Assembly: GCA_017936665.1 (NCBI GenBank)
Contig: JAGBFB010000018.1
Location: 62,001 to 126,000 of the forward strand
Direction of reading: 5' to 3'
Source of the DNA: Spirochaetaceae bacterium
GTDB lineage: Bacteria > Spirochaetota > Spirochaetia > Treponematales > Treponemataceae
Length of the DNA: 64,000 bases
The notes beneath the pieces are model-generated. The model saw only the letters and a list, made by a program, of their open reading frames with translations. It had not been told where the DNA came from and ran no database searches. Position 1 is the first letter of the stretch. Every line of letters begins with the position of its first letter. The translations under genes were made by a program, and so were the position numbers. Shown piece after piece: positions 1 through 64,000 of this stretch.

Positions 1-1048
1 TATCTTCTGTTGTGTATTCAGGGAAGGTTTCATTCACATCTAAAGGATTTCCTGACATCATTATATCCCAAAGAGCTTTTAATTCTTTTTCTTCAGAAGC
101 CCAAACTTCAAAATCCTTTTGCCAAGCATCATATTTTTTTGCAATTTCATCTTTTTTAGAAGCAAAATATTCGTAAGCTTCAGGAAGAACATAAAAATCC
201 TTATCCACAGGAAGACCTAAAAATTCTTTTGCAGCTTTTACACCTTCATCCCCCAATGGAGCGCCATGTGCAGCAGATTTTCCTACAACTGTTGGAGCAC
301 CTTTCCCAATTTCAGATTTTAACATGATAAGAGAAGGTCTATCGTCTTTTTTGGCTTCTTCCACAAGAGATTCAATTTGTTGATAATCATACATTGAACC
401 TTGTAAAACTTGCCATCCGTAAGATTCGTATCTTTGTGCAATATTTTCTGTAAATGTTATATCTGTAGAACCATCAATACTGATACGATTTTCATCATAA
501 AAAACAATTAGTTTTCCCAGTTTTAAGTGTCCAGCCAAACTAGATGCTTCAGAAGAAACACCTTCCATCAAACAGCCTTCACCTAAAAGAACATAAGTAT
601 AATGGTCGATAATTTTATGATTTTTTGTATTGAACTTTTCAGCAAGCATTGTCTCTGCCATTGCCATACCAACAGCCATTCCAATACCTTGCCCTAAAGG
701 ACCTGTTGTAGCATCAACACCAGGAGTAATTCCGTATTCAGGATGCCCAGGACACTTTGAACCAAGTTGTCTAAAATTCTTAATATCATCTAGCGAAACA
801 TCGTATCCACTTAGATGCAATGCGGAATACAATAACATTGAGCCATGTCCACCAGAAAGAACAAATCTATCTCGATTTATCCATGATGGATTTTGTGGAT
901 TATGGTTTAAAATTTCACCATAAATCATTGCAGCAAGTTCAGCGCAGCCCAGCGGCATCCCAGGATGTCCTGACTTCGCTTTCTGAATGGCGTCCATTGA
1001 CAAACTTCTAATTGACAATGCGGCGGCATTAAGTCCTTTTACATTCAT
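1..1048 (-). CDS. tkt: Transketolase, amino-terminal part (gene continues beyond left edge)
   Basis: This is a thiamine diphosphate enzyme of the non-oxidative pentose phosphate pathway that moves two-carbon ketol units between sugar phosphates in the cytoplasm. About 349 codons are visible. The N terminus reads MNVKGLNAAALSIRSLSMDA, then SGHPGMP at residues 26-32, GGHGSMLLY near 66, TTGPLGQG near 114 and the cofactor-binding segment GEGCLMEGVSSEA near 156. The usual GDG of that cofactor motif is GEG here, a conservative change. The ATG at 1048 is preferred because GAGGAA lies just upstream; another in-frame ATG is at 1060. It lies 23 nt after the PTS IIA gene, probably in the same transcript. 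The pyrimidine-binding and C-terminal domains are outside the window. Confidence 0.96.
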   Translation of the reverse strand, partial: MNVKGLNAAALSIRSLSMDAIQKAKSGHPGMPLGCAELAAMIYGEILNHNPQNPSWINRDRFVLSGGHGSMLLYSALHLSGYDVSLDDIKNFRQLGSKCPGHPEYGITPGVDATTGPLGQGIGMAVGMAMAETMLAEKFNTKNHKIIDHYTYVLLGEGCLMEGVSSEASSLAGHLKLGKLIVFYDENRISIDGSTDITFTENIAQRYESYGWQVLQGSMYDYQQIESLVEEAKKDDRPSLIMLKSEIGKGAPTVVGKSAAHGAPLGDEGVKAAKEFLGLPVDKDFYVLPEAYEYFASKKDEIAKKYDAWQKDFEVWASEEKELKALWDIMMSGNPLDVNETFPEYTTED

Positions 1049-1071
1049 ATTGTTCCTCATTTTTTGCAGAC

Positions 1072-1545
1072 TTAAAGAACTTTTTTTATTGCCTCAATAA
1101 GTTCTGCTTCGTTTGGTTTTTTATCCAAAGTATTTCTAAAATCCTTGTTTTGAAACAAAAAAGCCAACTGGGAAAGTACTTTCAAATGAAACTGAGGACT
1201 ACTTGTGAGCAAAATAAACATTACTCCAACAAGTCGACCATCGGGAGCATTCATCTGTAGAGTTTCTTTTAAGTAACAAACAATAATGCGCTGGTCATCA
1301 CTATTTTTCAAAATAGGATAGCGTGAATGAGGAAGTGCAATTCCATTCCCCACTGCTGTACTCATCAAATCCTCACGCTGACATAATTCTGTATACAAAT
1401 TTTCGGGAGTTAGTCCCTTTGGATATTCAATTTTATCAACAACATTTTTATATACTTCTTTAGGTGAACTTCCTTCTACATTAAGTAAAACAGTTCCTTT
1501 TTGAATCAAATCTATAATATTTATTTCATCATTCATAATTGTCAC
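1072..1545 (-). CDS. PTS EIIA type-2 (fructose/nitrogen-regulatory) domain protein
   Basis: A 157-residue single-domain protein of the fructose/mannitol/PtsN EIIA family, which accepts a phosphate on a histidine from HPr or NPr. The phosphorylatable His is H73 in GIALPHSR, and the second family motif (SSPQFHLKVLSQLAFLF) lies near residue 115. No EIIB or EIIC gene is adjacent, so a regulatory role like PtsN is more likely than sugar uptake; this is inference. The coding sequence overlaps the end of the upstream 505-residue gene by 17 nt, implying translational coupling. The start is ambiguous: GTG at 1545 is close to GGAG, and an ATG three codons in (1536) is the alternative. Confidence 0.85.
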   Translation of the reverse strand: MTIMNDEINIIDLIQKGTVLLNVEGSSPKEVYKNVVDKIEYPKGLTPENLYTELCQREDLMSTAVGNGIALPHSRYPILKNSDDQRIIVCYLKETLQMNAPDGRLVGVMFILLTSSPQFHLKVLSQLAFLFQNKDFRNTLDKKPNEAELIEAIKKVL

Positions 1546-3046
1546 AATCTCCTATTTTTAAGTTTTTTCCAAAAGTTTGCTTTTGAAATTCCAATAGATT
1601 TTCTTTTATAACTTTTGAACTTTCTTCAAAACTATAAAACATTCCCTCCATAGACGATTTTAGGGTTTCTAATTCTTTTTCTGTTATTTCATCATTCGGC
1701 ATCAATGAACTCAGTATAGTTGAAATATGAGCAGAAAGTTGAGTTAAAACAATCAAGTGTTGCTGATCAAGTTTAGTTATATCAATTTTCTGATATTCTA
1801 TTTCATAAAACAAATAAAATAGTCTTGTAAACAAATTCAAAGCTTCATGTCTAATTTCTGCATAATGAAAATCAGCAAACCAATTATACTCTTTGCGAAT
1901 AATAGCATGTTTTTTTTCTAAATGCAACATAACAGCATTGTATTCTTCTTTTTCTAAAACAATTAAATCTGGGATTATTTTTTCCAGAATTTTGTTCAAA
2001 TCAGTCTCTTTATTAAACAATGCGTCGTAGATAAATGCATCAATTATCCAAGAAGGGATTATCAAATTATACTTGTTAAAAATATTTACAATTTTATTAT
2101 CTTTTTTAGCGTCATTTTTTATTTCATCATCAGGAAAAGAAATCATCTGAGAACTCATAGCAGGAATTTCCTTGTTTTTAAACCAAAGCCTAGTTTCTAC
2201 ACCATAAAGGGTGAACTCAAATTTATTTGATTTTTCAATTACTTCCTGAAAAGATGAACAATGAGGTACACTAAATTTATCTATATCTGATAAAAAAGCA
2301 AAAGCTAGTTGTTCTTCGATACTTGAACAAGGTCCAAATTCTTCTAAAGAAAAACTTAAGGCTTTTTCAAAAGATTCTTCCCATTGTTCTCGCTTTCTAT
2401 CTACAGAACTTTGCTCAAAAGGATTTTTTCCCCGTCGTACAAAAGGAGCAATATTGATTAAACCTGCATCCCAATCAGAAATGGATGCTACAATCCTATC
2501 TCCCAGTTTAAAATTATATTTTTTATATATTTCTGAAAAATCTAATACAGTAAGTTTAATTTTAGGTGGTAAAACATAATCTGTTTCAGCTAAGTCTAAA
2601 CCAAAATTTGCAAAATCCTGAGCTACAATTTGAGGAACATATTCCTCTCCATAATATTTGAAATAAGGATAAACTTCAGCAGAATTAATTTCTATTACTT
2701 TTTCAGGAACCACTTCACCTAAAAAAAATATTCCAAACCTATCAGGCAAAAATGAAGGATCGACAAAAGGCATTCCTCTATGACCAAAAATCAAATAACC
2801 GTTTTCGATTTCCATTTTAGTTGGTGCGAATGAAAAATATTTTGAAGTAAAAAGACCTGCTCTAGAAATAAAATTCCCGTATAAATCCATAAATATATTA
2901 GGACTACTTTTTATATACTCTTGTATCTTTTCAATACTACAGGGATGTTTCTTTTTGAGCAAATATTTACTCATATCAGAATCGGTAAAGGATACAAGAG
3001 TTTTTCTTACATAGTCGTCAAGCAGAGCTTTTATGATGTCTTTCAT
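1529..3046 (-). CDS. Unrecognised 505-residue cytoplasmic protein
   Basis: I do not recognise a family. The protein has no signal peptide and no clear membrane segment. The N-terminal 60 residues, with many Lys and Asp residues, resemble a small helical domain. The middle part (about 80-240) is rich in aromatic and acidic residues (RGMPFVDPSFLPDRFGIFFLG near 90). The C-terminal 170 residues are predicted to be largely helical. It sits between a CBS-ACT protein (21 nt upstream) and the PTS IIA-like gene, which it overlaps by 17 nt, so it probably works with that IIA protein or in carbon/nitrogen sensing. No good ribosome-binding site precedes the ATG at 3046. A Treponema-restricted conserved protein is my guess. 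Confidence 0.75.
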   Translation of the reverse strand: MKDIIKALLDDYVRKTLVSFTDSDMSKYLLKKKHPCSIEKIQEYIKSSPNIFMDLYGNFISRAGLFTSKYFSFAPTKMEIENGYLIFGHRGMPFVDPSFLPDRFGIFFLGEVVPEKVIEINSAEVYPYFKYYGEEYVPQIVAQDFANFGLDLAETDYVLPPKIKLTVLDFSEIYKKYNFKLGDRIVASISDWDAGLINIAPFVRRGKNPFEQSSVDRKREQWEESFEKALSFSLEEFGPCSSIEEQLAFAFLSDIDKFSVPHCSSFQEVIEKSNKFEFTLYGVETRLWFKNKEIPAMSSQMISFPDDEIKNDAKKDNKIVNIFNKYNLIIPSWIIDAFIYDALFNKETDLNKILEKIIPDLIVLEKEEYNAVMLHLEKKHAIIRKEYNWFADFHYAEIRHEALNLFTRLFYLFYEIEYQKIDITKLDQQHLIVLTQLSAHISTILSSLMPNDEITEKELETLKSSMEGMFYSFEESSKVIKENLLEFQKQTFGKNLKIGDCDNYE

Positions 3047-3067
3047 CTATAAGTAAGTTCTTACGTA

Positions 3068-3706
3068 CTAGCGAATATCTTCTATAGAAATTTGCAATTT
3101 TGTAAAAATTTCTTTTACTTGATCGATTGTTATGCCACAAACTTTGCATGTACAGCGTCGTTTTGACATATCATCACCATCAAAAGTAACCAAAGAAACA
3201 ATATTTCCACCAATTTCTGCAAACTCACTTGAAACACGAGCAAGTTGACCTGGCTTTTCATCCAAAGAAAAAGTAATGCGAACACCTTGATGACGAGTTC
3301 CAAACATATCAACAAACACTCTGAATAAATCACTTTCGGTGATAATTCCAACAAGAAGATTATCTTTCATTACAGGCAAACAACCAACACCTTTATCTGC
3401 CATAATTCTTGCAGCTTCTTCTACAACTTCTGTTTCTTGAACTGAAACTACATTTTTTTCCATTACTTTTTCAACCTTGATTTTTGAAAGCAAGTAACTA
3501 ATTTCATACACATCCAATGTAGTTGCGGCAGAAGGACCAGCTTTTACTAAATCTTTTTTAGTAATGATTCCTACCAAATTATCATGTTTATCAAGTACAG
3601 GAAGTTTTCCTATCTTTTCTTTATCCATTAATTCTCGCACTTCTGTTACAGTCATTTCAGGACGCACATAAAGTGGATTTTTTGTCATAACGCTAGCAAT
3701 TATCAT
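3068..3706 (-). CDS. CBS-domain pair plus ACT domain protein (AcuB-like)
   Basis: A 212-residue cytoplasmic sensor-type protein. Two CBS motifs lie at residues 1-60 (VMTKNPLYVRPEMTVTEV) and about 80-140 (VMEKNVVSVQETEVVEEAA), followed by an ACT-like domain from about 142 (GVRITFSLDEKPGQLARVSS). CBS pairs bind adenosyl ligands and ACT domains bind amino acids, so the combination suggests joint sensing of energy state and an amino acid. The C-terminal part carries a CxxC pair (RRCTCKVCGI). AGGAGGATAAT precedes the ATG. It follows livF across a gap of four hairpins, so its expression may depend on read-through from the liv operon. The ligand is unknown. Confidence 0.85.
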   Translation of the reverse strand: MIIASVMTKNPLYVRPEMTVTEVRELMDKEKIGKLPVLDKHDNLVGIITKKDLVKAGPSAATTLDVYEISYLLSKIKVEKVMEKNVVSVQETEVVEEAARIMADKGVGCLPVMKDNLLVGIITESDLFRVFVDMFGTRHQGVRITFSLDEKPGQLARVSSEFAEIGGNIVSLVTFDGDDMSKRRCTCKVCGITIDQVKEIFTKLQISIEDIR

Positions 3707-3720
3707 ATTATCCTCCTAAA

Positions 3721-3862
3721 AACAATAACGAGAAAACTTCAGTTTTCGAATTGTTGTTTTTTGCTGTTTCGTAATGTAATGAGAAACAGCAGTTAATAAT
3801 AAAGTTTACAAAGTAAACTTTTTTCAGAAAAGAGTTGTATAAACTATACTACTCTTTTCTGA
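3721..3862 (-). repeat. Array of four consecutive inverted repeats between livF and the CBS-ACT gene
   Basis: Four separate hairpins fill the 155-bp gap. They are 3824-3835 with 3851-3862 (12-bp perfect stem starting right after the livF stop), 3802-3809 with 3813-3820 (8 bp, 3-nt loop), 3763-3770 with 3783-3790 (8 bp), and 3721-3726 with 3750-3755 enclosing an inner stem 3732-3737/3742-3747. Read on the minus strand, the last hairpin ends in a run of five T just before the AGGAGG of the CBS-ACT gene, so it could act as a terminator or attenuator. The others lack a T-run and may block exonucleases or bind protein. Confidence 0.7.
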
Positions 3863-4567
3863 CTATCCTCCTAGGTATGCTGATTTTACAGTATCGTCGT
3901 TTATCAAGTCGCTTGCCTTTCCGCTTTTAATTATTGTACCGGTTTCTAAAATATATGCACGGTCTGCAATGGAAAGTGCTTTATAAGCATTTTGCTCAAC
4001 TAACAAAATTGTTGTTCCTGTTTTATTGATTTCTTGAATGATAGAAAAAATTTCATCCACAAGAATTGGAGCCAATCCCATAGAAGGTTCGTCCAACAAA
4101 AGCAATTTTGGATTAGACATTAATGCTCTCCCCATTGCTAACATTTGTTGTTCACCTCCAGAAAGCGTACCAGAAAGTTGCTTAATTCTCTCTTTTAAAC
4201 GAGGGAAAAGTTCGTAAACTTTTTCCATGTCAGTTTTAATTCCAGCTTTGTCTTTACGAGTATAAGCACCCATTTCAAGATTTTCTTTTACGCTCATATT
4301 TGCAAAAACTCGTCTTCCTTCTGGAACTTGAATTAATCCTGTCTTTACAATGCTATCAGCAGAAACATTTGTTATATCGTTACCAAGAAATTCAACTTTC
4401 CCTGACGTTTTTTTTATGATATTTGAAACAGAATGCAAAGTAGTAGTTTTACCTGCACCATTTGAACCGATAAGAGTGATAATTTCACCTTCATTTACAT
4501 CAAAAGAAATTCCTCGTAAAGCTTGAATTGCACCATAATGTACTGTTAAATCTGTTACCTTAAGCAT
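3863..4567 (-). CDS. livF: Branched-chain amino acid ABC transporter, ATP-binding protein LivF
   Basis: A 234-residue ATPase that powers uptake of leucine, isoleucine and valine (or related amino acids) at the inner membrane. Walker A is GSNGAGKTT at about 34-42, the signature LSGGEQQ at about 136, and Walker B LLLLDEPS at about 155, followed by the His-switch region. The short C-terminal ending (KSAYLGG) is typical of LivF. It is the last gene of livK-H-M-G-F, 11 nt after livG. Confidence 0.93.
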   Translation of the reverse strand: MLKVTDLTVHYGAIQALRGISFDVNEGEIITLIGSNGAGKTTTLHSVSNIIKKTSGKVEFLGNDITNVSADSIVKTGLIQVPEGRRVFANMSVKENLEMGAYTRKDKAGIKTDMEKVYELFPRLKERIKQLSGTLSGGEQQMLAMGRALMSNPKLLLLDEPSMGLAPILVDEIFSIIQEINKTGTTILLVEQNAYKALSIADRAYILETGTIIKSGKASDLINDDTVKSAYLGG

Positions 4568-4578
4568 TTTTCACCTCT

Positions 4579-5373
4579 TTATACTTCTGTTCCAAGATAT
4601 GCTTTTATTACCGCAGGATTTTTTCTAATTTCCTCTGGATTTCCTGATGCAATAATTCTTCCATAATCCAAAACAATCAATTTTTCACAAATTCCCATTA
4701 CAAGATGCATATCATGTTCAATAAGAAGAACTGTTAGATTAAACTCTTTTCTGATAAATGCAATCAATTTCATAAGTTCATCTGTTTCCTGTGGATTCAT
4801 ACCTGCAGCAGGTTCGTCCAAAAGCAACAAACTAGGATTAGCTGCTAAAGCTCTAACAATTTCTAGTTTTCGTTGCTCTCCATAAGGAAGATTTTTTGCT
4901 AATTCATCAGCTTTGTGTTCAATTTTGAATAAAGAAAGCAACTGATTTACTTTCTCAGTCATTCGTTTTTCATCTTTTCTAAAAGCTGAAGTTCTAAGTA
5001 AAACGTCAATAGGATTTACTTTTCTGTGATTATGCAATGCGATTTTTACGTTATCACTTACAGTTAAATCATTAAACAATCGAATATTCTGAAAAGTTCT
5101 AGCAATACCAATTTGATTTAACTTTGCAGGACTTTTCTTTCCGATAGAATGAACTCTGTCTTCTTTATCCCAAAAATTAATTTCACCTTCAGTTGGTTTA
5201 TAAATTCCAGAAAGCATATTAAAAACAGTAGTTTTTCCAGCTCCGTTTGGACCAATTAATCCTACAAGTTCACCTTTTTTTAGTTCACATGAAAAATTAC
5301 TTACAGCTCTTAATCCTCCAAACACGATTGAAATATCGTTTGCTTGAAGAACCAATGAAGATTCATTAGACAT
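4579..5373 (-). CDS. livG: Branched-chain amino acid ABC transporter, ATP-binding protein LivG
   Basis: A 264-residue ATPase partner of LivF. Walker A is GPNGAGKTT near residue 41, the signature is LPYGEQRKLEI, and Walker B is LLLLDEPAAGMNPQE, with the ARTFQNIRLF insert characteristic of LivG. The ATG at 5373 is chosen because AAAGGAGG lies 5 nt upstream; an earlier in-frame ATG at 5391 lacks such a site. The start overlaps the livM stop by 8 nt, indicating translational coupling. Confidence 0.93.
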   Translation of the reverse strand: MSNESSLVLQANDISIVFGGLRAVSNFSCELKKGELVGLIGPNGAGKTTVFNMLSGIYKPTEGEINFWDKEDRVHSIGKKSPAKLNQIGIARTFQNIRLFNDLTVSDNVKIALHNHRKVNPIDVLLRTSAFRKDEKRMTEKVNQLLSLFKIEHKADELAKNLPYGEQRKLEIVRALAANPSLLLLDEPAAGMNPQETDELMKLIAFIRKEFNLTVLLIEHDMHLVMGICEKLIVLDYGRIIASGNPEEIRKNPAVIKAYLGTEV

Positions 5374-6430
5374 CAGAACCTCCTTTTTCATTCTTTTCTA
5401 TTTGAGATTTTACTTTTTCTTTTTTTACCTTAGGTTGATTTTTTCTGTTTTTTACCCATGCAACAAATTTATCGTAAGTTTTAACAAATGAAAGTTCTTT
5501 CATTCCAAGTAATCCTTGTGGACGATAAAGCATTACGACAATCAAAATCAAAGGATAAATCAAAAGACGGAAATCTTTTAAGAAACGCAAAAATTCTTGT
5601 AAATAAGTTAATACAAAGGCTGCCAAAACAGAACCTGTAATTGACCCCATACCACCAAGAACAACATAAATTAAGTAATCAATACTTCTGTTGAAAGAAG
5701 CAAGGTCTGGCTTAATAAATGCAATGAAAGATGCGTATAATCCTCCACCAATTCCTGCAACGAAGGCTGCAATTACAAATCCAATCATTTTGTATTTGAA
5801 AACACCAATTCCGTTTGAATTTGCAGCAATTTCATCTTCACGAACAGCTTTTATTGCACGACCATAAGTTGAACGCAAGAAGTTTTGTAATAGAACAATT
5901 ACTAAAATCAATGAGCCTATAATAATTAAATATGTAATATCTGGATAAGCTTGCATCATAATTACTGATGGATCTTCAAATCTTTTTCCGTTTGCTCCTC
6001 CAGTAATTGATTTTAAGTTTATTAACACAACTCGGATAATTTCACCAAAACCTAATGTAACGATTGCAAGATAATCACCTGTCAATTTAAGAGTTGGAAA
6101 ACCAATTAAAAATCCAAAAATAGAAGTAATCAAACCTGCAATAATTATACTAAATACAAGAGGAATTCCACAATTTTGTGTAAGGAAGATACAAGAATAA
6201 GCACCAATTGCCATAAATCCAGCTTGACCTAAAGAAAGCTGTCCTGTAATTCCACAAATGATATTTACACTTATTGCCATTATAGCATTTACGCCACCAA
6301 GTGTAATAATTTGAGCAGTATAAGCATCAATAATTCCAAACTTAATTAAAAGTGCAGGAAGAACCAATGCTAAAATTGCAACCACAAAAGGAATAAGCAT
6401 ATCTCTATAAACACGATTCATTTTTTTCAT
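5366..6430 (-). CDS. livM: Branched-chain amino acid ABC transporter permease LivM
   Basis: A 354-residue inner-membrane permease with about nine to ten hydrophobic segments. Family signatures are GQLSLGQAGFMAIGAY near residue 64 and the cytoplasmic coupling region GRAIKAVREDEIAANSNGI near 190. After residue 315 there is a highly charged Lys-rich tail (NRKNQPKVKKEKVKSQIEK), longer than in the enteric protein. It lies 9 nt after livH and overlaps livG. Confidence 0.93.
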   Translation of the reverse strand: MKKMNRVYRDMLIPFVVAILALVLPALLIKFGIIDAYTAQIITLGGVNAIMAISVNIICGITGQLSLGQAGFMAIGAYSCIFLTQNCGIPLVFSIIIAGLITSIFGFLIGFPTLKLTGDYLAIVTLGFGEIIRVVLINLKSITGGANGKRFEDPSVIMMQAYPDITYLIIIGSLILVIVLLQNFLRSTYGRAIKAVREDEIAANSNGIGVFKYKMIGFVIAAFVAGIGGGLYASFIAFIKPDLASFNRSIDYLIYVVLGGMGSITGSVLAAFVLTYLQEFLRFLKDFRLLIYPLILIVVMLYRPQGLLGMKELSFVKTYDKFVAWVKNRKNQPKVKKEKVKSQIEKNEKGGSDV

Positions 6431-6439
6431 ATTCTACTC

Positions 6440-7339
6440 CTAAACCTTTTCTCTTACATTTTTGCCCATAATACCAGTTGGTTTTACAAGCAAGATTATA
6501 ATAAGAATAGAAAATGAAATTGCATCTGCATATTGAGATGATAAAAATCCTTTTGTCATTGTCTCAGAAATTCCAAGAATATATCCACCTAACATTGCTC
6601 CTGGAACAGAACCAATTCCTCCAAGAACAGCTGCTACAAAGGCTTTTAATCCTGGCATAGTACCCATTGTAGGATTAATTTGTGGATAAGCACTTGCATA
6701 CAAAACACCACCAGCAGCGGCCAAAATTGAACCAAGGGCAAATGTAAAAGCAATAGTTTTATTTACAGAAATTCCCATTAAACTTGCTGCGTGCATATCA
6801 AATGAAACTGCTCGCATTGCTTTTCCTGTTTTTGTATAATTGATGATATAATTCAATGCCAACATCAATACTGCTGAAAGAACTATAACAATCAACTGAA
6901 TATTTGAAATTGAAATAAATCCTAAATTAACATTTACAGTTTGCATTGTAGGATATTGTCTTGGGTCAGGACCAATAAAAGGAATAACTCTAGCACCATT
7001 TTGCAAAATCAAGGAAACAGCAATGGCTGTAATCAAAGAATTTAATCTAGGAGCAGATCTAAGAGGTCTGTAAGCAAATCTTTCAATTATAATAGCTAAA
7101 ACAGCACAAACAACCATGGCAAAAACCATAGCTAAACAAAAAGTCCAAGGATTTGCACCAAATGCCATCAACACAAAATAACCAGCATAAGCACCAACCA
7201 TAAGAATATCGCCGTGTGCAAAGTTAATCAATTTAACAATACCATAAACCATTGTATATCCTAGGGCAATTAGAGCATAAATACTTCCTAAGGATATTCC
7301 ATTGACAAGTTGCTGGACAAACATAGAACTAGTTTCCAC
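6440..7339 (-). CDS. livH: Branched-chain amino acid ABC transporter permease LivH
   Basis: A 299-residue inner-membrane permease. The signature YALIALGYTMVYGIVKLINFAHGD segment, spread over about residues 22-45, is typical of LivH, and the EAA-like loop GKAMRAVSFDMHAASLMGI lies near 180. A GTG at 7339 is the preferred start, because GGAGG lies 4 nt upstream. Upstream in-frame codons would add 13 residues without a ribosome-binding site, and the next ATG (7324) is too far from it. It is separated from livK by a terminator-like hairpin. Confidence 0.9.
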   Translation of the reverse strand: METSSMFVQQLVNGISLGSIYALIALGYTMVYGIVKLINFAHGDILMVGAYAGYFVLMAFGANPWTFCLAMVFAMVVCAVLAIIIERFAYRPLRSAPRLNSLITAIAVSLILQNGARVIPFIGPDPRQYPTMQTVNVNLGFISISNIQLIVIVLSAVLMLALNYIINYTKTGKAMRAVSFDMHAASLMGISVNKTIAFTFALGSILAAAGGVLYASAYPQINPTMGTMPGLKAFVAAVLGGIGSVPGAMLGGYILGISETMTKGFLSSQYADAISFSILIIILLVKPTGIMGKNVREKV

Positions 7340-7442
7340 ACATCCTCCAAGATTCGTTATGCTAAAAAAACGAACCATACATATTATAATTATTCAAGTT
7401 ATATTTTACACTTAAAATAATTCTAGGTAAATAGCATAAAAC

Positions 7443-7484
7443 AAAAAAAGCGAACACAAAAGAAAAATCTTTGCATTCGCTTTC
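7443..7484 (-). terminator. Intra-operon terminator-like hairpin between livK and livH
   Basis: On the minus strand an 8-bp stem (AAAGCGAA at 7476-7483 pairing with TTCGCTTT at 7447-7454), with further pairing in the loop, runs directly into seven T. It lies in the livK-livH gap. Partial termination here would give more binding protein than permease, a common arrangement in such operons. Confidence 0.72.
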
Positions 7485-7535
7485 ATAAAAATCTTAGAAA
7501 TAAATTCTAATATTATTTTCTAAAAATTAGTCAAC

Positions 7536-8714
7536 TTATGGATTAACAGTTGCTTTATAAACAGGTGTTAATTTTCCATCTTTTTTAACAATTTCCATCA
7601 TTACAGCTGATTTAATAGGATTTCTCTTTTCATCAAATGTAAGATTTCCTGTTACGTAAGAACCATTTGTTGCATTGAATGCATCTCTTACTGCTGCAAT
7701 ATCTGTTGTGTTTGCTTTTTCAAAAGCATCTTTTAACATATAGATACAGTCATATCCAAGAGCAGCAAAAGAAACAGGAAGTGAGTTGTATTTATTTTTG
7801 TATGATTCTACAAAAGTAACTACTTTTTCATCTGTTGAGTCTGCTGCATAGTGGTCTGAATAGAATCCGTTAAGAACTTCATCACCTGCGTTATCTACGA
7901 TTCCACCCCATCCGTCTGCACCAACAATTGGAGTATCAATTCCTTGTGCTCTAAGTTGTTTTGCAATCAAAGCAACTGTTGCATAGTAATCTGGAAGATA
8001 AACTACATCTGGTTTTGCGTTTTTGATTTTTGTAAGTTGTGCGTTAAAGTCCATATCACCTTTTGTATATGATTCTTCAGCAACAACTGTTCCACCTGCT
8101 TGTTCAAAAGCAATTTTGAAGTTTGTTGACAATCCAACTGAATAGTCATTTGAAATATCGTATAAAATAGCTGCTTTTGTTTTTCCTAAGTTTTCAGCAG
8201 CAAATTTTCCACCAACTGTTCCTTGGAATGGATCGATAAAACATGCTCTGAACACATAGTCACCTGCATCTGTAATACTTGTCATTGTTGCAGCAGGAGC
8301 TACCATCAAAACTTTTTGAGCTTGTGCTAAAGCTGTAATAGCAGCTGTACAACCTGATGTTAATGAACCAACGATTGTATCAACTTTGTCTTTTGTAACA
8401 AGTTTTTTGTAAGCGTTAACAGATTTTTCAGGATTTCCTTCATCATCTTCTGCTACCAATTCAATCATTTTGTAAACTTCAACTGGATTTCCATTTTCGT
8501 CTTGTTCAACAAATTTAATTCCACCATTTGAATTGATTTCACTGATTGCCATTTCAACACCGTTACGACATTCTACACCATAAACAGCAACATCACCTGA
8601 AAGAGGGAAAATACCACCAATTTTAACAGTATTGCTTTCCTCTTTTGCACATCCAGCAAACATCAACATTGCTAAAGCCAAAGCTACAGCAAGGATTTTA
8701 CCTGACATTTTCAT
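7536..8714 (-). CDS. livK: Branched-chain amino acid-binding lipoprotein LivK/LivJ family
   Basis: A 392-residue periplasmic binding protein (type-1 fold, leucine-binding family) that delivers ligand to LivHM. The signal peptide ends in a lipobox (LMFAGC), so Cys22 should be lipidated and the protein anchored to a membrane. After a short linker the first strand is VKIGGIFPLSGDVAVYG, with GSLTSGCTAAITALAQ near residue 117 and the ligand-loop region VVAPAATMTSITDAG-like segment near 137. GGAGG is 6 nt before the ATG. It is the first gene of the operon, downstream of a strong promoter. Confidence 0.94.
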   Translation of the reverse strand: MKMSGKILAVALALAMLMFAGCAKEESNTVKIGGIFPLSGDVAVYGVECRNGVEMAISEINSNGGIKFVEQDENGNPVEVYKMIELVAEDDEGNPEKSVNAYKKLVTKDKVDTIVGSLTSGCTAAITALAQAQKVLMVAPAATMTSITDAGDYVFRACFIDPFQGTVGGKFAAENLGKTKAAILYDISNDYSVGLSTNFKIAFEQAGGTVVAEESYTKGDMDFNAQLTKIKNAKPDVVYLPDYYATVALIAKQLRAQGIDTPIVGADGWGGIVDNAGDEVLNGFYSDHYAADSTDEKVVTFVESYKNKYNSLPVSFAALGYDCIYMLKDAFEKANTTDIAAVRDAFNATNGSYVTGNLTFDEKRNPIKSAVMMEIVKKDGKLTPVYKATVNP

Positions 8715-8729
8715 TTTTTTCCTCCAATT

Positions 8730-8754
8730 TGATGCATAAACATTTTTTGCATCA
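8730..8754 (-). promoter_or_regulatory. Inverted repeat in the livK leader
   Basis: A 7-bp inverted repeat (TGATGCA at 8748-8754 and TGCATCA at 8730-8736 on the minus strand), with an 11-nt spacer, lies just upstream of the livK GGAGG. It could be an mRNA hairpin affecting initiation or an operator downstream of the promoter. The sequence alone does not decide. Confidence 0.45.
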
Positions 8755-8781
8755 TTTATAGAAATTAGGATTTATAAAAAA

Positions 8782-8810
8782 ATTATATAATAATTACAAT
8801 TTAATGTCTA
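8782..8810 (-). promoter_or_regulatory. Sigma70-type promoter of the liv operon
   Basis: Minus strand TAGACA (8805-8810), 17-bp spacer, TATAAT (8782-8787), about 65 nt before the livK start. It is one of the best matches to the housekeeping consensus in this window, and places livK as the first gene of its own transcript. Confidence 0.78.
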
Positions 8811-8830
8811 TTGCTTTGCTTTTTTGAGAT

Positions 8831-8886
8831 AAAAAAATGGCCGTCTTGCCCAAAACTTAAAATATTAAGTTTTATCGAAGACAGCC
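8831..8886 (-). terminator. Rho-independent terminator after the alpha ribosomal operon
   Basis: Minus strand arms GGCTGTCTT (8878-8886) and AAGACGGCC (8839-8847) enclose an inner AAAACTTA/TAAGTTTT stem. They are followed by A then seven T (8831-8837). It closes the long tuf-to-zinc-ribbon transcript before the liv promoter. Confidence 0.85.
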
Positions 8887-8908
8887 TAAAAATTGATCTT
8901 ACAGACAA

Positions 8909-9085
8909 TTAAATGGCTTTACCATTTTTGATAGCAGCTTTGCAGTATTTGCAAATTTTAGCCTTTTGTCCGTCAATTTCTTGTTCATACAGAATTTTGA
9001 TTCCGTCTTTTTTACAACGTGCACAAGTTCCGCGTCCGTGAGCTACTTGGTCACGAATACCTTTTCCACGATGGGATTTTGACAT
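8909..9085 (-). CDS. Small zinc-ribbon protein (58 aa), last gene of the alpha operon
   Basis: A 58-residue basic protein with two CxxC pairs: C21-x2-C24 (GTCARCKKDG) and C45-x2-C48 (ICKYCKAA), the geometry of a compact zinc ribbon. The N terminus is MSKSHRGKGIRDQVAHGRG. AAAGGAGTAGAAT precedes the ATG, and the start is 15 nt after rplQ, so it is cotranscribed with ribosomal proteins. I do not recognise a named family; a ribosome-associated or RNA-binding role is inferred from context and charge. A terminator follows the stop codon directly. Confidence 0.82.
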   Translation of the reverse strand: MSKSHRGKGIRDQVAHGRGTCARCKKDGIKILYEQEIDGQKAKICKYCKAAIKNGKAI

Positions 9086-9100
9086 ATTCTACTCCTTTCC

Positions 9101-9616
9101 TTATTCAGCAGCTACTGGAGCAGCTTCTTTTTCAGCAGGTTCTGCTTTTTCTGACTTTTTAGCAGTTGATTTTTTTTCACCTGCTTTTTTTGAAGTTGAT
9201 TTTTTTGAATCAGCTTTCTTTTTGTCATCTTTCTTTGAAGATTTTTTGTCAGAATCAAGCTGGTAATCTACCAATTCAAGAATAACAATATCAGCTGCGT
9301 CCCCTTGTCTAAATCCAAGTTTTAACATTCTGGTGTATCCACCATTTCTATCTTTCATACGAAGACCAATATTAGTAAATAATTTTGCTAATATAATTTC
9401 GTCTTGAATGAATTTTGCAGCTTCTCTTCTGTTGTGAACAGAATCTACTTTTGCACGTGTAATTAACTTTTCAGCAACTTTTCGAACTTCCTGAGCTTTT
9501 GCTTTAGTTGTAGTAATTCGTTCATATCTGAAAAGAGAAGTTACCATATTTCGTAACATCGCACGACGATGTGAAGATGTGCGTGAAAGTGCATTAAAAC
9601 CACTCTTATGATTCAT
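9101..9616 (-). CDS. rplQ: 50S ribosomal protein L17 with long Lys/Ala/Ser tail
   Basis: A 171-residue large-subunit protein. Residues 1 to about 118 are the L17 core ([19 protein letters not shown] at the N terminus, [21 protein letters not shown] at its end). From about 120 on there is a low-complexity tail of Lys, Ser, Ala and Glu that is absent from the compact enteric protein. The start overlaps the rpoA stop by 11 nt, as expected for coupled translation. Confidence 0.95.
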
Positions 9617-10658
9617 CTGATTCTTCCTTCTTTGATAAATTGACAGCAGTCTTTAAAGAACTGTAATCTGTCATACCAAGATTAAGATTCCACTCTTGTA
9701 GTTTTTCTTTAATCTCAGTCAAACTCTTTTTACCAAAGTTACGAGTCTTGGCAATGTCTTCCTCTGTCTTTTTAGTCAATTCTCCGATTGTTCGGATATT
9801 TGCATTTTTTAGACAGTTTGATGAACGAACAGAAAGTTCTAGTTCTTCAACAGGAGTACTTAATATTTGACGAATACGTTCTGAAACTTCGTCAACATCT
9901 TCACCATGTCCAACTTCAGTATCATTAAAATTGACAAAAATAGCAAAATGATCCTTTGCGATTTTTGCAGCTTCTGCCAATGCGTCATCAGGAGCAATTG
10001 TTCCATCAGTCCAAATTTCCAGAATAAGCTTGTCGTAATCGTTTCGCTGACCTACACGACAAGGCTCAATAGCATATTTAACCTTTTGTATAGGAGTAAA
10101 AATTGCATCCATTGGAATTGTACCAACAACTTCAATGTATTGCTCATTTGTATCAGCAGGAACATAACCTCTTCCAAGGTCTACTTGAACTTCTATTTCA
10201 AGATGAGCACCTTCCATCATTGTGAAAAGATGTAAATCTTTTGTAAAAACTTCAAGTTGTGTTCCACGATCTAAATCATCACTTTTAACAGTTCCTGGTC
10301 CTTTAAACTCAAACAGGAATGTATCCTGCTCAACGTCCTCGGGAAGCCGCAATCGAATCTGTTTTACACTATTCAAAACTTCCAAGGTATCTTCTACAAC
10401 ATTAGGAATTGTTTCAAATTCACTGGATATAACGTGAGGAACATCATCAGCATCATAAGATGTAATTCTTACAGAACTAACTGCATATCCTTGAATAGAT
10501 GATAACAACACTCTACGTAGTGTATTTCCTACTGTAGTACCAAAACCAGGTTCAAAAGGATATGCTGAAAATTTTCCATAATTGGAATTGTTTTCAACAT
10601 GTTCAAAGTTAATCCCTTTTGGTTTCTTAAATCCTTTAAGCAGATTTTTGCGGGCCAT
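9606..10658 (-). CDS. rpoA: DNA-directed RNA polymerase subunit alpha
   Basis: A 350-residue subunit that dimerises to seed RNA polymerase assembly. The N-terminal domain has the family signature [19 protein letters not shown] near residue 38. The C-terminal domain has the helix-hairpin-helix region [18 protein letters not shown] near 290, which contacts UP elements and activators. It is followed by a charged end (SKKEESDES). It lies 9 nt after rpsD in the usual alpha operon order. Confidence 0.97.
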
Positions 10659-10667
10659 CCGAACTCC

Positions 10668-11303
10668 TTATTTAGAATAGAGCTCAACCACGAGCTGTTC
10701 TTTAATATCAGCAAGATCAGTTACATCAGCACGTTCAGGATAAGAAACGAATGTTCCTTTTTGAGCGTCAATGTCAAGACTAATCCATGGATAAACACCG
10801 GACTTTGAAACTTCTTTTAAAGCTTCAAGAATTGTTACGCATTTTTTGCTTGCTTCTTTTACTTCAACAACATCGCCTGGTTTAATCATATAACTTGGAA
10901 TGTTGATAACTTTTCCATTAACCATAACGTGTCCGTGAGAAACAATTTGTCTAGCCTGTGAGCGGCTTGATGCAAAATGCATACGGAAAGCAACATTATC
11001 AAGTCTGCTTTCAAGCAAACGAATAAGGTTATCACCAGTTACACCAGGCATACGTGAAGCTCTATCAAAGAAAAGACGGAATTGTTTTTCCAACATTCCA
11101 TACATTCTCTTTAATTTTTGCTTTTCACGAAGCTGAATTCCATATTCACTGCGTTTTCCAGATCTTGATTTAGGATCTTTACCTGGAGCAGCTCTTTTCT
11201 TGTTGAGAGGACATTTATCGCTCTTACAACGATCACCTTTCAACATAAGTTTTTTCTGTTCTGTTCTACATAAACGGCATACAGGGCCTGTATATCTTGC
11301 CAT
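10668..11303 (-). CDS. rpsD: 30S ribosomal protein S4 (zinc-binding form)
   Basis: A 211-residue primary 16S rRNA-binding protein and S4-fold RNA binder. The N terminus has four cysteines, C9-x2-C12 and C26-x4-C31, so this is the zinc-containing variant. The S4 domain (LESRLDNVAFRMHFASSRSQ) begins near residue 92. S4 is a known translational repressor of the alpha operon in enterics; whether it is here is not shown. Confidence 0.97.
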   Translation of the reverse strand: MARYTGPVCRLCRTEQKKLMLKGDRCKSDKCPLNKKRAAPGKDPKSRSGKRSEYGIQLREKQKLKRMYGMLEKQFRLFFDRASRMPGVTGDNLIRLLESRLDNVAFRMHFASSRSQARQIVSHGHVMVNGKVINIPSYMIKPGDVVEVKEASKKCVTILEALKEVSKSGVYPWISLDIDAQKGTFVSYPERADVTDLADIKEQLVVELYSK

Positions 11304-11321
11304 ACTAGCAGTTCTCCTTCA

Positions 11322-11702
11322 TTAAACGCGGCGTGTTTTCTTAGGGCGACATCCATTGTGTGGAATAGGTGTTACATCGCTAATTGATTTAACTTTTAGC
11401 CCCATTGCACCGAGAGAACGGACAGCAGATTCCCGTCCGACACCTGGACCTTTAACATATACATGAACTTCGCGAAGTCCATAGCTAGCAGCTCTTTGAA
11501 CAGCAGTTTCTGCTACAGTTTGTGCAGCAAAAGGTGTTGATTTTTTTGCACCATTGAAACCAAGTCCACCAGAAGATGCCCATGCTAAAGCATTCCCGTT
11601 AAGATCAGTAATTGTTACAATTGTATTATTGAATGTAGCTTGAATATATACGTTACCTTCGTATACGCTCTTCTTTTCTTTTCGCTTTTTTACGGTAGCC
11701 AC
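11322..11702 (-). CDS. rpsK: 30S ribosomal protein S11
   Basis: A 126-residue platform protein of the small subunit. The family core [18 protein letters not shown] is near residue 16, [17 protein letters not shown] near 82, and the C-terminal [18 protein letters not shown] is complete. The order rpsM-rpsK-rpsD-rpoA-rplQ is canonical. Confidence 0.97.
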
Positions 11703-11725
11703 TTTAGTTTACCTCCACCTATGCT

Positions 11726-12091
11726 TTACTTCTTCTTACCTGCAACGGTCTTTTTCTTACCTTTGCGAGTACGAGAGTTAGTACGAGTGCGCTGTCCATG
11801 AACAGGCAATCCCTTTCTGTGGCGAAGACCACGATAGCAGCCAATATCCATAAGGCGCTTAATATTCAAACCAATTTCTGAACGAAGACGTCCTTCTACT
11901 TTATATTCATTATCAATTAAAGTACGAAGAGTTCCTACTTCATCCTGTGAAAGATCGTTCATCATTCTGTTAGGGTCAATTTTTGCCTTTTCACAGATTT
12001 CATCAGCTGATGAACGTCCAATACCATAAATATAAGTCAATGCTATGTTGACATGTTTGTTAGGGAGGTCAACTCCCGCAATTCGAGCCAT
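11726..12091 (-). CDS. rpsM: 30S ribosomal protein S13
   Basis: A 121-residue head protein that contacts the P-site tRNA through its C-terminal tail. [13 protein letters not shown] at the start, LTYIYGIG near residue 18, and the basic [18 protein letters not shown] tail are all present. It lies 10 nt after rpmJ. Confidence 0.97.
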
Positions 12092-12101
12092 CTAATACTC
12101 C

Positions 12102-12215
12102 TCAGCCCTGTCTTTGCTTATGTTTTGGATTTGAACAAACGATTCTTACAATACCGAAACGTTTGATAACCTTACACTTGTCGCAAATAGGCTTTACGCT
12201 GGTTCGCACTTTCAT
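12102..12215 (-). CDS. rpmJ: 50S ribosomal protein L36 (zinc-binding form)
   Basis: A 37-residue protein, [18 protein letters not shown] onward, with zinc ligands C11, C14, C27 and H32. The start is ATG 12215, with GGGGG 5 nt upstream; longer in-frame extensions upstream are not L36. It sits between secY and rpsM, as usual. Confidence 0.95.
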
Positions 12216-12233
12216 AATATCCCCCTGGATAAT

Positions 12234-12312
12234 AAAAATAGTGTAGTTGATATCGAATCCTAGCAAATCGCAATGATTTACAATCCGATACCGACTATTA
12301 AACACTATTTTT
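12234..12312 (-). promoter_or_regulatory. Long hairpin between secY and rpmJ (possible alpha-operon leader element)
   Basis: An 11-bp outer inverted repeat (AAAAATAGTGT, 12302-12312 and 12234-12244 on the minus strand) encloses an inner GTAAATC/GATTTGC-like stem. Its distal arm ends in a T-rich stretch just before the rpmJ ribosome-binding site. It marks the spc-alpha junction and could attenuate transcription or be a ribosomal-protein autoregulatory site. Confidence 0.6.
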
Positions 12313-12343
12313 CAAAGTTATTCTACCAGTTACAACAAAAAAT

Positions 12344-13663
12344 CTAAAGATTTCTTGAGCGCAACTTGCCTTTTTTTACTAATCCATCTTGATGATGCAT
12401 TTTCATCAAAGCTTCTACCTGGCTCATTGTGTCCAAATCAACACCTACAAGAATCAACAATGAAGTTCCACCCATCAACATAGAAATTGATTGTGGGAAT
12501 CCAAAAAGATTCTGTACAATTGTTGGTAAAACTGCAATTACAGCTAGGTATAATGAACCTGGCAGCACGAGTCGGTTCAATACTTTCTGCATATATTCTT
12601 CCATTTTATCAGTTCTAATTCCAGGAATAGAACCACCGTTTTCACGGACGTTTTTTGCAATCTCAGTGGGGTTCAGGGTTACCTGTGTGTAGAAGTATGC
12701 AAAGAAAACGATTAATAAAACTAAGAATACATTATACCAAATTCCAACAGGATCTAGGAATGCTGCAAGATTGTTCAACCATCTAACATTTGGTCCCAAA
12801 CTTGTTGCAATTTGCAATGGGAATGTTAAGAAAGATGAAGCAAAAATTACAGGAATAACTCCTGATGGATTAATTTTGAACGGTATGTAAGTGCTTTGTC
12901 CGCCGTACATTTTACGACCAACAACGCGTTTTGCATAATGAACTGGAATTTTTCTTTGACCTTGTTGTTCATAAACAACAAGAGCAATAATTCCAACAAA
13001 CATAAATATTACAACGATTACAAAAACAATGTTAATTTCACCATTTTTTACCATACGACCCAATTCCCATACAGCAGATGGAAGTCGAGCAACGATACCA
13101 GCAAAAATCAACATAGAAATACCGTTTCCGATACCTCTAGCAGTTATTTGTTCTCCAAGCCAAATTGTTACCATTGTACCTGTAGTAACAGTAATCATTG
13201 CAATAATCTTGAACAATACAGAACTTGAAATTACAACAGCACCAGGAATACTAGCAGCATAAACAGTTACAGCCATAGACTGAATAAGACATACAAAAAC
13301 TGTTCCTACACGTGTCCACTTTTGAACCTTTTTTTGTCCACCATCTTCCTGAGCAATTCTTTTCAAAGATGGGAAGATAATTAGTGCCAACTGCATAATA
13401 ATTTGTGTTGAAATGTATGGCATAACACCTAACATAAACACAGAAAAATTAGAGAAGGCACCACCGGCAAAAAAGTCCATATAGTCAACAAAAGCATTAC
13501 CTCGTGTCATAGACTCAAAGTAAGATGTCAATGCCTGAGGATTAATTCCAGGAATTGTCAAAACACTACCTAAACGATAGACAGCGAGAACAATAAATGT
13601 AAAGAATATTCTACTACGAAGTTCTTTAACTTTAAACATATTTACAATTGGATTGTTTGCCAT
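12344..13663 (-). CDS. secY: Protein translocase subunit SecY
   Basis: A 439-residue, ten-span inner-membrane channel of the Sec translocon, partner of the SecE encoded at 36547-36723. It starts MANNPIVNMFKVKELRSR, has RLGSVLTIPGINPQAL (plug region) near residue 38, and ends with MHHQDGLVKKGKLRSRNL. ATG 13663 is preferred over an in-frame TTG at 13678 because of homology and because GGGAT is 7 nt upstream. Confidence 0.96.
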   Translation of the reverse strand: MANNPIVNMFKVKELRSRIFFTFIVLAVYRLGSVLTIPGINPQALTSYFESMTRGNAFVDYMDFFAGGAFSNFSVFMLGVMPYISTQIIMQLALIIFPSLKRIAQEDGGQKKVQKWTRVGTVFVCLIQSMAVTVYAASIPGAVVISSSVLFKIIAMITVTTGTMVTIWLGEQITARGIGNGISMLIFAGIVARLPSAVWELGRMVKNGEINIVFVIVVIFMFVGIIALVVYEQQGQRKIPVHYAKRVVGRKMYGGQSTYIPFKINPSGVIPVIFASSFLTFPLQIATSLGPNVRWLNNLAAFLDPVGIWYNVFLVLLIVFFAYFYTQVTLNPTEIAKNVRENGGSIPGIRTDKMEEYMQKVLNRLVLPGSLYLAVIAVLPTIVQNLFGFPQSISMLMGGTSLLILVGVDLDTMSQVEALMKMHHQDGLVKKGKLRSRNL

Positions 13664-13680
13664 TTCAATATCCCGCAATT

Positions 13681-14148
13681 TTATTCGTTAGTAGCAGCTT
13701 TTGTACAAGCAACAACTGAACCGCCAACTTTTTCGATTTTCTCCTTCGCAGAAGCAGAAACCTTATCAACAGCTACAGTCAATTTCTTTGTAACTTCACC
13801 GTCTCCCAATATTTTAACTGGAAGATTTACTTTCTTTAAAAGCCCTTTTAATACCAATGATTCAACATTAACTGTTTCACCATCAGCATATTTAGCTTCT
13901 AAATCTTTAAGATTGAAGATTGCGTATTCTTTCTTAAAAGGATAATTTGAAAATCCTCTTTGAGCGATACGACGATACAAAGGCATCTGTCCACCTTCAA
14001 ATCCTACGTAAACTTTACCGCCAGAACGAGACTGTTGTCCCTTATTTCCGCGTCCAGCAGTAGAACCAAGACCAGAACCTGTTCCTCGGCCTACTCTTTT
14101 TGTATTTTTATTTGCACCTTGTGGGGCACTGAGTACGAAATCTGACAT
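13681..14148 (-). CDS. rplO: 50S ribosomal protein L15
   Basis: A 155-residue protein with the Gly-rich RVGRGTGSGLGSTAGRGNKG segment near residue 18, diagnostic of L15. The start ATG 14148 shares a base with the rpmD stop (TAATG) and has GAGGAG upstream; the earlier in-frame codons lie in rpmD. Confidence 0.96.
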   Translation of the reverse strand: MSDFVLSAPQGANKNTKRVGRGTGSGLGSTAGRGNKGQQSRSGGKVYVGFEGGQMPLYRRIAQRGFSNYPFKKEYAIFNLKDLEAKYADGETVNVESLVLKGLLKKVNLPVKILGDGEVTKKLTVAVDKVSASAKEKIEKVGGSVVACTKAATNE

Positions 14149-14333
14149 TAGTTTAACTCCTCGCACTTAACAAGATGTGAAACAGAAGCAATCATACCGG
14201 CAATAGCTGGATTTAATTCATGTTCCACAGTTGAGTTAATTTTTTTCAACCCGAGACTTCTTACAGTAGCACGTTTTGCAGGCTTCTGTCCGATAGTACT
14301 CTTAATTAGTGTTACTTTAACCTTCTTAGCCAT
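14148..14333 (-). CDS. rpmD: 50S ribosomal protein L30
   Basis: A 61-residue protein, starting MAKKVKVTLIKSTIGQKPAK, with the SLGLKKINSTVEH core. It is in its usual place between rpsE and rplO, 3 nt after rpsE and overlapping rplO by one base. Confidence 0.95.
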   Translation of the reverse strand: MAKKVKVTLIKSTIGQKPAKRATVRSLGLKKINSTVEHELNPAIAGMIASVSHLVKCEELN

Positions 14334-14336
14334 TGA

Positions 14337-14849
14337 TTAACCCCATAAGTCTTTCAGAGTTTTACTTCTGTTTTTAGCTACTTCACGAGCATCCATAAGT
14401 CCTTTTACAGCTTCAAATGTTGCACGAACAACATTTACAGATGTATTTGAACCTAAAGATTTTGACATAACGTCAGTAGCACCAGCAGCTTCAAGAACAG
14501 CTCTTACAGGTCCACCTGCAATAATACCTGTTCCAGAACAAGCTGGTTTAAGAAGAACAGAAGAGCTTTTAAATTCAGCTTGAATTTCATGTGGAATAGT
14601 TCCATTTTTTAGAGGAACTGTTACAAGATTTCTCTTAGCTTTATCAATACTCTTTCTGATAGCCTCTGTTACATCGTTGGCTTTTCCAAAACCAAAACCA
14701 ACTCTTCCTTTTTTATCGCCAACTACAGTTAATGCTGAAAAAGAATATCTTCGTCCACCTTTAACTACTTTTGCAGTTCTGTTTAACTTGATTAATTTTT
14801 CAACAAATTCTTTTGGCTGATCTCTATCAAAATTCTTTTGGTGATCCAT
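14337..14849 (-). CDS. rpsE: 30S ribosomal protein S5
   Basis: A 170-residue protein important for decoding accuracy. The double-stranded RNA-binding-like core includes [22 protein letters not shown] near residue 31, and [18 protein letters not shown] near 116. It lies 8 nt after rplR. Confidence 0.97.
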
Positions 14850-14857
14850 AGCTTCTC

Positions 14858-15220
14858 CTAGAACTCTAAACCGGCTTTTCTTGCACCATCAGCAAGAGCT
14901 TTCACTACACCATGGTAGAGATAACCGTTTCTATCAAAAACTACAGTCTTGATGTTTTTATCAAGAATGCGTTTTCCAAATTCTTCACCTAATTTTGCAG
15001 CACCGTCTGTATTAGGCTTCAAAGAAGCAAACTCTTTTTCCAATGTAGAAATTGATGCAAGAGTTTTTCCGGCATCATCATCAATTATCTGCATATACAA
15101 ATTACAGTTACTGCGAGTTACAGTCATACGAGGACGTTCTGCAGTTCCATGCAACCGTTTGCGGATGTGAATTTTTCTCTTAAGACGCTTTCTGTCTTTA
15201 TCATTAAGTTTCTTAAACAT
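14858..15220 (-). CDS. rplR: 50S ribosomal protein L18
   Basis: A 120-residue 5S rRNA-binding protein. [19 protein letters not shown] (residues about 21-39) and [22 protein letters not shown] near the end match L18. It lies 12 nt after rplF. Confidence 0.97.
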
Positions 15221-15232
15221 ATTGCTACATCC

Positions 15233-15772
15233 TTATTTAACACCGGATTTTCCGACTTTTCGCTTGATAACTTCTGTTTCATAGCGAATACCTTTACCTT
15301 TATAAGGTTCAGGTCCACGAAGCTTACGGATTCCAGCTGCATATTCACCAACTGCTTGTTTATCGATTCCAGAAATTGAAATCTTATTTTGTCCTTCAAC
15401 TGCCACAGTTAAGTTTGCTGGAATTGTTGCGATAAAGTCATTTGAATATCCAAGGTTCATAACTAATTTATCACCTTGAACTTCAGCACGATAACCAACA
15501 CCGTTAATTACAAGTACTTTTGTAAAACCAGCAGATACACCTGTAATCATATTGTTAATAAGATTACGATATAATCCATGTGCAGAACGTGCAGGTTTTG
15601 TGTCATTGTTTCTTGTAACAACTACTTCAGTATCTTTTACTTCAATTGAAACTAAATCACAAAAATCTTGTGTCAATTTACCTTTTGCACCTTCAACAGT
15701 GATAAGGTTGTTTGCCACACTTACTTTTACTCCCGCTGGAATAGCAACAGGAAGTTTACCGATTCTTGACAT
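15233..15772 (-). CDS. rplF: 50S ribosomal protein L6
   Basis: A 179-residue protein with two L6 repeats, starting [15 protein letters not shown]. The C-terminal signature [20 protein letters not shown] is near residue 154. It lies 12 nt after rpsH. Confidence 0.97.
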
Positions 15773-15784
15773 TACTTCCTCCTA

Positions 15785-16183
15785 TTACCAAACGTTGCAA
15801 ATTAACTCACCGCCAACCATCTTTTCGGCTGCTTTTTTACCTGTGGTAACACCGATAGATGTTGAAACGATAACTGTACCGTATCCATTATACATACGGG
15901 GCAGATCTTTATAACCAGAATAAACGCGTCTACCTGGTGTTGAAATTTTTTCAATTCCATGAATAACAGGTGCGTTTAATTCATCATATTTCAAGAAAAT
16001 TCTAATTACATTAACACCATCTTGTGTTACTTTCTTGAAATTCTTAATATAGCCTTCGGTTTTAAGGATTTTCACGATTTCCAATTTGAGCTTGGATGTA
16101 GAAACGTCTACCTTTTCGTGGCGGGCCATAGCCGCATTCCTTACCTTAGTAAGCATATCTGCTATTGGGTCTGAAACGCTCAT
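15785..16183 (-). CDS. rpsH: 30S ribosomal protein S8
   Basis: A 132-residue 16S rRNA-binding protein. [13 protein letters not shown] near the start and [19 protein letters not shown] near the end are diagnostic. S8 represses the spc operon in enterics by binding near rplE; no equivalent site was identified here. Confidence 0.97.
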
Positions 16184-16197
16184 TTTCTTCTCCTACT

Positions 16198-16383
16198 CTA
16201 CCAACTGGATTTTGTGACACCTGGAATTAGGCCTTCACTTGCTAACTTACGGAAGCAAACACGACACATTTTAAACTTTCGTAAGTAACCTCTAGGGCGA
16301 CCGCAACATTGACAGCGATTTACTTTTCTTGTGCTGTACTTAGGAGTGCGTTCTGCCTTAATAATCATTGATTTCTTTGCCAT
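16198..16383 (-). CDS. rpsN: 30S ribosomal protein S14, zinc-binding type
   Basis: A 61-residue protein of the short zinc type, with C24, C27, C40 and C43 ([14 protein letters not shown] then MCRVCF). It is complete and lies between rplE and rpsH. Confidence 0.97.
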
Positions 16384-16394
16384 GAACTCCTCCC

Positions 16395-16946
16395 TTATTT
16401 TCTGAATGGCATTCCGAACTTGATAAGGAGAGCTCGTGCATCATTATCAGTTTCTGCACTGGTTACAATGTTGATATTTAATCCAGAAACCTTTTCGATT
16501 TTATCAAAGTCGATTTCAGGGAAAATAATCTGCTCTGTGATACCAAGAGAATAATTTCCATGACCATCAAATCCATTAGGTTTGATTCCGCGGAAATCCT
16601 TAACACGGGGTAATGCAACATTGATGAGTCTATCAAGGAACTCATACATATGAGCTCCTCTCAATGTTACCATTACTCCAACCTCATTGCCCTCACGAAG
16701 CTTGAAATTTGCAATACTTTTCTTTGCCCTTGTTTTTACAGCTTTCTGACCTGTAATTGCTGTAAGGTCAGTAACTGCGGCATCAAGGAGTTTCTTGTTT
16801 GTGAGAGCTTCGCCAACACCCATGCTAACTACAATCTTTTTGATTGCAGGGATTTGCATAACTGTTTTACATCCTAACTCTTTGAAGAGTTCTGGGGCGA
16901 TTTTGTCATTATAGACTTTCTTAAGCCGGGGTACGTAATTACTCAT
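16395..16946 (-). CDS. rplE: 50S ribosomal protein L5
   Basis: A 183-residue 5S rRNA-binding protein. [17 protein letters not shown] is near the start, with the [15 protein letters not shown] segment and [17 protein letters not shown] in the second half. The start ATG 16946 overlaps the rplX stop (TAATG), with GGAG about 10 nt upstream; in-frame codons further up lie in rplX. Confidence 0.96.
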
Positions 16947-17260
16947 TATAGAGTTTCTCCACATTTGCGGCAAACTCGAATTTTCTTGTCGCCGTCGATT
17001 TTATATCCAATACGAACAGGTCCACATTTTTTACAAACGATAGCTACGTTTGAAATGTGAAGTGGAGCTTCAATTTCTGAAATTCCACCGCGATCCTGTT
17101 GACTGCGTTTTCTCATTGCTTTTTTTACAAGGTTTACACCTGAAACAATAACTCTGTCTTTATCACTAACTACACGAACTACTGTTCCTCTTTTACCTTT
17201 ATCTTTACCAGCAATAACTTCTACAAGGTCATCCTTGCGGATTTTAAATTTCTTTTGCAT
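16946..17260 (-). CDS. rplX: 50S ribosomal protein L24
   Basis: A 104-residue KOW-domain assembly initiator protein ([20 protein letters not shown] near the start). The C-terminal part carries two CxxC pairs ([12 protein letters not shown] and CRKCGETL), as in many bacterial L24 proteins. ATG 17260 is preferred over a GTG one codon upstream, by spacing to GGAG. Confidence 0.96.
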
Positions 17261-17271
17261 CACAATTCTCC

Positions 17272-17640
17272 TTATAGAACTTCTGGAGCAAGTGATACGA
17301 TTTTCATGTAATCCATATCACGAAGCTCACGTGCTACTGGTCCAAATACACGTTTACCTTTTGGGTTTTTATTTGCATCAATGAGAACACATGCGTTATC
17401 ATCAAAGCGAATATATGTTCCATCAGGACGACGATATTCTTTAGCAATTCTTACGATAACAGCCTTTTCGACTGAACCTTTTTTGATTGTAGATGTAGGA
17501 ATAGCATCCTTAACAGCTACAACAATTACATCGCCAATACTTGCATAGCGACGGTGTGAACCGCCAATTACCTTGATACATTGAACTTGCTTTGCACCAG
17601 AGTTATCAGCTACGTTCAAATTAGTTTGCATCTGAATCAT
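17272..17640 (-). CDS. rplN: 50S ribosomal protein L14
   Basis: A 122-residue protein, [20 protein letters not shown] onward, with the [13 protein letters not shown] segment and the complete C-terminal [24 protein letters not shown] ending. Confidence 0.97.
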
Positions 17641-17658
17641 ACTTTATCTCCTTAAAGC

Positions 17659-17931
17659 TTATCTTGCTCGTTCAACGATTTCGGCAAGTCTCCAGCATTT
17701 ATCTTTGCTTAGAGGCCGACACTCAACGATACGAACTCGGTCACCAATTTTTGCCTCATTCTTTTCATCATGTGCCTTGCATTTCTTGACACGGGTAACA
17801 TATTTTTTATAAAGCCTGTGCATCTTTTTTGTTGCAACTGAAACAACAATAGTTTTATCCATTTTGTCACTTGTTACAATACCAACAAAAGATCTTTTTG
17901 AAGCTTTATTTTGAACTACTTGTTCTTCCAC
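17659..17931 (-). CDS. rpsQ: 30S ribosomal protein S17
   Basis: A 90-residue OB-fold protein. [20 protein letters not shown] near residue 17 and [21 protein letters not shown] near 62 are diagnostic. The start codon appears to be GTG (17931), with AGGAG about 7 nt upstream. Confidence 0.96.
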
Positions 17932-17941
17932 GGGTCAGCTC

Positions 17942-18142
17942 CTACTTATCCTGTCCGGCAATTTCTTTTTGACGGATCAGCGTATTAATGCGTGCAATTT
18001 CACGACGCATTGTACGTTTTTGCAAAGGATTATCCACATGGCCAATAACCATCTGGAATCTTAAATCCATGTACTGTTTTTTTAGCTCATTCCGTTTTGC
18101 AACGAGTTCGGAATAAGACAATTCTTTTTCTTTCTTTGCCAT
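17942..18142 (-). CDS. rpmC: 50S ribosomal protein L29
   Basis: A 66-residue helical protein near the exit tunnel. The ELKKQYMDLRFQMVIGHVDN segment and RREIARINTLIRQKE match L29. It lies 11 nt after rplP. Confidence 0.96.
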   Translation of the reverse strand: MAKKEKELSYSELVAKRNELKKQYMDLRFQMVIGHVDNPLQKRTMRREIARINTLIRQKEIAGQDK

Positions 18143-18153
18143 TTTATAACTCC

Positions 18154-18573
18154 TTATAGAACTTCGTTACGATAAGCAATTTTTGTCTTGATAGGAAGTT
18201 TACTTCCTGCAAGTCTAACTGCTTCTTCGGCAATAGCCAAATCAACGCCACCAATTTCGAATAAAATCTGACCTGGTTTAATTACAGCAGCCCAGAATTC
18301 TGGTGCTCCCTTACCTTTACCCTGTCTTGTTTCAGCAGGTTTTTTAGAAATAGGTTTATCTGGGAATACACGAATCCAAACCTGACCTTTACGGTTAATC
18401 TTACGGTTCAAAGCAACACGAGCAGCTTCAATATGACGAGCTGACAACCAGATTGGTTCAAGAGCTACAAGAGCTACATCACCAAAATCTACGTTACAAC
18501 CACGAGTTGCGTTTCCGTCGATTCTACCACGTTGCACCTTACGGTGCATTACTCTTTTAGGTGCAAGTGCCAT
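18154..18573 (-). CDS. rplP: 50S ribosomal protein L16
   Basis: A 139-residue protein at the A-site tRNA elbow. RGNATRG-like [17 protein letters not shown] near the start, [22 protein letters not shown] near 68, and the C-terminal [14 protein letters not shown] are present. Confidence 0.97.
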
Positions 18574-18576
18574 TGC

Positions 18577-19332
18577 CTAACTCCTTGAAGATTTAGCACC
18601 GCGGTTTGAACGAGCAGGTTTCTTTTCAGAATTATCTGAACGTTCATTGCGGTCACGATTTTTCTTGAGTAGCTGTCCAGCATCCTCATTTTGATCGCGT
18701 CCATACATCATTCCGTTGTAAACCCATACTTTAACACCGATTTTTCCGAATGTTGTATGAGCTTCAGCGAACCCATAATCTATATCTGCACGAAGTGTGT
18801 GAAGAGGAACTCTTCCTTCTTTGTACTCTTCTGTACGAGACATTTCAGCACCACCAAGACGTCCGCTTAAGCGAATCTTAATACCTTGTGCACCACCCTT
18901 CATTGCATTGCTTGAAGATTGTTTCAAAGCTTTTCTGAATGAAGCACGATTTACAAGTTGTCTTGCAATATTTTGTGCAACTAAAGATGCATTGACTTCA
19001 GCTCTTTTGATTTCCTTAATCTTAATTTGAACTTTCTTAGCCAATTTCTTTTGAATTTCAGCACCAATTTTTTCGATATTGGCACCTTTAACACCAATGA
19101 TTACACCTGGACGGGCTGTATGAATAACAATTGTTACACGCTGAGGATGACGTACAATTTCAACCTCTGCAATATCTGCATTGTTACATTCAGGTAATGC
19201 AAGAACCATTTTTCTGATTCTTAAATCTTCGTGAAGCAAATCTGCATATTCACGAGGATCAGCATACCAGCGTGACTGCCATGTTTTATTAATACCAAGG
19301 CGCAATCCAATAGGATTTACTTTCTGTCCCAC
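18577..19332 (-). CDS. rpsC: 30S ribosomal protein S3
   Basis: A 251-residue protein with a KH domain ([21 protein letters not shown] near residue 77) and the S3 C-terminal domain ([32 protein letters not shown] near 155). After about 215 there is a basic Arg/Ser/Asn tail. It lies 1 nt after the rplV stop. Confidence 0.97.
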
Positions 19333-19333
19333 G

Positions 19334-19690
19334 TTATTCCCCCGCCTTTTCAGCTACTACAACTGAAATATGACACATACGTCTTAAAAGCATGTCTGCA
19401 CGGCCTTTACCGCGAAACCATACTCTTTTTAGTCGTGGACCTTCGTCAATACGAATTTCCTTAACGTAGAGCATATCTTCATCAAGCTTTTTGTTAGCAA
19501 AAAGCGCATTAGAAATCGCAGATTTTAATGTTCCACGAATCAATTTAGCACCCTTTTGTGGCATATTCTCTAGAATTGCCATAGCCTCTGAACAGGTCTT
19601 CCTCTTAATAACATTTGCTACAGGACGAACCTTTGTAGGTGATGCTATTAGGAATTTTGTAGTGGCTATATATCCGCTCTTATCAGCCAT
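19334..19690 (-). CDS. rplV: 50S ribosomal protein L22
   Basis: A 118-residue exit-tunnel protein. [20 protein letters not shown] near the start and [23 protein letters not shown] in the C-terminal half are diagnostic. Three start codons are in frame (GTG 19699, ATG 19693, ATG 19690); 19690 is preferred by spacing to AGGTGG. Confidence 0.95.
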
Positions 19691-19699
19691 CATATCCAC

Positions 19700-19978
19700 C
19701 TATCTACCAGCCTTTTTATCTGAACCAGCATGACCACGGAAAATACGTGTAGGAGAAAACTCGCCGAGTTTGTGACCAACGAGATTTTCTGTAATATACA
19801 CAGGTACCCAAGTTTTGCCGTTATACACAGAAATAGTATTTCCTACCATTTCAGGTATAATAGTTGAACAACGGGAATATGTTTTAATCATTTTCCTGTC
19901 TGCTGCCTTGTTCATTTCAATAACCTTTTTATAAAGACTCTTTTCAATGAAAGGGCCTTTTTTAACAGATCTTGACAC
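19700..19978 (-). CDS. rpsS: 30S ribosomal protein S19
   Basis: A 92-residue head protein, starting [19 protein letters not shown], with the [24 protein letters not shown] signature. It lies 17 nt after rplB. Confidence 0.97.
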
Positions 19979-19995
19979 GGTTATCTCCTATCCTA

Positions 19996-20820
19996 TTACT
20001 TCTTTCGGCGTGAAACAATAAAATTGTTTGAAACCTTTCTCTTGCTTCGTGTTTTGTAACCACGGCAAGGTTGTCCCCAAGGAGTAACAGGGTTACGTCC
20101 TTTACCAGCGCCTTCACCACCACCAAGTGGATGATCAACTGGGTTCATAGCCATACCACGAACTGATGGACGAATTCCTCGCCATCTTGCGCGTCCAGCT
20201 TTACCCAACTGAGTATTCATACGGTCTTCGTTACCTACAACACCAATTGTAGCATAACATTTTTTATGAACACGACGTACTTCACCTGATGGAAGACGAA
20301 TAGTTACATATTCACCTTCTTTTGCAGCAACAAGTGCACTAGCGCCGGCTGACCGTGCCAACTGTCCACCTCTTCCGAGTGTTAACTCGATATTGTGTAC
20401 AGTAAATCCAACTGGGATAACTTCTAATGGAAGAGCATTACCAACAGTAGGTGTTGCATTTTCTCCAGAAAGAATCTTCTGTCCAACTTGCAAACCTTTT
20501 GGTGCAATAATATATCTCTTTTCACCATCAGCATAGAAAATCAATGCAATATTTGCACTTCTGTTTGGATCGTATTCGATTGTTCGAACAGTTCCAGGAA
20601 TTCCATGTTTATCCCTTTTAAAATCAATCACACGATACTTTCTTTTATGACCGCCTCCCTGATGACGTACAGAAATACGACCACCAGCTCCGCGTCCGCC
20701 GCGTGATTTTAGACCAGATGATAAGCTTTTCTCTGGCTTATCTGCGGTCAATTCATCTCTGCAAAGATCGATACGAGTTCGAGTTCCTGCAGTGATCGGC
20801 TTATATACTTTAAGAGCCAT
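19996..20820 (-). CDS. rplB: 50S ribosomal protein L2
   Basis: A 274-residue protein central to subunit association and the peptidyl transferase region. [20 protein letters not shown] is near residue 47, and the C-terminal [21 protein letters not shown] loop, with its conserved His, is intact. Confidence 0.97.
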
Positions 20821-20853
20821 TTAGGTTCCCCTTATTAAACGCGACCGAAGAGC

Positions 20854-21138
20854 TTATACGCCCTCGAACACCTTTATGGTTTCGCCAGGAGCAAGTCTGA
20901 CGATTGCCTTCTTCCAACTGGAAGTTCTTCCGGGTTTTGTTCTTACCCGTTTAAGCTTTCCACCGACATTCATAACAGTACAATCAACAACTTTTACATT
21001 GAATAATCTGCGTACTGCTTCCTTAATTTCATACTTGTTTGCGTCAGGATGTACTTTGAATACGTACTTTCCTTCTTCGCGAAGCAAGGTTGCTTTTTCA
21101 GACAACACAGGCTCGATAAGGATATCTTCAAATACCAT
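20854..21138 (-). CDS. rplW: 50S ribosomal protein L23
   Basis: A 94-residue protein at the tunnel exit that docks trigger factor and SRP. IEPVLSEKATLLREEGKYVF and YEIKEAVRRLFNVKVVDC are diagnostic. It overlaps rplD by one base. Confidence 0.96.
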   Translation of the reverse strand: MVFEDILIEPVLSEKATLLREEGKYVFKVHPDANKYEIKEAVRRLFNVKVVDCTVMNVGGKLKRVRTKPGRTSSWKKAIVRLAPGETIKVFEGV

Positions 21139-21773
21139 TATTTAGCCTCCTTATTGTAGAAATCTGAAAGATTCTTAGCAGCACTTTCAAGCATGATAAT
21201 TTTTTGTCCGTAGAACAAATCATGTGCTCTTAAGCGATTGTAAGAAAGGAATGATACGGTAGGAATATTATTTCCTGCACGTTTAATCATTGCATCATCG
21301 TCTTTCAAAACGATTACAGTTCTATATTCATCTTTTATAAAATTTTTAAGAACAGCTGCAAGATCTTTTGTCTTTCCGCTCTCTACAGTAAAATCCTCAA
21401 CTATAGTAAGTCTATCATCTTGAGCTTTCATACTCAAAATTGACTTCATTGCTAGTCTTTTTACCTTTTTAGGTAATGTAAAACTAAAATCACGTGGTTT
21501 TGGACCAAAAATAACACCACCGCCTCTTGTTAAAGGTGATTTTTTATCACCACGGCGTGCGTTACCTGTACCCTTCTGTTTATATGGTTTAGCATTGCTT
21601 CCATGAACTTCAGAACGGTCTTTTGTACAAGCTGTTCCAACACGTTTGTTTGCTAATTCATTGTTGATGGCGTAATAAATTACATCTTCATTAACTGGAA
21701 GACCGAAAACGTTGTCATCAAGGTTAATTGTGCGAATTTCTTTACCATCGACTGAATATACTTTCTTTTCCAT
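21138..21773 (-). CDS. rplD: 50S ribosomal protein L4
   Basis: A 211-residue protein lining the exit tunnel, with the loop [22 protein letters not shown] near residue 66. In enterics L4 also represses the S10 operon. It lies 14 nt after rplC. Confidence 0.97.
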
Positions 21774-21787
21774 ACTTGTTACTCCGC

Positions 21788-22408
21788 CTATTTTTTAACC
21801 GCATTCTTGATGATTAGCGTACAATCTTTATTCCCAGGTACAGACCCACGAACCATCACAACTTTCAATTCAGGATCAATTCTAACAACTTTAAGATTCT
21901 GAACTGTAACTCTTTCACGTCCCATACGACCTGGTAACTTTACATTTTTGAAAGTTCGTCCAGGTGATGTACACTGTCCTGTTCCACCAGGTTCACGATG
22001 GAATTTTGAACCATGGGTAGCACGTCCTCCATGGAAACCCCAACGTTTCATTACACCCTGAAAACCTTTACCTTTTGAAGTTGCAGTAACATCTACGTAA
22101 CGAAGACCATCTAATAGCTCTAAGCCAACTTCGTCACCAACAGCAACTTCGCCATCAAAATCCCTAAACTCTTTCAAAGTTTTTTTAGGAGTGATGTTTT
22201 CAGGAAATTGACCTGCGTAACTTTTTGATACTTTGTTTTTCTTTAGATCATCAAGACCAAGAACAACAGCATCATAACCAGCAGTTTCCTTTGTCTTGCG
22301 GGCAATAACTGTGTTAGGTTCAACGCGGATCACAGTAACCGGTGTAAGGCTACCGTCTTCGTCGAAAACCTGAGTCATCCCCACTTTTTTAGCAATCAGA
22401 CCTTTCAT
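21788..22408 (-). CDS. rplC: 50S ribosomal protein L3
   Basis: A 206-residue protein, starting MKGLIAKKVGMTQVFDEDG. It contains the tip segment FQGVMKRWGFHGGRATHGSK near residue 119 and the PGRMGRERVTVQNLKVV region. AAGGAGATATC lies upstream of the ATG. Confidence 0.97.
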   Translation of the reverse strand: MKGLIAKKVGMTQVFDEDGSLTPVTVIRVEPNTVIARKTKETAGYDAVVLGLDDLKKNKVSKSYAGQFPENITPKKTLKEFRDFDGEVAVGDEVGLELLDGLRYVDVTATSKGKGFQGVMKRWGFHGGRATHGSKFHREPGGTGQCTSPGRTFKNVKLPGRMGRERVTVQNLKVVRIDPELKVVMVRGSVPGNKDCTLIIKNAVKK

Positions 22409-22510
22409 TCTGATATCTCCTTAAAAAAGAAAAAACTCATCGTTTCTTCTTTAATTATCATCAGCCGCCATCCCCTGATCCTGGGGACCGTACTGTTTTA
22501 ACAATAAAAA
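22409..22510 (-). promoter_or_regulatory. rpsJ-rplC spacer with a GC-rich hairpin
   Basis: This 102-nt gap is unusually long for the cluster. On the minus strand it holds TCCCC and GGGGA arms around a 7-nt loop (22471-22487), in an otherwise AT-rich spacer. A weaker stem spans the rpsJ stop codon (about 22500-22518). Neither has a T-run, so regulation or mRNA processing is more likely than termination. Confidence 0.45.
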
Positions 22511-22819
22511 TTATTGTTTAATTTCTACATCTACACCGGCAGGCAATTCGAGTTTCATCAACGAATCCATAACATCAGCTGATGGCTCGATAATATCAAT
22601 AAGGCGTTTGTGTGTTCGCATTTCAAATTGTTCACGTGATTTTTTGTTTACGTGAGGTGAGCGAAGCACTGTCACCTTGTTTATTCTTGTAGGAAGTGGG
22701 ATAGGTCCTGAAACCTTTGCACCAGCTTTCTGTACAGTCTGCACGATGGCTTTTGCACTCTGATCGATCAACTCAACATCAAATGCTCTGAGTCTGACAC
22801 GAATCTTTTCAGTAGCCAT
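22511..22819 (-). CDS. rpsJ: 30S ribosomal protein S10
   Basis: A 102-residue protein also known as NusE, which joins the antitermination complex with NusB and Nus[22 protein letters not shown] is near the start and [23 protein letters not shown] near residue 54. GGAGGAAAA precedes the ATG. Confidence 0.97.
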
Positions 22820-22831
22820 TTTTCCTCCAGG

Positions 22832-22866
22832 AACAAAACAGAAGTTTTACAAAATGCAAAACTCCT
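22832..22866 (-). terminator. Attenuator-like hairpin between tuf and rpsJ
   Basis: Minus strand arms CAGGAGTTTT (22857-22866) and AAAACTTCTG (22839-22848), with an 8-nt loop, are followed by TTTTGTT. Partial termination would leave EF-Tu mRNA in excess over the ribosomal-protein mRNA, matching the known excess of EF-Tu over ribosomes. Confidence 0.68.
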
Positions 22867-22886
22867 GCTTTAGTCCGTTAATCTAA

Positions 22887-24074
22887 TTAACTAAGAACTT
22901 CTGTAACCTGTCCAGAAGCGATTGTGCGTCCACCTTCACGAATAGCGAACTTCAAACCTTTGTCCATAGCAACTGGGTGAATCAATTCACCGATAACTTT
23001 TGTGTTATCTCCTGGTTTAACCATATCAACTCCGTCAGGAAGTGTGATTGTACCAGTAATATCAGTTGTTCTGAAATAGAATTGTGGTCTATATCCAGAG
23101 AAGAATGGGCTGTGACGTCCACCTTCTTCTTTTGAAAGTACGTAAATTTGTCCTTCAAATTTTGTGTGAGGTTGAATTGAACCTGGTTTTGCAAGAACTT
23201 GTCCACGTTCAACATCTTTCTTATCAACACCACGAAGAAGGATACCAACGTTATCTCCAGCAAGACCTTCATCAAGAAGTTTGTTGAACATTTCAATACC
23301 TGTTGCAACAGTTTTTGAAGTAGGTCTAATACCAACGATTTCAACTTCGTCATTCAATTTGATAATACCGCGTTCGATACGTCCTGTAACTACTGTACCA
23401 CGTCCAGAAATTGTGAAAACGTCTTCGATTGGCATCAAGAATGGTAAATCTTCTTGACGAGCTGGGTCATCAAAATAGTTATCCATTTGACTAAGCAATT
23501 CATCGATACAAGCTGTATCTTCTGCTGTAGCTCCATCTGCAAGAGCTTTAAATGCTGAACCTTTTACGATTGGAGTATCAGCTGGATATCCGTATGATTC
23601 CAATACTTCTTGAACTTCTGCTTCTACCAATTCAATAAGTTCTGGGTCGTCCAAAAGGTCAACTTTGTTCAAGAAAACAACGATTTTTGGAACACCAACC
23701 TGACGAGCAAGAAGAATGTGTTCGCGTGTTTGAGGCATAACTGAGTCTGGAGCTGAAACTACAAGAACAGCACCATCCATCTGAGCTGCACCTGTAATCA
23801 TGTTTTTAACATAGTCAGCGTGGCCTGGACAGTCGATGTGAGCATAGTGTCTCTTATCTGACTGATATTCAAGGTGACGAGTATTGATTGTAATACCACG
23901 TTCTTTTTCTTCTGGAGCATTATCAATTTCATCATACTTAAGAGCTTTGTCACCAAATTTTTTGGCACAGTGCATTGTAATTGCTGCAGAAAGAGTTGTT
24001 TTACCATGGTCAACGTGACCAATAGTACCTACGTTCATGTGAGGTTTGGTTCTTTCGAACTTTTCCTTTGCCAT
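22887..24074 (-). CDS. tuf: Elongation factor Tu
   Basis: A 395-residue GTPase that delivers aminoacyl-tRNA to the ribosome. G1 is GHVDHGKT at residues 19-26, DCPGH near 81 and NKVD near 136. The effector region [12 protein letters not shown] and the domain 2 and 3 segments are complete. AGGAGG lies upstream of the ATG. It heads the S10 cluster directly, and no fusA gene separates it from rpsG. Confidence 0.98.
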
Positions 24075-24538
24075 TTGATCCTCCTTACCAGATTAAAGGC
24101 ATATTAAAAAAATGATGTGTTGTATTATAATGAATGAAATGTTCCAAAGAAACAAATACATTCTTACACACAATATAATTCCGAGAAGATATAATTTCGA
24201 CAGGATTGGTTTAAAGTAGATTTTGTAGAATTATCAGTCTATCCTATTCAGACTGTTTAACCCTGGAACCACCTATCATCACTAATCTTTTCGGTTAATG
24301 ACTGGTCTGGCATCCTGAAGTCATAATTTAGCTTTTGCTAAATCAATCAGATACCCACGAATGCCCTTCCATATATATAAAACTGTCAACGACAGATTTT
24401 ACCCTCACCCATGGGTCGTAAATTTCTGAATTAATACATTTAAGTTTTGCCTAAAAGTATTAAAACTTTACGAAATTACCGGTTTTATTTTTCAAAACCG
24501 CCTGACTCTCAAAGAACCCAATTACCGACTAATCGGTT
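24075..24538 (-). ncRNA. Long structured 5' leader of tuf (no known RNA family recognised)
   Basis: About 460 nt lie between the predicted transcription start (about 24538) and the tuf ATG, with no supportable ORF. On the minus strand many inverted repeats follow one another. They include ACCGA/TCGGT at the very 5' end, CGGTTTT/AAAACCG, CTGTC/GACAG, GGCATTC/GGATGCC enclosing ATTTAGC-AAAA-GCTAAAT, TCATTAACC/GATTAGTGA, and AGTCT/AGACT. A second TATAAT lies at 24124-24129, about 50 nt before the ATG, so part of the leader could be bypassed. A regulatory leader is inferred from structure and position only. Confidence 0.6.
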
Positions 24539-24544
24539 ACTATT

Positions 24545-24573
24545 CTTATACAATTTATTTTGAAAAGTTGCAA
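24545..24573 (-). promoter_or_regulatory. Sigma70-type promoter of the tuf-S10 cluster
   Basis: Minus strand TTGCAA (24568-24573), 17-bp spacer, TATAAG (24545-24550). It lies directly downstream of the rpsG terminator and starts the transcript of the long tuf leader. Confidence 0.72.
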
Positions 24574-24633
24574 GACGTTTACTAAACTTTTTTGATTTTA
24601 TTTACGTTTTTTTGTAAAATATTTGAAAACAAT

Positions 24634-24668
24634 AAAAAAAACCGCCTTGTAATATAAACAAGACGGTT
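24634..24668 (-). terminator. Rho-independent terminator after rpsG
   Basis: Minus strand AACCGTCTTG (24659-24668) pairs with CAAGGCGGTT (24640-24649), with one G-U, around a 9-nt loop. It is followed by an uninterrupted T-run down to 24634. It ends the rpoBC-rpsL-rpsG transcript. Confidence 0.9.
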
Positions 24669-24681
24669 CGTAGAAAAAAAA

Positions 24682-25152
24682 CTACCAACGATAGTGAGCA
24701 AATGCTTTATTTGCTTCTGCCATCTTATGTGTATCTTCCTTCTTTTTATATGCAGAACCTGTGTTGTTGTAAGCATCTAACAATTCTGCTGCTAGGCGTT
24801 CATCCATACCACGACCACTTTTTGAGCGAGCAGCATTGATAACCCAACGCATAGCTAATGCTTCACGTCTGCTTTCACGAATTTCGATTGGAACTTGGTA
24901 AGTAGCACCACCAACACGTCGTGATTTTACTTCAACATTAGGTTTTACATTATCAAGAGCCTTTAAGAATACTTCCAAAGGATCTTTTTCTGTCTTTGCT
25001 TTTAACAAGTCTAATGCACCGTAAATAATACGTACACTAGTTGCTTTTTTTCCGTCTAACATCATGCGAGAAACGAATTTTGAAATTACAACTGAGTTGT
25101 ATTTTACATCTGGCATTACAGGACGGTTAACTGATTTATTTTTTCTTCCCAT
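24682..25152 (-). CDS. rpsG: 30S ribosomal protein S7
   Basis: A 156-residue head assembly protein. [20 protein letters not shown] near the start, [22 protein letters not shown] near residue 74 and the C-terminal [21 protein letters not shown] are diagnostic. It lies 12 nt after rpsL. Confidence 0.97.
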
Positions 25153-25164
25153 TTAACTGTCTCC

Positions 25165-25539
25165 TTATGCCTTAGGGCGTTTTGCACCGTATTTTGAACG
25201 TCCGCGTTTTCTGTCTTCTACACCGAGAGTATCTTTTGTACCACGAATAATATGATAGCGAACACCAGGAAGGTCTTTAACACGACCACCACGAATTAAA
25301 ACAACTGAGTGTTCCTGCAAGTTATGTCCAATACCTGGAATATATGCAGTAACTTCAATTCCATTACTTAAGCGAACACGAGCAACTTTTCTTAAAGCTG
25401 AGTTCGGTTTTTTTGGGGTAACAGTCATAACACGTGTACATACACCACGTTTCTGTGGACAAGCTTGAAGCGCGGGAGACTTAGTTGTCACAGCAGCTGT
25501 TTTACGCCCCTGTCTAATTAACTGATTTATTGTAGGCAT
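25165..25539 (-). CDS. rpsL: 30S ribosomal protein S12
   Basis: A 124-residue decoding-centre protein. Lys43 and Lys88, the two classical streptomycin-resistance positions, are wild type ([17 protein letters not shown] and [14 protein letters not shown]). The protein is complete. Confidence 0.97.
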
Positions 25540-25644
25540 TTGCCTTTTCTCCTATATCATCACCGGTCAGCACCCCGGCTAAATTTGGCGAAATTTACAC
25601 GACTTCTTATAAAAAATCGTCAATAGTAATTCTTGTGAATTTAC

Positions 25645-25700
25645 ATTTAACTATAAACTACAGGGATTGTCAATCCCCATAGTTTACACATCATTTTAAG
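25645..25700 (-). promoter_or_regulatory. Hairpin with embedded -35-like sequence between rpoC and rpsL
   Basis: Minus strand AAACTA-GGGGATT-GAC-AATCCC-TAGTTT forms a strong stem-loop about 10-30 nt after the rpoC stop. The loop side contains TTGACA (25669-25674), followed after 17 bp by TTAAAT. It could be a terminator lacking a good T-run, a promoter for rpsL-rpsG, or both. A second TTGACG lies nearer rpsL. Confidence 0.5.
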
Positions 25701-25704
25701 AAAA

Positions 25705-28700
25705 CTAATCTTCTTCTACTTCGTAAGAAATATCACTTGATTGATTTTCCATTTCTTTTTCTTGTTTACGTCTTTCAAGAATTTCTTCCATTTGTAAATC
25801 AAGGTCGGTAGCTTTATCATCAAAAAGTTTTACGTTTTTGTAGTTTCGAATACCAGTTCCTGCTGGAATCATATGACCAATAATAACGTTTTCTTTTAGA
25901 CCACGTAATCCGTCTGTAACTCCTGCAATAGCTGCATTTGTAAGAACACGAGTTGTTTCTTGGAATGATGCAGCAGAAATGAATGAATCAATATTCAATG
26001 AAGCTTTTGTAATTCCTTGGAACATTGGACGAGCAATAGCTGGCTGACCACCTTCATTGATAACTCTGTCATTTTCTTCATGGAATTTGTATTTATCAAC
26101 TTGTTGACCATAGATAAATCTTGTATCACCTACAGCAACAATTTCAACTTTGCGTAACATTTGACGAACAATAATACCGATATGTTTATCGTTAATTGTT
26201 ACACCTTGTGCACGGTAAACTTGCTGAATTTCATCCATCAAGTAATTTTGTAGAGCATTTTCACCAAGAATTGCAAGAATATCATGTGGACTTCTTGCTC
26301 CGTCACAAAGTTGTTCACCAGCTTCAACTGTATCACCATCACGAACAAGCAATCTCTTGTTCATTGGAACAAGATGTTCAAAAGTTTTTCCATATTCGTC
26401 AACTACAACTACAACTCGTTTACCCTTTGCAACACCTTTAAACTGAACTGTTCCAGAAATCTGAGCCAATACAGTTGGAGATTTTGGTTTACGAGCTTCA
26501 AAAAGTTCTGATACACGAGGAAGACCTCCTGTAATATCGTTTGTTTTTGAAGATTCTTTTAGAGTTTTAGCAATTTGTGTTCCAGCAGCAATTTGTGTAT
26601 TTTCGTCAACAAGAAGATAAGCTCCTCCTGGTAGATAATAACTACCAAGTTCGTTTCCTGATTCATCAGTAATGAATACACGAGGTTGCTTTGTATCAAG
26701 GTGAAGTTCGGTAATAACTTTTTCAACGTTACCACTTTCTTCATTGATTTCTTCAGCTAATGTTGAACCTAAAATAATATCTTCAAAATGTACATATCCA
26801 GAAACTTCAGCAATAATTGGTTCAGAATATGGGTCGAATGTTGCGATTGTTTGACCAGCAGCAACAATATCACCTTCGTGAACAATTACATTTGAACCGT
26901 TTTTAATTTCTACTTTTAATTCACGGCTTGTAAGAAGAAGTTTATCACCTTTTATTACTACAAGTGCAATATCTGATGATTTTACTGTACCTTTCTTACC
27001 TTCTAATAATGGAGTATCTTTTGCAACACGATCTCCATCTTTTACAAGAAGTTTATCACCATTTGCAATATCGTATTCTTCTACGATACGAGTTACCATC
27101 ATAGAACCTTTTCTTGTAAATAGCCATGAACCATCATCCATTTCAACGTGAACACCTGTTACACTTTGAACGATTACAGGATATTTCAATTTAATTGTTT
27201 TATCTTCACTTGAACTTGTAGCAACACCACCAGCATGGAAAGTACGCATAGTAAGCTGAGTACCAGGTTGTCCAATTGATTGTGCTGCAATAATTCCAAC
27301 TGCTTCACCAATATCGATGATTTTGTTTTGAGCAAGGTTTCTACCATAACACTTACAACAAACACCGTGACGAGATTCACAAGTAAGAACTGTTCTTAGT
27401 TTTACTGTTTCTACTCCAGCATCTTCGATTGTTTTAGCAAGTTCATCTGTAATGTATTCATTAACATCACAAATAACTTCCCTTGAAATAGGATGTAAAA
27501 CTCTTTCGATAGTAAATCTTCCGACAATTCTGTCTTTTAATGGAATAACAACCTCATCTCCATCTTTGATAGCAGAATAATCAATACCATTGATTGTTCC
27601 ACAATCTTCTTCGTTGATAACTACATCTTGTGCAATATCAACAAGACGGCGGGTAAGATATCCAGCATCAGCAGTTTTAAGAGCAGTATCAGTAAGACCT
27701 TTTCTAGCACCGTTTGTAGAAATAAAGAATTCAATAACAGAAAGACCTTCTTTAAAGTTTGCACGAATTGGCAGTTCGATAATTTCACCACTAGATTTAG
27801 CCATCAAACCACGCATACCTGCAAGCTGACGAATCTGGTTTTTACTACCACGAGCACCAGAAGTTGCCATCATGTAAATAGTATTGAATCCATCTTTATC
27901 TTTTGCAAGATTTTCCATCATAACATCAGTTAGTTTATCATTTGTTTTTGTCCAAACTTCAACTACACGATTGTATCTTTCATCTTGTGTAATAAGACCG
28001 TTACGATATTCATTTGTAATTTTATCAACAGCTTTTGTTGCTTCATCCATCATTCCTTTCTTTTCATCTGGAATGATAATATCACCCATTGAAATTGTTG
28101 CACCAAAGAATGTTGCATATCTATAACCTACAGATTTAATTGCATCAAGCATTTGTACTGTAAGCCATGAGCCTTGTTCTTTGTAAACTCTTTCAATAAG
28201 TTTTTTAAGTTCTTTATCGCCTAAAAGTTCGTTTTCAAAAGCAACTTCTGATGGCATTTCTTCGTTAAACACCAAACGACCTGCAGTAGTTGTAATAACT
28301 TTTCCATTATAAGGAGCTTTATCAACTGGAACTTTAATTTCTGCTTGCCAATCAATACTTTTTGATTCAGCAGCAAGAAGAGCTTCGTTTACAGAACTAA
28401 ATCTCTTTCCTGTTCCCTTAGCATTTGGTTTAATCTTTGTAAGATAATAAATACCAAGAACCATATCCTGAGATGGATAAACAATAGTCTTACCGTTTGC
28501 AGGGTCAAGAATATTTCTTGCAGAAAGCATCAATGTCCAACATTCCATTTGTGCAGCTTGTGTCAATGGAACGTGAATAGCCATCTGGTCACCATCAAAG
28601 TCAGCGTTAAAAGCATGACAAACTAAAGGATGAAGACGAAGAGCTTTTCCTTCAACAAGAACTGGTTCAAAGGCTTGAATACCAAGACGGTGCAATGTTG

Positions 28701-29946
28701 GAGCACGGTTTAACATAACAGGATGTTCACGAACAACCTCGTCCAAAATTGCAAAAACCTCTGGAGATTCTTGTTCAACAAGCATTTTTGCTTTTTTAAT
28801 ATTGTAAACAATATCTTTATCTACAAGTTTTTTCATGATAAATGGCTTAAACAATTCTAAAGCCATTTTTGTAGGAACACCACATTGCCAAATCTTCAAA
28901 TCTGGACCAACGCAAATTACAGAACGACCAGAATAGTCTACACGTTTTCCAAGAAGATTTTGACGGAATCGACCTTGTTTTCCTTTTAATAAATCAGAAA
29001 TTGATTTTAATGGACGATTAGAAGCACCTTTTACAACTCTTTTACGTTTTGAGTTATCAAAAAGAGCATCTACGGCTTCTTGCAACATTCGTTTTTCGTT
29101 TCTGATGATAATATCAGGAGCGTTTAATTGCATAAGTCGTTTTAATCGGTTATTTCTGTTAATAACTCTACGATATAAATCGTTAAGGTCAGAAGTTGCA
29201 AAACGACCACCATCTAATTGAACCATAGGTCTTAAATCTGGTGGAATAACTGGAACAACATCCAAAATCATCCATGAACATTTATTTGTAGAAGCTCTAA
29301 AGTTTTCTACAATTTCAATTCGTTTAAGAAGTCTCTTATCGCTTTTAGCACCTTTTTCTACCATTTTGGTACGAAGTTCAGCAGCTAATTCATCAAGGTT
29401 AAGATTTTCAAGCAATGTTTTAATTGCTTCAGCACCCATACCTGCTGTAAATGAACCACCATGTCTTTCTTGTGCTTCGATATAAGCATCTTCTGAAAGA
29501 AGTTCCATTTTTTTAAGGTCTGTATCACCTGGATCAATAACAATGTATTTTTCGTAGTAAAGTACAGAACGGAGATCTGCAACTTTCAAATCAAGCAAAA
29601 GTCCCATTCTTGAAGGTACTGAGCGATAGTACCAAATATGAGAAACAGGGGCTGCTAATTCAATATGTCCCATTCGTTCACGTCGTACTTTAAAGTGAGT
29701 AACTTCTACTCCACAACGATCACAAATCACACCTTTGTAACGAATAGATTTGAACTTTCCACAGTAACATTCCCATTCTTTTGTTGTACCAAAAATTCTT
29801 TCACAGAACAAACCGTCTTTCTCTGGTCGGAGTGTTCGATAATTTATTGTTTCTGGCTTTTTAACTTCACCATAAGACCATGCACGGATGGTTTCTGGAG
29901 AAGCAAGCTTAATCATAAGACTATCAAAATCTTGAATATCACGCAT
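25705..29946 (-). CDS. rpoC: DNA-directed RNA polymerase subunit beta'
   Basis: A 1413-residue catalytic subunit. The N-terminal zinc-binding motif ([21 protein letters not shown] split over about 55-75) and the catalytic [10 protein letters not shown], whose aspartates hold Mg, near residue 450 are intact. So are the bridge and trigger region and a second Cys cluster ([13 protein letters not shown]). The acidic C-terminal end finishes in [10 protein letters not shown]. It lies 15 nt after rpoB. Confidence 0.98.
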
Positions 29947-29961
29947 TACTTTCCCCCAAAA

Positions 29962-32900
29962 TTAGAAATTAGAGCCAGCTTTGTTAATAAGCTCTTCATC
30001 ACGCTCTGTAAGCGGAATCTGTTTTCCTTTGGCATCATAAATTGTGAAATCCAGAGCCAAACCACGAAGTTCTTGAACCAAAACATTAAATGCTTCTGGA
30101 ACGCCAGCAGCTGTTGAAGGTTCACCTTTTACAATTGATTCGTAAATTTTTGAACGTCCTGTCATATCGTCAGACTTGATTGTAAGTAATTCCTGAAGTG
30201 TATTTGCAGCACCGTATGCTTCCAATGCCCAAACTTCCATTTCTCCAAGACGCTGACCACCAAACTGAGCCTTTCCTCCAAGAGGTTGTTGTGTAACAAG
30301 TGAGTAAGGTCCAGTAGAACGAGCGTGCATTTTATCGTCAACCAAGTGATGAAGTTTCAAGTAATAAATAACACCTACGAATACAGCATTCTGGAAAGGT
30401 TCACCAGTTCTACCATCATGAAGAATTGCTTTTGAATCAGGACTAAAACCAGCTTCAACAAGCTTTTGTTCAATTTGTTCATTTGATGGAGATTGGAATA
30501 CAGGAGATTCATACCATTCATTAAGATATAAACCTGCAAGACCAAGTTCTGATTCCATAATCTGTCCAATGTTCATACGAGAAGGAACACCAAGTGGGTT
30601 CAAACAAATATCAAGTGGAGTTCCATCTTCAAGATATGGCATATCTTCAACTGGGAGAATACGAGCAACAACACCCTTGTTACCGTGACGTCCAGCCATC
30701 TTATCACCTTCACGAAGTTTTCGTTTTGTAGCGATAAGAACTTTTACAACTTCATCAACACCAGGATTTAAATCATCCCCTTCTGTTCTTTTTAGTCGTT
30801 GAATATCAATAATTGTTCCTTCAATTCCATGTGGAACACGAAGTGAAGAATCTCTAACTTCTTTTGCTTTTTCACCAAAGATAGAATTTAACAATTTAAA
30901 TTCAGGAGTTGTTTCTGTTTCACTCTTTGGAGTAACTTTACCAACAAGAATATCTCCAGAACGAACTTTAGCACCAACACGAATAATACCTTCGCTATCA
31001 AGATTATCAAGAGTTTTTTCACTTGTATTAGGAATATCTCTTGTAATTTTTTCTGGTCCTAATTTTGTTTCGCGAATTTCAATAGCAAACTCTTTAATAT
31101 GGATAGAAGTATACATATCTTCTTTTACAACACGTTGTGAAATAAGAACCGCATCTTCGTAGTTGTATCCATTCCAAGGAACGAATCCTACCATAATATT
31201 TCTACCAAGAGCCAACTCACCATTAAATGTAGCAGGTCCATCAGCTAAAACTGCACCTTTTTCTACTTTTTGACCAAGTTCTACAATTGGTCTTTGGTGA
31301 TAACAAGTATCTTGGTTAGTTCTTTGATATTTAAGCATTGTATATACGTCAATATCATCAGGATTTTTTGCATTATCTGGTTTTACTTTGATTTGTTCAG
31401 AAGTAACCCAAACAACTTCACCTGCACGTTTTGCTTTAATCAATACACCTGAGTCATAAGCACATTTTGCTTCCATACCAGTACCAACACGAGGTGGTTC
31501 TGGGAACAACAATGGAACCGCCTGACGTTGCATGTTACAACCCATCAAAGCACGGTTAGCATCATCATGCTCAAGGAACGGAATCAATGCAGCAGAAACA
31601 GAAATAACCTGTCTTGGAGAAACGTCCATATATTGAACATCTTCAGGAGATCTTGAAGAATAATCTCCCTTGTTACGAACAGCAATTTGATCTGTTGAGA
31701 AACTTCCATCTTCTTTCATATCTACAGAAACTTGTCCGATATAATATTTATCTTCGTCCATTGCTGTTAGATATTCGACTTGTTCAGTAGCTTTTCCATC
31801 TACAAGTTTTCTGTAAGGTGCTTCCAAAAATCCATATTCATTAACATGGGCATAAATTGCCAAAGAAACGATAAGACCGATGTTTGGACCTTCAGGAGTT
31901 TCAATAGGACACATACGACCATAATGAGTATAGTGAACGTCACGAACTTCAAGACCAGCTCTATCGCGAGAAAGACCACCTTGTCCCAAAGCACTAAGAC
32001 GACGTTTATGTGTAAGTTCTGCAAGAGGATTAACCTGATCCATAAACTGAGAAAGCTGACTTGAACCAAAGAACTCCTTAATTGATGCTACGATAGGTTT
32101 AATAGAAATTAAATCCTGTGGCTTCATTGTTTCAGTTTCTTTAAGACCCATTCTTTCTTTTGCAATTCTTTCCATACGACTAAATGCAGTTTTTAACTGA
32201 TTTGTCATAAGTTCTCCAACAGAACGAATACGACGATTTCCCATGTGGTCAATATCATCTGTAGTTTCTGTTCCATCAAAAACTTTAATTAGGAATTTCA
32301 TTGTTGCAATGATATCTTCCTTTACCAAAGTATGATCTTCAAAAGGTGTTGGATGATTAAATTTTTTATTTAATTTGTATCGTCCAACTCTTCCCAAATC
32401 ATAACGACGGAAAGAAAAGAACATTGATGTAAGATCTTTTTCGGCAGCTTCAACTGTAATTGGCTCCCCTGGTGTTAACACTGCATAAACAGCAGAAAGA
32501 GCATCTTCTTTTGTAGGTTCTTCATTTGAAGCACCATCTTTTGTAAAACGAATATCTTCTCTTTCAAAACAGTTAATAATCATTTGAGAATCAAGAGAAT
32601 TTTCTGAGTCAAATTTAATTACAGTTAATTCTTTTACACCATGAAGAATAAGTTCATCAACATCATGTGGATGAAGTTTTTCGCCTGCACGATAAATTCG
32701 TTTTTCTTCATCGGTTTCTAAATCTTTAGCATAAACTGCATCTGCAAGAACTTTACCAATTAATGAATCTTTTTCATTTTCATTAACTTCAATTTTTTCT
32801 ACATCATAGAAAGCTCTAATAATTTCTTCACGAGTGCTATATCCTAAAGCTCTCAAGAAAATTGTACCTAAGATGCGTTTTTTTCTATCGATTTTTGCAT

Positions 32901-33462
32901 AAATAAGTTCTTTTTTCTGATCGATTTCAAACTCAAGCCAACTTCCTCGATATGGAATAATTCGGCTAGAAAAAACACCTTTTTCGTGGCAGAAAATTAC
33001 ACCAGGAGAACGGTGAATCTGTGAAACAACTACACGTTCGGCACCATTAATGATAAAGGTACCGCGATCTGTCATGAGAGGAATATCTCCCATGTAAATA
33101 TCTTTTTGACGGATTTCTCCAGTCTGATTAAAAATCAAATTAATTCTTGCTTTCAAAGGAACAGAATAAGTTAAACCTTTTTGTTTACAAGCAAGTTCGT
33201 CAAATTTAATATTTGCTTCATCAAGCTCATAATATTCATACTCTAAAAGCATGTCCCCATTAGGACTTTCAATTGGGAAAGTTGAATTGAATACTTCTTG
33301 CAAACCTTGCTCTGCAAGTTGCTCCTTGTTATCCAGTTTTTCTTTTTGTAAAAAACTTTCGTATGAAGATAACTGAATATCAATTAAATTCGGTAACTCC
33401 ATAAAATTCTGGATATTTTTTCCGATGTACTGACGTTCTACCGTCCGACTTCTTGCGAACAT
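29962..33462 (-). CDS. rpoB: DNA-directed RNA polymerase subunit beta
   Basis: A 1166-residue subunit. It contains the rifampicin cluster [20 protein letters not shown] with HKRRLSALG following, and the C-terminal [24 protein letters not shown] clamp region. Ser490 (codon at 31993-31995) corresponds to E. coli Ser531. ATG 33462 is preferred over a TTG one codon upstream because GGGGG lies 5 nt before it. It follows rplL after a 215-nt structured gap. Confidence 0.98.
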
Positions 33463-33587
33463 CAATTCCCCCTATAAATAAAACATAAATTACGGTTATC
33501 CTTTGCTACATACAAAAAATTTGTACAGCACAAAAGGCCGTTGAATAAAACTTCCGTTAACGGATTAATGTTCTTTAGACAGATATA

Positions 33588-33616
33588 GCTACCTCAACAA
33601 ATTTCGTTAAGGTAGC
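33588..33616 (-). promoter_or_regulatory. Hairpin in the rplL-rpoB gap (attenuator or processing site)
   Basis: GCTACCTTAAC pairs with GTTGAGGTAGC around a 7-nt loop on the minus strand. A second hairpin (ATTAAAGTTG/CAACTTTTAAT, 33629-33662) lies just after rplL, and the palindrome CCGTTAACGG is at 33554-33563. Enteric bacteria have an attenuator and an RNase III site at this same junction; function here is inferred from position. Confidence 0.55.
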
Positions 33617-33680
33617 GTATATTTTGAGATTAAAAGTTGATAATTTCTGATACAACTTTAATAATCATGCAGTTTTACAA

Positions 33681-34058
33681 TTAAGCAATTTTAACTGTTC
33701 CACCAGCAGCTTCGATTGTTTCTTTAATCTTTGCTGCTTCTTCTTTTGATACACCTTCTTTAAGAGTTTTAGGTGCACCTTCAACAAGATCTTTTGCTTC
33801 TTTAAGTCCAAGACCTGTAACTTCACGAGCTGCTTTAATAACTGCAATTTTCTTTGCAGGATCTGCTGATTCAAGAGTTACTGTGAATTCTGTTTGTTCT
33901 TCAGCTGCTGCTGCAGGAGCTGCTCCACCAGCCATAACAACTGGAGCTGCTGCTGTAACTCCGAATTTTTCTTCCATAGCTTTAACAAGCTCAGAAGCTT
34001 CAAGTACTGTCATTGATGCGATTGCATCTAAAATTTGATCTGTTGTAAGAGCTGCCAT
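33681..34058 (-). CDS. rplL: 50S ribosomal protein L7/L12
   Basis: A 125-residue stalk protein that recruits translation factors. The N-terminal dimerisation region is [20 protein letters not shown] onward. The Ala-rich hinge follows near residues 40-55, and the C-terminal domain holds [21 protein letters not shown]. It is usually present in several copies per ribosome. Confidence 0.97.
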
Positions 34059-34173
34059 ATTATCTTCTCCTATAAATATAAGTTTATTTTTTAACCGACA
34101 GGACGACAGCTAAGAAGCCTGAGGGTTGATTTTGTAAACACAGGTTTACATATAAAATTTTGTTTCTAGGCGA
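34059..34173 (-). promoter_or_regulatory. rplJ-rplL spacer with two inverted repeats
   Basis: This 115-nt gap holds GTAAAC/GTTTAC (34135-34150) and a longer AACC...GGTT element (about 34094-34129) that is richer in G and C than its surroundings. The usual L10 autoregulatory leader lies upstream of rplJ, but here only 2 nt separate rplA and rplJ. Control may therefore act at this gap or before rplK. Confidence 0.4.
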
Positions 34174-34704
34174 TTACTCTGCTGCTGCAGGAGTATCTCC
34201 ACCTTCTGACATTTTGTCCACATAAGCTTGCAATGTTGCAGCAAGTTTTTGAACAGGTGCATTGATTGTTGAAGCAATCATTGCAATTAACTGTTTCTTT
34301 CCTGGGAGCTTTGAGAAAGCTTCGATTTTGTCTTTATCGTAAATTTCTTTTTCTACCAAAGCACCTTTTACCTGTAAAGCAGGAGCATCTTTTGCAAAAT
34401 CAAAAAGAACTTTTGCAGCTTCGTTAGCATCTTGTTTTACCAAAGCGATAGCTGTAGGTCCTGCAAGGTAATCTGAAACAGATGTAATTTCCATTTCTTC
34501 AAAAGCAACTCGTGCAAAGTTATTTTTTACAACTTTGAATTCACATTCTTTTTCACGAAGTTGTTTACGAAGTTGAGAAAGTTGTTCAACTGTTAATCCA
34601 CGATAATCAGCAAAGATATAATCGTTATAACTCTGGAGAACTTCTTTTGCTTCTGCAATAGCTTTAGTTTTTGCAGGTTGAAATGCTTTTGCTCTAATAG
34701 CCAT
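34174..34704 (-). CDS. rplJ: 50S ribosomal protein L10
   Basis: A 176-residue stalk base protein that binds L7/L12 dimers through its C-terminal helix. YIFADYRGLTVEQLSQLRKQLR is near residue 29, VKNNFARVAFEE near 58 and LAGPTAIALVKQD near 80. It ends in a short acidic Ala-rich stretch. Confidence 0.96.
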   Translation of the reverse strand: MAIRAKAFQPAKTKAIAEAKEVLQSYNDYIFADYRGLTVEQLSQLRKQLREKECEFKVVKNNFARVAFEEMEITSVSDYLAGPTAIALVKQDANEAAKVLFDFAKDAPALQVKGALVEKEIYDKDKIEAFSKLPGKKQLIAMIASTINAPVQKLAATLQAYVDKMSEGGDTPAAAE

Positions 34705-34706
34705 TT

Positions 34707-35387
34707 TTATTCTCCTTCTGTGTAATCAACCCAAACACCTGGGCCCATTGTTGAATTAACTGAAACAGATTGTACATATCCTACTTTTGCATCAGATGGT
34801 TTTTTACGTTCAATTTCAGCAAGAAGTGTTTTTGCATTTTCAGCAATTTTTTCTGCATCCATAGAAACTTTACCAATAGCAATGTGTACTACACCTTGTT
34901 TATCAGCACGATATTCTGTACGTCCTTTTTTCAATTCTGCAATAGCTGCAACAATATCATTTGTTACAGTTCCTGTTTTTGGATTAGGCATAAGACCTTT
35001 TCTACCAAGAACCATACCAAGACGTCCAACATCTTTCATCATGTCAGGAGTAGCAACTGCAACGTCAAAGTCTAACCAACCACCCTTTACTTTTTCGATG
35101 TATTCATCTGCACCAGCATAAGATGCACCAGCTGCAAGAGCTTCTTTTGTTCTATCTTCTTTACAGAAAACAAGAACTTTCTTTTCACCTTTAAACTGAT
35201 TAGGGAATACTAAAGTGTCGCGAACTGTTTGACTTTTTCCAAGTTTTAAATTTACATGAAGTTCTACTGTTTCATCAAACTTTGCAAATTTAAGTTCTTT
35301 TACTAACTCACAAGCTTTTACCAAGTCGTAAGATTTTGCGGAATCGTATTTTTTTAGTGATTCGCGATAGTTCTTTCCATGTTTCAT
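34707..35387 (-). CDS. rplA: 50S ribosomal protein L1
   Basis: A 226-residue L1-stalk protein. VELHVNLKLGKSQTVRDTLVFP is near residue 41, LGRKGLMPNPKTGTVTND near 128, and the second half of domain I returns at the C terminus. In other bacteria it represses its own operon by binding the rplK leader. Confidence 0.97.
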   Translation of the reverse strand: MKHGKNYRESLKKYDSAKSYDLVKACELVKELKFAKFDETVELHVNLKLGKSQTVRDTLVFPNQFKGEKKVLVFCKEDRTKEALAAGASYAGADEYIEKVKGGWLDFDVAVATPDMMKDVGRLGMVLGRKGLMPNPKTGTVTNDIVAAIAELKKGRTEYRADKQGVVHIAIGKVSMDAEKIAENAKTLLAEIERKKPSDAKVGYVQSVSVNSTMGPGVWVDYTEGE

Positions 35388-35388
35388 A

Positions 35389-35820
35389 TTATCGCTCCAC
35401 CTCTACACCCATACTGCGAGCAGTACCGGCAATGATATTTTTTGCTGCTTCAAGATCATTTGCATTAATGTCAGGCATTTTTGTCTTTGCAATTTCTTCA
35501 AGACTTTCTTTTGACAATTTTCCGATTTTGTTCTTAAGCGGATTTCCAGAACCTTTTTGGATTCCAGCAGCTTTTTTGATAAGAACTGCAGCAGGAGGAG
35601 TTTTCAAGATAAATGTATATGTCTTATCTTGATAAACTGTGATAACAACAGGAACTACAAGTCCTGGTTCCATGGACTTTGTACGGTCATTAAACTGTTG
35701 AACGAACTGAGGAGCACTTACTCCGTGAGGTCCAAGAGCAGGACCTACTGGTGGAGCTGGTGTTGCCTTTCCTGCAGGACATTGCAACTTAATAACAGCC
35801 GTTACCTTTTTTTTAGCCAT
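35389..35820 (-). CDS. rplK: 50S ribosomal protein L11
   Basis: A 143-residue GTPase-centre protein. [20 protein letters not shown] near the start (the thiostrepton-site Pro-rich loop), [15 protein letters not shown], and the C-terminal RNA-binding domain ([12 protein letters not shown]) are intact. It lies 1 nt before rplA. Confidence 0.97.
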
Positions 35821-35889
35821 ATATATCTCCTTGAGATTGGTGTGCCGAACCGTAGACTTACACTTTCGTTGCTACTGCATTCAACTAGC

Positions 35890-35921
35890 GAAATACCTTA
35901 CCTTCAACGAAGGGATATTTC
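35890..35921 (-). promoter_or_regulatory. Nested hairpin in the rplK leader
   Basis: On the minus strand GAAATA...TATTTC encloses CCTTC/GAAGG around a 3-nt loop, about 70-100 nt before the rplK start. This is the position where L1 usually binds its mRNA, so an autoregulatory site is possible; the sequence was not matched to a known L1 site. Confidence 0.45.
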
Positions 35922-35926
35922 TCCCA

Positions 35927-35961
35927 AAACAAGAAAAGATACACCATAAAAATGATGTATC
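35927..35961 (-). terminator. Attenuator-like hairpin between nusG and rplK
   Basis: Minus strand GATACATCAT pairs with ATGGTGTATC (35938-35961) around TTTT, followed by TTTTCTTGTTTT. It lies just after nusG and could reduce read-through from secE-nusG into rplKAJL. Confidence 0.65.
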
Positions 35962-35969
35962 GTTCCTAA

Positions 35970-36527
35970 CTAAATTTTTTCTACTTGTAATAGATCAACT
36001 TCAACTGGTGTAGCTCGGCCGAAAATTCCAACCATAACACGCAATTTATTTTTTTCAAGATTTACTTCTTCGATAGTACCAGAGAAAGAAGCAAAAGCCC
36101 CTTCAATAATTTTAACTTGTTCACCAACAGAAAAAGATTGTTTCATTCTAGTTGGTTTTTCACCTTTAATTTCTCCTGCTTTTTGCAACAATGCTTTTGC
36201 TTCGTCAGCAGAAATTGGGCGAGGTCTTACATTACTACTTGTTCCAACAAAACCTGTAACACCTTGTATTCTTCTAATTACATTACACGTATCTTTCCAT
36301 TTTAAATCAGGCAAATCAAGTTCTACCATAATGTAACCTGGAAGAAATTTCTTTGAGGAAACTTTTTTCTTTCCGTCTTTTACTTCCACAACATCTTCTA
36401 CAGGCACTTTTACATCTAAAACGATATCGCCAGATAAATCACCTGTTTCAATATATGAACGAATGGTTTTTTCAATCTTAGCTTCATACCCAGAATATGT
36501 GTGAAGGATATACCAACCTTTTGCCAT
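35970..36527 (-). CDS. nusG: Transcription termination/antitermination protein NusG
   Basis: A 185-residue factor with an N-terminal NGN domain (GWYILHTYSGYEAKIEKTIRS) and a C-terminal KOW domain (SVGEQVKIIEGAFASFSGTIEEV). It binds RNA polymerase and couples it to ribosomes or Rho. It lies 19 nt after secE. Confidence 0.96.
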   Translation of the reverse strand: MAKGWYILHTYSGYEAKIEKTIRSYIETGDLSGDIVLDVKVPVEDVVEVKDGKKKVSSKKFLPGYIMVELDLPDLKWKDTCNVIRRIQGVTGFVGTSSNVRPRPISADEAKALLQKAGEIKGEKPTRMKQSFSVGEQVKIIEGAFASFSGTIEEVNLEKNKLRVMVGIFGRATPVEVDLLQVEKI

Positions 36528-36546
36528 TTTTATGCCTTTTTCAAGT

Positions 36547-36723
36547 CTAGAATATTAGATTCATACCTGTAACGAATAACAAGTCTAAAAGTCCAAGAAT
36601 TACAGCAACTACGACAGTAGAAATTAAAACTACTTTTACAGAAGAGATAACATCATCTTTGCTTGGCCAAACTACTTTTTTAAGTTCAGCAATACATTCT
36701 TTAAAAAACGATACGATCTTCAT
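36547..36723 (-). CDS. secE: Protein translocase subunit SecE
   Basis: A 58-residue single-span subunit of the Sec channel. It starts MKIVSFFKECIAELKKVVWP, contains the amphipathic helix ending in VVWPSKDDV, and then one membrane span (VVLISTVVVAVILGLLDLLF). This is the short one-span form found in many bacteria. GAGGAT lies about 11 nt before the ATG. It sits between tRNA-Trp and nusG. Confidence 0.93.
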   Translation of the reverse strand: MKIVSFFKECIAELKKVVWPSKDDVISSVKVVLISTVVVAVILGLLDLLFVTGMNLIF

Positions 36724-36757
36724 AAAACACAGATCCTCATTATTAATTTTAAGATAT

Positions 36758-36830
36758 CAGGCCAAGAAGGACTCGAACCCTCAACATGCGGTTTTGGAGA
36801 CCGCCGCTCTACCATTGGAGCTATTGACCT
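36758..36830 (-). tRNA. trnW: tRNA-Trp(CCA)
   Basis: A 73-nt cloverleaf. The acceptor stem AGGTCAA/TTGGCCT has one G-U. The D arm is AGCTCCAATGGTAGAGC, the anticodon stem GCGGT/ACCGC holds loop CTCCAAA with anticodon CCA, and the T arm GAGGGTTCGAGTCCTTC is regular. The discriminator is G, as expected for bacterial tRNA-Trp. CCA is not encoded. It lies between rpmG and secE. Confidence 0.95.
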
Positions 36831-36894
36831 AAGTTTTCAGTGTTAAACCAACACTGAAAATATATTAAATCTGTAAAACAGATTAAAACCAAAA

Positions 36895-37071
36895 TTATTT
36901 TGCCTTTGTTTCTTTATGCAAAGTATGTTTGCGATCAAAAGGACAATACTTATTCAATTCAAGTTTTCCTTGAATATTTCTACGATTTTTGTATGTAGTA
37001 TAATTCTTTCTTTTACATTCACTACATTGTAAAGCGATAATTTCTATAACTGTCTTAGCTTTCTTTGCCAT
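36895..37071 (-). CDS. rpmG: 50S ribosomal protein L33
   Basis: A 58-residue protein with C16-x2-C19 ([12 protein letters not shown]), the [21 protein letters not shown] core and a short basic tail. The second pair is incomplete (a single Cys43), so zinc binding is uncertain. AAGGAGTAGTAAAA precedes the ATG. It lies between two tRNA genes, as is common for L33. Confidence 0.94.
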
Positions 37072-37102
37072 TTTTACTACTCCTTAAAACGTTAAAAAAA
37101 AG

Positions 37103-37175
37103 AGCCTCCGAGCGGGATCGAACCGCTGACCTCAACCTTACCATGGTTGCGCTCTGCCTACTGAGCTACAGAGGC
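37103..37175 (-). tRNA. trnT: tRNA-Thr(GGT)
   Basis: A 73-nt cloverleaf. Acceptor GCCTCTG/CGGAGGC, D arm AGCTCAGTAGGCAGAGC, anticodon stem CAACC/GGTTG with loop ATGGTAA (anticodon GGT), and T arm AGCGGTTCGATCCCGCT. The discriminator is T. It is the first gene of the large minus-strand transcript. Confidence 0.95.
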
Positions 37176-37208
37176 ATATAAAACCTCCTTGGAAAGGCGT
37201 CTTTTCAA

Positions 37209-37235
37209 TTTATAGATTTACTTCATTTTTGTCAA
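37209..37235 (-). promoter_or_regulatory. Promoter of the tRNA-Thr/rpmG/secE/nusG transcript
   Basis: Minus strand TTGACA (37230-37235) and TATAAA (37209-37214), with a 15-bp spacer; if TATTGA is used as the -35, the spacer is 17. It is about 35-60 nt upstream of tRNA-Thr and diverges from the cysE promoter. Confidence 0.65.
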
Positions 37236-37276
37236 TAGGAATAACAAATTTATTAAAATTTATCTTAAAAAAATGA

Positions 37277-37305
37277 TTGAAGAATAACAAATTCACCTGT
37301 ATACT
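37277..37305 (+). promoter_or_regulatory. Promoter of cysE
   Basis: TTGAAG (37277-37282), 17-bp spacer, TATACT (37300-37305). The predicted start is about 33 nt before the cysE ATG, and GGAG lies before the start codon. Confidence 0.65.
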
Positions 37306-37344
37306 TCTAACATAAATCTAAGATATTTTCAATTTGGAGAAAAA

Positions 37345-38208
37345 ATGATAAATCTTGATACAATCATAAACAAAATTTTAATTTCTTACAATACCGAAGG
37401 TGGTGCAAATTTACAAGAAGAATATATTTTTCCAAACAGAGAAAATGTTGTTTCAGTTTTAAAGGACATTCAATCAGTAATTTTTCCTGGTTTTCACCAA
37501 GCTCAAAACATCGATAAAGGCAACTTGAAATATGTTACGGGCGAAAAACTAAGCCGAATTGCAAACATCCTTTCTAAAGAAATTGAAAAAGCTTTATTAT
37601 ACGCACTTCATGAAAATCCTGAAGAATGCAAAAACCAATCAGAAAAAATAACAGATTTATTTATAAATGAAATTCCACAAATACGAAAACTTGCATGTAA
37701 AGATGCAGAAGCTGCATTAAATGGAGATCCTGCAGCAAGAAGTATTGAAGAAATCATTTTATCTTATCCAGGTCCAGAAGCAATTTTAGTTTATAGAATC
37801 GCACATTTTTTACATATAAACAAAGTGCCAATTATTCCTAGGATTATGAGTGAATATATCCATGGAAAAACAGGAATTGATATTCATCCAGGAGCTGACA
37901 TTGGAGAATCATTTTTTATTGACCATGGAACTGGAGTTGTTATTGGAGAAACTTGTATCATCGGAAACAATGTAAAATTATACCAAGGTGTTACCCTAGG
38001 AGCTTTAAGTGTAAAAAAAGAAATGGTAGACAAAAAACGTCATCCAACTATAGAAGATGATGTTACAATTTATTCAGGAGCAACAATTCTTGGTGGAAAA
38101 ACAGTAATTGGGAAGGGAAGTACCGTCGGTGGAAATGTTTGGCTAACACAATCTGTCCCTGCAAACAGTACTACAATAGCAAAGCAAGAAACTTTAGCCC
38201 AGAAATAA
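37345..38208 (+). CDS. cysE: Serine O-acetyltransferase (CysE/EpsC type)
   Basis: A 287-residue enzyme that makes O-acetylserine, the precursor of cysteine, from serine and acetyl-CoA. The N-terminal half is helical; the C-terminal half is a left-handed beta-helix of hexapeptide repeats (IDIHPGADIGESFFIDHGTG). His194 in the DHGTG segment corresponds to the catalytic His of the family. The segment LYQGVTLGALSVKKE is typical of the EpsC-like group. No cysK is adjacent. GGAG lies 5 nt before the ATG. Confidence 0.93.
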   Translation: MINLDTIINKILISYNTEGGANLQEEYIFPNRENVVSVLKDIQSVIFPGFHQAQNIDKGNLKYVTGEKLSRIANILSKEIEKALLYALHENPEECKNQSEKITDLFINEIPQIRKLACKDAEAALNGDPAARSIEEIILSYPGPEAILVYRIAHFLHINKVPIIPRIMSEYIHGKTGIDIHPGADIGESFFIDHGTGVVIGETCIIGNNVKLYQGVTLGALSVKKEMVDKKRHPTIEDDVTIYSGATILGGKTVIGKGSTVGGNVWLTQSVPANSTTIAKQETLAQK

Positions 38209-38321
38209 AAAAAAGAACGCCCCCCCCCACGCTATATAATACTTATACAAGTGGGGAGCAGGAAGCGCCGTTCGGAAATCCGAACATCGGAGAGAGTTTA
38301 TCAGATTGTTTCCAATCTGAT
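38209..38321 (-). ncRNA. Candidate small RNA gene, about 110 nt, antisense side of the cysE 3' end
   Basis: A promoter (38325-38353) would start transcription near 38318-38321. The RNA opens with a 9-bp hairpin capped by GAAA (ATCAGATTG/CAATCTGAT). A second hairpin follows (GTTCGG/CCGAAC, loop ATTT). Last comes GCTCCCCAC pairing with the G9 run, followed by C, G, TTC and eight T near 38209-38216, a terminator. No ORF fits. I compared it mentally with 4.5S, 6S, tmRNA and RNase P RNA motifs and found no match. It may be new or lineage-specific. Confidence 0.55.
38220..38228. repeat. Homopolymer run of nine C (nine G on the minus strand)
   Basis: Nine consecutive C lie 11 nt after the cysE stop, in an otherwise AT-rich gap. 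They pair with GTGGGG at 38251-38256 on the same strand, so they form part of a hairpin. Such runs are prone to slippage. Confidence 0.9.
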
Positions 38322-38324
38322 TTC

Positions 38325-38353
38325 ATACTACACCTATTGATTTTTATTGTCAA
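38325..38353 (-). promoter_or_regulatory. Sigma70-type promoter for the candidate small RNA
   Basis: Minus strand TTGACA (38348-38353), 17-bp spacer, TAGTAT (38325-38330). No protein-coding gene follows on this strand before the cysE 3' end, so it needs a different product. Confidence 0.6.
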
Positions 38354-38433
38354 CATTCTCAATTGTAAAATAGTGTAAAATGAAATTCGATAATTTTTTG
38401 TAAAAACTTTATTATTTTTTAACTTTTTTTAAC

Positions 38434-38439
38434 TATAAT
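38434..38439 (+). promoter_or_regulatory. -10 box placed for a leaderless mRNA
   Basis: TATAAT ends exactly 6 nt before the ATG of the NusG-II gene, so transcription would start at or next to the start codon. No Shine-Dalgarno sequence is present. The -35 region is poor. Confidence 0.5.
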
Positions 38440-38445
38440 AACTGT

Positions 38446-38838
38446 ATGAGCAAGATAAAAATTTTTAGTTTTAAAATTGCAGATTTTCTCTTTGTTTTTC
38501 TTTTTGTTGTAACAATAATTTATTTTTCTGCAAATATTTTTTTGAATAAAAAAGCAAAAACTAAGCAACTTATTATAGAATCAGGAAAAAACATTTGGTA
38601 TTATCAACTTGATAAAAATAAAAAAATTGAAATTGAAGGACTTTTAGGAAAATCTTTAATCATAATTCAAGATGGATGTGTTTTTTTTGAAGATTCCCCT
38701 TGTCCAAATAAATTATGCGTTCTTTCAAATTCAATTTGCAATAACGGAGATTGGATTGCTTGTTTACCAAATGGAGTTTTTGCAAGAATTGAAGGAGAAG
38801 AAAAATTTAATCAAGAACTTGATGCAACAAGTTATTAA
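38446..38838 (+). CDS. NusG domain II-like protein, membrane-anchored
   Basis: A 130-residue protein with one N-terminal membrane span (about residues 12-32) and a C-terminal beta-rich domain with SPCPNKLCVLSN and ICNNGDWIACLPNGVFARIE. These match the NusG domain II (DUF1312-like) family often found in spirochaetes and Firmicutes. The function is unknown; it is probably extracytoplasmic. It lies 16 nt before radA. Confidence 0.78.
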   Translation: MSKIKIFSFKIADFLFVFLFVVTIIYFSANIFLNKKAKTKQLIIESGKNIWYYQLDKNKKIEIEGLLGKSLIIIQDGCVFFEDSPCPNKLCVLSNSICNNGDWIACLPNGVFARIEGEEKFNQELDATSY

Positions 38839-38854
38839 TTTTTAGGAAAATATT

Positions 38855-40213
38855 ATGGCAAAAAAGAAAGGCGTATTGATATACAAATGTAATTCTTGTG
38901 GAAATACACAACCTCGTTGGCTTGGACGCTGTCCAGAATGTTCAGAATGGAATACTTTTGAAGAATGTTTAATAAATCCATCTGAAAAAAAAGCAAATTC
39001 TGATAGTAATGATTGGATAATGCAAAAACCAGTAAAACTTTCTTCGGTAAATCCTATGGACGGAGATAGAATTTTTACTGGAATAAATGAGTTTGATAGA
39101 GTTCTTGGTGGTGGTGCCATGAAACATTCTGCAATTCTTATTGGTGGAGAACCTGGAATTGGAAAATCTACACTTTTACTACAAACTGCCGCTGCAATTT
39201 CAAACAGAAAAACCGAAAATACAGTTCTCTATGTTTCTGGAGAAGAATCAGCTGGACAAATTCGTTCAAGAGCAGATAGATTAAATATCCCTTCAGAAAA
39301 TATTCACATTTTATGTACATCAAAACTTGAAGACATTGAAAACGCACTTAACACATTAAATCCTATATTTTGCGTGGTAGACTCAATTCAAACAATTTTT
39401 ACGCCAGAAGCAGGAATTGTTCCAGGTACTATAAATCAATTAAAATATTGTGCAAATGAATTAATTACTTGGGCAAAAGAACATCCTTGTGTTTTAATGC
39501 TAGTTGCACATATTACAAAAGAAGGAATAATTGCAGGACCAAAATCTTTGGAACACATGGTTGATACAGTTATTTCTTTTGAAAAAAATAATGATGATGT
39601 TAGATTTTTAAGAGCACAAAAAAACAGATTTGGTTCTATTGATGAACTAGGACTTTTTTCCATGCAAGAAAAAGGATTGATTCCTATTGAAGATCCATCA
39701 TCCATGTTCATAACCCAAAGAAGTTCATCATTACCGGCTGGAGTTGCTATCGTGCCTGTTTTTGAAGGTAGCCGTGTTTTTTTAGTAGAAATTCAAGCAC
39801 TTACTGTTCCTGCAAAAGCAAATGTTACAAGAGTTTACTCAGAAAAAATTGATTTTGCTAGAGTTAGCCGAGTTGCAGCAGTTTTAGAAAAAAGTTTAGG
39901 ATTAAGATTTTCTGACCAAGATATTTATATCAATGTTGCAGGAGGAATAAGATTAACAGAAAGTGCCATTGACGGAGCTTTGTCTGCTGCATTGTATTCT
40001 GCAAGAACTTCAATTCCACTTTCAGAAAGCACAGCAATTATCGGAGAATTAAGTTTAGCAGGAGAAATTAGACCTGTACAAAAAATCAAACAAAGAGTAA
40101 AAACCGCTTTAAGTTTAGGATTTGAAAAAATTCTTTGCCCCGAAAAAGATGACAATGCCATATTATGCACAGATATAAAATCTTTGGTAAAAATTCTTTT
40201 TAAAAATTCATAA
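38855..40213 (+). CDS. radA: DNA repair protein RadA (Sms)
   Basis: A 452-residue ATPase acting in branch migration during recombination. An N-terminal C4 zinc finger (YKCNSCGNTQPRWLGRCPEC) is followed by a RecA-like core with Walker A GGEPGIGKST at residues 97-106 and the RadA-specific KNRFG motif (QKNRFGSIDELG). A Lon-like C-terminal domain completes it. All parts are complete. Confidence 0.96.
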   Translation: MAKKKGVLIYKCNSCGNTQPRWLGRCPECSEWNTFEECLINPSEKKANSDSNDWIMQKPVKLSSVNPMDGDRIFTGINEFDRVLGGGAMKHSAILIGGEPGIGKSTLLLQTAAAISNRKTENTVLYVSGEESAGQIRSRADRLNIPSENIHILCTSKLEDIENALNTLNPIFCVVDSIQTIFTPEAGIVPGTINQLKYCANELITWAKEHPCVLMLVAHITKEGIIAGPKSLEHMVDTVISFEKNNDDVRFLRAQKNRFGSIDELGLFSMQEKGLIPIEDPSSMFITQRSSSLPAGVAIVPVFEGSRVFLVEIQALTVPAKANVTRVYSEKIDFARVSRVAAVLEKSLGLRFSDQDIYINVAGGIRLTESAIDGALSAALYSARTSIPLSESTAIIGELSLAGEIRPVQKIKQRVKTALSLGFEKILCPEKDDNAILCTDIKSLVKILFKNS

Positions 40214-40235
40214 ATTTAATCTTTCGTGATATAAT
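40207..40235 (+). promoter_or_regulatory. Promoter for a leaderless mgtC-like mRNA
   Basis: TTCATA (40207-40212), 17-bp spacer, TATAAT (40230-40235), then 6 nt to the ATG at 40242. The predicted start falls on the A of the ATG. It overlaps the radA stop region. Confidence 0.6.
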
Positions 40236-40241
40236 ATTACC

Positions 40242-40943
40242 ATGAATTTTTGGGAACAAGTTTTTTTTGATACAAGTGCAATTTCTCTCGTTGAATATTT
40301 ACAGATTGGATTTAAAATCTTTTTAAGTTTTATTGCAGGATTTATTCTCGGTTTAGAGAGAAAAATTCGCCAACAAGCAATAGGTGTTAGAACAGTAATT
40401 CTAATTAGTATTTCTTCAACTTTATTAATGCTACTTTCATTACACATGGGAAAAACCTACGGAGGAGATTCAGCCCGTCTTGCCGCTCAAGTTGTTTCTG
40501 GAATTGGTTTTTTAGGAGGAGGAGCAATTCTTCGCCACGGACTTAACATTAGAGGATTAACTTCGGCTGCGACAATTTGGGCAGCATCTGCCATAGGACT
40601 CGGAATTGGTGCAGGAATGTACATCGCTTCAATAATTGTATTATGTGTTTCAGTTTTATCACTTGTTTTACTAGAAAAATTTGAAACAAAATATTTTCCA
40701 GCAGAACGAAACAAACGACTTTTCCTTGTGTTTCATAACAATAAAATCAATTTTACAGAACTACACAATATTGTAGAAAATCACGGATTGATAATTCTAA
40801 ATATGGATATTTCAAAACTAATAAACGAAGAACAACTTCAAGTAACATTTTCAGTTAGAGCTCCAGAAGAAATTGATGTTCTTGACTTAGCAGAAAAAAT
40901 CAAAGATTTAGGAAATCTTGAAGAAATAAATCTTTCTGATTAA
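40242..40943 (+). CDS. MgtC/SapB family inner-membrane protein
   Basis: A 233-residue protein with about four to five N-terminal spans and a soluble C-terminal ACT-like domain (about 160-233). The family core is GFILGLERKIRQQAIGVRTVILI near residue 33 and GIGFLGGGAILRHGLNIRGLTSAATIW near 87. MgtC proteins modulate F-type ATPase or magnesium/membrane-potential homeostasis in pathogens; the role here is not shown. Confidence 0.9.
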   Translation: MNFWEQVFFDTSAISLVEYLQIGFKIFLSFIAGFILGLERKIRQQAIGVRTVILISISSTLLMLLSLHMGKTYGGDSARLAAQVVSGIGFLGGGAILRHGLNIRGLTSAATIWAASAIGLGIGAGMYIASIIVLCVSVLSLVLLEKFETKYFPAERNKRLFLVFHNNKINFTELHNIVENHGLIILNMDISKLINEEQLQVTFSVRAPEEIDVLDLAEKIKDLGNLEEINLSD

Positions 40944-40955
40944 GTATTCTGTTTT

Positions 40956-42146
40956 TTATTCTGCGGATAAAGCAGCAACAGGGTCTAGTTTTGCGGCTCG
41001 GCTTGCAGGATTCAATCCAAAGAAAACTCCAACGAAAGCAGAAAAGAAAAATGATAACAAACAAGCTCCCCACTGAATAGCAAATTCCCAGTTCATTGCA
41101 AAAACTACAATTCCACTTAAAGCAATTCCCACAATTACACCTAAAAAACCACCAAACAAAGTAATTGTTGCAGATTCTACTAAAAATTGTAATTTTATTG
41201 CTCTTGGACTTGCACCTAAAGCCTTTCTAATACCAATTTCTTTTTTGCGTTCGGTTACAGTTACAATCATAATATTCATAATTCCAACACCACCAACCAA
41301 AAGAGAAATAGCTGCAACCCCAGAAAGTAACAAAGTCATTGTTCCCATAATTTGATCGTATTGCTCCAAAAATGTTGCCATAGACATAATGTTAAGAATA
41401 TTTTCTACTCCGGATTTTTCTTCTACATAAGATTTTATATTTTCAGCAACTTTTGTGGATAATTTTTGGTCAGTAACTTGGCAAACAATACTTGAAGCAA
41501 TAGGATTTGGCTGAATTTTTTTTGAATAAAATCCTCTTGGAATATAAACTGAAGTTGAAGGATTTTCCATTCCACCAGATTGTTCTTTTAAAACACCAAC
41601 CACTTCAAAGCCAAAACGAATATTTGAACTAATCAAAATTATTTTTTTTCCTAAAGCATTGCCTTCAGGAAATAACGCTTGAGCAAATTCACTTCCGAGA
41701 ATAATTTTTTGGCTTCCTGAAATATTATCCGTAACAGAAAAAAAGTTTCCGTATTCAAGTTCAAAATTATACATTTGCAAATAATCATGCTCAATGGCTA
41801 CTCCACTTCCGTTTACTGATAAATCACCGTAAACTAAAGTTGCAGAAAGATTATTTATTAAATGAATTTTTTTTATATTCTCGATATTTTCCCAAAGTTC
41901 AGTTCTAAAACTTTCGTTAAACTGTATTCTCGAAGCACTTCGTCTATTCATAAATCCAGAAGAAATTTTGATTATATCTAAGCCAGAAGATCCAAAGGAT
42001 TTTTTTACATTTTCAGTTGCACTTTGTCCAAGAGTTGTTATCAAAATAACAGAAGCAACTCCAATTATCACTCCCAAAAGTGAAAGAAATGTACGAGTTT
42101 TATTCTGTTTAAAATTTTGCAAAGCATTGATAAAATCTTCAAACAT
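40956..42146 (-). CDS. MacB-like ABC exporter permease
   Basis: A 396-residue protein with one N-terminal span (TFLSLLGVIIGVASVILITTLG), a large MacB-type periplasmic domain (about 50-270) and three C-terminal spans with EIGIRKALGASPRAI between them. It forms an ABC exporter with the ATPase encoded next to it. ATG 42146 is preferred (GAGG upstream) and overlaps the ATPase gene by 8 nt. Confidence 0.92.
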   Translation of the reverse strand: MFEDFINALQNFKQNKTRTFLSLLGVIIGVASVILITTLGQSATENVKKSFGSSGLDIIKISSGFMNRRSASRIQFNESFRTELWENIENIKKIHLINNLSATLVYGDLSVNGSGVAIEHDYLQMYNFELEYGNFFSVTDNISGSQKIILGSEFAQALFPEGNALGKKIILISSNIRFGFEVVGVLKEQSGGMENPSTSVYIPRGFYSKKIQPNPIASSIVCQVTDQKLSTKVAENIKSYVEEKSGVENILNIMSMATFLEQYDQIMGTMTLLLSGVAAISLLVGGVGIMNIMIVTVTERKKEIGIRKALGASPRAIKLQFLVESATITLFGGFLGVIVGIALSGIVVFAMNWEFAIQWGACLLSFFFSAFVGVFFGLNPASRAAKLDPVAALSAE

Positions 42147-42873
42147 GATGAACCTCATTTGCCTCAAAAGAAGAATTTATTTTGTCATCAGCAACTTTTC
42201 CATCTAAAATTCTGATACATCGTTTTGTACTTGCTCCAATTCCTGGGTCGTGTGTAACAATAACAATAGTTGTTCCTTCTTTGTTAATTTCATTAAAAAG
42301 TTGTAAAACGGCTTTTCCTGTAGAAGAATCCAAAGCACCAGTTGGTTCGTCAGCTAAAATGATTTTTGGTTTTGTAACTAAAGCACGAGCAATAGAAACG
42401 CGCTGTTTTTGTCCTCCAGAAAGTTCATGAGGATAATGGGAAATTCTATCGGTTAATCCTACCTTTTCTAAAACTTCTAAGGCCAAAATTTTTCGTTCAC
42501 TTCGAGGAATTCCTTTATATCGTAAAGGAAGCATAACATTTTCTAAAACATTCATTGTGGCCAAAAGATGATATTGCTGAAAAACAAAACCTACAGTCCG
42601 ATTTCTTAAAACAGACAAATCCTTTTCTGTCATTTCAAAAGTGCCTTTTCCGTCAATAAAAACTTGACCAGAAGTTGGTCTATCTAAACAACCTATCATA
42701 TTCATGCAAGTGGATTTTCCAGAACCAGAAGGGCCCATAATAGAAACCAATTCACCTTCTTTAATTGAAAAACTCACATTTTGCAAAGCATGAACTTGAT
42801 TTTCCCCCATGAAATATGTTTTGTTTACATTAACCAGAGAAATAACTTCTTTTGAAGAAGGGTTTTCTATCAA
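42139..42873 (-). CDS. MacB-like ABC exporter ATPase (LolD/MacB family)
   Basis: A 244-residue ATPase with Walker A GPSGSGKST near residue 46, signature LSGGQKQRVSIARAL near 150 and Walker B IILADEPTGALDS near 171. The start is TTG 42873, with AGGAGG 6 nt upstream, overlapping the adaptor stop by 4 nt (TTGA). It pairs with the permease that follows. Confidence 0.92.
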   Translation of the reverse strand: MIENPSSKEVISLVNVNKTYFMGENQVHALQNVSFSIKEGELVSIMGPSGSGKSTCMNMIGCLDRPTSGQVFIDGKGTFEMTEKDLSVLRNRTVGFVFQQYHLLATMNVLENVMLPLRYKGIPRSERKILALEVLEKVGLTDRISHYPHELSGGQKQRVSIARALVTKPKIILADEPTGALDSSTGKAVLQLFNEINKEGTTIVIVTHDPGIGASTKRCIRILDGKVADDKINSSFEANEVHHV

Positions 42874-43952
42874 GGTCTACCTCCTGGTGGTGGGCTTCCT
42901 GCAGGCATTCCGCCAGAACGATTATTTCCACTACCTTGTTTACTTCCAGAAACAGAACCTTTAGAAGAAGAACCTCTAAGTCTACCTGATTTTAATCCGC
43001 CACCTTGATTTTTTAACACATCACCTTCTTGTAAACCAGAAATAATATTTACAAAATCAAAGCCGTAAGGTTCGATATTAACATCAACAGTTTGAACTGA
43101 GCCATCTTTCAGAATTTTTTCTGCAAAAGATTTTCCCATTTTTTGTCCGATGGCACTTCGCTCAACAATTAAATAATTTTTTGGCGGAGTAATTTCAATT
43201 TCACCAGTAAAAGAAAAGTTTGGTAAAATTTCTTTAGGTGGATTGTCAATTTTTACAACAGCATCTATAACAGTTGCACCACGACTAGTAATTCTTCCAA
43301 CAGCAGGAAAGGATTCAACATAGCCTGTAACTTCTAAATCTTCGTAGGCTGGAAAAGTAAATTTTACACTTTGTCCTTTTTTCAATTTATGAACATCATT
43401 TTCTACGATTTCAACATCTGCTGTCATATAATCTCGATTGATAATAATTCCAACTTCATCTTTTGCTTCTACAACATCACCTTCTGAAACTGAAAGTTGT
43501 ACGATAATTCCGTCAAAATAAGCGGTAACCATTCTATCAGTAACTTTTGTCTGCAAAACCTGTCGCTGATGTTCCATCAATTCTAGTTCTCGCTGAGCAC
43601 CATTTATCCTAGTTTGCTCCATTGAATATTCATGTTTTGCAAGATTGTATTTTTGTTCCTCAGCATCAAGTTCCAAAATCACTTGACCTTTTTTTACAAA
43701 ATCTCCTTCTTTAACAAAAACCTTTTGAACAACACCTTCTCCAACAGCTTGCAATGTTTGAGATTCAGCAGCAGAAATATTTCCAGAAATTTCAATTACA
43801 TTTTCAAAAGTTTCTTTTCTTACAGTAAAAGTTTGATTATCAAGATTTTCTGATTTTTTACTATTTCTAATAATAAAAGCAGTTGCAAAAATTAAAACAA
43901 GGATTATCCCAAAAATAATTATAGGTTTTAGAATTTTAGACTTAGTTTTCAT
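42870..43952 (-). CDS. MacA/RND-type periplasmic adaptor (membrane fusion) protein
   Basis: A 360-residue adaptor with an N-terminal membrane anchor (about 10-28), a lipoyl-like/hairpin core (GEGVVQKVFVKEGDFVKKGQVILELD) with a short helical hairpin around residues 105-130, and a beta-barrel. The C-terminal end is a Gly/Ser/Pro-rich tail (about 320-360), unusual for the family. It should link the inner-membrane exporter to the outer-membrane factor. Confidence 0.9.
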   Translation of the reverse strand: MKTKSKILKPIIIFGIILVLIFATAFIIRNSKKSENLDNQTFTVRKETFENVIEISGNISAAESQTLQAVGEGVVQKVFVKEGDFVKKGQVILELDAEEQKYNLAKHEYSMEQTRINGAQRELELMEHQRQVLQTKVTDRMVTAYFDGIIVQLSVSEGDVVEAKDEVGIIINRDYMTADVEIVENDVHKLKKGQSVKFTFPAYEDLEVTGYVESFPAVGRITSRGATVIDAVVKIDNPPKEILPNFSFTGEIEITPPKNYLIVERSAIGQKMGKSFAEKILKDGSVQTVDVNIEPYGFDFVNIISGLQEGDVLKNQGGGLKSGRLRGSSSKGSVSGSKQGSGNNRSGGMPAGSPPPGGRP

Positions 43953-45411
43953 TAGCTTCCCCTTGTGTTTCTACAAACAACATAGACAAATCGTTATTGT
44001 AAATAATTCTGTCAATTTTTGTTATTGCAAGTTTTACTTTGGCATTTTCAAGATTTATTTTTGATTGACGATATTCACTTTCAGAAATAATTCCTTTTGA
44101 ATACCAATTTTTCATATCATTTTCCAATTCTTGATAAAGATTAAATTGTTCTAAATTTTGTTCAGTTTCCCATTCAAGATTGTTGTAAGTTTCATTCATT
44201 TTTAAAACTGTATCAAAAAAGTTTTCTTCTGCATCCTGAATTTCAAGTTTTTCAATTTTGTCCTGAATTTCATTATTTTGATAAGAAAGATTATCTAATT
44301 TTGAAGTTGAAGGATTCCAACCGATTCCCAAAGAAATACTTGGATTTGAATTTTGATTTATCGGAATTGCAGTTGTTGCAGAAACAGAAAGTCCTTTCAT
44401 TTTCATAGTTAATCCTGCCTGTGCAGAATCTAAATATGAATCATCTTGAATCGAAAATCCATATCCCGCCTGAGCCGAAAGAGAAAAATCTGTATTTAAT
44501 TTTCGAGTTTCCGAATTTATATGATAATTCCACTTTGCTTTTTCTAGTGATTCAAAATCTTCTTTTGAAAAACTTCTGATAGATAAAAGTTCAACTTCTG
44601 GAATTACAAAAGATAAATCAAGTTGATTAACTTTTACGGAACATTTTGAAGCAAAAATTGCTAAGGCAGAATTGTACAATCGTTCTTTTTCTTTTACAGT
44701 CCGTTTTGCACTTTCAACTTCAAGATTTGCTGTTCTATATTTTGCAGATGATGTAGCATAACCTTTGGCTTTTATCGTATCAAAATCAATTTGTTTTTCA
44801 ATTAAATTATGTTCTGCCTGTGTAACAGCTTGGGCTTTTGAAAATAAATCTCTTAAATCTTGCAAAAAACTAGAATAAATTTTAATTTCGCCCTTTTTTA
44901 AACTTCGTTGAGATTCTATAACTTTTCTATTTGCTTTTTCTAAGGTAATTTTCTTTTGCTTTGAAATATCAGAAAAAATATCTGTAGAAAGCATCAAAGA
45001 AGCTCCCTGAATTTCTGAAGAAAATTCTCCTTCCTTTGAAATATCAAAATCCAATGGAAGATTCATTGAAAGTGATGTATTGTTCAATTTTGAAGAAGAA
45101 ACATTTACTTCTGGCGAAAGATTAATTTTTGTTGAAGAATCTGCAAATTCTGCTCCCATTCGTCCTGAAGAAAAAGAAAGATTTATTCCATTTTCAATCA
45201 ATGTTTCTTTGTATGAATTTGTAGCTTGTTGTAATTGCAATTCTAATATTTGGTAATCTCTGTTGTTTTTTTTGTAATTTTCTAACAAAGTGGAAAAATC
45301 AATTTTTTTAGATGAAGAACTGTTTTCTGTGTTACAAAAAAGAAAACCACTTGATAAGAGAAAATTTATCAAAATAAAAAAAATAACTTTCTTTGTATTT
45401 TTTAGCGTCAT
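43942..45411 (-). CDS. TolC-like outer-membrane efflux protein
   Basis: A 489-residue protein with an N-terminal signal-like segment (KKVIFFILINFLLSSGFLFC, possible lipobox-like ending) and long helical repeats with the two internally similar halves expected of outer-membrane factors. It contains coiled-coil regions near 155-240 and 410-480. It is the first gene of the exporter cluster and overlaps the adaptor by 11 nt. ATG 45411 is preferred over an upstream TTG; there is no clear ribosome-binding site, and TATTAT lies about 16 nt upstream. Confidence 0.82.
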   Translation of the reverse strand: MTLKNTKKVIFFILINFLLSSGFLFCNTENSSSSKKIDFSTLLENYKKNNRDYQILELQLQQATNSYKETLIENGINLSFSSGRMGAEFADSSTKINLSPEVNVSSSKLNNTSLSMNLPLDFDISKEGEFSSEIQGASLMLSTDIFSDISKQKKITLEKANRKVIESQRSLKKGEIKIYSSFLQDLRDLFSKAQAVTQAEHNLIEKQIDFDTIKAKGYATSSAKYRTANLEVESAKRTVKEKERLYNSALAIFASKCSVKVNQLDLSFVIPEVELLSIRSFSKEDFESLEKAKWNYHINSETRKLNTDFSLSAQAGYGFSIQDDSYLDSAQAGLTMKMKGLSVSATTAIPINQNSNPSISLGIGWNPSTSKLDNLSYQNNEIQDKIEKLEIQDAEENFFDTVLKMNETYNNLEWETEQNLEQFNLYQELENDMKNWYSKGIISESEYRQSKINLENAKVKLAITKIDRIIYNNDLSMLFVETQGEANEN

Positions 45412-45482
45412 ATAAATACATAACACTATAATACAAAAAAAGTTAATACCTATTTTTTCTAATAACAAGAAATAACAAAAAA

Positions 45483-46658
45483 TTAGAATAAACTTGTTAT
45501 TAGAGAAGGAACTGCAATAAAGTTTCCTATTACGCCACCAATGGAAGAAAGCATAAAAACTAATAAGACTTTTAAAATTCTATTTTTGTAAAATCCTTTT
45601 ACAGAACTTACATCAGAATACAATGTTTCCATATCTTGAATTTTTGGTTTTTTAACCCAAGCCTGAACAATTCCCGTAAAAAGACCAACACCTAAAACTG
45701 GATTTAGTGTTGCAATTGGAGCTCCTACAAAGGCTACTAAAATTGTTAATGGATGACCTAATGCCAAAAGAGAACCTAAAGCTGCTAAAGAACCGTTCCA
45801 TAAAACCCAATTTAAAAGCATATTCAAAGATGCACCAGTTCCGCCTTTTACAAAACCTATAACAATTAAAGCAACGATTGCTATAGGAAATAACCAACCT
45901 AAAAGTTTAGAGCCTATACTAGCTGGTGGAATTTTTGATATTTCTGTTGTATCAGCAGAAACTTCTTCTTTTGCAAGTTTTTCAAGGTAAGCAACTACAC
46001 CTTTTAAATGCCCCGCACCTAAAACCGCAACAACTTTATTCCCCTTACACTTCCAGATATGACTAGCAAGATATTGGTCCCGTTCATCAATTAAAACAGT
46101 TTTTACAGTTGGAAGATATGAAGAAAGTTCTTCCATCATTCCGTCCATCTCGCTAGAATTTTTTAAACTTTCAATTTGTTCCGAAGAAATTTCTTCTTTA
46201 TCGAAAGCGGCAGAAATCAAAGCACCTAAAAGTTTGCACTTTCCCCAGAAAGAACTTTTACCCCATGCTCGTTTTAAAGTTGTCTGAATTGGGCGATCTA
46301 CCATTTCAGTAGGAATAGAAAGTTCTTCGCAAACATTTAATGCCGCTTTCATTTCTTCGCCTGGTTTTACTCCAACATCAGAACCCATACGGCGCTGAAA
46401 TGAAGAAAGAACAAGATTTGCCATCATAACAAAACCTTTTCCTTCCTTCAAAACTTTTACAATATCAAGTTCTTTCCAAGCATCTGGATTTTTCATTGTT
46501 GCAAGACGACCATCATCCAATTCAATAGCAACAACATCTGGATTTTCTGCCTTAATTGATTCAGTTACTTGATTTATACTTTCCTGCGAAACATGAGCTG
46601 TTCCCAAAAGGATAATTTCTCTACCGTTTAATTGTAATCTTTTTTCTGTTTGAGACAT
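45483..46658 (-). CDS. TraB/PrgY-like membrane protein
   Basis: A 391-residue protein. The conserved GTAHVS is at residues 19-24, and the region with AIELDDGRL near 46 and VLGAGHLKGV near 215 matches the TraB/PrgY/GumN (TIKI-like) hydrolase-type domain. The C-terminal third has several hydrophobic segments. Enterococcal TraB limits pheromone activity; the bacterial housekeeping role is unknown. It precedes the exporter on the same strand. Confidence 0.85.
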   Translation of the reverse strand: MSQTEKRLQLNGREIILLGTAHVSQESINQVTESIKAENPDVVAIELDDGRLATMKNPDAWKELDIVKVLKEGKGFVMMANLVLSSFQRRMGSDVGVKPGEEMKAALNVCEELSIPTEMVDRPIQTTLKRAWGKSSFWGKCKLLGALISAAFDKEEISSEQIESLKNSSEMDGMMEELSSYLPTVKTVLIDERDQYLASHIWKCKGNKVVAVLGAGHLKGVVAYLEKLAKEEVSADTTEISKIPPASIGSKLLGWLFPIAIVALIVIGFVKGGTGASLNMLLNWVLWNGSLAALGSLLALGHPLTILVAFVGAPIATLNPVLGVGLFTGIVQAWVKKPKIQDMETLYSDVSSVKGFYKNRILKVLLVFMLSSIGGVIGNFIAVPSLITSLF

Positions 46659-46689
46659 AATTTTTGTAAATTCCTACTCTTATAATTTT

Positions 46690-48063
46690 TTACAAGCCCT
46701 TTTCTAAATCTTGTAAGGCCCATTCTGCCAAACGATATTCAAAAAACATCGGTGCTTGTAACTTTATAATATCATTATAATATTTTTTTGCATTCTGGTC
46801 ATCACCCCTTATTTCATGATAAAGAGCCAAATAATACAATAATTTTCCTCTAGAATTCAAATTTTGTTCATTTTTTACCCTAGTTGCTACAGCAGAAGGA
46901 TTTACGCCATCGTAATAAAGTCTGATAACAGAATAAGTTGCAGTTTTAATATCTCTATTTTTTAAAACATTTACAAGAAATTTTCTGTTTTCAGTTTCTT
47001 TTTTTTCTTTTAAGTAAGTAGCACTAACCATCATAGGGTAAGAAATATTATCTTTGTTGTATTTATATGCCTGTAAAAAAGCATTTCTAGCTTCTGTATA
47101 TTTTTTTTCATGCCATGCTAACATTCCAATTGATTCGTAGGCATAATAATATTCAGGTTTTACTTCTACAATTTTTTTGTAGTCTGCTAAGGCTTCGGCA
47201 AATCTTCCATTTTCATCATATAATGCAGCACGATAGATATATGCGTAAAAATTTTGGTCATCGATAGAAATTGCTTTTGTCCATGCCTTTTCTGCATCTG
47301 CAAATTTTCCTTGATAATATAAATATTGTCCGTAATCAACCCAGAAATCATAATAATTTGAATCTAAACTAATTGCTTTTTCAATATATTTTGTTGCAAC
47401 TGCGTAATTTTCATCTTCACCTGCTAACTTTCCAAGATATGCCCAACCTAAAGCATTATTCGGATTTACTTCTACTAATTTTTCAAAAGTTGCCTTTGAA
47501 GTTTTTAAATCATCATTATAGTAAGCAGATTGACCGTAGCCAAACAAAGCTTGTTCGTGCTTTGGGTCAGATTGCAAACTTTTTCCGTAGTAAGTATTTG
47601 CAAGTTTGTAGTTTTTTCTTAACATTTGCTCATTTGCAAGTTCCACATTTGCATCAGCATTTGTTGGATCTTTTGCAATAATCTGCTTTAGAATTTCAGA
47701 TTTTGCTTTTTTATCTCCACTTGCCTTTGCAATCATAGATTTTACAACAAGAGTATCAATATTTTCAGGATCGATAATATCTAATTTATTTGCTATTTCA
47801 GTTGCTTTTTCTAAATTTCTTGCAGATACCAATAATGAAGCATGAAGTAAATTCATAGAATAATCATTTTGATATTTTTCTGGCATTGTTTCAAAAAGAG
47901 CCAATGCTTCTTCAATAGTTCCATTTTGTAATACATCTTGAAGTTTCTGTGCAAAATCTACAGTAAATTCTTGCTTTTTTGATTGTGTTACTTCAGTTGT
48001 TTTACAGGATGTAATAAAAATCAAAGTAACAAAAATCATTAAACTTAAAATTCTTTTGAACAT
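46690..48063 (-). CDS. TPR-repeat lipoprotein
   Basis: A 457-residue protein with a lipobox (LIFITSC, Cys20) and about nine tetratricopeptide repeats from roughly residue 70 on (for example ALFGYGQSAYYNDDLKTSKA, EKAISLDSNYYDFWVDYGQY). It probably scaffolds protein interactions at the cell envelope. The start ATG 48063 has GGAGA upstream; earlier in-frame codons overlap the divergent gene's leader. Confidence 0.88.
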   Translation of the reverse strand: MFKRILSLMIFVTLIFITSCKTTEVTQSKKQEFTVDFAQKLQDVLQNGTIEEALALFETMPEKYQNDYSMNLLHASLLVSARNLEKATEIANKLDIIDPENIDTLVVKSMIAKASGDKKAKSEILKQIIAKDPTNADANVELANEQMLRKNYKLANTYYGKSLQSDPKHEQALFGYGQSAYYNDDLKTSKATFEKLVEVNPNNALGWAYLGKLAGEDENYAVATKYIEKAISLDSNYYDFWVDYGQYLYYQGKFADAEKAWTKAISIDDQNFYAYIYRAALYDENGRFAEALADYKKIVEVKPEYYYAYESIGMLAWHEKKYTEARNAFLQAYKYNKDNISYPMMVSATYLKEKKETENRKFLVNVLKNRDIKTATYSVIRLYYDGVNPSAVATRVKNEQNLNSRGKLLYYLALYHEIRGDDQNAKKYYNDIIKLQAPMFFEYRLAEWALQDLEKGL

Positions 48064-48085
48064 ATATGTCTCCAAATAGTTGATT

Positions 48086-48113
48086 TTGTCGCCATCATTA
48101 GCTAAACTATAAG
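48086..48113 (+). promoter_or_regulatory. Promoter very close to the start of the 611-aa gene
   Basis: TTGTCG (48086-48091), 16-bp spacer, TATAAG (48108-48113), then 4 nt to the ATG at 48118. No ribosome-binding site is visible. If used, the mRNA has little or no leader. Confidence 0.45.
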
Positions 48114-48117
48114 ACAA

Positions 48118-49953
48118 ATGACACGACATCCTATTAGAAAATTTTTTGGACTTTTTGTCCTATACTCTCTTATCATTCTCGGTATTTTTGCGCTTCAGTT
48201 TAGAAGTCAATCGATTTTTTCTAAAAATTTTTCGCAGCTAAGATTAACTTTGACCAAAAACAAAGATGAATCCCAGAAAAATCCTTATTTAGATACATTT
48301 TATATTGCATACAAAGGGATGACTCTTTTTTCTGATGAAGAAAACAAAAGTGTATTAACCTACTCAAATGGAAATAAAGTTCCTCTCGTATTTTCAGATT
48401 GGAAAGAAATTGACGAAAATTCTTTTGAACTTTTATTTTCTGAAAACGTTTCTTTGCTTTGTAAACTTTCAGGAGAAAAAAAAGATTCTCTCAATGTATC
48501 CGTAGATTTACCAAAAAATTCTACAGAGGTTTCTATACCATATAAATTTTCTAAATCTTATACGGTTACAGATTCTACCTCAAAAAAGATGATTTTAAAA
48601 TCAAACAACACACAAACTGCATTAAGAGCACCAGAAATTACTTCTTCACAGATTCTTCTTTTGGCATCAAATGATAGTTTATCATATTCTGATTATGTTC
48701 CAGTTACAAGATTTACCTTTGAATCAATTCTTGAAAATCCACTTGCTCAGTTAGATTTATATATGCAAACCAAAAAGAATATCAAAAATGCAAGTGTAAA
48801 TCTTTTTTCAACTTCGCTTGATTCTTTAACTGAACAAGCTGTAAACGCTTACATGGCAGAAATGACACCTAAAGGAAAATATTTAGATGCTATCGCTCAA
48901 GTTCCTGCATCATTTAAAGATGGAACAAGACGAACTTACCTTTCTGCACCTTATTTGAATAATCTTGTAAACATGAATACTTCCCTTGTAATGCAACTTG
49001 AAAATCTTGATTACAAAATGAATTTTGCATTAGAGAAAAAAGATTTATCTATTTTTGAAACAGATAATCTTGGACAATTTTTGCTTACAAGAAAAACTTC
49101 TGTAGCAAATCAAGTATTACAACTTCCTTCTCAATTAGAAGTTTTTGAACCTACTACTGAACAAGCTAGTGGAATTTTAAATACATATTCTGTTTTAAAA
49201 CAAGAACATCCAGAAATGGCAGATATTCTATTACCTGTTCTTGAAAAAAGTTTAGAAGTTGTAGAAACTGCTTGTTATTTAGAAAATGATGTTCTTAACA
49301 TTACTTCAAATAACGAAAAAATAAACAGATTACAATCTATCAGAATTGGAAAAACTTTAGTAAATTACGGTTCTACAATAAAAAACACTACAGTTCAGGC
49401 AGGTGGATATATGTTAATAAATTCACAAGTTCCTGCTGTTGAAGAACTAGATTTACGAACTACTGGCGAAATTTACGCTATCTTAGAGGAAGAAAATACA
49501 TTCTACCCTCACATGGATTTTATACATAAAGAAAATGGAATTACAACTTGGGCTTGGACAGTTGCACAATCTATCACCTATTCAAAAGATGCAGAAGGTA
49601 CAATTTCGTTTGCAACAAAATTTCCTCAAGGTGCAACTCATTATATGATTCTTAACAATGTGGAACCTTTCAAAAATATCGAAATTTACGGTATGAAATT
49701 TAGAACAGATCCTCGTTTTGAAACATATAATTCTTCAGGTTATGTTTATAACGCAAGAACAAAAACTTTGTTCCTAAAATATAGACAAAAATCTGAAATT
49801 GAAGTTGTTCGTCTTATATATAAGGAAGAACCTAAGGAAGAAGTTCCTGTAGAGGAGCCAGAGTCATCAGAAACTAACAAAACGACAGAAACAACAAATA
49901 CTACAGAATCTTCACAAGTTACAGAAAATTCTGTAGTACCTGTTTCTCAATAA
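48118..49953 (+). CDS. Large membrane-anchored protein of unknown function
   Basis: A 611-residue protein with one N-terminal span (GLFVLYSLIILGIFALQF) and a long extracytoplasmic part. The last 45 residues are Glu/Thr/Ser-rich and repetitive. I recognise no domain; segments such as SVNLFSTSLDSLTEQAVNAY suggest mixed alpha/beta folds. It diverges from the TPR lipoprotein with 54 bp between starts, so the two may be co-regulated. It could be Treponema-specific. Confidence 0.8.
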   Translation: MTRHPIRKFFGLFVLYSLIILGIFALQFRSQSIFSKNFSQLRLTLTKNKDESQKNPYLDTFYIAYKGMTLFSDEENKSVLTYSNGNKVPLVFSDWKEIDENSFELLFSENVSLLCKLSGEKKDSLNVSVDLPKNSTEVSIPYKFSKSYTVTDSTSKKMILKSNNTQTALRAPEITSSQILLLASNDSLSYSDYVPVTRFTFESILENPLAQLDLYMQTKKNIKNASVNLFSTSLDSLTEQAVNAYMAEMTPKGKYLDAIAQVPASFKDGTRRTYLSAPYLNNLVNMNTSLVMQLENLDYKMNFALEKKDLSIFETDNLGQFLLTRKTSVANQVLQLPSQLEVFEPTTEQASGILNTYSVLKQEHPEMADILLPVLEKSLEVVETACYLENDVLNITSNNEKINRLQSIRIGKTLVNYGSTIKNTTVQAGGYMLINSQVPAVEELDLRTTGEIYAILEEENTFYPHMDFIHKENGITTWAWTVAQSITYSKDAEGTISFATKFPQGATHYMILNNVEPFKNIEIYGMKFRTDPRFETYNSSGYVYNARTKTLFLKYRQKSEIEVVRLIYKEEPKEEVPVEEPESSETNKTTETTNTTESSQVTENSVVPVSQ

Positions 49954-50068
49954 TTATTTATTTTTTCACAATTTTTCAAAAAAAAATTTTATGGTATATC
50001 AATTTTTCAAAATTTATGATATACTATAAAATACGTTAAACAATTTTTTAAGTACATAAGGAGAAAGT

Positions 50069-51499
50069 GTGAACAAGCGAGACTTTCCGAAGATTCATTT
50101 TTACGATCAAGATTTTGTAGACATTTACGATAAAACTTGGACTTGGTTATTAGACTTTTGTCTTGATCCTAAAACAAAAGAAAATACTCCAGAAGGTTAT
50201 CTCTTATATCCTCAAGGCGAAACTCTAGTTATTGATCAATTTGAATCAATAATGTCGTCTTTTTTCTTAGTATATTCAAATAGAAATTTTACTGCTAATC
50301 AAAATTTAGATTATTTTTACTCAAAACAAGAAGAAAACGGAGCAATCCGATGGAAATATGATTTAAATTCCGATTCACCAATTCCTTCTAAAGAAAACCC
50401 AGAAGGCGTTTCATTACCTCTTTTTGCTTGGGCAGAATATAATCTCTTTCATAAATCTGCAAATAAAAAACGTATCAAAGAAGTAATGCCTATCCTTCAA
50501 AAATATACAACGTGGCTAGAAGAAAACTTTAAAAGCGATAATGGTTTATACAAAGCACCTTTTGAAGCTTCTGGTATGTTTAATTCTCCACGCAAAGAAA
50601 CTGTGTATCCTATAGATTTTAATACAGCTTTAGCAACACATGCTTTGTATATGTCAGCATTGGGTGATATTCTCAACGATAAAGATTTAAGTTTTCAATA
50701 TAAACGAATGTATTTCTCATTAAAAACTAGAATTAATTCTCTCATGTGGGATGAAGAGACAGGTTTTTATTATGACTTAGATGAAAACGAAGAAAAAATT
50801 CATAGAAAAACTATTGCAGGATTTTGGCCTCTTCTAGCAGAAATCCCAAATGAAGATAAAGCCTCTGCATTGATAGCTCATTTAAGTAATCCTGAAACTT
50901 TCGGTTTAGATCATCCATTTCCTTCACTATCTGCTGATGATCCAGACTTTTGTGAAAATGGAGAAGGTTTTAGAGGAAGTGTTTTTCCTGTATATAACTT
51001 TATTGTTATTAAAGGTCTTGAAAAATATCAACGCTATGATTTAGCAAGGGAATGTACTCTAAAACATATTTATTATATGTTAGATGCAATGTTCCCAGAT
51101 GGTTCTCATGCAAAAGGAGATTTATGGGAAGCCTATCTACCTACTAAATCAGGATTTGCTACTTATTCAAAAGATGAAACCTTTCCAAAGAAACGATTTA
51201 TTCAAAGTGCAGGACTTTCAACTATCGCACTTATGATAGAAAACGTCGTAGGTCTTTCTATAAGCTTACCACGAAAAACTGTAGATTGGATTATTCCAAA
51301 CCTTGAAATTATGGGAATTGAAAACTTATCTTTAAAGAGAAATATGATTACAATTCTTTCAAACAAAAGTAATAGAGGCTGGGAAATCCAAATGGAAAGT
51401 GAAAAACTATATTATTTTACAATAAACATTTTAGGACAAAAAAAGAAAACACTTCCAATTCCTTCAGGAAAGTGTTCTATGCTCATAGATAAGTTATAA
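50069..51499 (+). CDS. (alpha/alpha)6-barrel glycosidase, trehalase/GH37-GH63-like
   Basis: A 476-residue protein without a signal peptide. The segments GMFNSPRKETVYPIDFNTALATHALY (near residue 170), MWDEETGFYYD (near 228) and GSHAKGDLWEAYLP (near 348) resemble the trehalase-type barrel with its acidic catalytic residues. The substrate is not determinable; trehalose, glycosylglycerate or oligosaccharide are possible. The start is GTG 50069, with AAGGAG 5-6 nt upstream. It precedes the polyphosphate genes closely (6 nt before ppx). Confidence 0.72.
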   Translation: MNKRDFPKIHFYDQDFVDIYDKTWTWLLDFCLDPKTKENTPEGYLLYPQGETLVIDQFESIMSSFFLVYSNRNFTANQNLDYFYSKQEENGAIRWKYDLNSDSPIPSKENPEGVSLPLFAWAEYNLFHKSANKKRIKEVMPILQKYTTWLEENFKSDNGLYKAPFEASGMFNSPRKETVYPIDFNTALATHALYMSALGDILNDKDLSFQYKRMYFSLKTRINSLMWDEETGFYYDLDENEEKIHRKTIAGFWPLLAEIPNEDKASALIAHLSNPETFGLDHPFPSLSADDPDFCENGEGFRGSVFPVYNFIVIKGLEKYQRYDLARECTLKHIYYMLDAMFPDGSHAKGDLWEAYLPTKSGFATYSKDETFPKKRFIQSAGLSTIALMIENVVGLSISLPRKTVDWIIPNLEIMGIENLSLKRNMITILSNKSNRGWEIQMESEKLYYFTINILGQKKKTLPIPSGKCSMLIDKL

Positions 51500-51505
51500 A
51501 ATACT

Positions 51506-53035
51506 ATGCCTAAAATTTTGGAATCAGTAATAGAAATTGGCTCAACAGGAATTCGTTTGGTGGTTTGTCAACGAACTCAGGAAGGTGTTTTAAATGTTGT
51601 AGACAAATCTGAACTTCCAGTTTCTTTAGGATGGGATGTTTTTACATCTCGCTTGGTAAGTAGAGAAACTCTTTTACAATGTATAAAAATCCTATCTCGA
51701 TTCAAAGAACAATTAGCAGGTTGGGGAATAAAACCTGAACAAAACAGCATAATCGCCACAAGTGCATTAAGAGAAGCAACCAACAGAGATACGGTAGTAG
51801 ATAGAATTTTTGTAAAAACTGGTTTTAGAGTAAAAATTATCGACGGTATCGAAGAAAATTTTTACATGTACACTGCCGTGTTAGAATCATTAAGATACGA
51901 TTATCCACAAATTAAAACACAAAATTCTATCATTTTGGAAATTGGAGGTGGCTCAACAGAAATAATGGTTCTTAATAAGGGTAAAATGGCTGCCGTTCAT
52001 AGTTTACGTTTAGGAACCGTAATTATTCAACAAAATATAAAAAATCTACACGGAACACAGCAAGATACACGACACTACTTGAGAGATTACATAAAAAACA
52101 CTGGTGTAAATTTAAATACGGAAATAAGTTTACAAAAAATCCAAGTTTTTATTTCAATTGGTTCAGAGTTACAAATTGCTGCAAAAAACATTGGGCTACA
52201 ACTTGGCTTAAGATGTTGGAAAATTTCTAGAGAAGATTTTTTTAAATTTGTAGATAAGGTTCAAGCATATTCCACAGAAGAATGTATGGCTAAATATCAA
52301 ATTAGTTACAATGATGCACAATCCTTTGGAATTGGACTATTAACTTACAAATTATTTTTAGGATTAACCAGTGCAGACAGCATTATTGTTACAGACACAA
52401 CAATTAGGGAAGGTTTATTACAAAGTAAAGTCTCTTCAGAATCGAATTTACAAAGTGAATTTACTTCGCAAGTTGTAGCCTCTGCCGTAAATATTGGCAG
52501 AAAATATCATTTTGATGAAGAGCACGCAAAATATGTTTGCAAAGTTGCATTAAAAATCTATGATGCAATGGAAAAAGAACTGGGATTAAATCCAGAAGCT
52601 AAAAATTATTTAGAAGTTGCAAGTATTCTACATGATGTAGGAACTTTTATTAGAGGTGCAGATCATCAAAAACATAGCAAATATATTATCGCCAATTCAG
52701 ATATTTTTGGACTTGCAAAAGATTCAATGAAAATAATTTCGCAGATTGCACTTTATCACAGAGGAAATTTAACACAACCTACAGACGATGATTTTTATGC
52801 ATTTTCTAGGCAAGAAAGAACTTTGGTTTTAAAACTTGCTTCAATTTTAAGAATTGCAGATTCAATGGATAGAAGTCACACCCAACATATTGAAGATTTT
52901 AATATTTCATTCAAAGCAGATACTATGATTATACACACAAATAACAGGGCTGTAAGTAACTTAGAAAAAATGGCTATTACAGAAAAAAGTGATTTGTTTG
53001 AATTTGTTTTTGGTTATACAATTATAGTGAGTTAA
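51506..53035 (+). CDS. ppx: Ppx/GppA phosphatase with C-terminal HD domain
   Basis: A 509-residue exopolyphosphatase/guanosine pentaphosphate phosphatase. The N-terminal actin-like ATPase part has IEIGSTGIRLVV (residues 7-18), ATSALREATN near 87 and IILEIGGGSTEIMVLN near 141. The C-terminal HD domain (HDVGTFIRGADHQKHSKYII near 377) is expected in the Ppx group. Residue E of the usual DIGS motif is an E (EIGS). It lies 3 nt before ppk, so the pair is likely one operon. Confidence 0.88.
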   Translation: MPKILESVIEIGSTGIRLVVCQRTQEGVLNVVDKSELPVSLGWDVFTSRLVSRETLLQCIKILSRFKEQLAGWGIKPEQNSIIATSALREATNRDTVVDRIFVKTGFRVKIIDGIEENFYMYTAVLESLRYDYPQIKTQNSIILEIGGGSTEIMVLNKGKMAAVHSLRLGTVIIQQNIKNLHGTQQDTRHYLRDYIKNTGVNLNTEISLQKIQVFISIGSELQIAAKNIGLQLGLRCWKISREDFFKFVDKVQAYSTEECMAKYQISYNDAQSFGIGLLTYKLFLGLTSADSIIVTDTTIREGLLQSKVSSESNLQSEFTSQVVASAVNIGRKYHFDEEHAKYVCKVALKIYDAMEKELGLNPEAKNYLEVASILHDVGTFIRGADHQKHSKYIIANSDIFGLAKDSMKIISQIALYHRGNLTQPTDDDFYAFSRQERTLVLKLASILRIADSMDRSHTQHIEDFNISFKADTMIIHTNNRAVSNLEKMAITEKSDLFEFVFGYTIIVS

Positions 53036-53038
53036 ATT

Positions 53039-55183
53039 ATGAATAATAAATTTTTTAATCGAGAATTATCTTGGATTGAATTTAATGCAAGAGTTCTTGA
53101 AAAAGCATGTAACAAAGAAATTCCTCTTTTAGAACGAATAAAATTTTTATCTATTGTTTCATCAAACTTTGATGAATTTTTTATGGTTAGAGTTGCAGAT
53201 TTAAAACGACATCAAAATACAAATTCATTTTGGAAAGATATTTCAAATTTAACCGTTGATCAACAATTAGAAAAAATTTCAAAAAGAGTTCATCAGTTGT
53301 ATAAAACTCAATACGATTGCTTAAATAATGATATTTTACCAAGTTTAAAACAACACAAAATTTCATATATTTCAGTTGATGAATTTTCATTAAACGACAA
53401 AATTTTTACAGAAAAATATTTTAGAGAAAACATTTTTCCTTTACTAACACCTTTGAAAGTAAGTTTTTCAAATAATACAAAAATAACTAATTTTTCAAAT
53501 TTAAAGTTACATGTGGCTTTTATGCTTTCACCTTTAGTTGATTCTTCAATTATTCCACCTGCATTTAAACCTCCAGAAAATGAAATTCCATTAGCATTCG
53601 TACAACTTCCATCAGGAGTAAATAGAATTTTGTGGTTACCAGAAGATGTTTCTGACAAAGAAAACCGAAGATTCACTTTACTTGATGATTTATTGATAAA
53701 ATACGGCACTCAACTTTTTCCAGGTTACAATGTTGAACAATCAATGATTTTTAGGGTAACTTGTGACGCTGCATTTACTGTAGATGAGCAAAGAGATAAC
53801 GATTTTATCTTAGCAATGGAAGAAGTTCTTCAAGCAAGAAAAACTTCACTACCTGTAAGATTAACTTGCAATAAGTCCAGTTCTTCAATTAAAGAATTTT
53901 TGATAAAACATTTAAATCTTACTCAGGATGATGTATATGAAGTTGATGGAATTATCGATTTAAGTTCTTTATCACATTTAAGTGAATTATCAAACACAGA
54001 TAAGTTAAAATATTCAAAATGGAAACCTTGTATTCCTAAAGAATTTGATGAAAATCATTCTATTTGGGATGAAATAAAAAAACAAGATTTAATGCTTCAT
54101 ACACCTTATGATTCTTTTGAACCTGTAGTAAAAATGATAAATGAAGCTGCAACAGACCCTAAAGTTTTGGCAATAAAAATCACTCTTTACAGAACAAGTG
54201 GAAATTCTCCTATCGTAAAAGCATTAGAACTTGCCGCCCGAAACGGAAAACAAGTTACAGTTTTTATCGAATTAAAAGCACGCTTTGACGAAAAACAAAA
54301 TATTGAATGGGCAACAAGATTACAAAACGCAGGTGTTATCGTAATTTATGGAATTGTAAATCTAAAATTACACGCAAAAATGATGATTATCGTTCGCAAA
54401 GAAGATAATGAAATTTTAAGATATGTTCATTTATCCACAGGAAATTATAACGAAAATACTGCAAAACTTTACTCTGATATTTCGATTTTTACTGCCGAAC
54501 CTGAAATTGCAAACGACGCCACACTCTTTTTCAATATGATTTCTGGATATTCTGCACTTCAAACTATGCAAAAAATTAAAATTGCACCAATCAACTTAAA
54601 AAGTAATTTGATTTCGCTAATCGAAAGAGAAATACAAAATTCTTCCCCAGAAAAACCAGGGCTTATTATTGCAAAGATGAATAGTCTTGCTCATCCTGAA
54701 GTTATTCAAGCCCTTTACAAAGCAAGTTGTGCCAATGTAAAAATAAAATTAAATGTGCGTGGAATTTGTATGCTTGTTCCTGGCGTAAAAAATTTGAGCG
54801 AAAATATCCAAGTTACTAGCATAATCGATAGATATTTGGAACATTCTAGAATTTGCTATTTTCAAAACGGAGGCGATGAAGAAATTTATCTTTCAAGTGC
54901 CGATTGGATGCCAAGAAATTTAGACCGCCGAGTTGAAATTATGTTTCCAATTTTGAATAAATCAATTTTTACAAGAATAAAATCAATTTTAAATACTTAT
55001 TTAGAAGATACTGAAAATACTTCAATTTTAAATAGTGATGGTTCTTGGTCTAAAATTTTGAATTCTCAAACAGAAAAAACTGAAAAAAAATTTAGTGCTC
55101 AAAAACACTTTCATGAATTAGCCAAAACGATAGAAAAATCACAAAAAGAAAATTTAACTGGTGAATTTGTTGTTCGACGGTAA
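53039..55183 (+). CDS. ppk: Polyphosphate kinase 1
   Basis: A 714-residue enzyme that polymerises phosphate from ATP into polyphosphate. N-terminal FFNRELSWIEFNARVLEKA, SSNFDEFFMVRVADLK and the catalytic LKLHAKMMIIVRKE, with His445 as the phosphorylated residue, are all present. HLSTGNYNENTAKLYSDIS and DRYLEHSRICYF follow. It follows ppx by 3 nt. Confidence 0.95.
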   Translation: MNNKFFNRELSWIEFNARVLEKACNKEIPLLERIKFLSIVSSNFDEFFMVRVADLKRHQNTNSFWKDISNLTVDQQLEKISKRVHQLYKTQYDCLNNDILPSLKQHKISYISVDEFSLNDKIFTEKYFRENIFPLLTPLKVSFSNNTKITNFSNLKLHVAFMLSPLVDSSIIPPAFKPPENEIPLAFVQLPSGVNRILWLPEDVSDKENRRFTLLDDLLIKYGTQLFPGYNVEQSMIFRVTCDAAFTVDEQRDNDFILAMEEVLQARKTSLPVRLTCNKSSSSIKEFLIKHLNLTQDDVYEVDGIIDLSSLSHLSELSNTDKLKYSKWKPCIPKEFDENHSIWDEIKKQDLMLHTPYDSFEPVVKMINEAATDPKVLAIKITLYRTSGNSPIVKALELAARNGKQVTVFIELKARFDEKQNIEWATRLQNAGVIVIYGIVNLKLHAKMMIIVRKEDNEILRYVHLSTGNYNENTAKLYSDISIFTAEPEIANDATLFFNMISGYSALQTMQKIKIAPINLKSNLISLIEREIQNSSPEKPGLIIAKMNSLAHPEVIQALYKASCANVKIKLNVRGICMLVPGVKNLSENIQVTSIIDRYLEHSRICYFQNGGDEEIYLSSADWMPRNLDRRVEIMFPILNKSIFTRIKSILNTYLEDTENTSILNSDGSWSKILNSQTEKTEKKFSAQKHFHELAKTIEKSQKENLTGEFVVRR

Positions 55184-55203
55184 AGTTTATTTTGCTGTGG
55201 CAA

Positions 55204-55232
55204 TTTACACACATTTAATAAAGTGATATATT
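55204..55232 (+). promoter_or_regulatory. Promoter of ilvE
   Basis: TTTACA (55204-55209), 17-bp spacer, TATATT (55227-55232), about 48 nt before the ATG, which has its own GGAGG. Confidence 0.65.
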
Positions 55233-55280
55233 GTTAAAAAATAACTTTAAAATTTTACTCACGATTTTTTGGAGGAAAAA

Positions 55281-56369
55281 ATGGCATTTAATCTTGAAAT
55301 GTACCCTATAATTTACATGGCACAATACAACCCAGAAACAAAAAACTGGGATGAAAAATGGATTGAAAAAGATAGAGTCAGTCTAAAAGAACTTCAAGCA
55401 ATGAGCGAAGAAGAAAGAGCAAACGTTCTTGCAAACAGAAATAATCTTAATCTTCCTGGAGTAAGTTATACAAGCCAATATGGATATGGCTGTTTTGAAG
55501 GAATGAAGGCTTTCCCTACAAAAGATGGTGGAGTAAGCATCTTTAGACCAGATAGAAATGCTGCTCGTTTTGCAAATTCCATGAAAGGACTTTACTGTCC
55601 AGCTTTTCCAGAAGAAATGTACATTAAAGCAAGTGCAGAATTTATCAGAAGAAACGCTGAACTTGGATATATCCCTGAATACGAAAAATCATGGGAAGAA
55701 GATAATTACGCAACTGCAAAAGCCGTTTATATGCGTCCATTTATGAACACAGAAGGTGCAATTGGAGTTGGTTGTTCACAAGCTCCTTATGTTATAATAT
55801 GTGCAACAACAGTTTCTTCTTACTTCAAAGGTGGAAATACAAAAGCAATTACAACAAAACGCATTCGAGCAACTCCAAACGGAACAGGTTGTATCAAATG
55901 TGCATCAAACTATGTAATTTCAGCATTGGCAAAAAAAGAAGCAGAAAATGCTGGCTACATGGAAGTTGTATATCTAGATGCAGATGACCACAAATATTTA
56001 CAGGAAGGTTCATCTTGTAACATCTTCTTTGTTCTAAAAGATAATACTCTTGTAACTCCAGAATTAGGTGATACAATTTTGCCTGGAATCACAAGAGCAA
56101 GTGTTCTTGAACTTGCAAAACAACAAGGTATCAAAACTGAAGAACGCAAAATCTCTATTGAAGAAGTTATGGAAAATGTAAAAGAATGTTTTGTTACAGG
56201 AACAGCTGCAGGAATTACTCCAATAGAAAGTATTACCCACAACGGCGTTGAAGCAGTTTTTAACAACCGTGAACCAGGTGAAGTTGGAACTAAACTTCAA
56301 TATTTGTTAAAAGGTGGACAATACGGTTCTGTAAAAGATGTAAACAACTGGAACTACAAAGTTTTATAA
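55281..56369 (+). CDS. ilvE: Branched-chain amino acid aminotransferase (class IV PLP)
   Basis: A 362-residue PLP enzyme interconverting leucine, isoleucine and valine with their keto acids. QYGYGCFEGMKAF is near residue 70, and Lys206 in NGTGCIKCASNYVIS is the cofactor-binding lysine. QEGSSCNIFFVLKDN and the C-terminal GTAAGITPIESI are typical of the long (type II) group. ATG 55281 follows GGAGG; an in-frame TTG upstream lies inside the ribosome-binding site. Confidence 0.95.
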   Translation: MAFNLEMYPIIYMAQYNPETKNWDEKWIEKDRVSLKELQAMSEEERANVLANRNNLNLPGVSYTSQYGYGCFEGMKAFPTKDGGVSIFRPDRNAARFANSMKGLYCPAFPEEMYIKASAEFIRRNAELGYIPEYEKSWEEDNYATAKAVYMRPFMNTEGAIGVGCSQAPYVIICATTVSSYFKGGNTKAITTKRIRATPNGTGCIKCASNYVISALAKKEAENAGYMEVVYLDADDHKYLQEGSSCNIFFVLKDNTLVTPELGDTILPGITRASVLELAKQQGIKTEERKISIEEVMENVKECFVTGTAAGITPIESITHNGVEAVFNNREPGEVGTKLQYLLKGGQYGSVKDVNNWNYKVL

Positions 56370-56396
56370 ACACAAGTATCTTTTTTACATGATAAA

Positions 56397-56463
56397 ATAA
56401 AAAGGCTTTTCGTTGTGATTATCTAATTAAGTTTTGAATCACTTTGAAAAGCCTTTATTTTTA
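56397..56463. terminator. Bidirectional terminator between ilvE and the small secreted protein gene
   Basis: AAAGGCTTTTC (56401-56411) pairs with GAAAAGCCTTT (56446-56456), with GATT/AATC pairing inside. There is a T-run on the right and an A-run on the left, so it works for both converging genes. Confidence 0.85.
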
Positions 56464-56474
56464 TAAACTATACT

Positions 56475-56930
56475 TTATCGTTTTGTAGGTGGAGTTTTAC
56501 CCTTACCTTTTCCAGAAGAGGATGTTTTTTCATAAAAACGATTCAAAAGATATTTTTCTAAATTTTTTGTTTGTGTAACAAAAGTTGTTGTGTCTTTTGA
56601 TGTCCAGTTATCAGACTTTTTATAAGTAAAAAATTTGTCTTCATAATTAAGGGATTCTCTTTTTAATCTTCTTAAAGTTGTAACATCTTTATCGTTGTAA
56701 GCTTTTTTTGCATCATTGACAAAATCAGCATAATCATCTAGGAAAGTTGAAATTTCTTCCTTTGTGATTTTATCATAAACTCCAAAGTATGACCAAATAT
56801 CATCATCTTGTGTTGAACTACTATCCCAAGGTCTAGCTGTTTTTGGAGCAGCAAAAAGAGGATTTATCAAAATCACAGAAACAAGTAAAATCAATAATCC
56901 TAAAATAAAAATTTTGTTCTTTTTTAACAT
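56475..56930 (-). CDS. Small secreted protein of unknown function
   Basis: A 151-residue protein with a signal peptide (FILGLLILLVSVILINPLFA, then APKTARPW). The mature part is helical and charged, ending in a Ser/Gly/Lys-rich stretch. ATG 56930 follows GGAGG by 7 nt; codons further upstream in frame are unlikely. No domain recognised. Confidence 0.8.
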   Translation of the reverse strand: MLKKNKIFILGLLILLVSVILINPLFAAPKTARPWDSSSTQDDDIWSYFGVYDKITKEEISTFLDDYADFVNDAKKAYNDKDVTTLRRLKRESLNYEDKFFTYKKSDNWTSKDTTTFVTQTKNLEKYLLNRFYEKTSSSGKGKGKTPPTKR

Positions 56931-57022
56931 AAAAATTCCTCCAAAATTATTACGTTGTTCTAATATTATAACACGATAACAGTAATATAAATGCACTAAA
57001 TCATAAAAAATTACAAAAAAAA

Positions 57023-58378
57023 TTAAATTTCTTTAAAATTTGCATTAATTTTGTTCATTACTTCAAAAAATTTAGGAAAAGAAACAGAACAACATTCCGC
57101 ATCATTCACAATAACACTTTCGCCCTCTGGTAAACCTAAACCTAAACATGCAAGACTCATGGCAACTCTGTGATCATCATAACTTTCTACAGTTCCACCA
57201 TGTAAAGCAAAATTAGGATTTTTTTGTCCATTAGGTAAAATAGGACTTGTTCCATGAATAATAAGACAATCATCGCCTTCTTCTAGAGTTGCTCCTAATT
57301 TTTCTAATTCTGATTTCATAACAAGGATTCTATCAGTTTCTTTTTTACGACAAACCTCGATATCTTCCAAAATTGTTGTACCGTCAATAAAACAAGCGAT
57401 AACTGCCAAAGCACAAATTGCATCAGGAAATCCTGCTAAATTTACTCGCAAAGTTTTTTCTGGAAGATTTTCTGTAGAAAGACGTTTTCCTCCAGTTACT
57501 ACCAACTGAGATTTTTCCTTATTCCAAAGAATATCCGCTCCAACAGATTGCAAAACAGAAACGATTTCATCATCCCCTTGTGTTCCAGAGGCATCTACAT
57601 TGTCAATCGTAATTTTACTATCTGAAATTAAACTAGCAATCAAAGGGAATGCAACGGCTTCCCAATCAGAAGGAATTGCTTTGTCAAAAGATTTTAGTTC
57701 ATAAGGTCCTGTAATACTAATTTTTTTATAATCACTGGACATTTCAACTTGAACACCTAAACTTTCTAACCAATATTTTGTCATATCTAAGTAAGGAACT
57801 TCTTTTGGGTCTGTCAATTCAATTTCAAGTTTGCCATCAATTAAAGTTGAAGCCATCATCAAACCACTGATATATTGAGAAAGACGACCATCAGTTACAA
57901 CTTTTCCTGCTTTTATTGGACCTTGTACCAAAGCAGGGGGAGCATTTTTTTCTGGTCTAGAAACATAACAATTTGCACCAAGTTGTTTTAAAGCCTCTAA
58001 AAGATGAGCAACAGGGCGCTTTCTAATTGATGAATCTCCTGTAAAAATACTCCAACCTTCAAAAGTTGCACAAATTGGAGTGAAAAAATATAAAACAGAG
58101 CCAGAATTGCCTACGTCCACCACGTTTGACGGAAGATGAACATTTTTTCCAGCACCAGTTACAATCCAAACATTATTTTCATCATCAAATTTTACTGTAG
58201 CACCAATTTCTTGAATCGCCTTGCTTGCAGAAACACAATCAGCACTTGGTAAAGGATTTGAAATATGAGAAATTCCTTCGGCAAGGCTTGCTAAAATTAA
58301 GGCTCTAATTGTATGACTTTTTGAACCTGGAACTACGATATGTCCAGAAAGTTGATTTTTCTTAGCTAAAATTTTCAT
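57023..58378 (-). CDS. aroA: 3-phosphoshikimate 1-carboxyvinyltransferase (EPSP synthase)
   Basis: A 451-residue shikimate-pathway enzyme that joins shikimate-3-phosphate and phosphoenolpyruvate. It has VPGSKSHTIRALILASLAEG near residue 17, VGNSGSVLYF near 88, and GTVESYDDHRVAMSLACLGL near 390. Most EPSP synthases have NAGTA where this protein has NSGSV, so the PEP-binding segment is divergent. Start ATG 58378; no clear ribosome-binding site. It diverges from the CYTH gene with 54 bp between starts. Confidence 0.93.
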   Translation of the reverse strand: MKILAKKNQLSGHIVVPGSKSHTIRALILASLAEGISHISNPLPSADCVSASKAIQEIGATVKFDDENNVWIVTGAGKNVHLPSNVVDVGNSGSVLYFFTPICATFEGWSIFTGDSSIRKRPVAHLLEALKQLGANCYVSRPEKNAPPALVQGPIKAGKVVTDGRLSQYISGLMMASTLIDGKLEIELTDPKEVPYLDMTKYWLESLGVQVEMSSDYKKISITGPYELKSFDKAIPSDWEAVAFPLIASLISDSKITIDNVDASGTQGDDEIVSVLQSVGADILWNKEKSQLVVTGGKRLSTENLPEKTLRVNLAGFPDAICALAVIACFIDGTTILEDIEVCRKKETDRILVMKSELEKLGATLEEGDDCLIIHGTSPILPNGQKNPNFALHGGTVESYDDHRVAMSLACLGLGLPEGESVIVNDAECCSVSFPKFFEVMNKINANFKEI

Positions 58379-58397
58379 GCAAACACTTTATCACATC

Positions 58398-58426
58398 TGG
58401 AAAAAAAAATATATCAGTTGTATAAT
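58398..58426 (+). promoter_or_regulatory. Promoter for a leaderless CYTH-gene mRNA
   Basis: TGGAAA (58398-58403), 17-bp spacer, TATAAT (58421-58426), then six T and the ATG at 58433. The predicted start is the A of the ATG. Confidence 0.6.
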
Positions 58427-58432
58427 TTTTTT

Positions 58433-59035
58433 ATGTACGAAATTGAATTAAAAGCTTGGGTGGATGATGTTTCTGCCACAGAAAATAAAATCAATGAATT
58501 TGCAAAATACATCGGATTAACAGAAAAACACGACACTTACTGGCGATTAAAAGAAAGTGAAAATGGGATTAGAATTCGTCAAGAAACGGGAAAGCCAATT
58601 ACAGCAACCTGGAAACAAAAAAATTTGCTACAAAGCGAGATTGAACTTAACACAGAACGAGAATTTATAATCGGAAGTACTGATTTTGTAAATGATACAA
58701 TTCCCAATGAAAAAAATGCAGAAGCCTTAAAAAATTCTTTAGCAAACTTTGAGGATTTTTTAAAACTAAGTGGATTTGAAATTCATTTACAAAAGTATAA
58801 ATCCACAAAAACTTGGCAACACAAAACTGAAGAATTTGATTTAATCACAATAGAAATTTCTTACGTAGAAACTCTAGGATACTTTATCGAAATTGAAATT
58901 CTCTCAGAAAAAAATGATGATAAAACTGTTACAAAAGCACAAAATTGCCTACATGAAACTTTGCAAAAATGCGAAATTAGCAAAGAAAAAATTGAAACAC
59001 GATATTATTGGCAATTGCTTAAAGAGACATTATAA
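58433..59035 (+). CDS. CYTH domain protein (class IV adenylyl cyclase-like, CyaB/ThTPase)
   Basis: A 200-residue single-domain protein, starting MYEIELKAWVDD. The EIELK (ExExK) motif that defines CYTH phosphohydrolases is complete, with KHDTYWRL, GIRIRQETGKPITATWKQK and the acidic strand GYFIEIEIL. Members act on triphosphates such as ATP, thiamine triphosphate or tripolyphosphate. ATG 58433 is preferred to an in-frame TTG upstream, because that codon lies inside the -10 region. Confidence 0.85.
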   Translation: MYEIELKAWVDDVSATENKINEFAKYIGLTEKHDTYWRLKESENGIRIRQETGKPITATWKQKNLLQSEIELNTEREFIIGSTDFVNDTIPNEKNAEALKNSLANFEDFLKLSGFEIHLQKYKSTKTWQHKTEEFDLITIEISYVETLGYFIEIEILSEKNDDKTVTKAQNCLHETLQKCEISKEKIETRYYWQLLKETL

Positions 59036-59428
59036 AGCATCTCTTAATACTTTTAATGCTAAAGCAATTTTATAACTATCATTTGTAACACCAGGTGCAT
59101 ACTTATTTATAGATAGTCTTCCGTAACTATTTCCATAACTATCTACAAGCAAAGGTCCATAATTTGTATATGCATTAAATGGACTATATTTTGAATAATC
59201 AGAACCATAATTACCATATTTATTAAAAATTGAATTTGACGCATAAGGAGAACCATAATTTCCATATTTGTTATAAATGGAATTTTTTGAATATTTATCT
59301 TCGAAAGTGCCCAAAAAAGTTCCATCTTCGGCAATTATTTTTAATTGACTAAGAGAAACAGGAAAAATACTTCCAATAATACCGAATAAAAGAAAAAAAA
59401 TGCTAACAGTTTTTTTTAAGTTCTTCAT
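59030..59428 (-). CDS. Secreted protein with three 16-residue repeats
   Basis: A 132-residue protein with a signal peptide (TVSIFFLLFGIIGSIFPVSL). The mature part carries three tandem 16-residue units with core NSIxNKYGNYGSxYxx (KNSIYNKYGNYGSPYA, SNSIFNKYGNYGSDYS, KYSPFNAYTNYGPLLV). Similar KYGNYGS repeats occur in proteins of several bacteria, but no function is known to me. ATG 59428 has GGAG upstream. It overlaps the CYTH gene 3' end by 6 bp, in converging orientation. Confidence 0.8.
   Translation of the reverse strand: MKNLKKTVSIFFLLFGIIGSIFPVSLSQLKIIAEDGTFLGTFEDKYSKNSIYNKYGNYGSPYASNSIFNKYGNYGSDYSKYSPFNAYTNYGPLLVDSYGNSYGRLSINKYAPGVTNDSYKIALALKVLRDAL
59154..59297. repeat. Three tandem 48-bp units within the secreted-protein gene
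   Basis: Units at 59154-59201, 59202-59249 and 59250-59297 each encode 16 residues in frame. The last two are closely alike; the first is more divergent. Confidence 0.85.
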
Positions 59429-59611
59429 AAAAACTCCAAGAAAAAAGTTGATGAAATTATTTAAAAGAAAATAATCTAAAACTAAGATTAGCACAATAAA
59501 TTTTAGAATTGGTAAATAAAAAATTTACATTTGTAAAAAAATTACCAGAATTATTTTATTAGTAAAAAAATTAAATTTGTTAAAAGAGAAAAAAATTTAT
59601 AAACTAAAACT

Positions 59612-60643
59612 TTACGACTTTGTTTTTAATCCTCGTTTAAATTCTGTAACTCTGGCTGTTGCAGTTGTTGTCATTGGACTTGTTTCGCCACGGTTTAAAA
59701 AGTGATATGCAACACCTGCAATCATTGCACCGTTATCTGTACAAAGTTTTAATGGAGGAAAAATACAATTTATTTCAGGATGTTCTGCTAACATTGAACG
59801 AAGACGAGAATTTGCAGCAACTCCACCTCCAGCAACAATAGTTTTAAGTCCTGTATCTTCTACTGCCTTAAATAGTCGGCTAAGTAATATTTTTACAGCT
59901 GTTTCTTGAAAACTTGCCGCAATATTTTCTGGCGTTTTTTCAAATTCAGGATTCCAAAACTGGTCAAGCTGATTTATAGCCGCTGTCTTTAATCCGGAAT
60001 AAGAAACATCGTAACGATGCTCCCCTTTTTCACCTTTGTTAATTAAAGGAATTGGAAAATTTGCAGCTTTTGGATTACCATTTTGGGCAAGTTTATCAAT
60101 AATTACTCCTCCTGGATAACCAAATCCATGAAACTTTGCAACTTTGTCAAAGGCTTCACCAACGGCGTCATCAATCGTAGTACCAAGAACTTCAACTTGG
60201 TCAAAATCTGTAACTTTACAAATAATCGTATGACCACCAGAAACTAAAAGTCCTAAATAAGGATATTCAATATCATTTGCAAGATGAGCAGCATACATGT
60301 GTCCTAACATATGATTTACTGCTATAAAAGGCTTGTTATTTGACCAAGCAAGTGATTTAGCAAAAGTTAATCCAACTAGCAAAGCGCCCATAAGCCCCGG
60401 ACGATTTGTAGAAGCAACAGCATCAATATCATTCATTGTTAAGTTTGCTTCTTTTAAGGCTTGAGTAACTACTGGTAAAATCCATTCTGTATGTTTACGA
60501 CTTGCAATTTCAGGAACAACTCCTTTGTATTCTTGATGAAAAGGAATCTGAGTTGCAACTACATTGCTTAAAATTGTTTTTCCGTCTTCTACAATTGCAC
60601 AAGCTGTTTCATCACAAGATGATTCTATACCTAAAACTTTCAT
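59612..60643 (-). CDS. tsaD: tRNA N6-adenosine threonylcarbamoyltransferase TsaD
   Basis: A 343-residue enzyme that, with TsaB and TsaE, makes t6A37 in ANN-decoding tRNAs. It starts MKVLGIESSCDETACAIVED, has metal-binding HMLGHMYAAH near residue 111, and the ATP-binding GGVAANSRLR near 268. It overlaps the upstream YibQ-type gene by 4 nt (ATGA). Confidence 0.96.
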   Translation of the reverse strand: MKVLGIESSCDETACAIVEDGKTILSNVVATQIPFHQEYKGVVPEIASRKHTEWILPVVTQALKEANLTMNDIDAVASTNRPGLMGALLVGLTFAKSLAWSNNKPFIAVNHMLGHMYAAHLANDIEYPYLGLLVSGGHTIICKVTDFDQVEVLGTTIDDAVGEAFDKVAKFHGFGYPGGVIIDKLAQNGNPKAANFPIPLINKGEKGEHRYDVSYSGLKTAAINQLDQFWNPEFEKTPENIAASFQETAVKILLSRLFKAVEDTGLKTIVAGGGVAANSRLRSMLAEHPEINCIFPPLKLCTDNGAMIAGVAYHFLNRGETSPMTTTATARVTEFKRGLKTKS

Positions 60644-61812
60644 TTGAGTTCTCCAAAAATAAATCCTTGCGGATAATATTCATCATACATTTTTTGCAAA
60701 ACATCTGCAAGATTTTTTCCTGACCAAACATGACCTATCATAATTACGCTACCATTTTTCTTGGCAACTTCAATTCCTGATTTGAACATTGCAATCATAT
60801 CTGCTTGACTTGGCGTGTTATCTAAAAAAGTATTTCGTTCATAAAGTTTTACACCATATTCACTTGCCACAGATTTACACACTGATTTTGAATTTGTGCG
60901 AGAATCTAAAAAAAACATTCCTCGTTCTTTACAAACTTCCATTACAACTTTCATTGCATAAGTATCTGCTGTAATAAGAGAGCCTTCATGATTATTAAGT
61001 CCAACTTTTATTCCAAGGGAATCAAGATTTTTTGTAAGCAAATTACGAATTTGTTCAGCACTCATTTCTGGCATAATTGCACTAGGGCCTGGATCTGTAG
61101 ATAAATTTATGGCTTGCATTGGCTGATGTAAAATCAAAGTTTTGCCAGAATTTTTTATACGCAAAGCACTTTCTTTTGAATAGGCAAGTTCTGGTAAAAC
61201 GGCGATTGTTAAAGGAATATCCAAATTCAAAAAAGGTTGTAAATGATTTAAATTATGTCCACCATCATCTAAAACGATATAAACATCAGCAACTTTTTTT
61301 GCAGGAACCTTAGGCGTTGAAATTTGCACAACTGGCTCAGAATTTTTTGTACTTTGCACAGAATTTGTTGATTGCATTGTTTCTGTAGTTTTTGATGTTG
61401 TTGATGATTTTGCCACTTGTAAATTTTTATTTGTATTCTGATTTTTTGTAATCTGTGTATTTTGAACATTTTGCACATTTTGTTTTGGTGGAATTTTGCT
61501 ATTTGTATTTACGCTATTTTTTTGTTGATTACTTGAGGATTTTGAAATTTGATTTTTTTCTGTATTTGCAGAAGTATCTTTTATTGTTTTTTCTACTTCT
61601 GATTTTACAACTGTTTGAGGTGTATTTTTTTGAGTTAAAACAAAACTAACTCCTAACATCACTACACAAAGAGCCAAAACTGTAAGTGATAAAAACAAGG
61701 CAGTATTTGAAGAAACATTTTTTTTACTTTTTCTTTGCGTTGTTTTTTTTGCAGAAGTTTGTGTTTTAGACTTTACACCAGAATTAGTTTTAGTTGTTCG
61801 TTTTTGTTCCAT
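60640..61812 (-). CDS. Divergent polysaccharide deacetylase (YibQ family), membrane-anchored
   Basis: A 390-residue protein: a short Lys-rich cytoplasmic end, one span (NTALFLSLTVLALCVVMLGV), then a long Gln/Asn/Thr/Ser-rich linker (about 65-175). A C-terminal deacetylase-like domain follows, with VLDDGGHN near 182, LHQPMQA, NNHEGS near 270 and MIGHVW. It is probably active on cell-envelope polysaccharide. Its promoter lies 10-38 nt upstream and there is no ribosome-binding site. Confidence 0.85.
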   Translation of the reverse strand: MEQKRTTKTNSGVKSKTQTSAKKTTQRKSKKNVSSNTALFLSLTVLALCVVMLGVSFVLTQKNTPQTVVKSEVEKTIKDTSANTEKNQISKSSSNQQKNSVNTNSKIPPKQNVQNVQNTQITKNQNTNKNLQVAKSSTTSKTTETMQSTNSVQSTKNSEPVVQISTPKVPAKKVADVYIVLDDGGHNLNHLQPFLNLDIPLTIAVLPELAYSKESALRIKNSGKTLILHQPMQAINLSTDPGPSAIMPEMSAEQIRNLLTKNLDSLGIKVGLNNHEGSLITADTYAMKVVMEVCKERGMFFLDSRTNSKSVCKSVASEYGVKLYERNTFLDNTPSQADMIAMFKSGIEVAKKNGSVIMIGHVWSGKNLADVLQKMYDEYYPQGFIFGELK

Positions 61813-61821
61813 AGATGATAA

Positions 61822-61850
61822 ATAGTACTATTTTGTTAAAAAGAAAGCAA
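61822..61850 (-). promoter_or_regulatory. Promoter of the YibQ-tsaD pair, near-leaderless
   Basis: Minus strand TTGCTT (61845-61850), 17-bp spacer, TACTAT (61822-61827), then 9 nt to the ATG at 61812, so any leader is about 3 nt. It would serve both yibQ-like and tsaD. Confidence 0.55.
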
Positions 61851-61907
61851 GAAGCAAATTTTGTAAATGAATAATTGATACAAAAATTTATTTTAAGAAA
61901 TTCGAGA

Positions 61908-61938
61908 AAAAACGCCTGCCTCGTAGATGAAGCAGGCT
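61908..61938 (-). terminator. Rho-independent terminator of the surface-type protein gene
   Basis: Minus strand GCCTGC pairs with GCAGGC (61914-61937) around a loop, followed by TTTTTT. It lies 12 nt after the stop codon. Confidence 0.85.
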
Positions 61939-61949
61939 GAAAGTTAGTT

Positions 61950-64000
61950 TTAATGTCCTTTTCCAGAACCTATGTAGAATGCAACTCGATAATAATCACC
62001 TGGGGTAAATCCTATTGCTGCTTCCCAAGTTGAAGTTGACGGAGAAGGATGAACAGCTAGACAAGGACGAACATCTGTAACTTTATATGTTAACGGAGCA
62101 GTCATAGTTTCCCATCCACCATTAGGGTTTCCATCAAAATCACTATCAAAAGAACTATCTTTAAAAGCAAGGTTCAATCCATCAAAAGTATTTAATTTTG
62201 ATACATATGATACATACGGTACTGTATCCTTTAACCATAAATCAGTATACAAACAAGACTCAGCAATTACTTCACTTTGACCAAATTCATATTTTCTACC
62301 ATCTGTAACAGCATTTGTAGATTTTATATAAATTAATTGACCTTTACTATTTTGAAAAACAATATGTAAGTAATTATCTGAATCAATTTCACAAGATATG
62401 TTATCAATCATAGTATCATAATTAGGATCATTACTAGACATTACTTCTTGAACCGTCCAATATGATGTAGAACCTTTTGCGCTTTGTGTATTTGCACGAG
62501 CAAGTCTCATTGTTGAATCAACATCATAATAAATAACAACAGGCATACCATTAGAATTAAGTGCCAAATCTACACTCTGTGCAGTAGCATTAGCTCTTGT
62601 ACCCTTTGAAGTTTCTGCAAAATTTGTATCTGGTAAATAAACAGACACTCCTGCATTTTCACTAGTACCTTTTGTTGCCGTTGGTCGATAATTATTATCA
62701 TGTGTATCATAACCACCATCAATATTTACCCAAGGTAATTCATAAGTATAATCACCATTAGCAGCGAGACTAGTTTGATTATTTCCTGCAACACAAGAAT
62801 AGTGTATAGAAGACGTAATTCTATCATACCAAACTGCATGTATCAAACCACTTGGACTGTCATCATTTCTTTTCATTCTTAAATTTTTAAACTGTTGTAA
62901 AGCTTTATCATGATATAACAACTCCATTCTATGAGCTCTTATGTTAGGATCTCTACCAGGATTAAAAAGATCTGCATTAGAGTCATAAATATGTAATCCT
63001 CCAGAATACAAACTTCTGTTAGACCAAGACGGAGCAGAATAGTAATTTGCGAGATAGAAAACATTTACCTTAGTTTCTCCAGAAACATAAATATCTGTTT
63101 CTTCGGCGGGGTCATAAGTATAATATATTTGAGTTTCATTCTCTTTTTGAGCACCAAAAGAATTAACTTTTACTGTTGATGCTGAAAAATCCCCATATGC
63201 AGCCCAGAGGACACCATTTGTTCCCATACTCATTGAAGGATAAATTGGGTTTGCACTTCCTGCAAAGTAATCAGTATCTTTATTTTGCCAAATTCTTACA
63301 AATCTATCATCTGTCCAATAAGTAGTTTCAGTTTGATATTCATTTCCTTCCCTGTTATATTCATTTTGATTGTTATTTACATTGTTTATAGAAAGAATAC
63401 TATTATTTGAAACAGTTAAATATCCATCTTTCGCAGTCGCTGGTACTGTAAATTTAAAACTAGTGTTAGCCACATTTACAGAACTAGGTGTTATAGTAGA
63501 AGATGGAGATGCACCTAATTTTGATTCAGAAATTAGTATTTCTGTAGTTGCTGTAGAACTTCCTAAATTAAAACCAGTAACAACATTACCTGTATCATTT
63601 CTCAATAGAGGAACAGCTCCACTTCTTGTTCTATTTGTATTATACTTTGAGTTTCTTTCAACTGATGTAATATAAGGAACAACATCCACAGTCATTGAGT
63701 TATATCCCCAATTTTCAAGACTAAACTTGTTATTATCTTTTCGTGGGATATTATCTGTAGAAGTAAAGCTTGTAGATGTACTACTATTTTTCATATCATT
63801 AACAGTTACTGAAATTTGTGTATTGTACTTAACAAAAGAATTTGTATCCCATGCATACTGCCATTCTACATAGTGTCCCGAAAGTCCTAATTGATTTTGA
63901 ACAAGAGTTGCTGCATTTTGTGAACTTAAAGTATTATATGTAGAATCCCATGTTGCAATTGAAATCTCTGTTCCATTTAAGTTAAGAACAATAGATTTTA
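61950..64000 (-). CDS. Large extracytoplasmic protein, C-terminal part (continues beyond right edge)
   Basis: The frame is open to the window edge, giving at least 683 codons; the start is outside. The visible part is Asn/Ser/Thr/Tyr-rich, without membrane spans or cysteine clusters. An immunoglobulin-like (IPT/TIG-type) section (TSFKFTVPATAKDGYLTVSN) is followed by a region with repeated WAAYGD, HAVWYD and VIYYDVD strands, reminiscent of a beta-propeller. No gene name can be given; a surface or periplasmic binding role is inferred. Confidence 0.78.
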   Translation of the reverse strand, partial: KSIVLNLNGTEISIATWDSTYNTLSSQNAATLVQNQLGLSGHYVEWQYAWDTNSFVKYNTQISVTVNDMKNSSTSTSFTSTDNIPRKDNNKFSLENWGYNSMTVDVVPYITSVERNSKYNTNRTRSGAVPLLRNDTGNVVTGFNLGSSTATTEILISESKLGASPSSTITPSSVNVANTSFKFTVPATAKDGYLTVSNNSILSINNVNNNQNEYNREGNEYQTETTYWTDDRFVRIWQNKDTDYFAGSANPIYPSMSMGTNGVLWAAYGDFSASTVKVNSFGAQKENETQIYYTYDPAEETDIYVSGETKVNVFYLANYYSAPSWSNRSLYSGGLHIYDSNADLFNPGRDPNIRAHRMELLYHDKALQQFKNLRMKRNDDSPSGLIHAVWYDRITSSIHYSCVAGNNQTSLAANGDYTYELPWVNIDGGYDTHDNNYRPTATKGTSENAGVSVYLPDTNFAETSKGTRANATAQSVDLALNSNGMPVVIYYDVDSTMRLARANTQSAKGSTSYWTVQEVMSSNDPNYDTMIDNISCEIDSDNYLHIVFQNSKGQLIYIKSTNAVTDGRKYEFGQSEVIAESCLYTDLWLKDTVPYVSYVSKLNTFDGLNLAFKDSSFDSDFDGNPNGGWETMTAPLTYKVTDVRPCLAVHPSPSTSTWEAAIGFTPGDYYRVAFYIGSGKGH

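Follow-up and report, generated by a model that had tools for sequence, protein, structure and literature searches.

On the minus strand of the window (the whole stretch of 64,000 nt that was analysed), an unannotated gene for a small non-coding RNA runs towards cysE and comprises a promoter, two hairpins joined by an unpaired linker, and an intrinsic terminator whose stem forms a third hairpin (Table 1). A gene of this kind, with a promoter and terminator of its own, had been proposed in the sequence-only reading, and relatives in 194 of 274 genomes together with base-pair covariation (see below) bear the proposal out. The TTGACA-17-TAGTAT promoter, the 6-bp second hairpin, the GC-rich stem with its G9 tract and the eight T that this reading had listed were all located as described. 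The GAAA-capped hairpin of 9 bp with which the RNA was thought to open stands in part: at the DNA level the sequence is present (AUCAGAUUG-GAAA-CAAUCUGAU, 38321-38300) and 9 bp could form if transcription started further upstream, but the start favored below leaves 6 bp in the RNA.

Table 1. Features of the small RNA locus, with the matching sites in a phage contig
Feature	Coordinates	Strand	Remark
Small RNA gene as a whole, promoter through terminator	38207-38353	minus	
-35 box TTGACA	38348-38353	minus	consensus TTGACA over 125 copies
-10 box TAGTAT	38325-38330	minus	17-nt spacer to -35 box
Small RNA, ~110 nt	38207-38318	minus	probable start ~38318; end inside T-run
Hairpin 1, AGAUUG-GAAA-CAAUCU	38303-38318	minus	from fold
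Linker GAUAAACUCUCUCCGAUG, unpaired, probable pairing site	38285-38302	minus	from alignment A1 and unpaired probability
Linker core AAACUCUCUCC, 11 letters	38289-38299	minus	invariant block in A1
Hairpin 2, GUUCGG-AUUU-CCGAAC	38270-38285	minus	from fold and covariation
Hairpin 3, GC-rich terminator stem	38216-38269	minus	from fold; contains G9 tract
T8 terminator tail (U8 in RNA)	38207-38214	minus	covers AA of cysE stop codon
cysE (serine acetyltransferase), convergent neighbour	37345-38208	plus	TIGR01172 E 3.6e-49, below curated cut-off
Phage sites (three)	L270:9370-11240 (IMGVR_UViG_3300031993_000106)	opposite to small RNA sense	

The minus strand folds at -47.1 kcal/mol, compared with -28.2 +/- 3.5 kcal/mol for shuffled sequences (z -5.3; 0 of 200 shuffles as good), and a covariance-model match covers 38210-38323 of the window (66.9 bits). 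The linker core has a mean unpaired probability of 0.96, and its single match at up to one mismatch within the 64 kb is the locus itself; the linker as written ends on the first G of hairpin 2. The G9 tract, at 38220-38228, could vary in length between cells or reflect assembly uncertainty.

Taken alone, this anatomy would be unconvincing because the promoter pattern by itself occurs at chance level in the AT-rich DNA (20 such sites in 4.5 kb, compared with 18.2 expected), and it is conservation that lifts the promoter above chance. The core occurs in 125 distinct stretches, a small number of them by chance. Their consensus boxes are TTGACA and TATAtT; 116 of the stretches have a 17-nt spacer, and in 98 the -10 box and the hairpin-1 arm are 6 nt apart. 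Bases 5' of that arm are unconserved in alignment A1. The constancy of the 6-nt distance suggests that transcription starts where hairpin 1 begins (~38318), in which case hairpin 1 would have 6 rather than 9 bp in the RNA and the linker would be left unpaired. The claim that no protein could be made from the RNA also held up, as relatives keep no reading frame (lengths of the 3' part modulo 3 divide as 18/15/14). A small peptide was rejected because these lengths are spread over the three frames and variants lack the ATG of GATG.

Conservation and distribution of the family

Alignment A1 consists of 47 diverse copies, from which RNAalifold returned three hairpins. Cells of the paired columns are paired in 94.0% of cases, compared with 78.4% in shuffles, and double compensatory changes occur in 19 of 26 base pairs, so that the covariation in relatives sought by the sequence-only reading is present. 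The covariation score is 0.511, compared with 0.215 in shuffles, none of 500 of which reach it, and falls to 0.12-0.15 when the partner is slid by one column; the rows were collected by similarity and, as relatives, do not count as independent observations, yet the slid controls fall far below the observed score. In hairpin 1 the window copy has replaced a C-G pair of the family consensus AGCUUGUAAAUAAGCU by A-U, with both sides changed (columns 10/22). Five of seven pairs covary in hairpin 2, and the terminator stem, in which the window copy is divergent, covaries at every pair in relatives. At the apex of hairpin 3, most A1 copies carry AGYGUURCU, a GUU triloop closed by a covarying C-G/U-A pair, which is lost in the window copy.

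The linker forms an invariant block in A1, and its core is near-invariant; in a further alignment (A2), assembled by core search, core invariance arises by construction, which is not fully so in A1 and the matches of the covariance model R1. The hairpin sequences vary while the linker is kept (variants L181-L195). Variants of one genus, g17 (L187-L189), differ in the hairpin-1 stem (GGCCAC/GUGGCU or GAACCA/UGGUUC), and their terminators contain tracts of G11-G14. A subfamily with the linker AAACUCUCUCCUUUAG lies directly downstream of an Hsp20-like gene (L181-L183, L192, L193), which suggests a second conserved context. The core is the part that these variants retain.

A plain DNA search matched 185 of the 274 Treponemataceae genomes, whereas R1, built from A1, matched 194 (~70%), among them 94 of 128 high-quality genomes, in 11 of 20 genera. 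In some genomes the RNA occurs two or three times, with unrelated neighbours. No R1 match is listed outside the family (searched: 394 genomes in the order, 296 in the phylum), and none was obtained in G031, in g14 or in the other two genomes of the window's own genus, both incomplete drafts (74% and 87% complete). At the two closest cysE loci (L018, L019) the next gene follows directly after cysE; together with the two congeneric drafts, this indicates that the RNA is widespread but losable. A broader model (R2), restricted to eight pairs, recovered no convincing copy from the genomes that R1 had left unmatched (best E 0.006).

The RNA does not correspond to a known family. An Rfam 15 scan of the window returned one tRNA only, and a scan of the region at E<=10, the check that the sequence-only reading had proposed, gave five sub-threshold chance matches, none near the gathering score. 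The dissimilarity to housekeeping RNAs noted in that reading was likewise upheld: the 4.5S (small SRP) RNA of this genome, RF00169, lies at G000:C33:6618-6715 (70.2 bits), with no such match at the small RNA locus, and this identity was rejected. No Treponema small RNA of the same kind was found in the open-access literature. Judged by conservation at the sequence level, this is a real, new and lineage-restricted small RNA family, previously uncatalogued.

Complements of the linker in host and phage genomes

Elsewhere in the genome, a long complement of the linker was found nowhere except inside the ispE coding sequence, where the single other site within one mismatch of CGGAGAGAGTTT lies. The cysE start regions contain no linker complement, and the cysE leader was rejected as a target on that ground. 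Perfect copies of GGAGAGAGT before an ATG were not enriched over the control in ten genomes (4 vs 5). A looser 14-mer search gave 22, 27, 20 and 12 hits in four genomes, compared with 7, 18, 9 and 16 in the reversed control; the excess in three of them can be explained by ordinary ribosome-binding sites, since the 14-mer contains GGAG and ATG, and the genes hit did not recur between genomes. Host targets, if any, would therefore pair over a short stretch, and short pairing stretches are common for small RNAs.

Scanning IMG/VR with 19 letters of hairpin 1 and linker identified one 54-kb contig (L270) with three copies within 2 kb, situated between small phage ORFs; neither the small RNA promoter upstream nor the terminator was present at these sites. 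Read as phage mRNA, the pattern is CGGAGAGAGUUUAUC, usually a hairpin, AAGGAG(G), and then AUG. Three relatives recognized by terminase similarity (L277, L278, L279) add four sites, so that four related phage contigs carry seven complements to 15 linker letters, six exact and one with one mismatch, compared with none in the reversed-sequence control. Each site lies 7-14 nt after a stop codon, and six are followed within ~50 nt by a Shine-Dalgarno sequence and ATG before tiny ORFs; at the first L270 site the next ORF is 142 nt away. The hairpin stems differ among the sites, and the 15 letters persist. Other viral linker hits (L271-L275) fall inside coding frames, as do most of 80 loci picked out when 108 stretches were scanned for a leader-like pattern.

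The L270 sites are predicted to form duplexes of -50 to -57 kcal/mol with a typical family RNA (L036), compared with shuffled means of -22 to -30 kcal/mol. For the other phages, whole-leader energies are slightly better than shuffles or not better, and the argument there rests on the exact 15 letters, whose duplex alone amounts to -23.9 kcal/mol. Some sites complement hairpin 1 of the small RNA as well as the linker. In some leaders (the L270 sites and L278), the bases that precede CGGAGAGAGUUU, for example AAACUC, are able to pair with GAGUUU; GGA then lies in a loop and might be a CsrA-type site.

The closest relative of the phage terminase is that of a Tetrasphaera phage (37%), and any link of the contigs to treponeme hosts is putative. 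The sites could represent a sponge, a co-opted regulator or a target. Carrying in their leaders an exact linker complement that adjoins a hairpin and a ribosome-binding site, early-type phage mRNAs might read the host small RNA, whether as a sponge, as a switch for the phage's own genes or as the object of silencing by the host, a suggestion that we make tentatively and would sooner doubt than assume. A phage switching its own genes through the RNA would be a bacterial counterpart to virus use of a host small RNA.

Mode of action and relation to known systems

The gene combines its own promoter, an intrinsic terminator, absence of coding capacity, conserved structure and a conserved accessible pairing region, as expected of small RNAs of this kind. 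We consider it likely that the product is a stand-alone, trans-acting, base-pairing RNA with an anti-Shine-Dalgarno-like linker. RNA polymerase with the main sigma factor would start near 38318 and produce an RNA with a 5' hairpin from +1, the exposed linker, a second hairpin and the terminator. Kept single-stranded by the hairpins on either side, the CU-rich linker would then pair in trans with purine-rich sequences of the G(G)AGAGAG type in mRNA leaders, and this pairing would alter the translation or stability of the target mRNA.

The same observations could be accommodated in a few other ways. First, the linker or loops could titrate an RNA-binding protein with no mRNA pairing involved, a reading in keeping with several copies per genome and with the failure of our searches to find a host mRNA partner. 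We regard it as unlikely, given that the reverse complement of the linker occurs in phage mRNA leaders, an arrangement that favors pairing over a protein site shared on RNA, and that the hairpin loops keep no conserved GGA motif.

Second, the RNA could act in cis, as an antisense RNA or as a shared 3' terminator element for cysE. At 47 of 80 cysE loci it is indeed convergent, ending -22 to +211 nt from the cysE stop, and the sequence-only reading had it end over the stop codon and run antisense to the cysE 3' end. The former is correct insofar as the T-run touches the two A of the stop codon, but the rest of the RNA is clear of cysE; the latter does not hold across the family, as no conserved overlap with the cysE mRNA was found (few loci overlap, by up to 22 nt). 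Paralogues far from cysE keep linker and promoter, many genomes have cysE and lack the RNA, and in the complete genome G053 the RNA is retained next to a NusG-like gene that flanks cysE elsewhere, while the acetyltransferases that the cysE model matches there score weakly (best E 3.5e-6). These observations, with no linker complement at cysE starts, make action in cis quite improbable, and convergent placement explains the position of the RNA and not its function.

Third, host locus and phage could share a protein-binding site at the DNA level, with RNA structure incidental, as the opposite orientation of the two sets of copies to transcription might suggest; the odds of this are slimmer still, because the locus has the hallmarks of an RNA gene, with covarying stems in hairpins 2 and 3, a terminator, and a promoter whose distance is fixed, and because the phage sites follow a stop codon and precede the start region that comes next. 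Finally, the hairpins could be due to chance or the RNA could be a known housekeeping one (4.5S, 6S, tmRNA, RNase P), but both readings can practically be dismissed: the chance-level promoter pattern would agree with the former, but conservation with covariation refutes it, and the lack of an Rfam match and the 4.5S RNA found elsewhere speak against the latter.

A trans-acting, pairing RNA of this design has a close parallel in layout in Yfr1, a cyanobacterial small RNA of 54-69 nt with two hairpins and the invariant 11-mer ACUCCUCACAC (PMC2190773, PMC6778093). In both, hairpins flank an unpaired stretch of 16-20 nt with an invariant CU-rich 11-mer and a U-tail terminator follows; both are near-universal in one lineage, and the Yfr1 motif is common to a second family (Yfr10), as the linker is to the Treponema variants. 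However, the Treponema core is AAACUCUCUCC, its RNA has three hairpins and ~110 nt, and it is confined to a single spirochaete family and known from sequence. Membership in Yfr1 was rejected because the defining 11-mer is absent; most likely the Treponema RNA would work like trans-acting small RNAs of the Yfr1 type while not being one of them. The LhrC family of Listeria (PMC5880928) is broadly similar in consisting of multi-copy siblings with CU-rich single-stranded stretches, although it belongs to a different phylum and Rfam reports no sequence match.

For the spirochaete phylum, a 2022 survey counted 6 distinct small RNAs (PMC9029176), so that a lineage-wide candidate with a clear pairing module is of interest where few are annotated, and it can be tested, since cultured commensals carry it, among them Treponema bryantii (L042, L051, L061), a rumen species that is not pathogenic and has two copies. 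The phage link, if true, would tie a conserved host small RNA to phage gene control through a defined 15-nt interaction. Its nearest precedent is AgvB, a phage-encoded anti-sRNA against GcvB (PMC4104026), where phage sequence likewise mimics a target and is complementary to the seed of a host small RNA; AgvB is a free-standing phage small RNA, whereas the complements of the Treponema linker lie in phage mRNA leaders, where their effect is putative.
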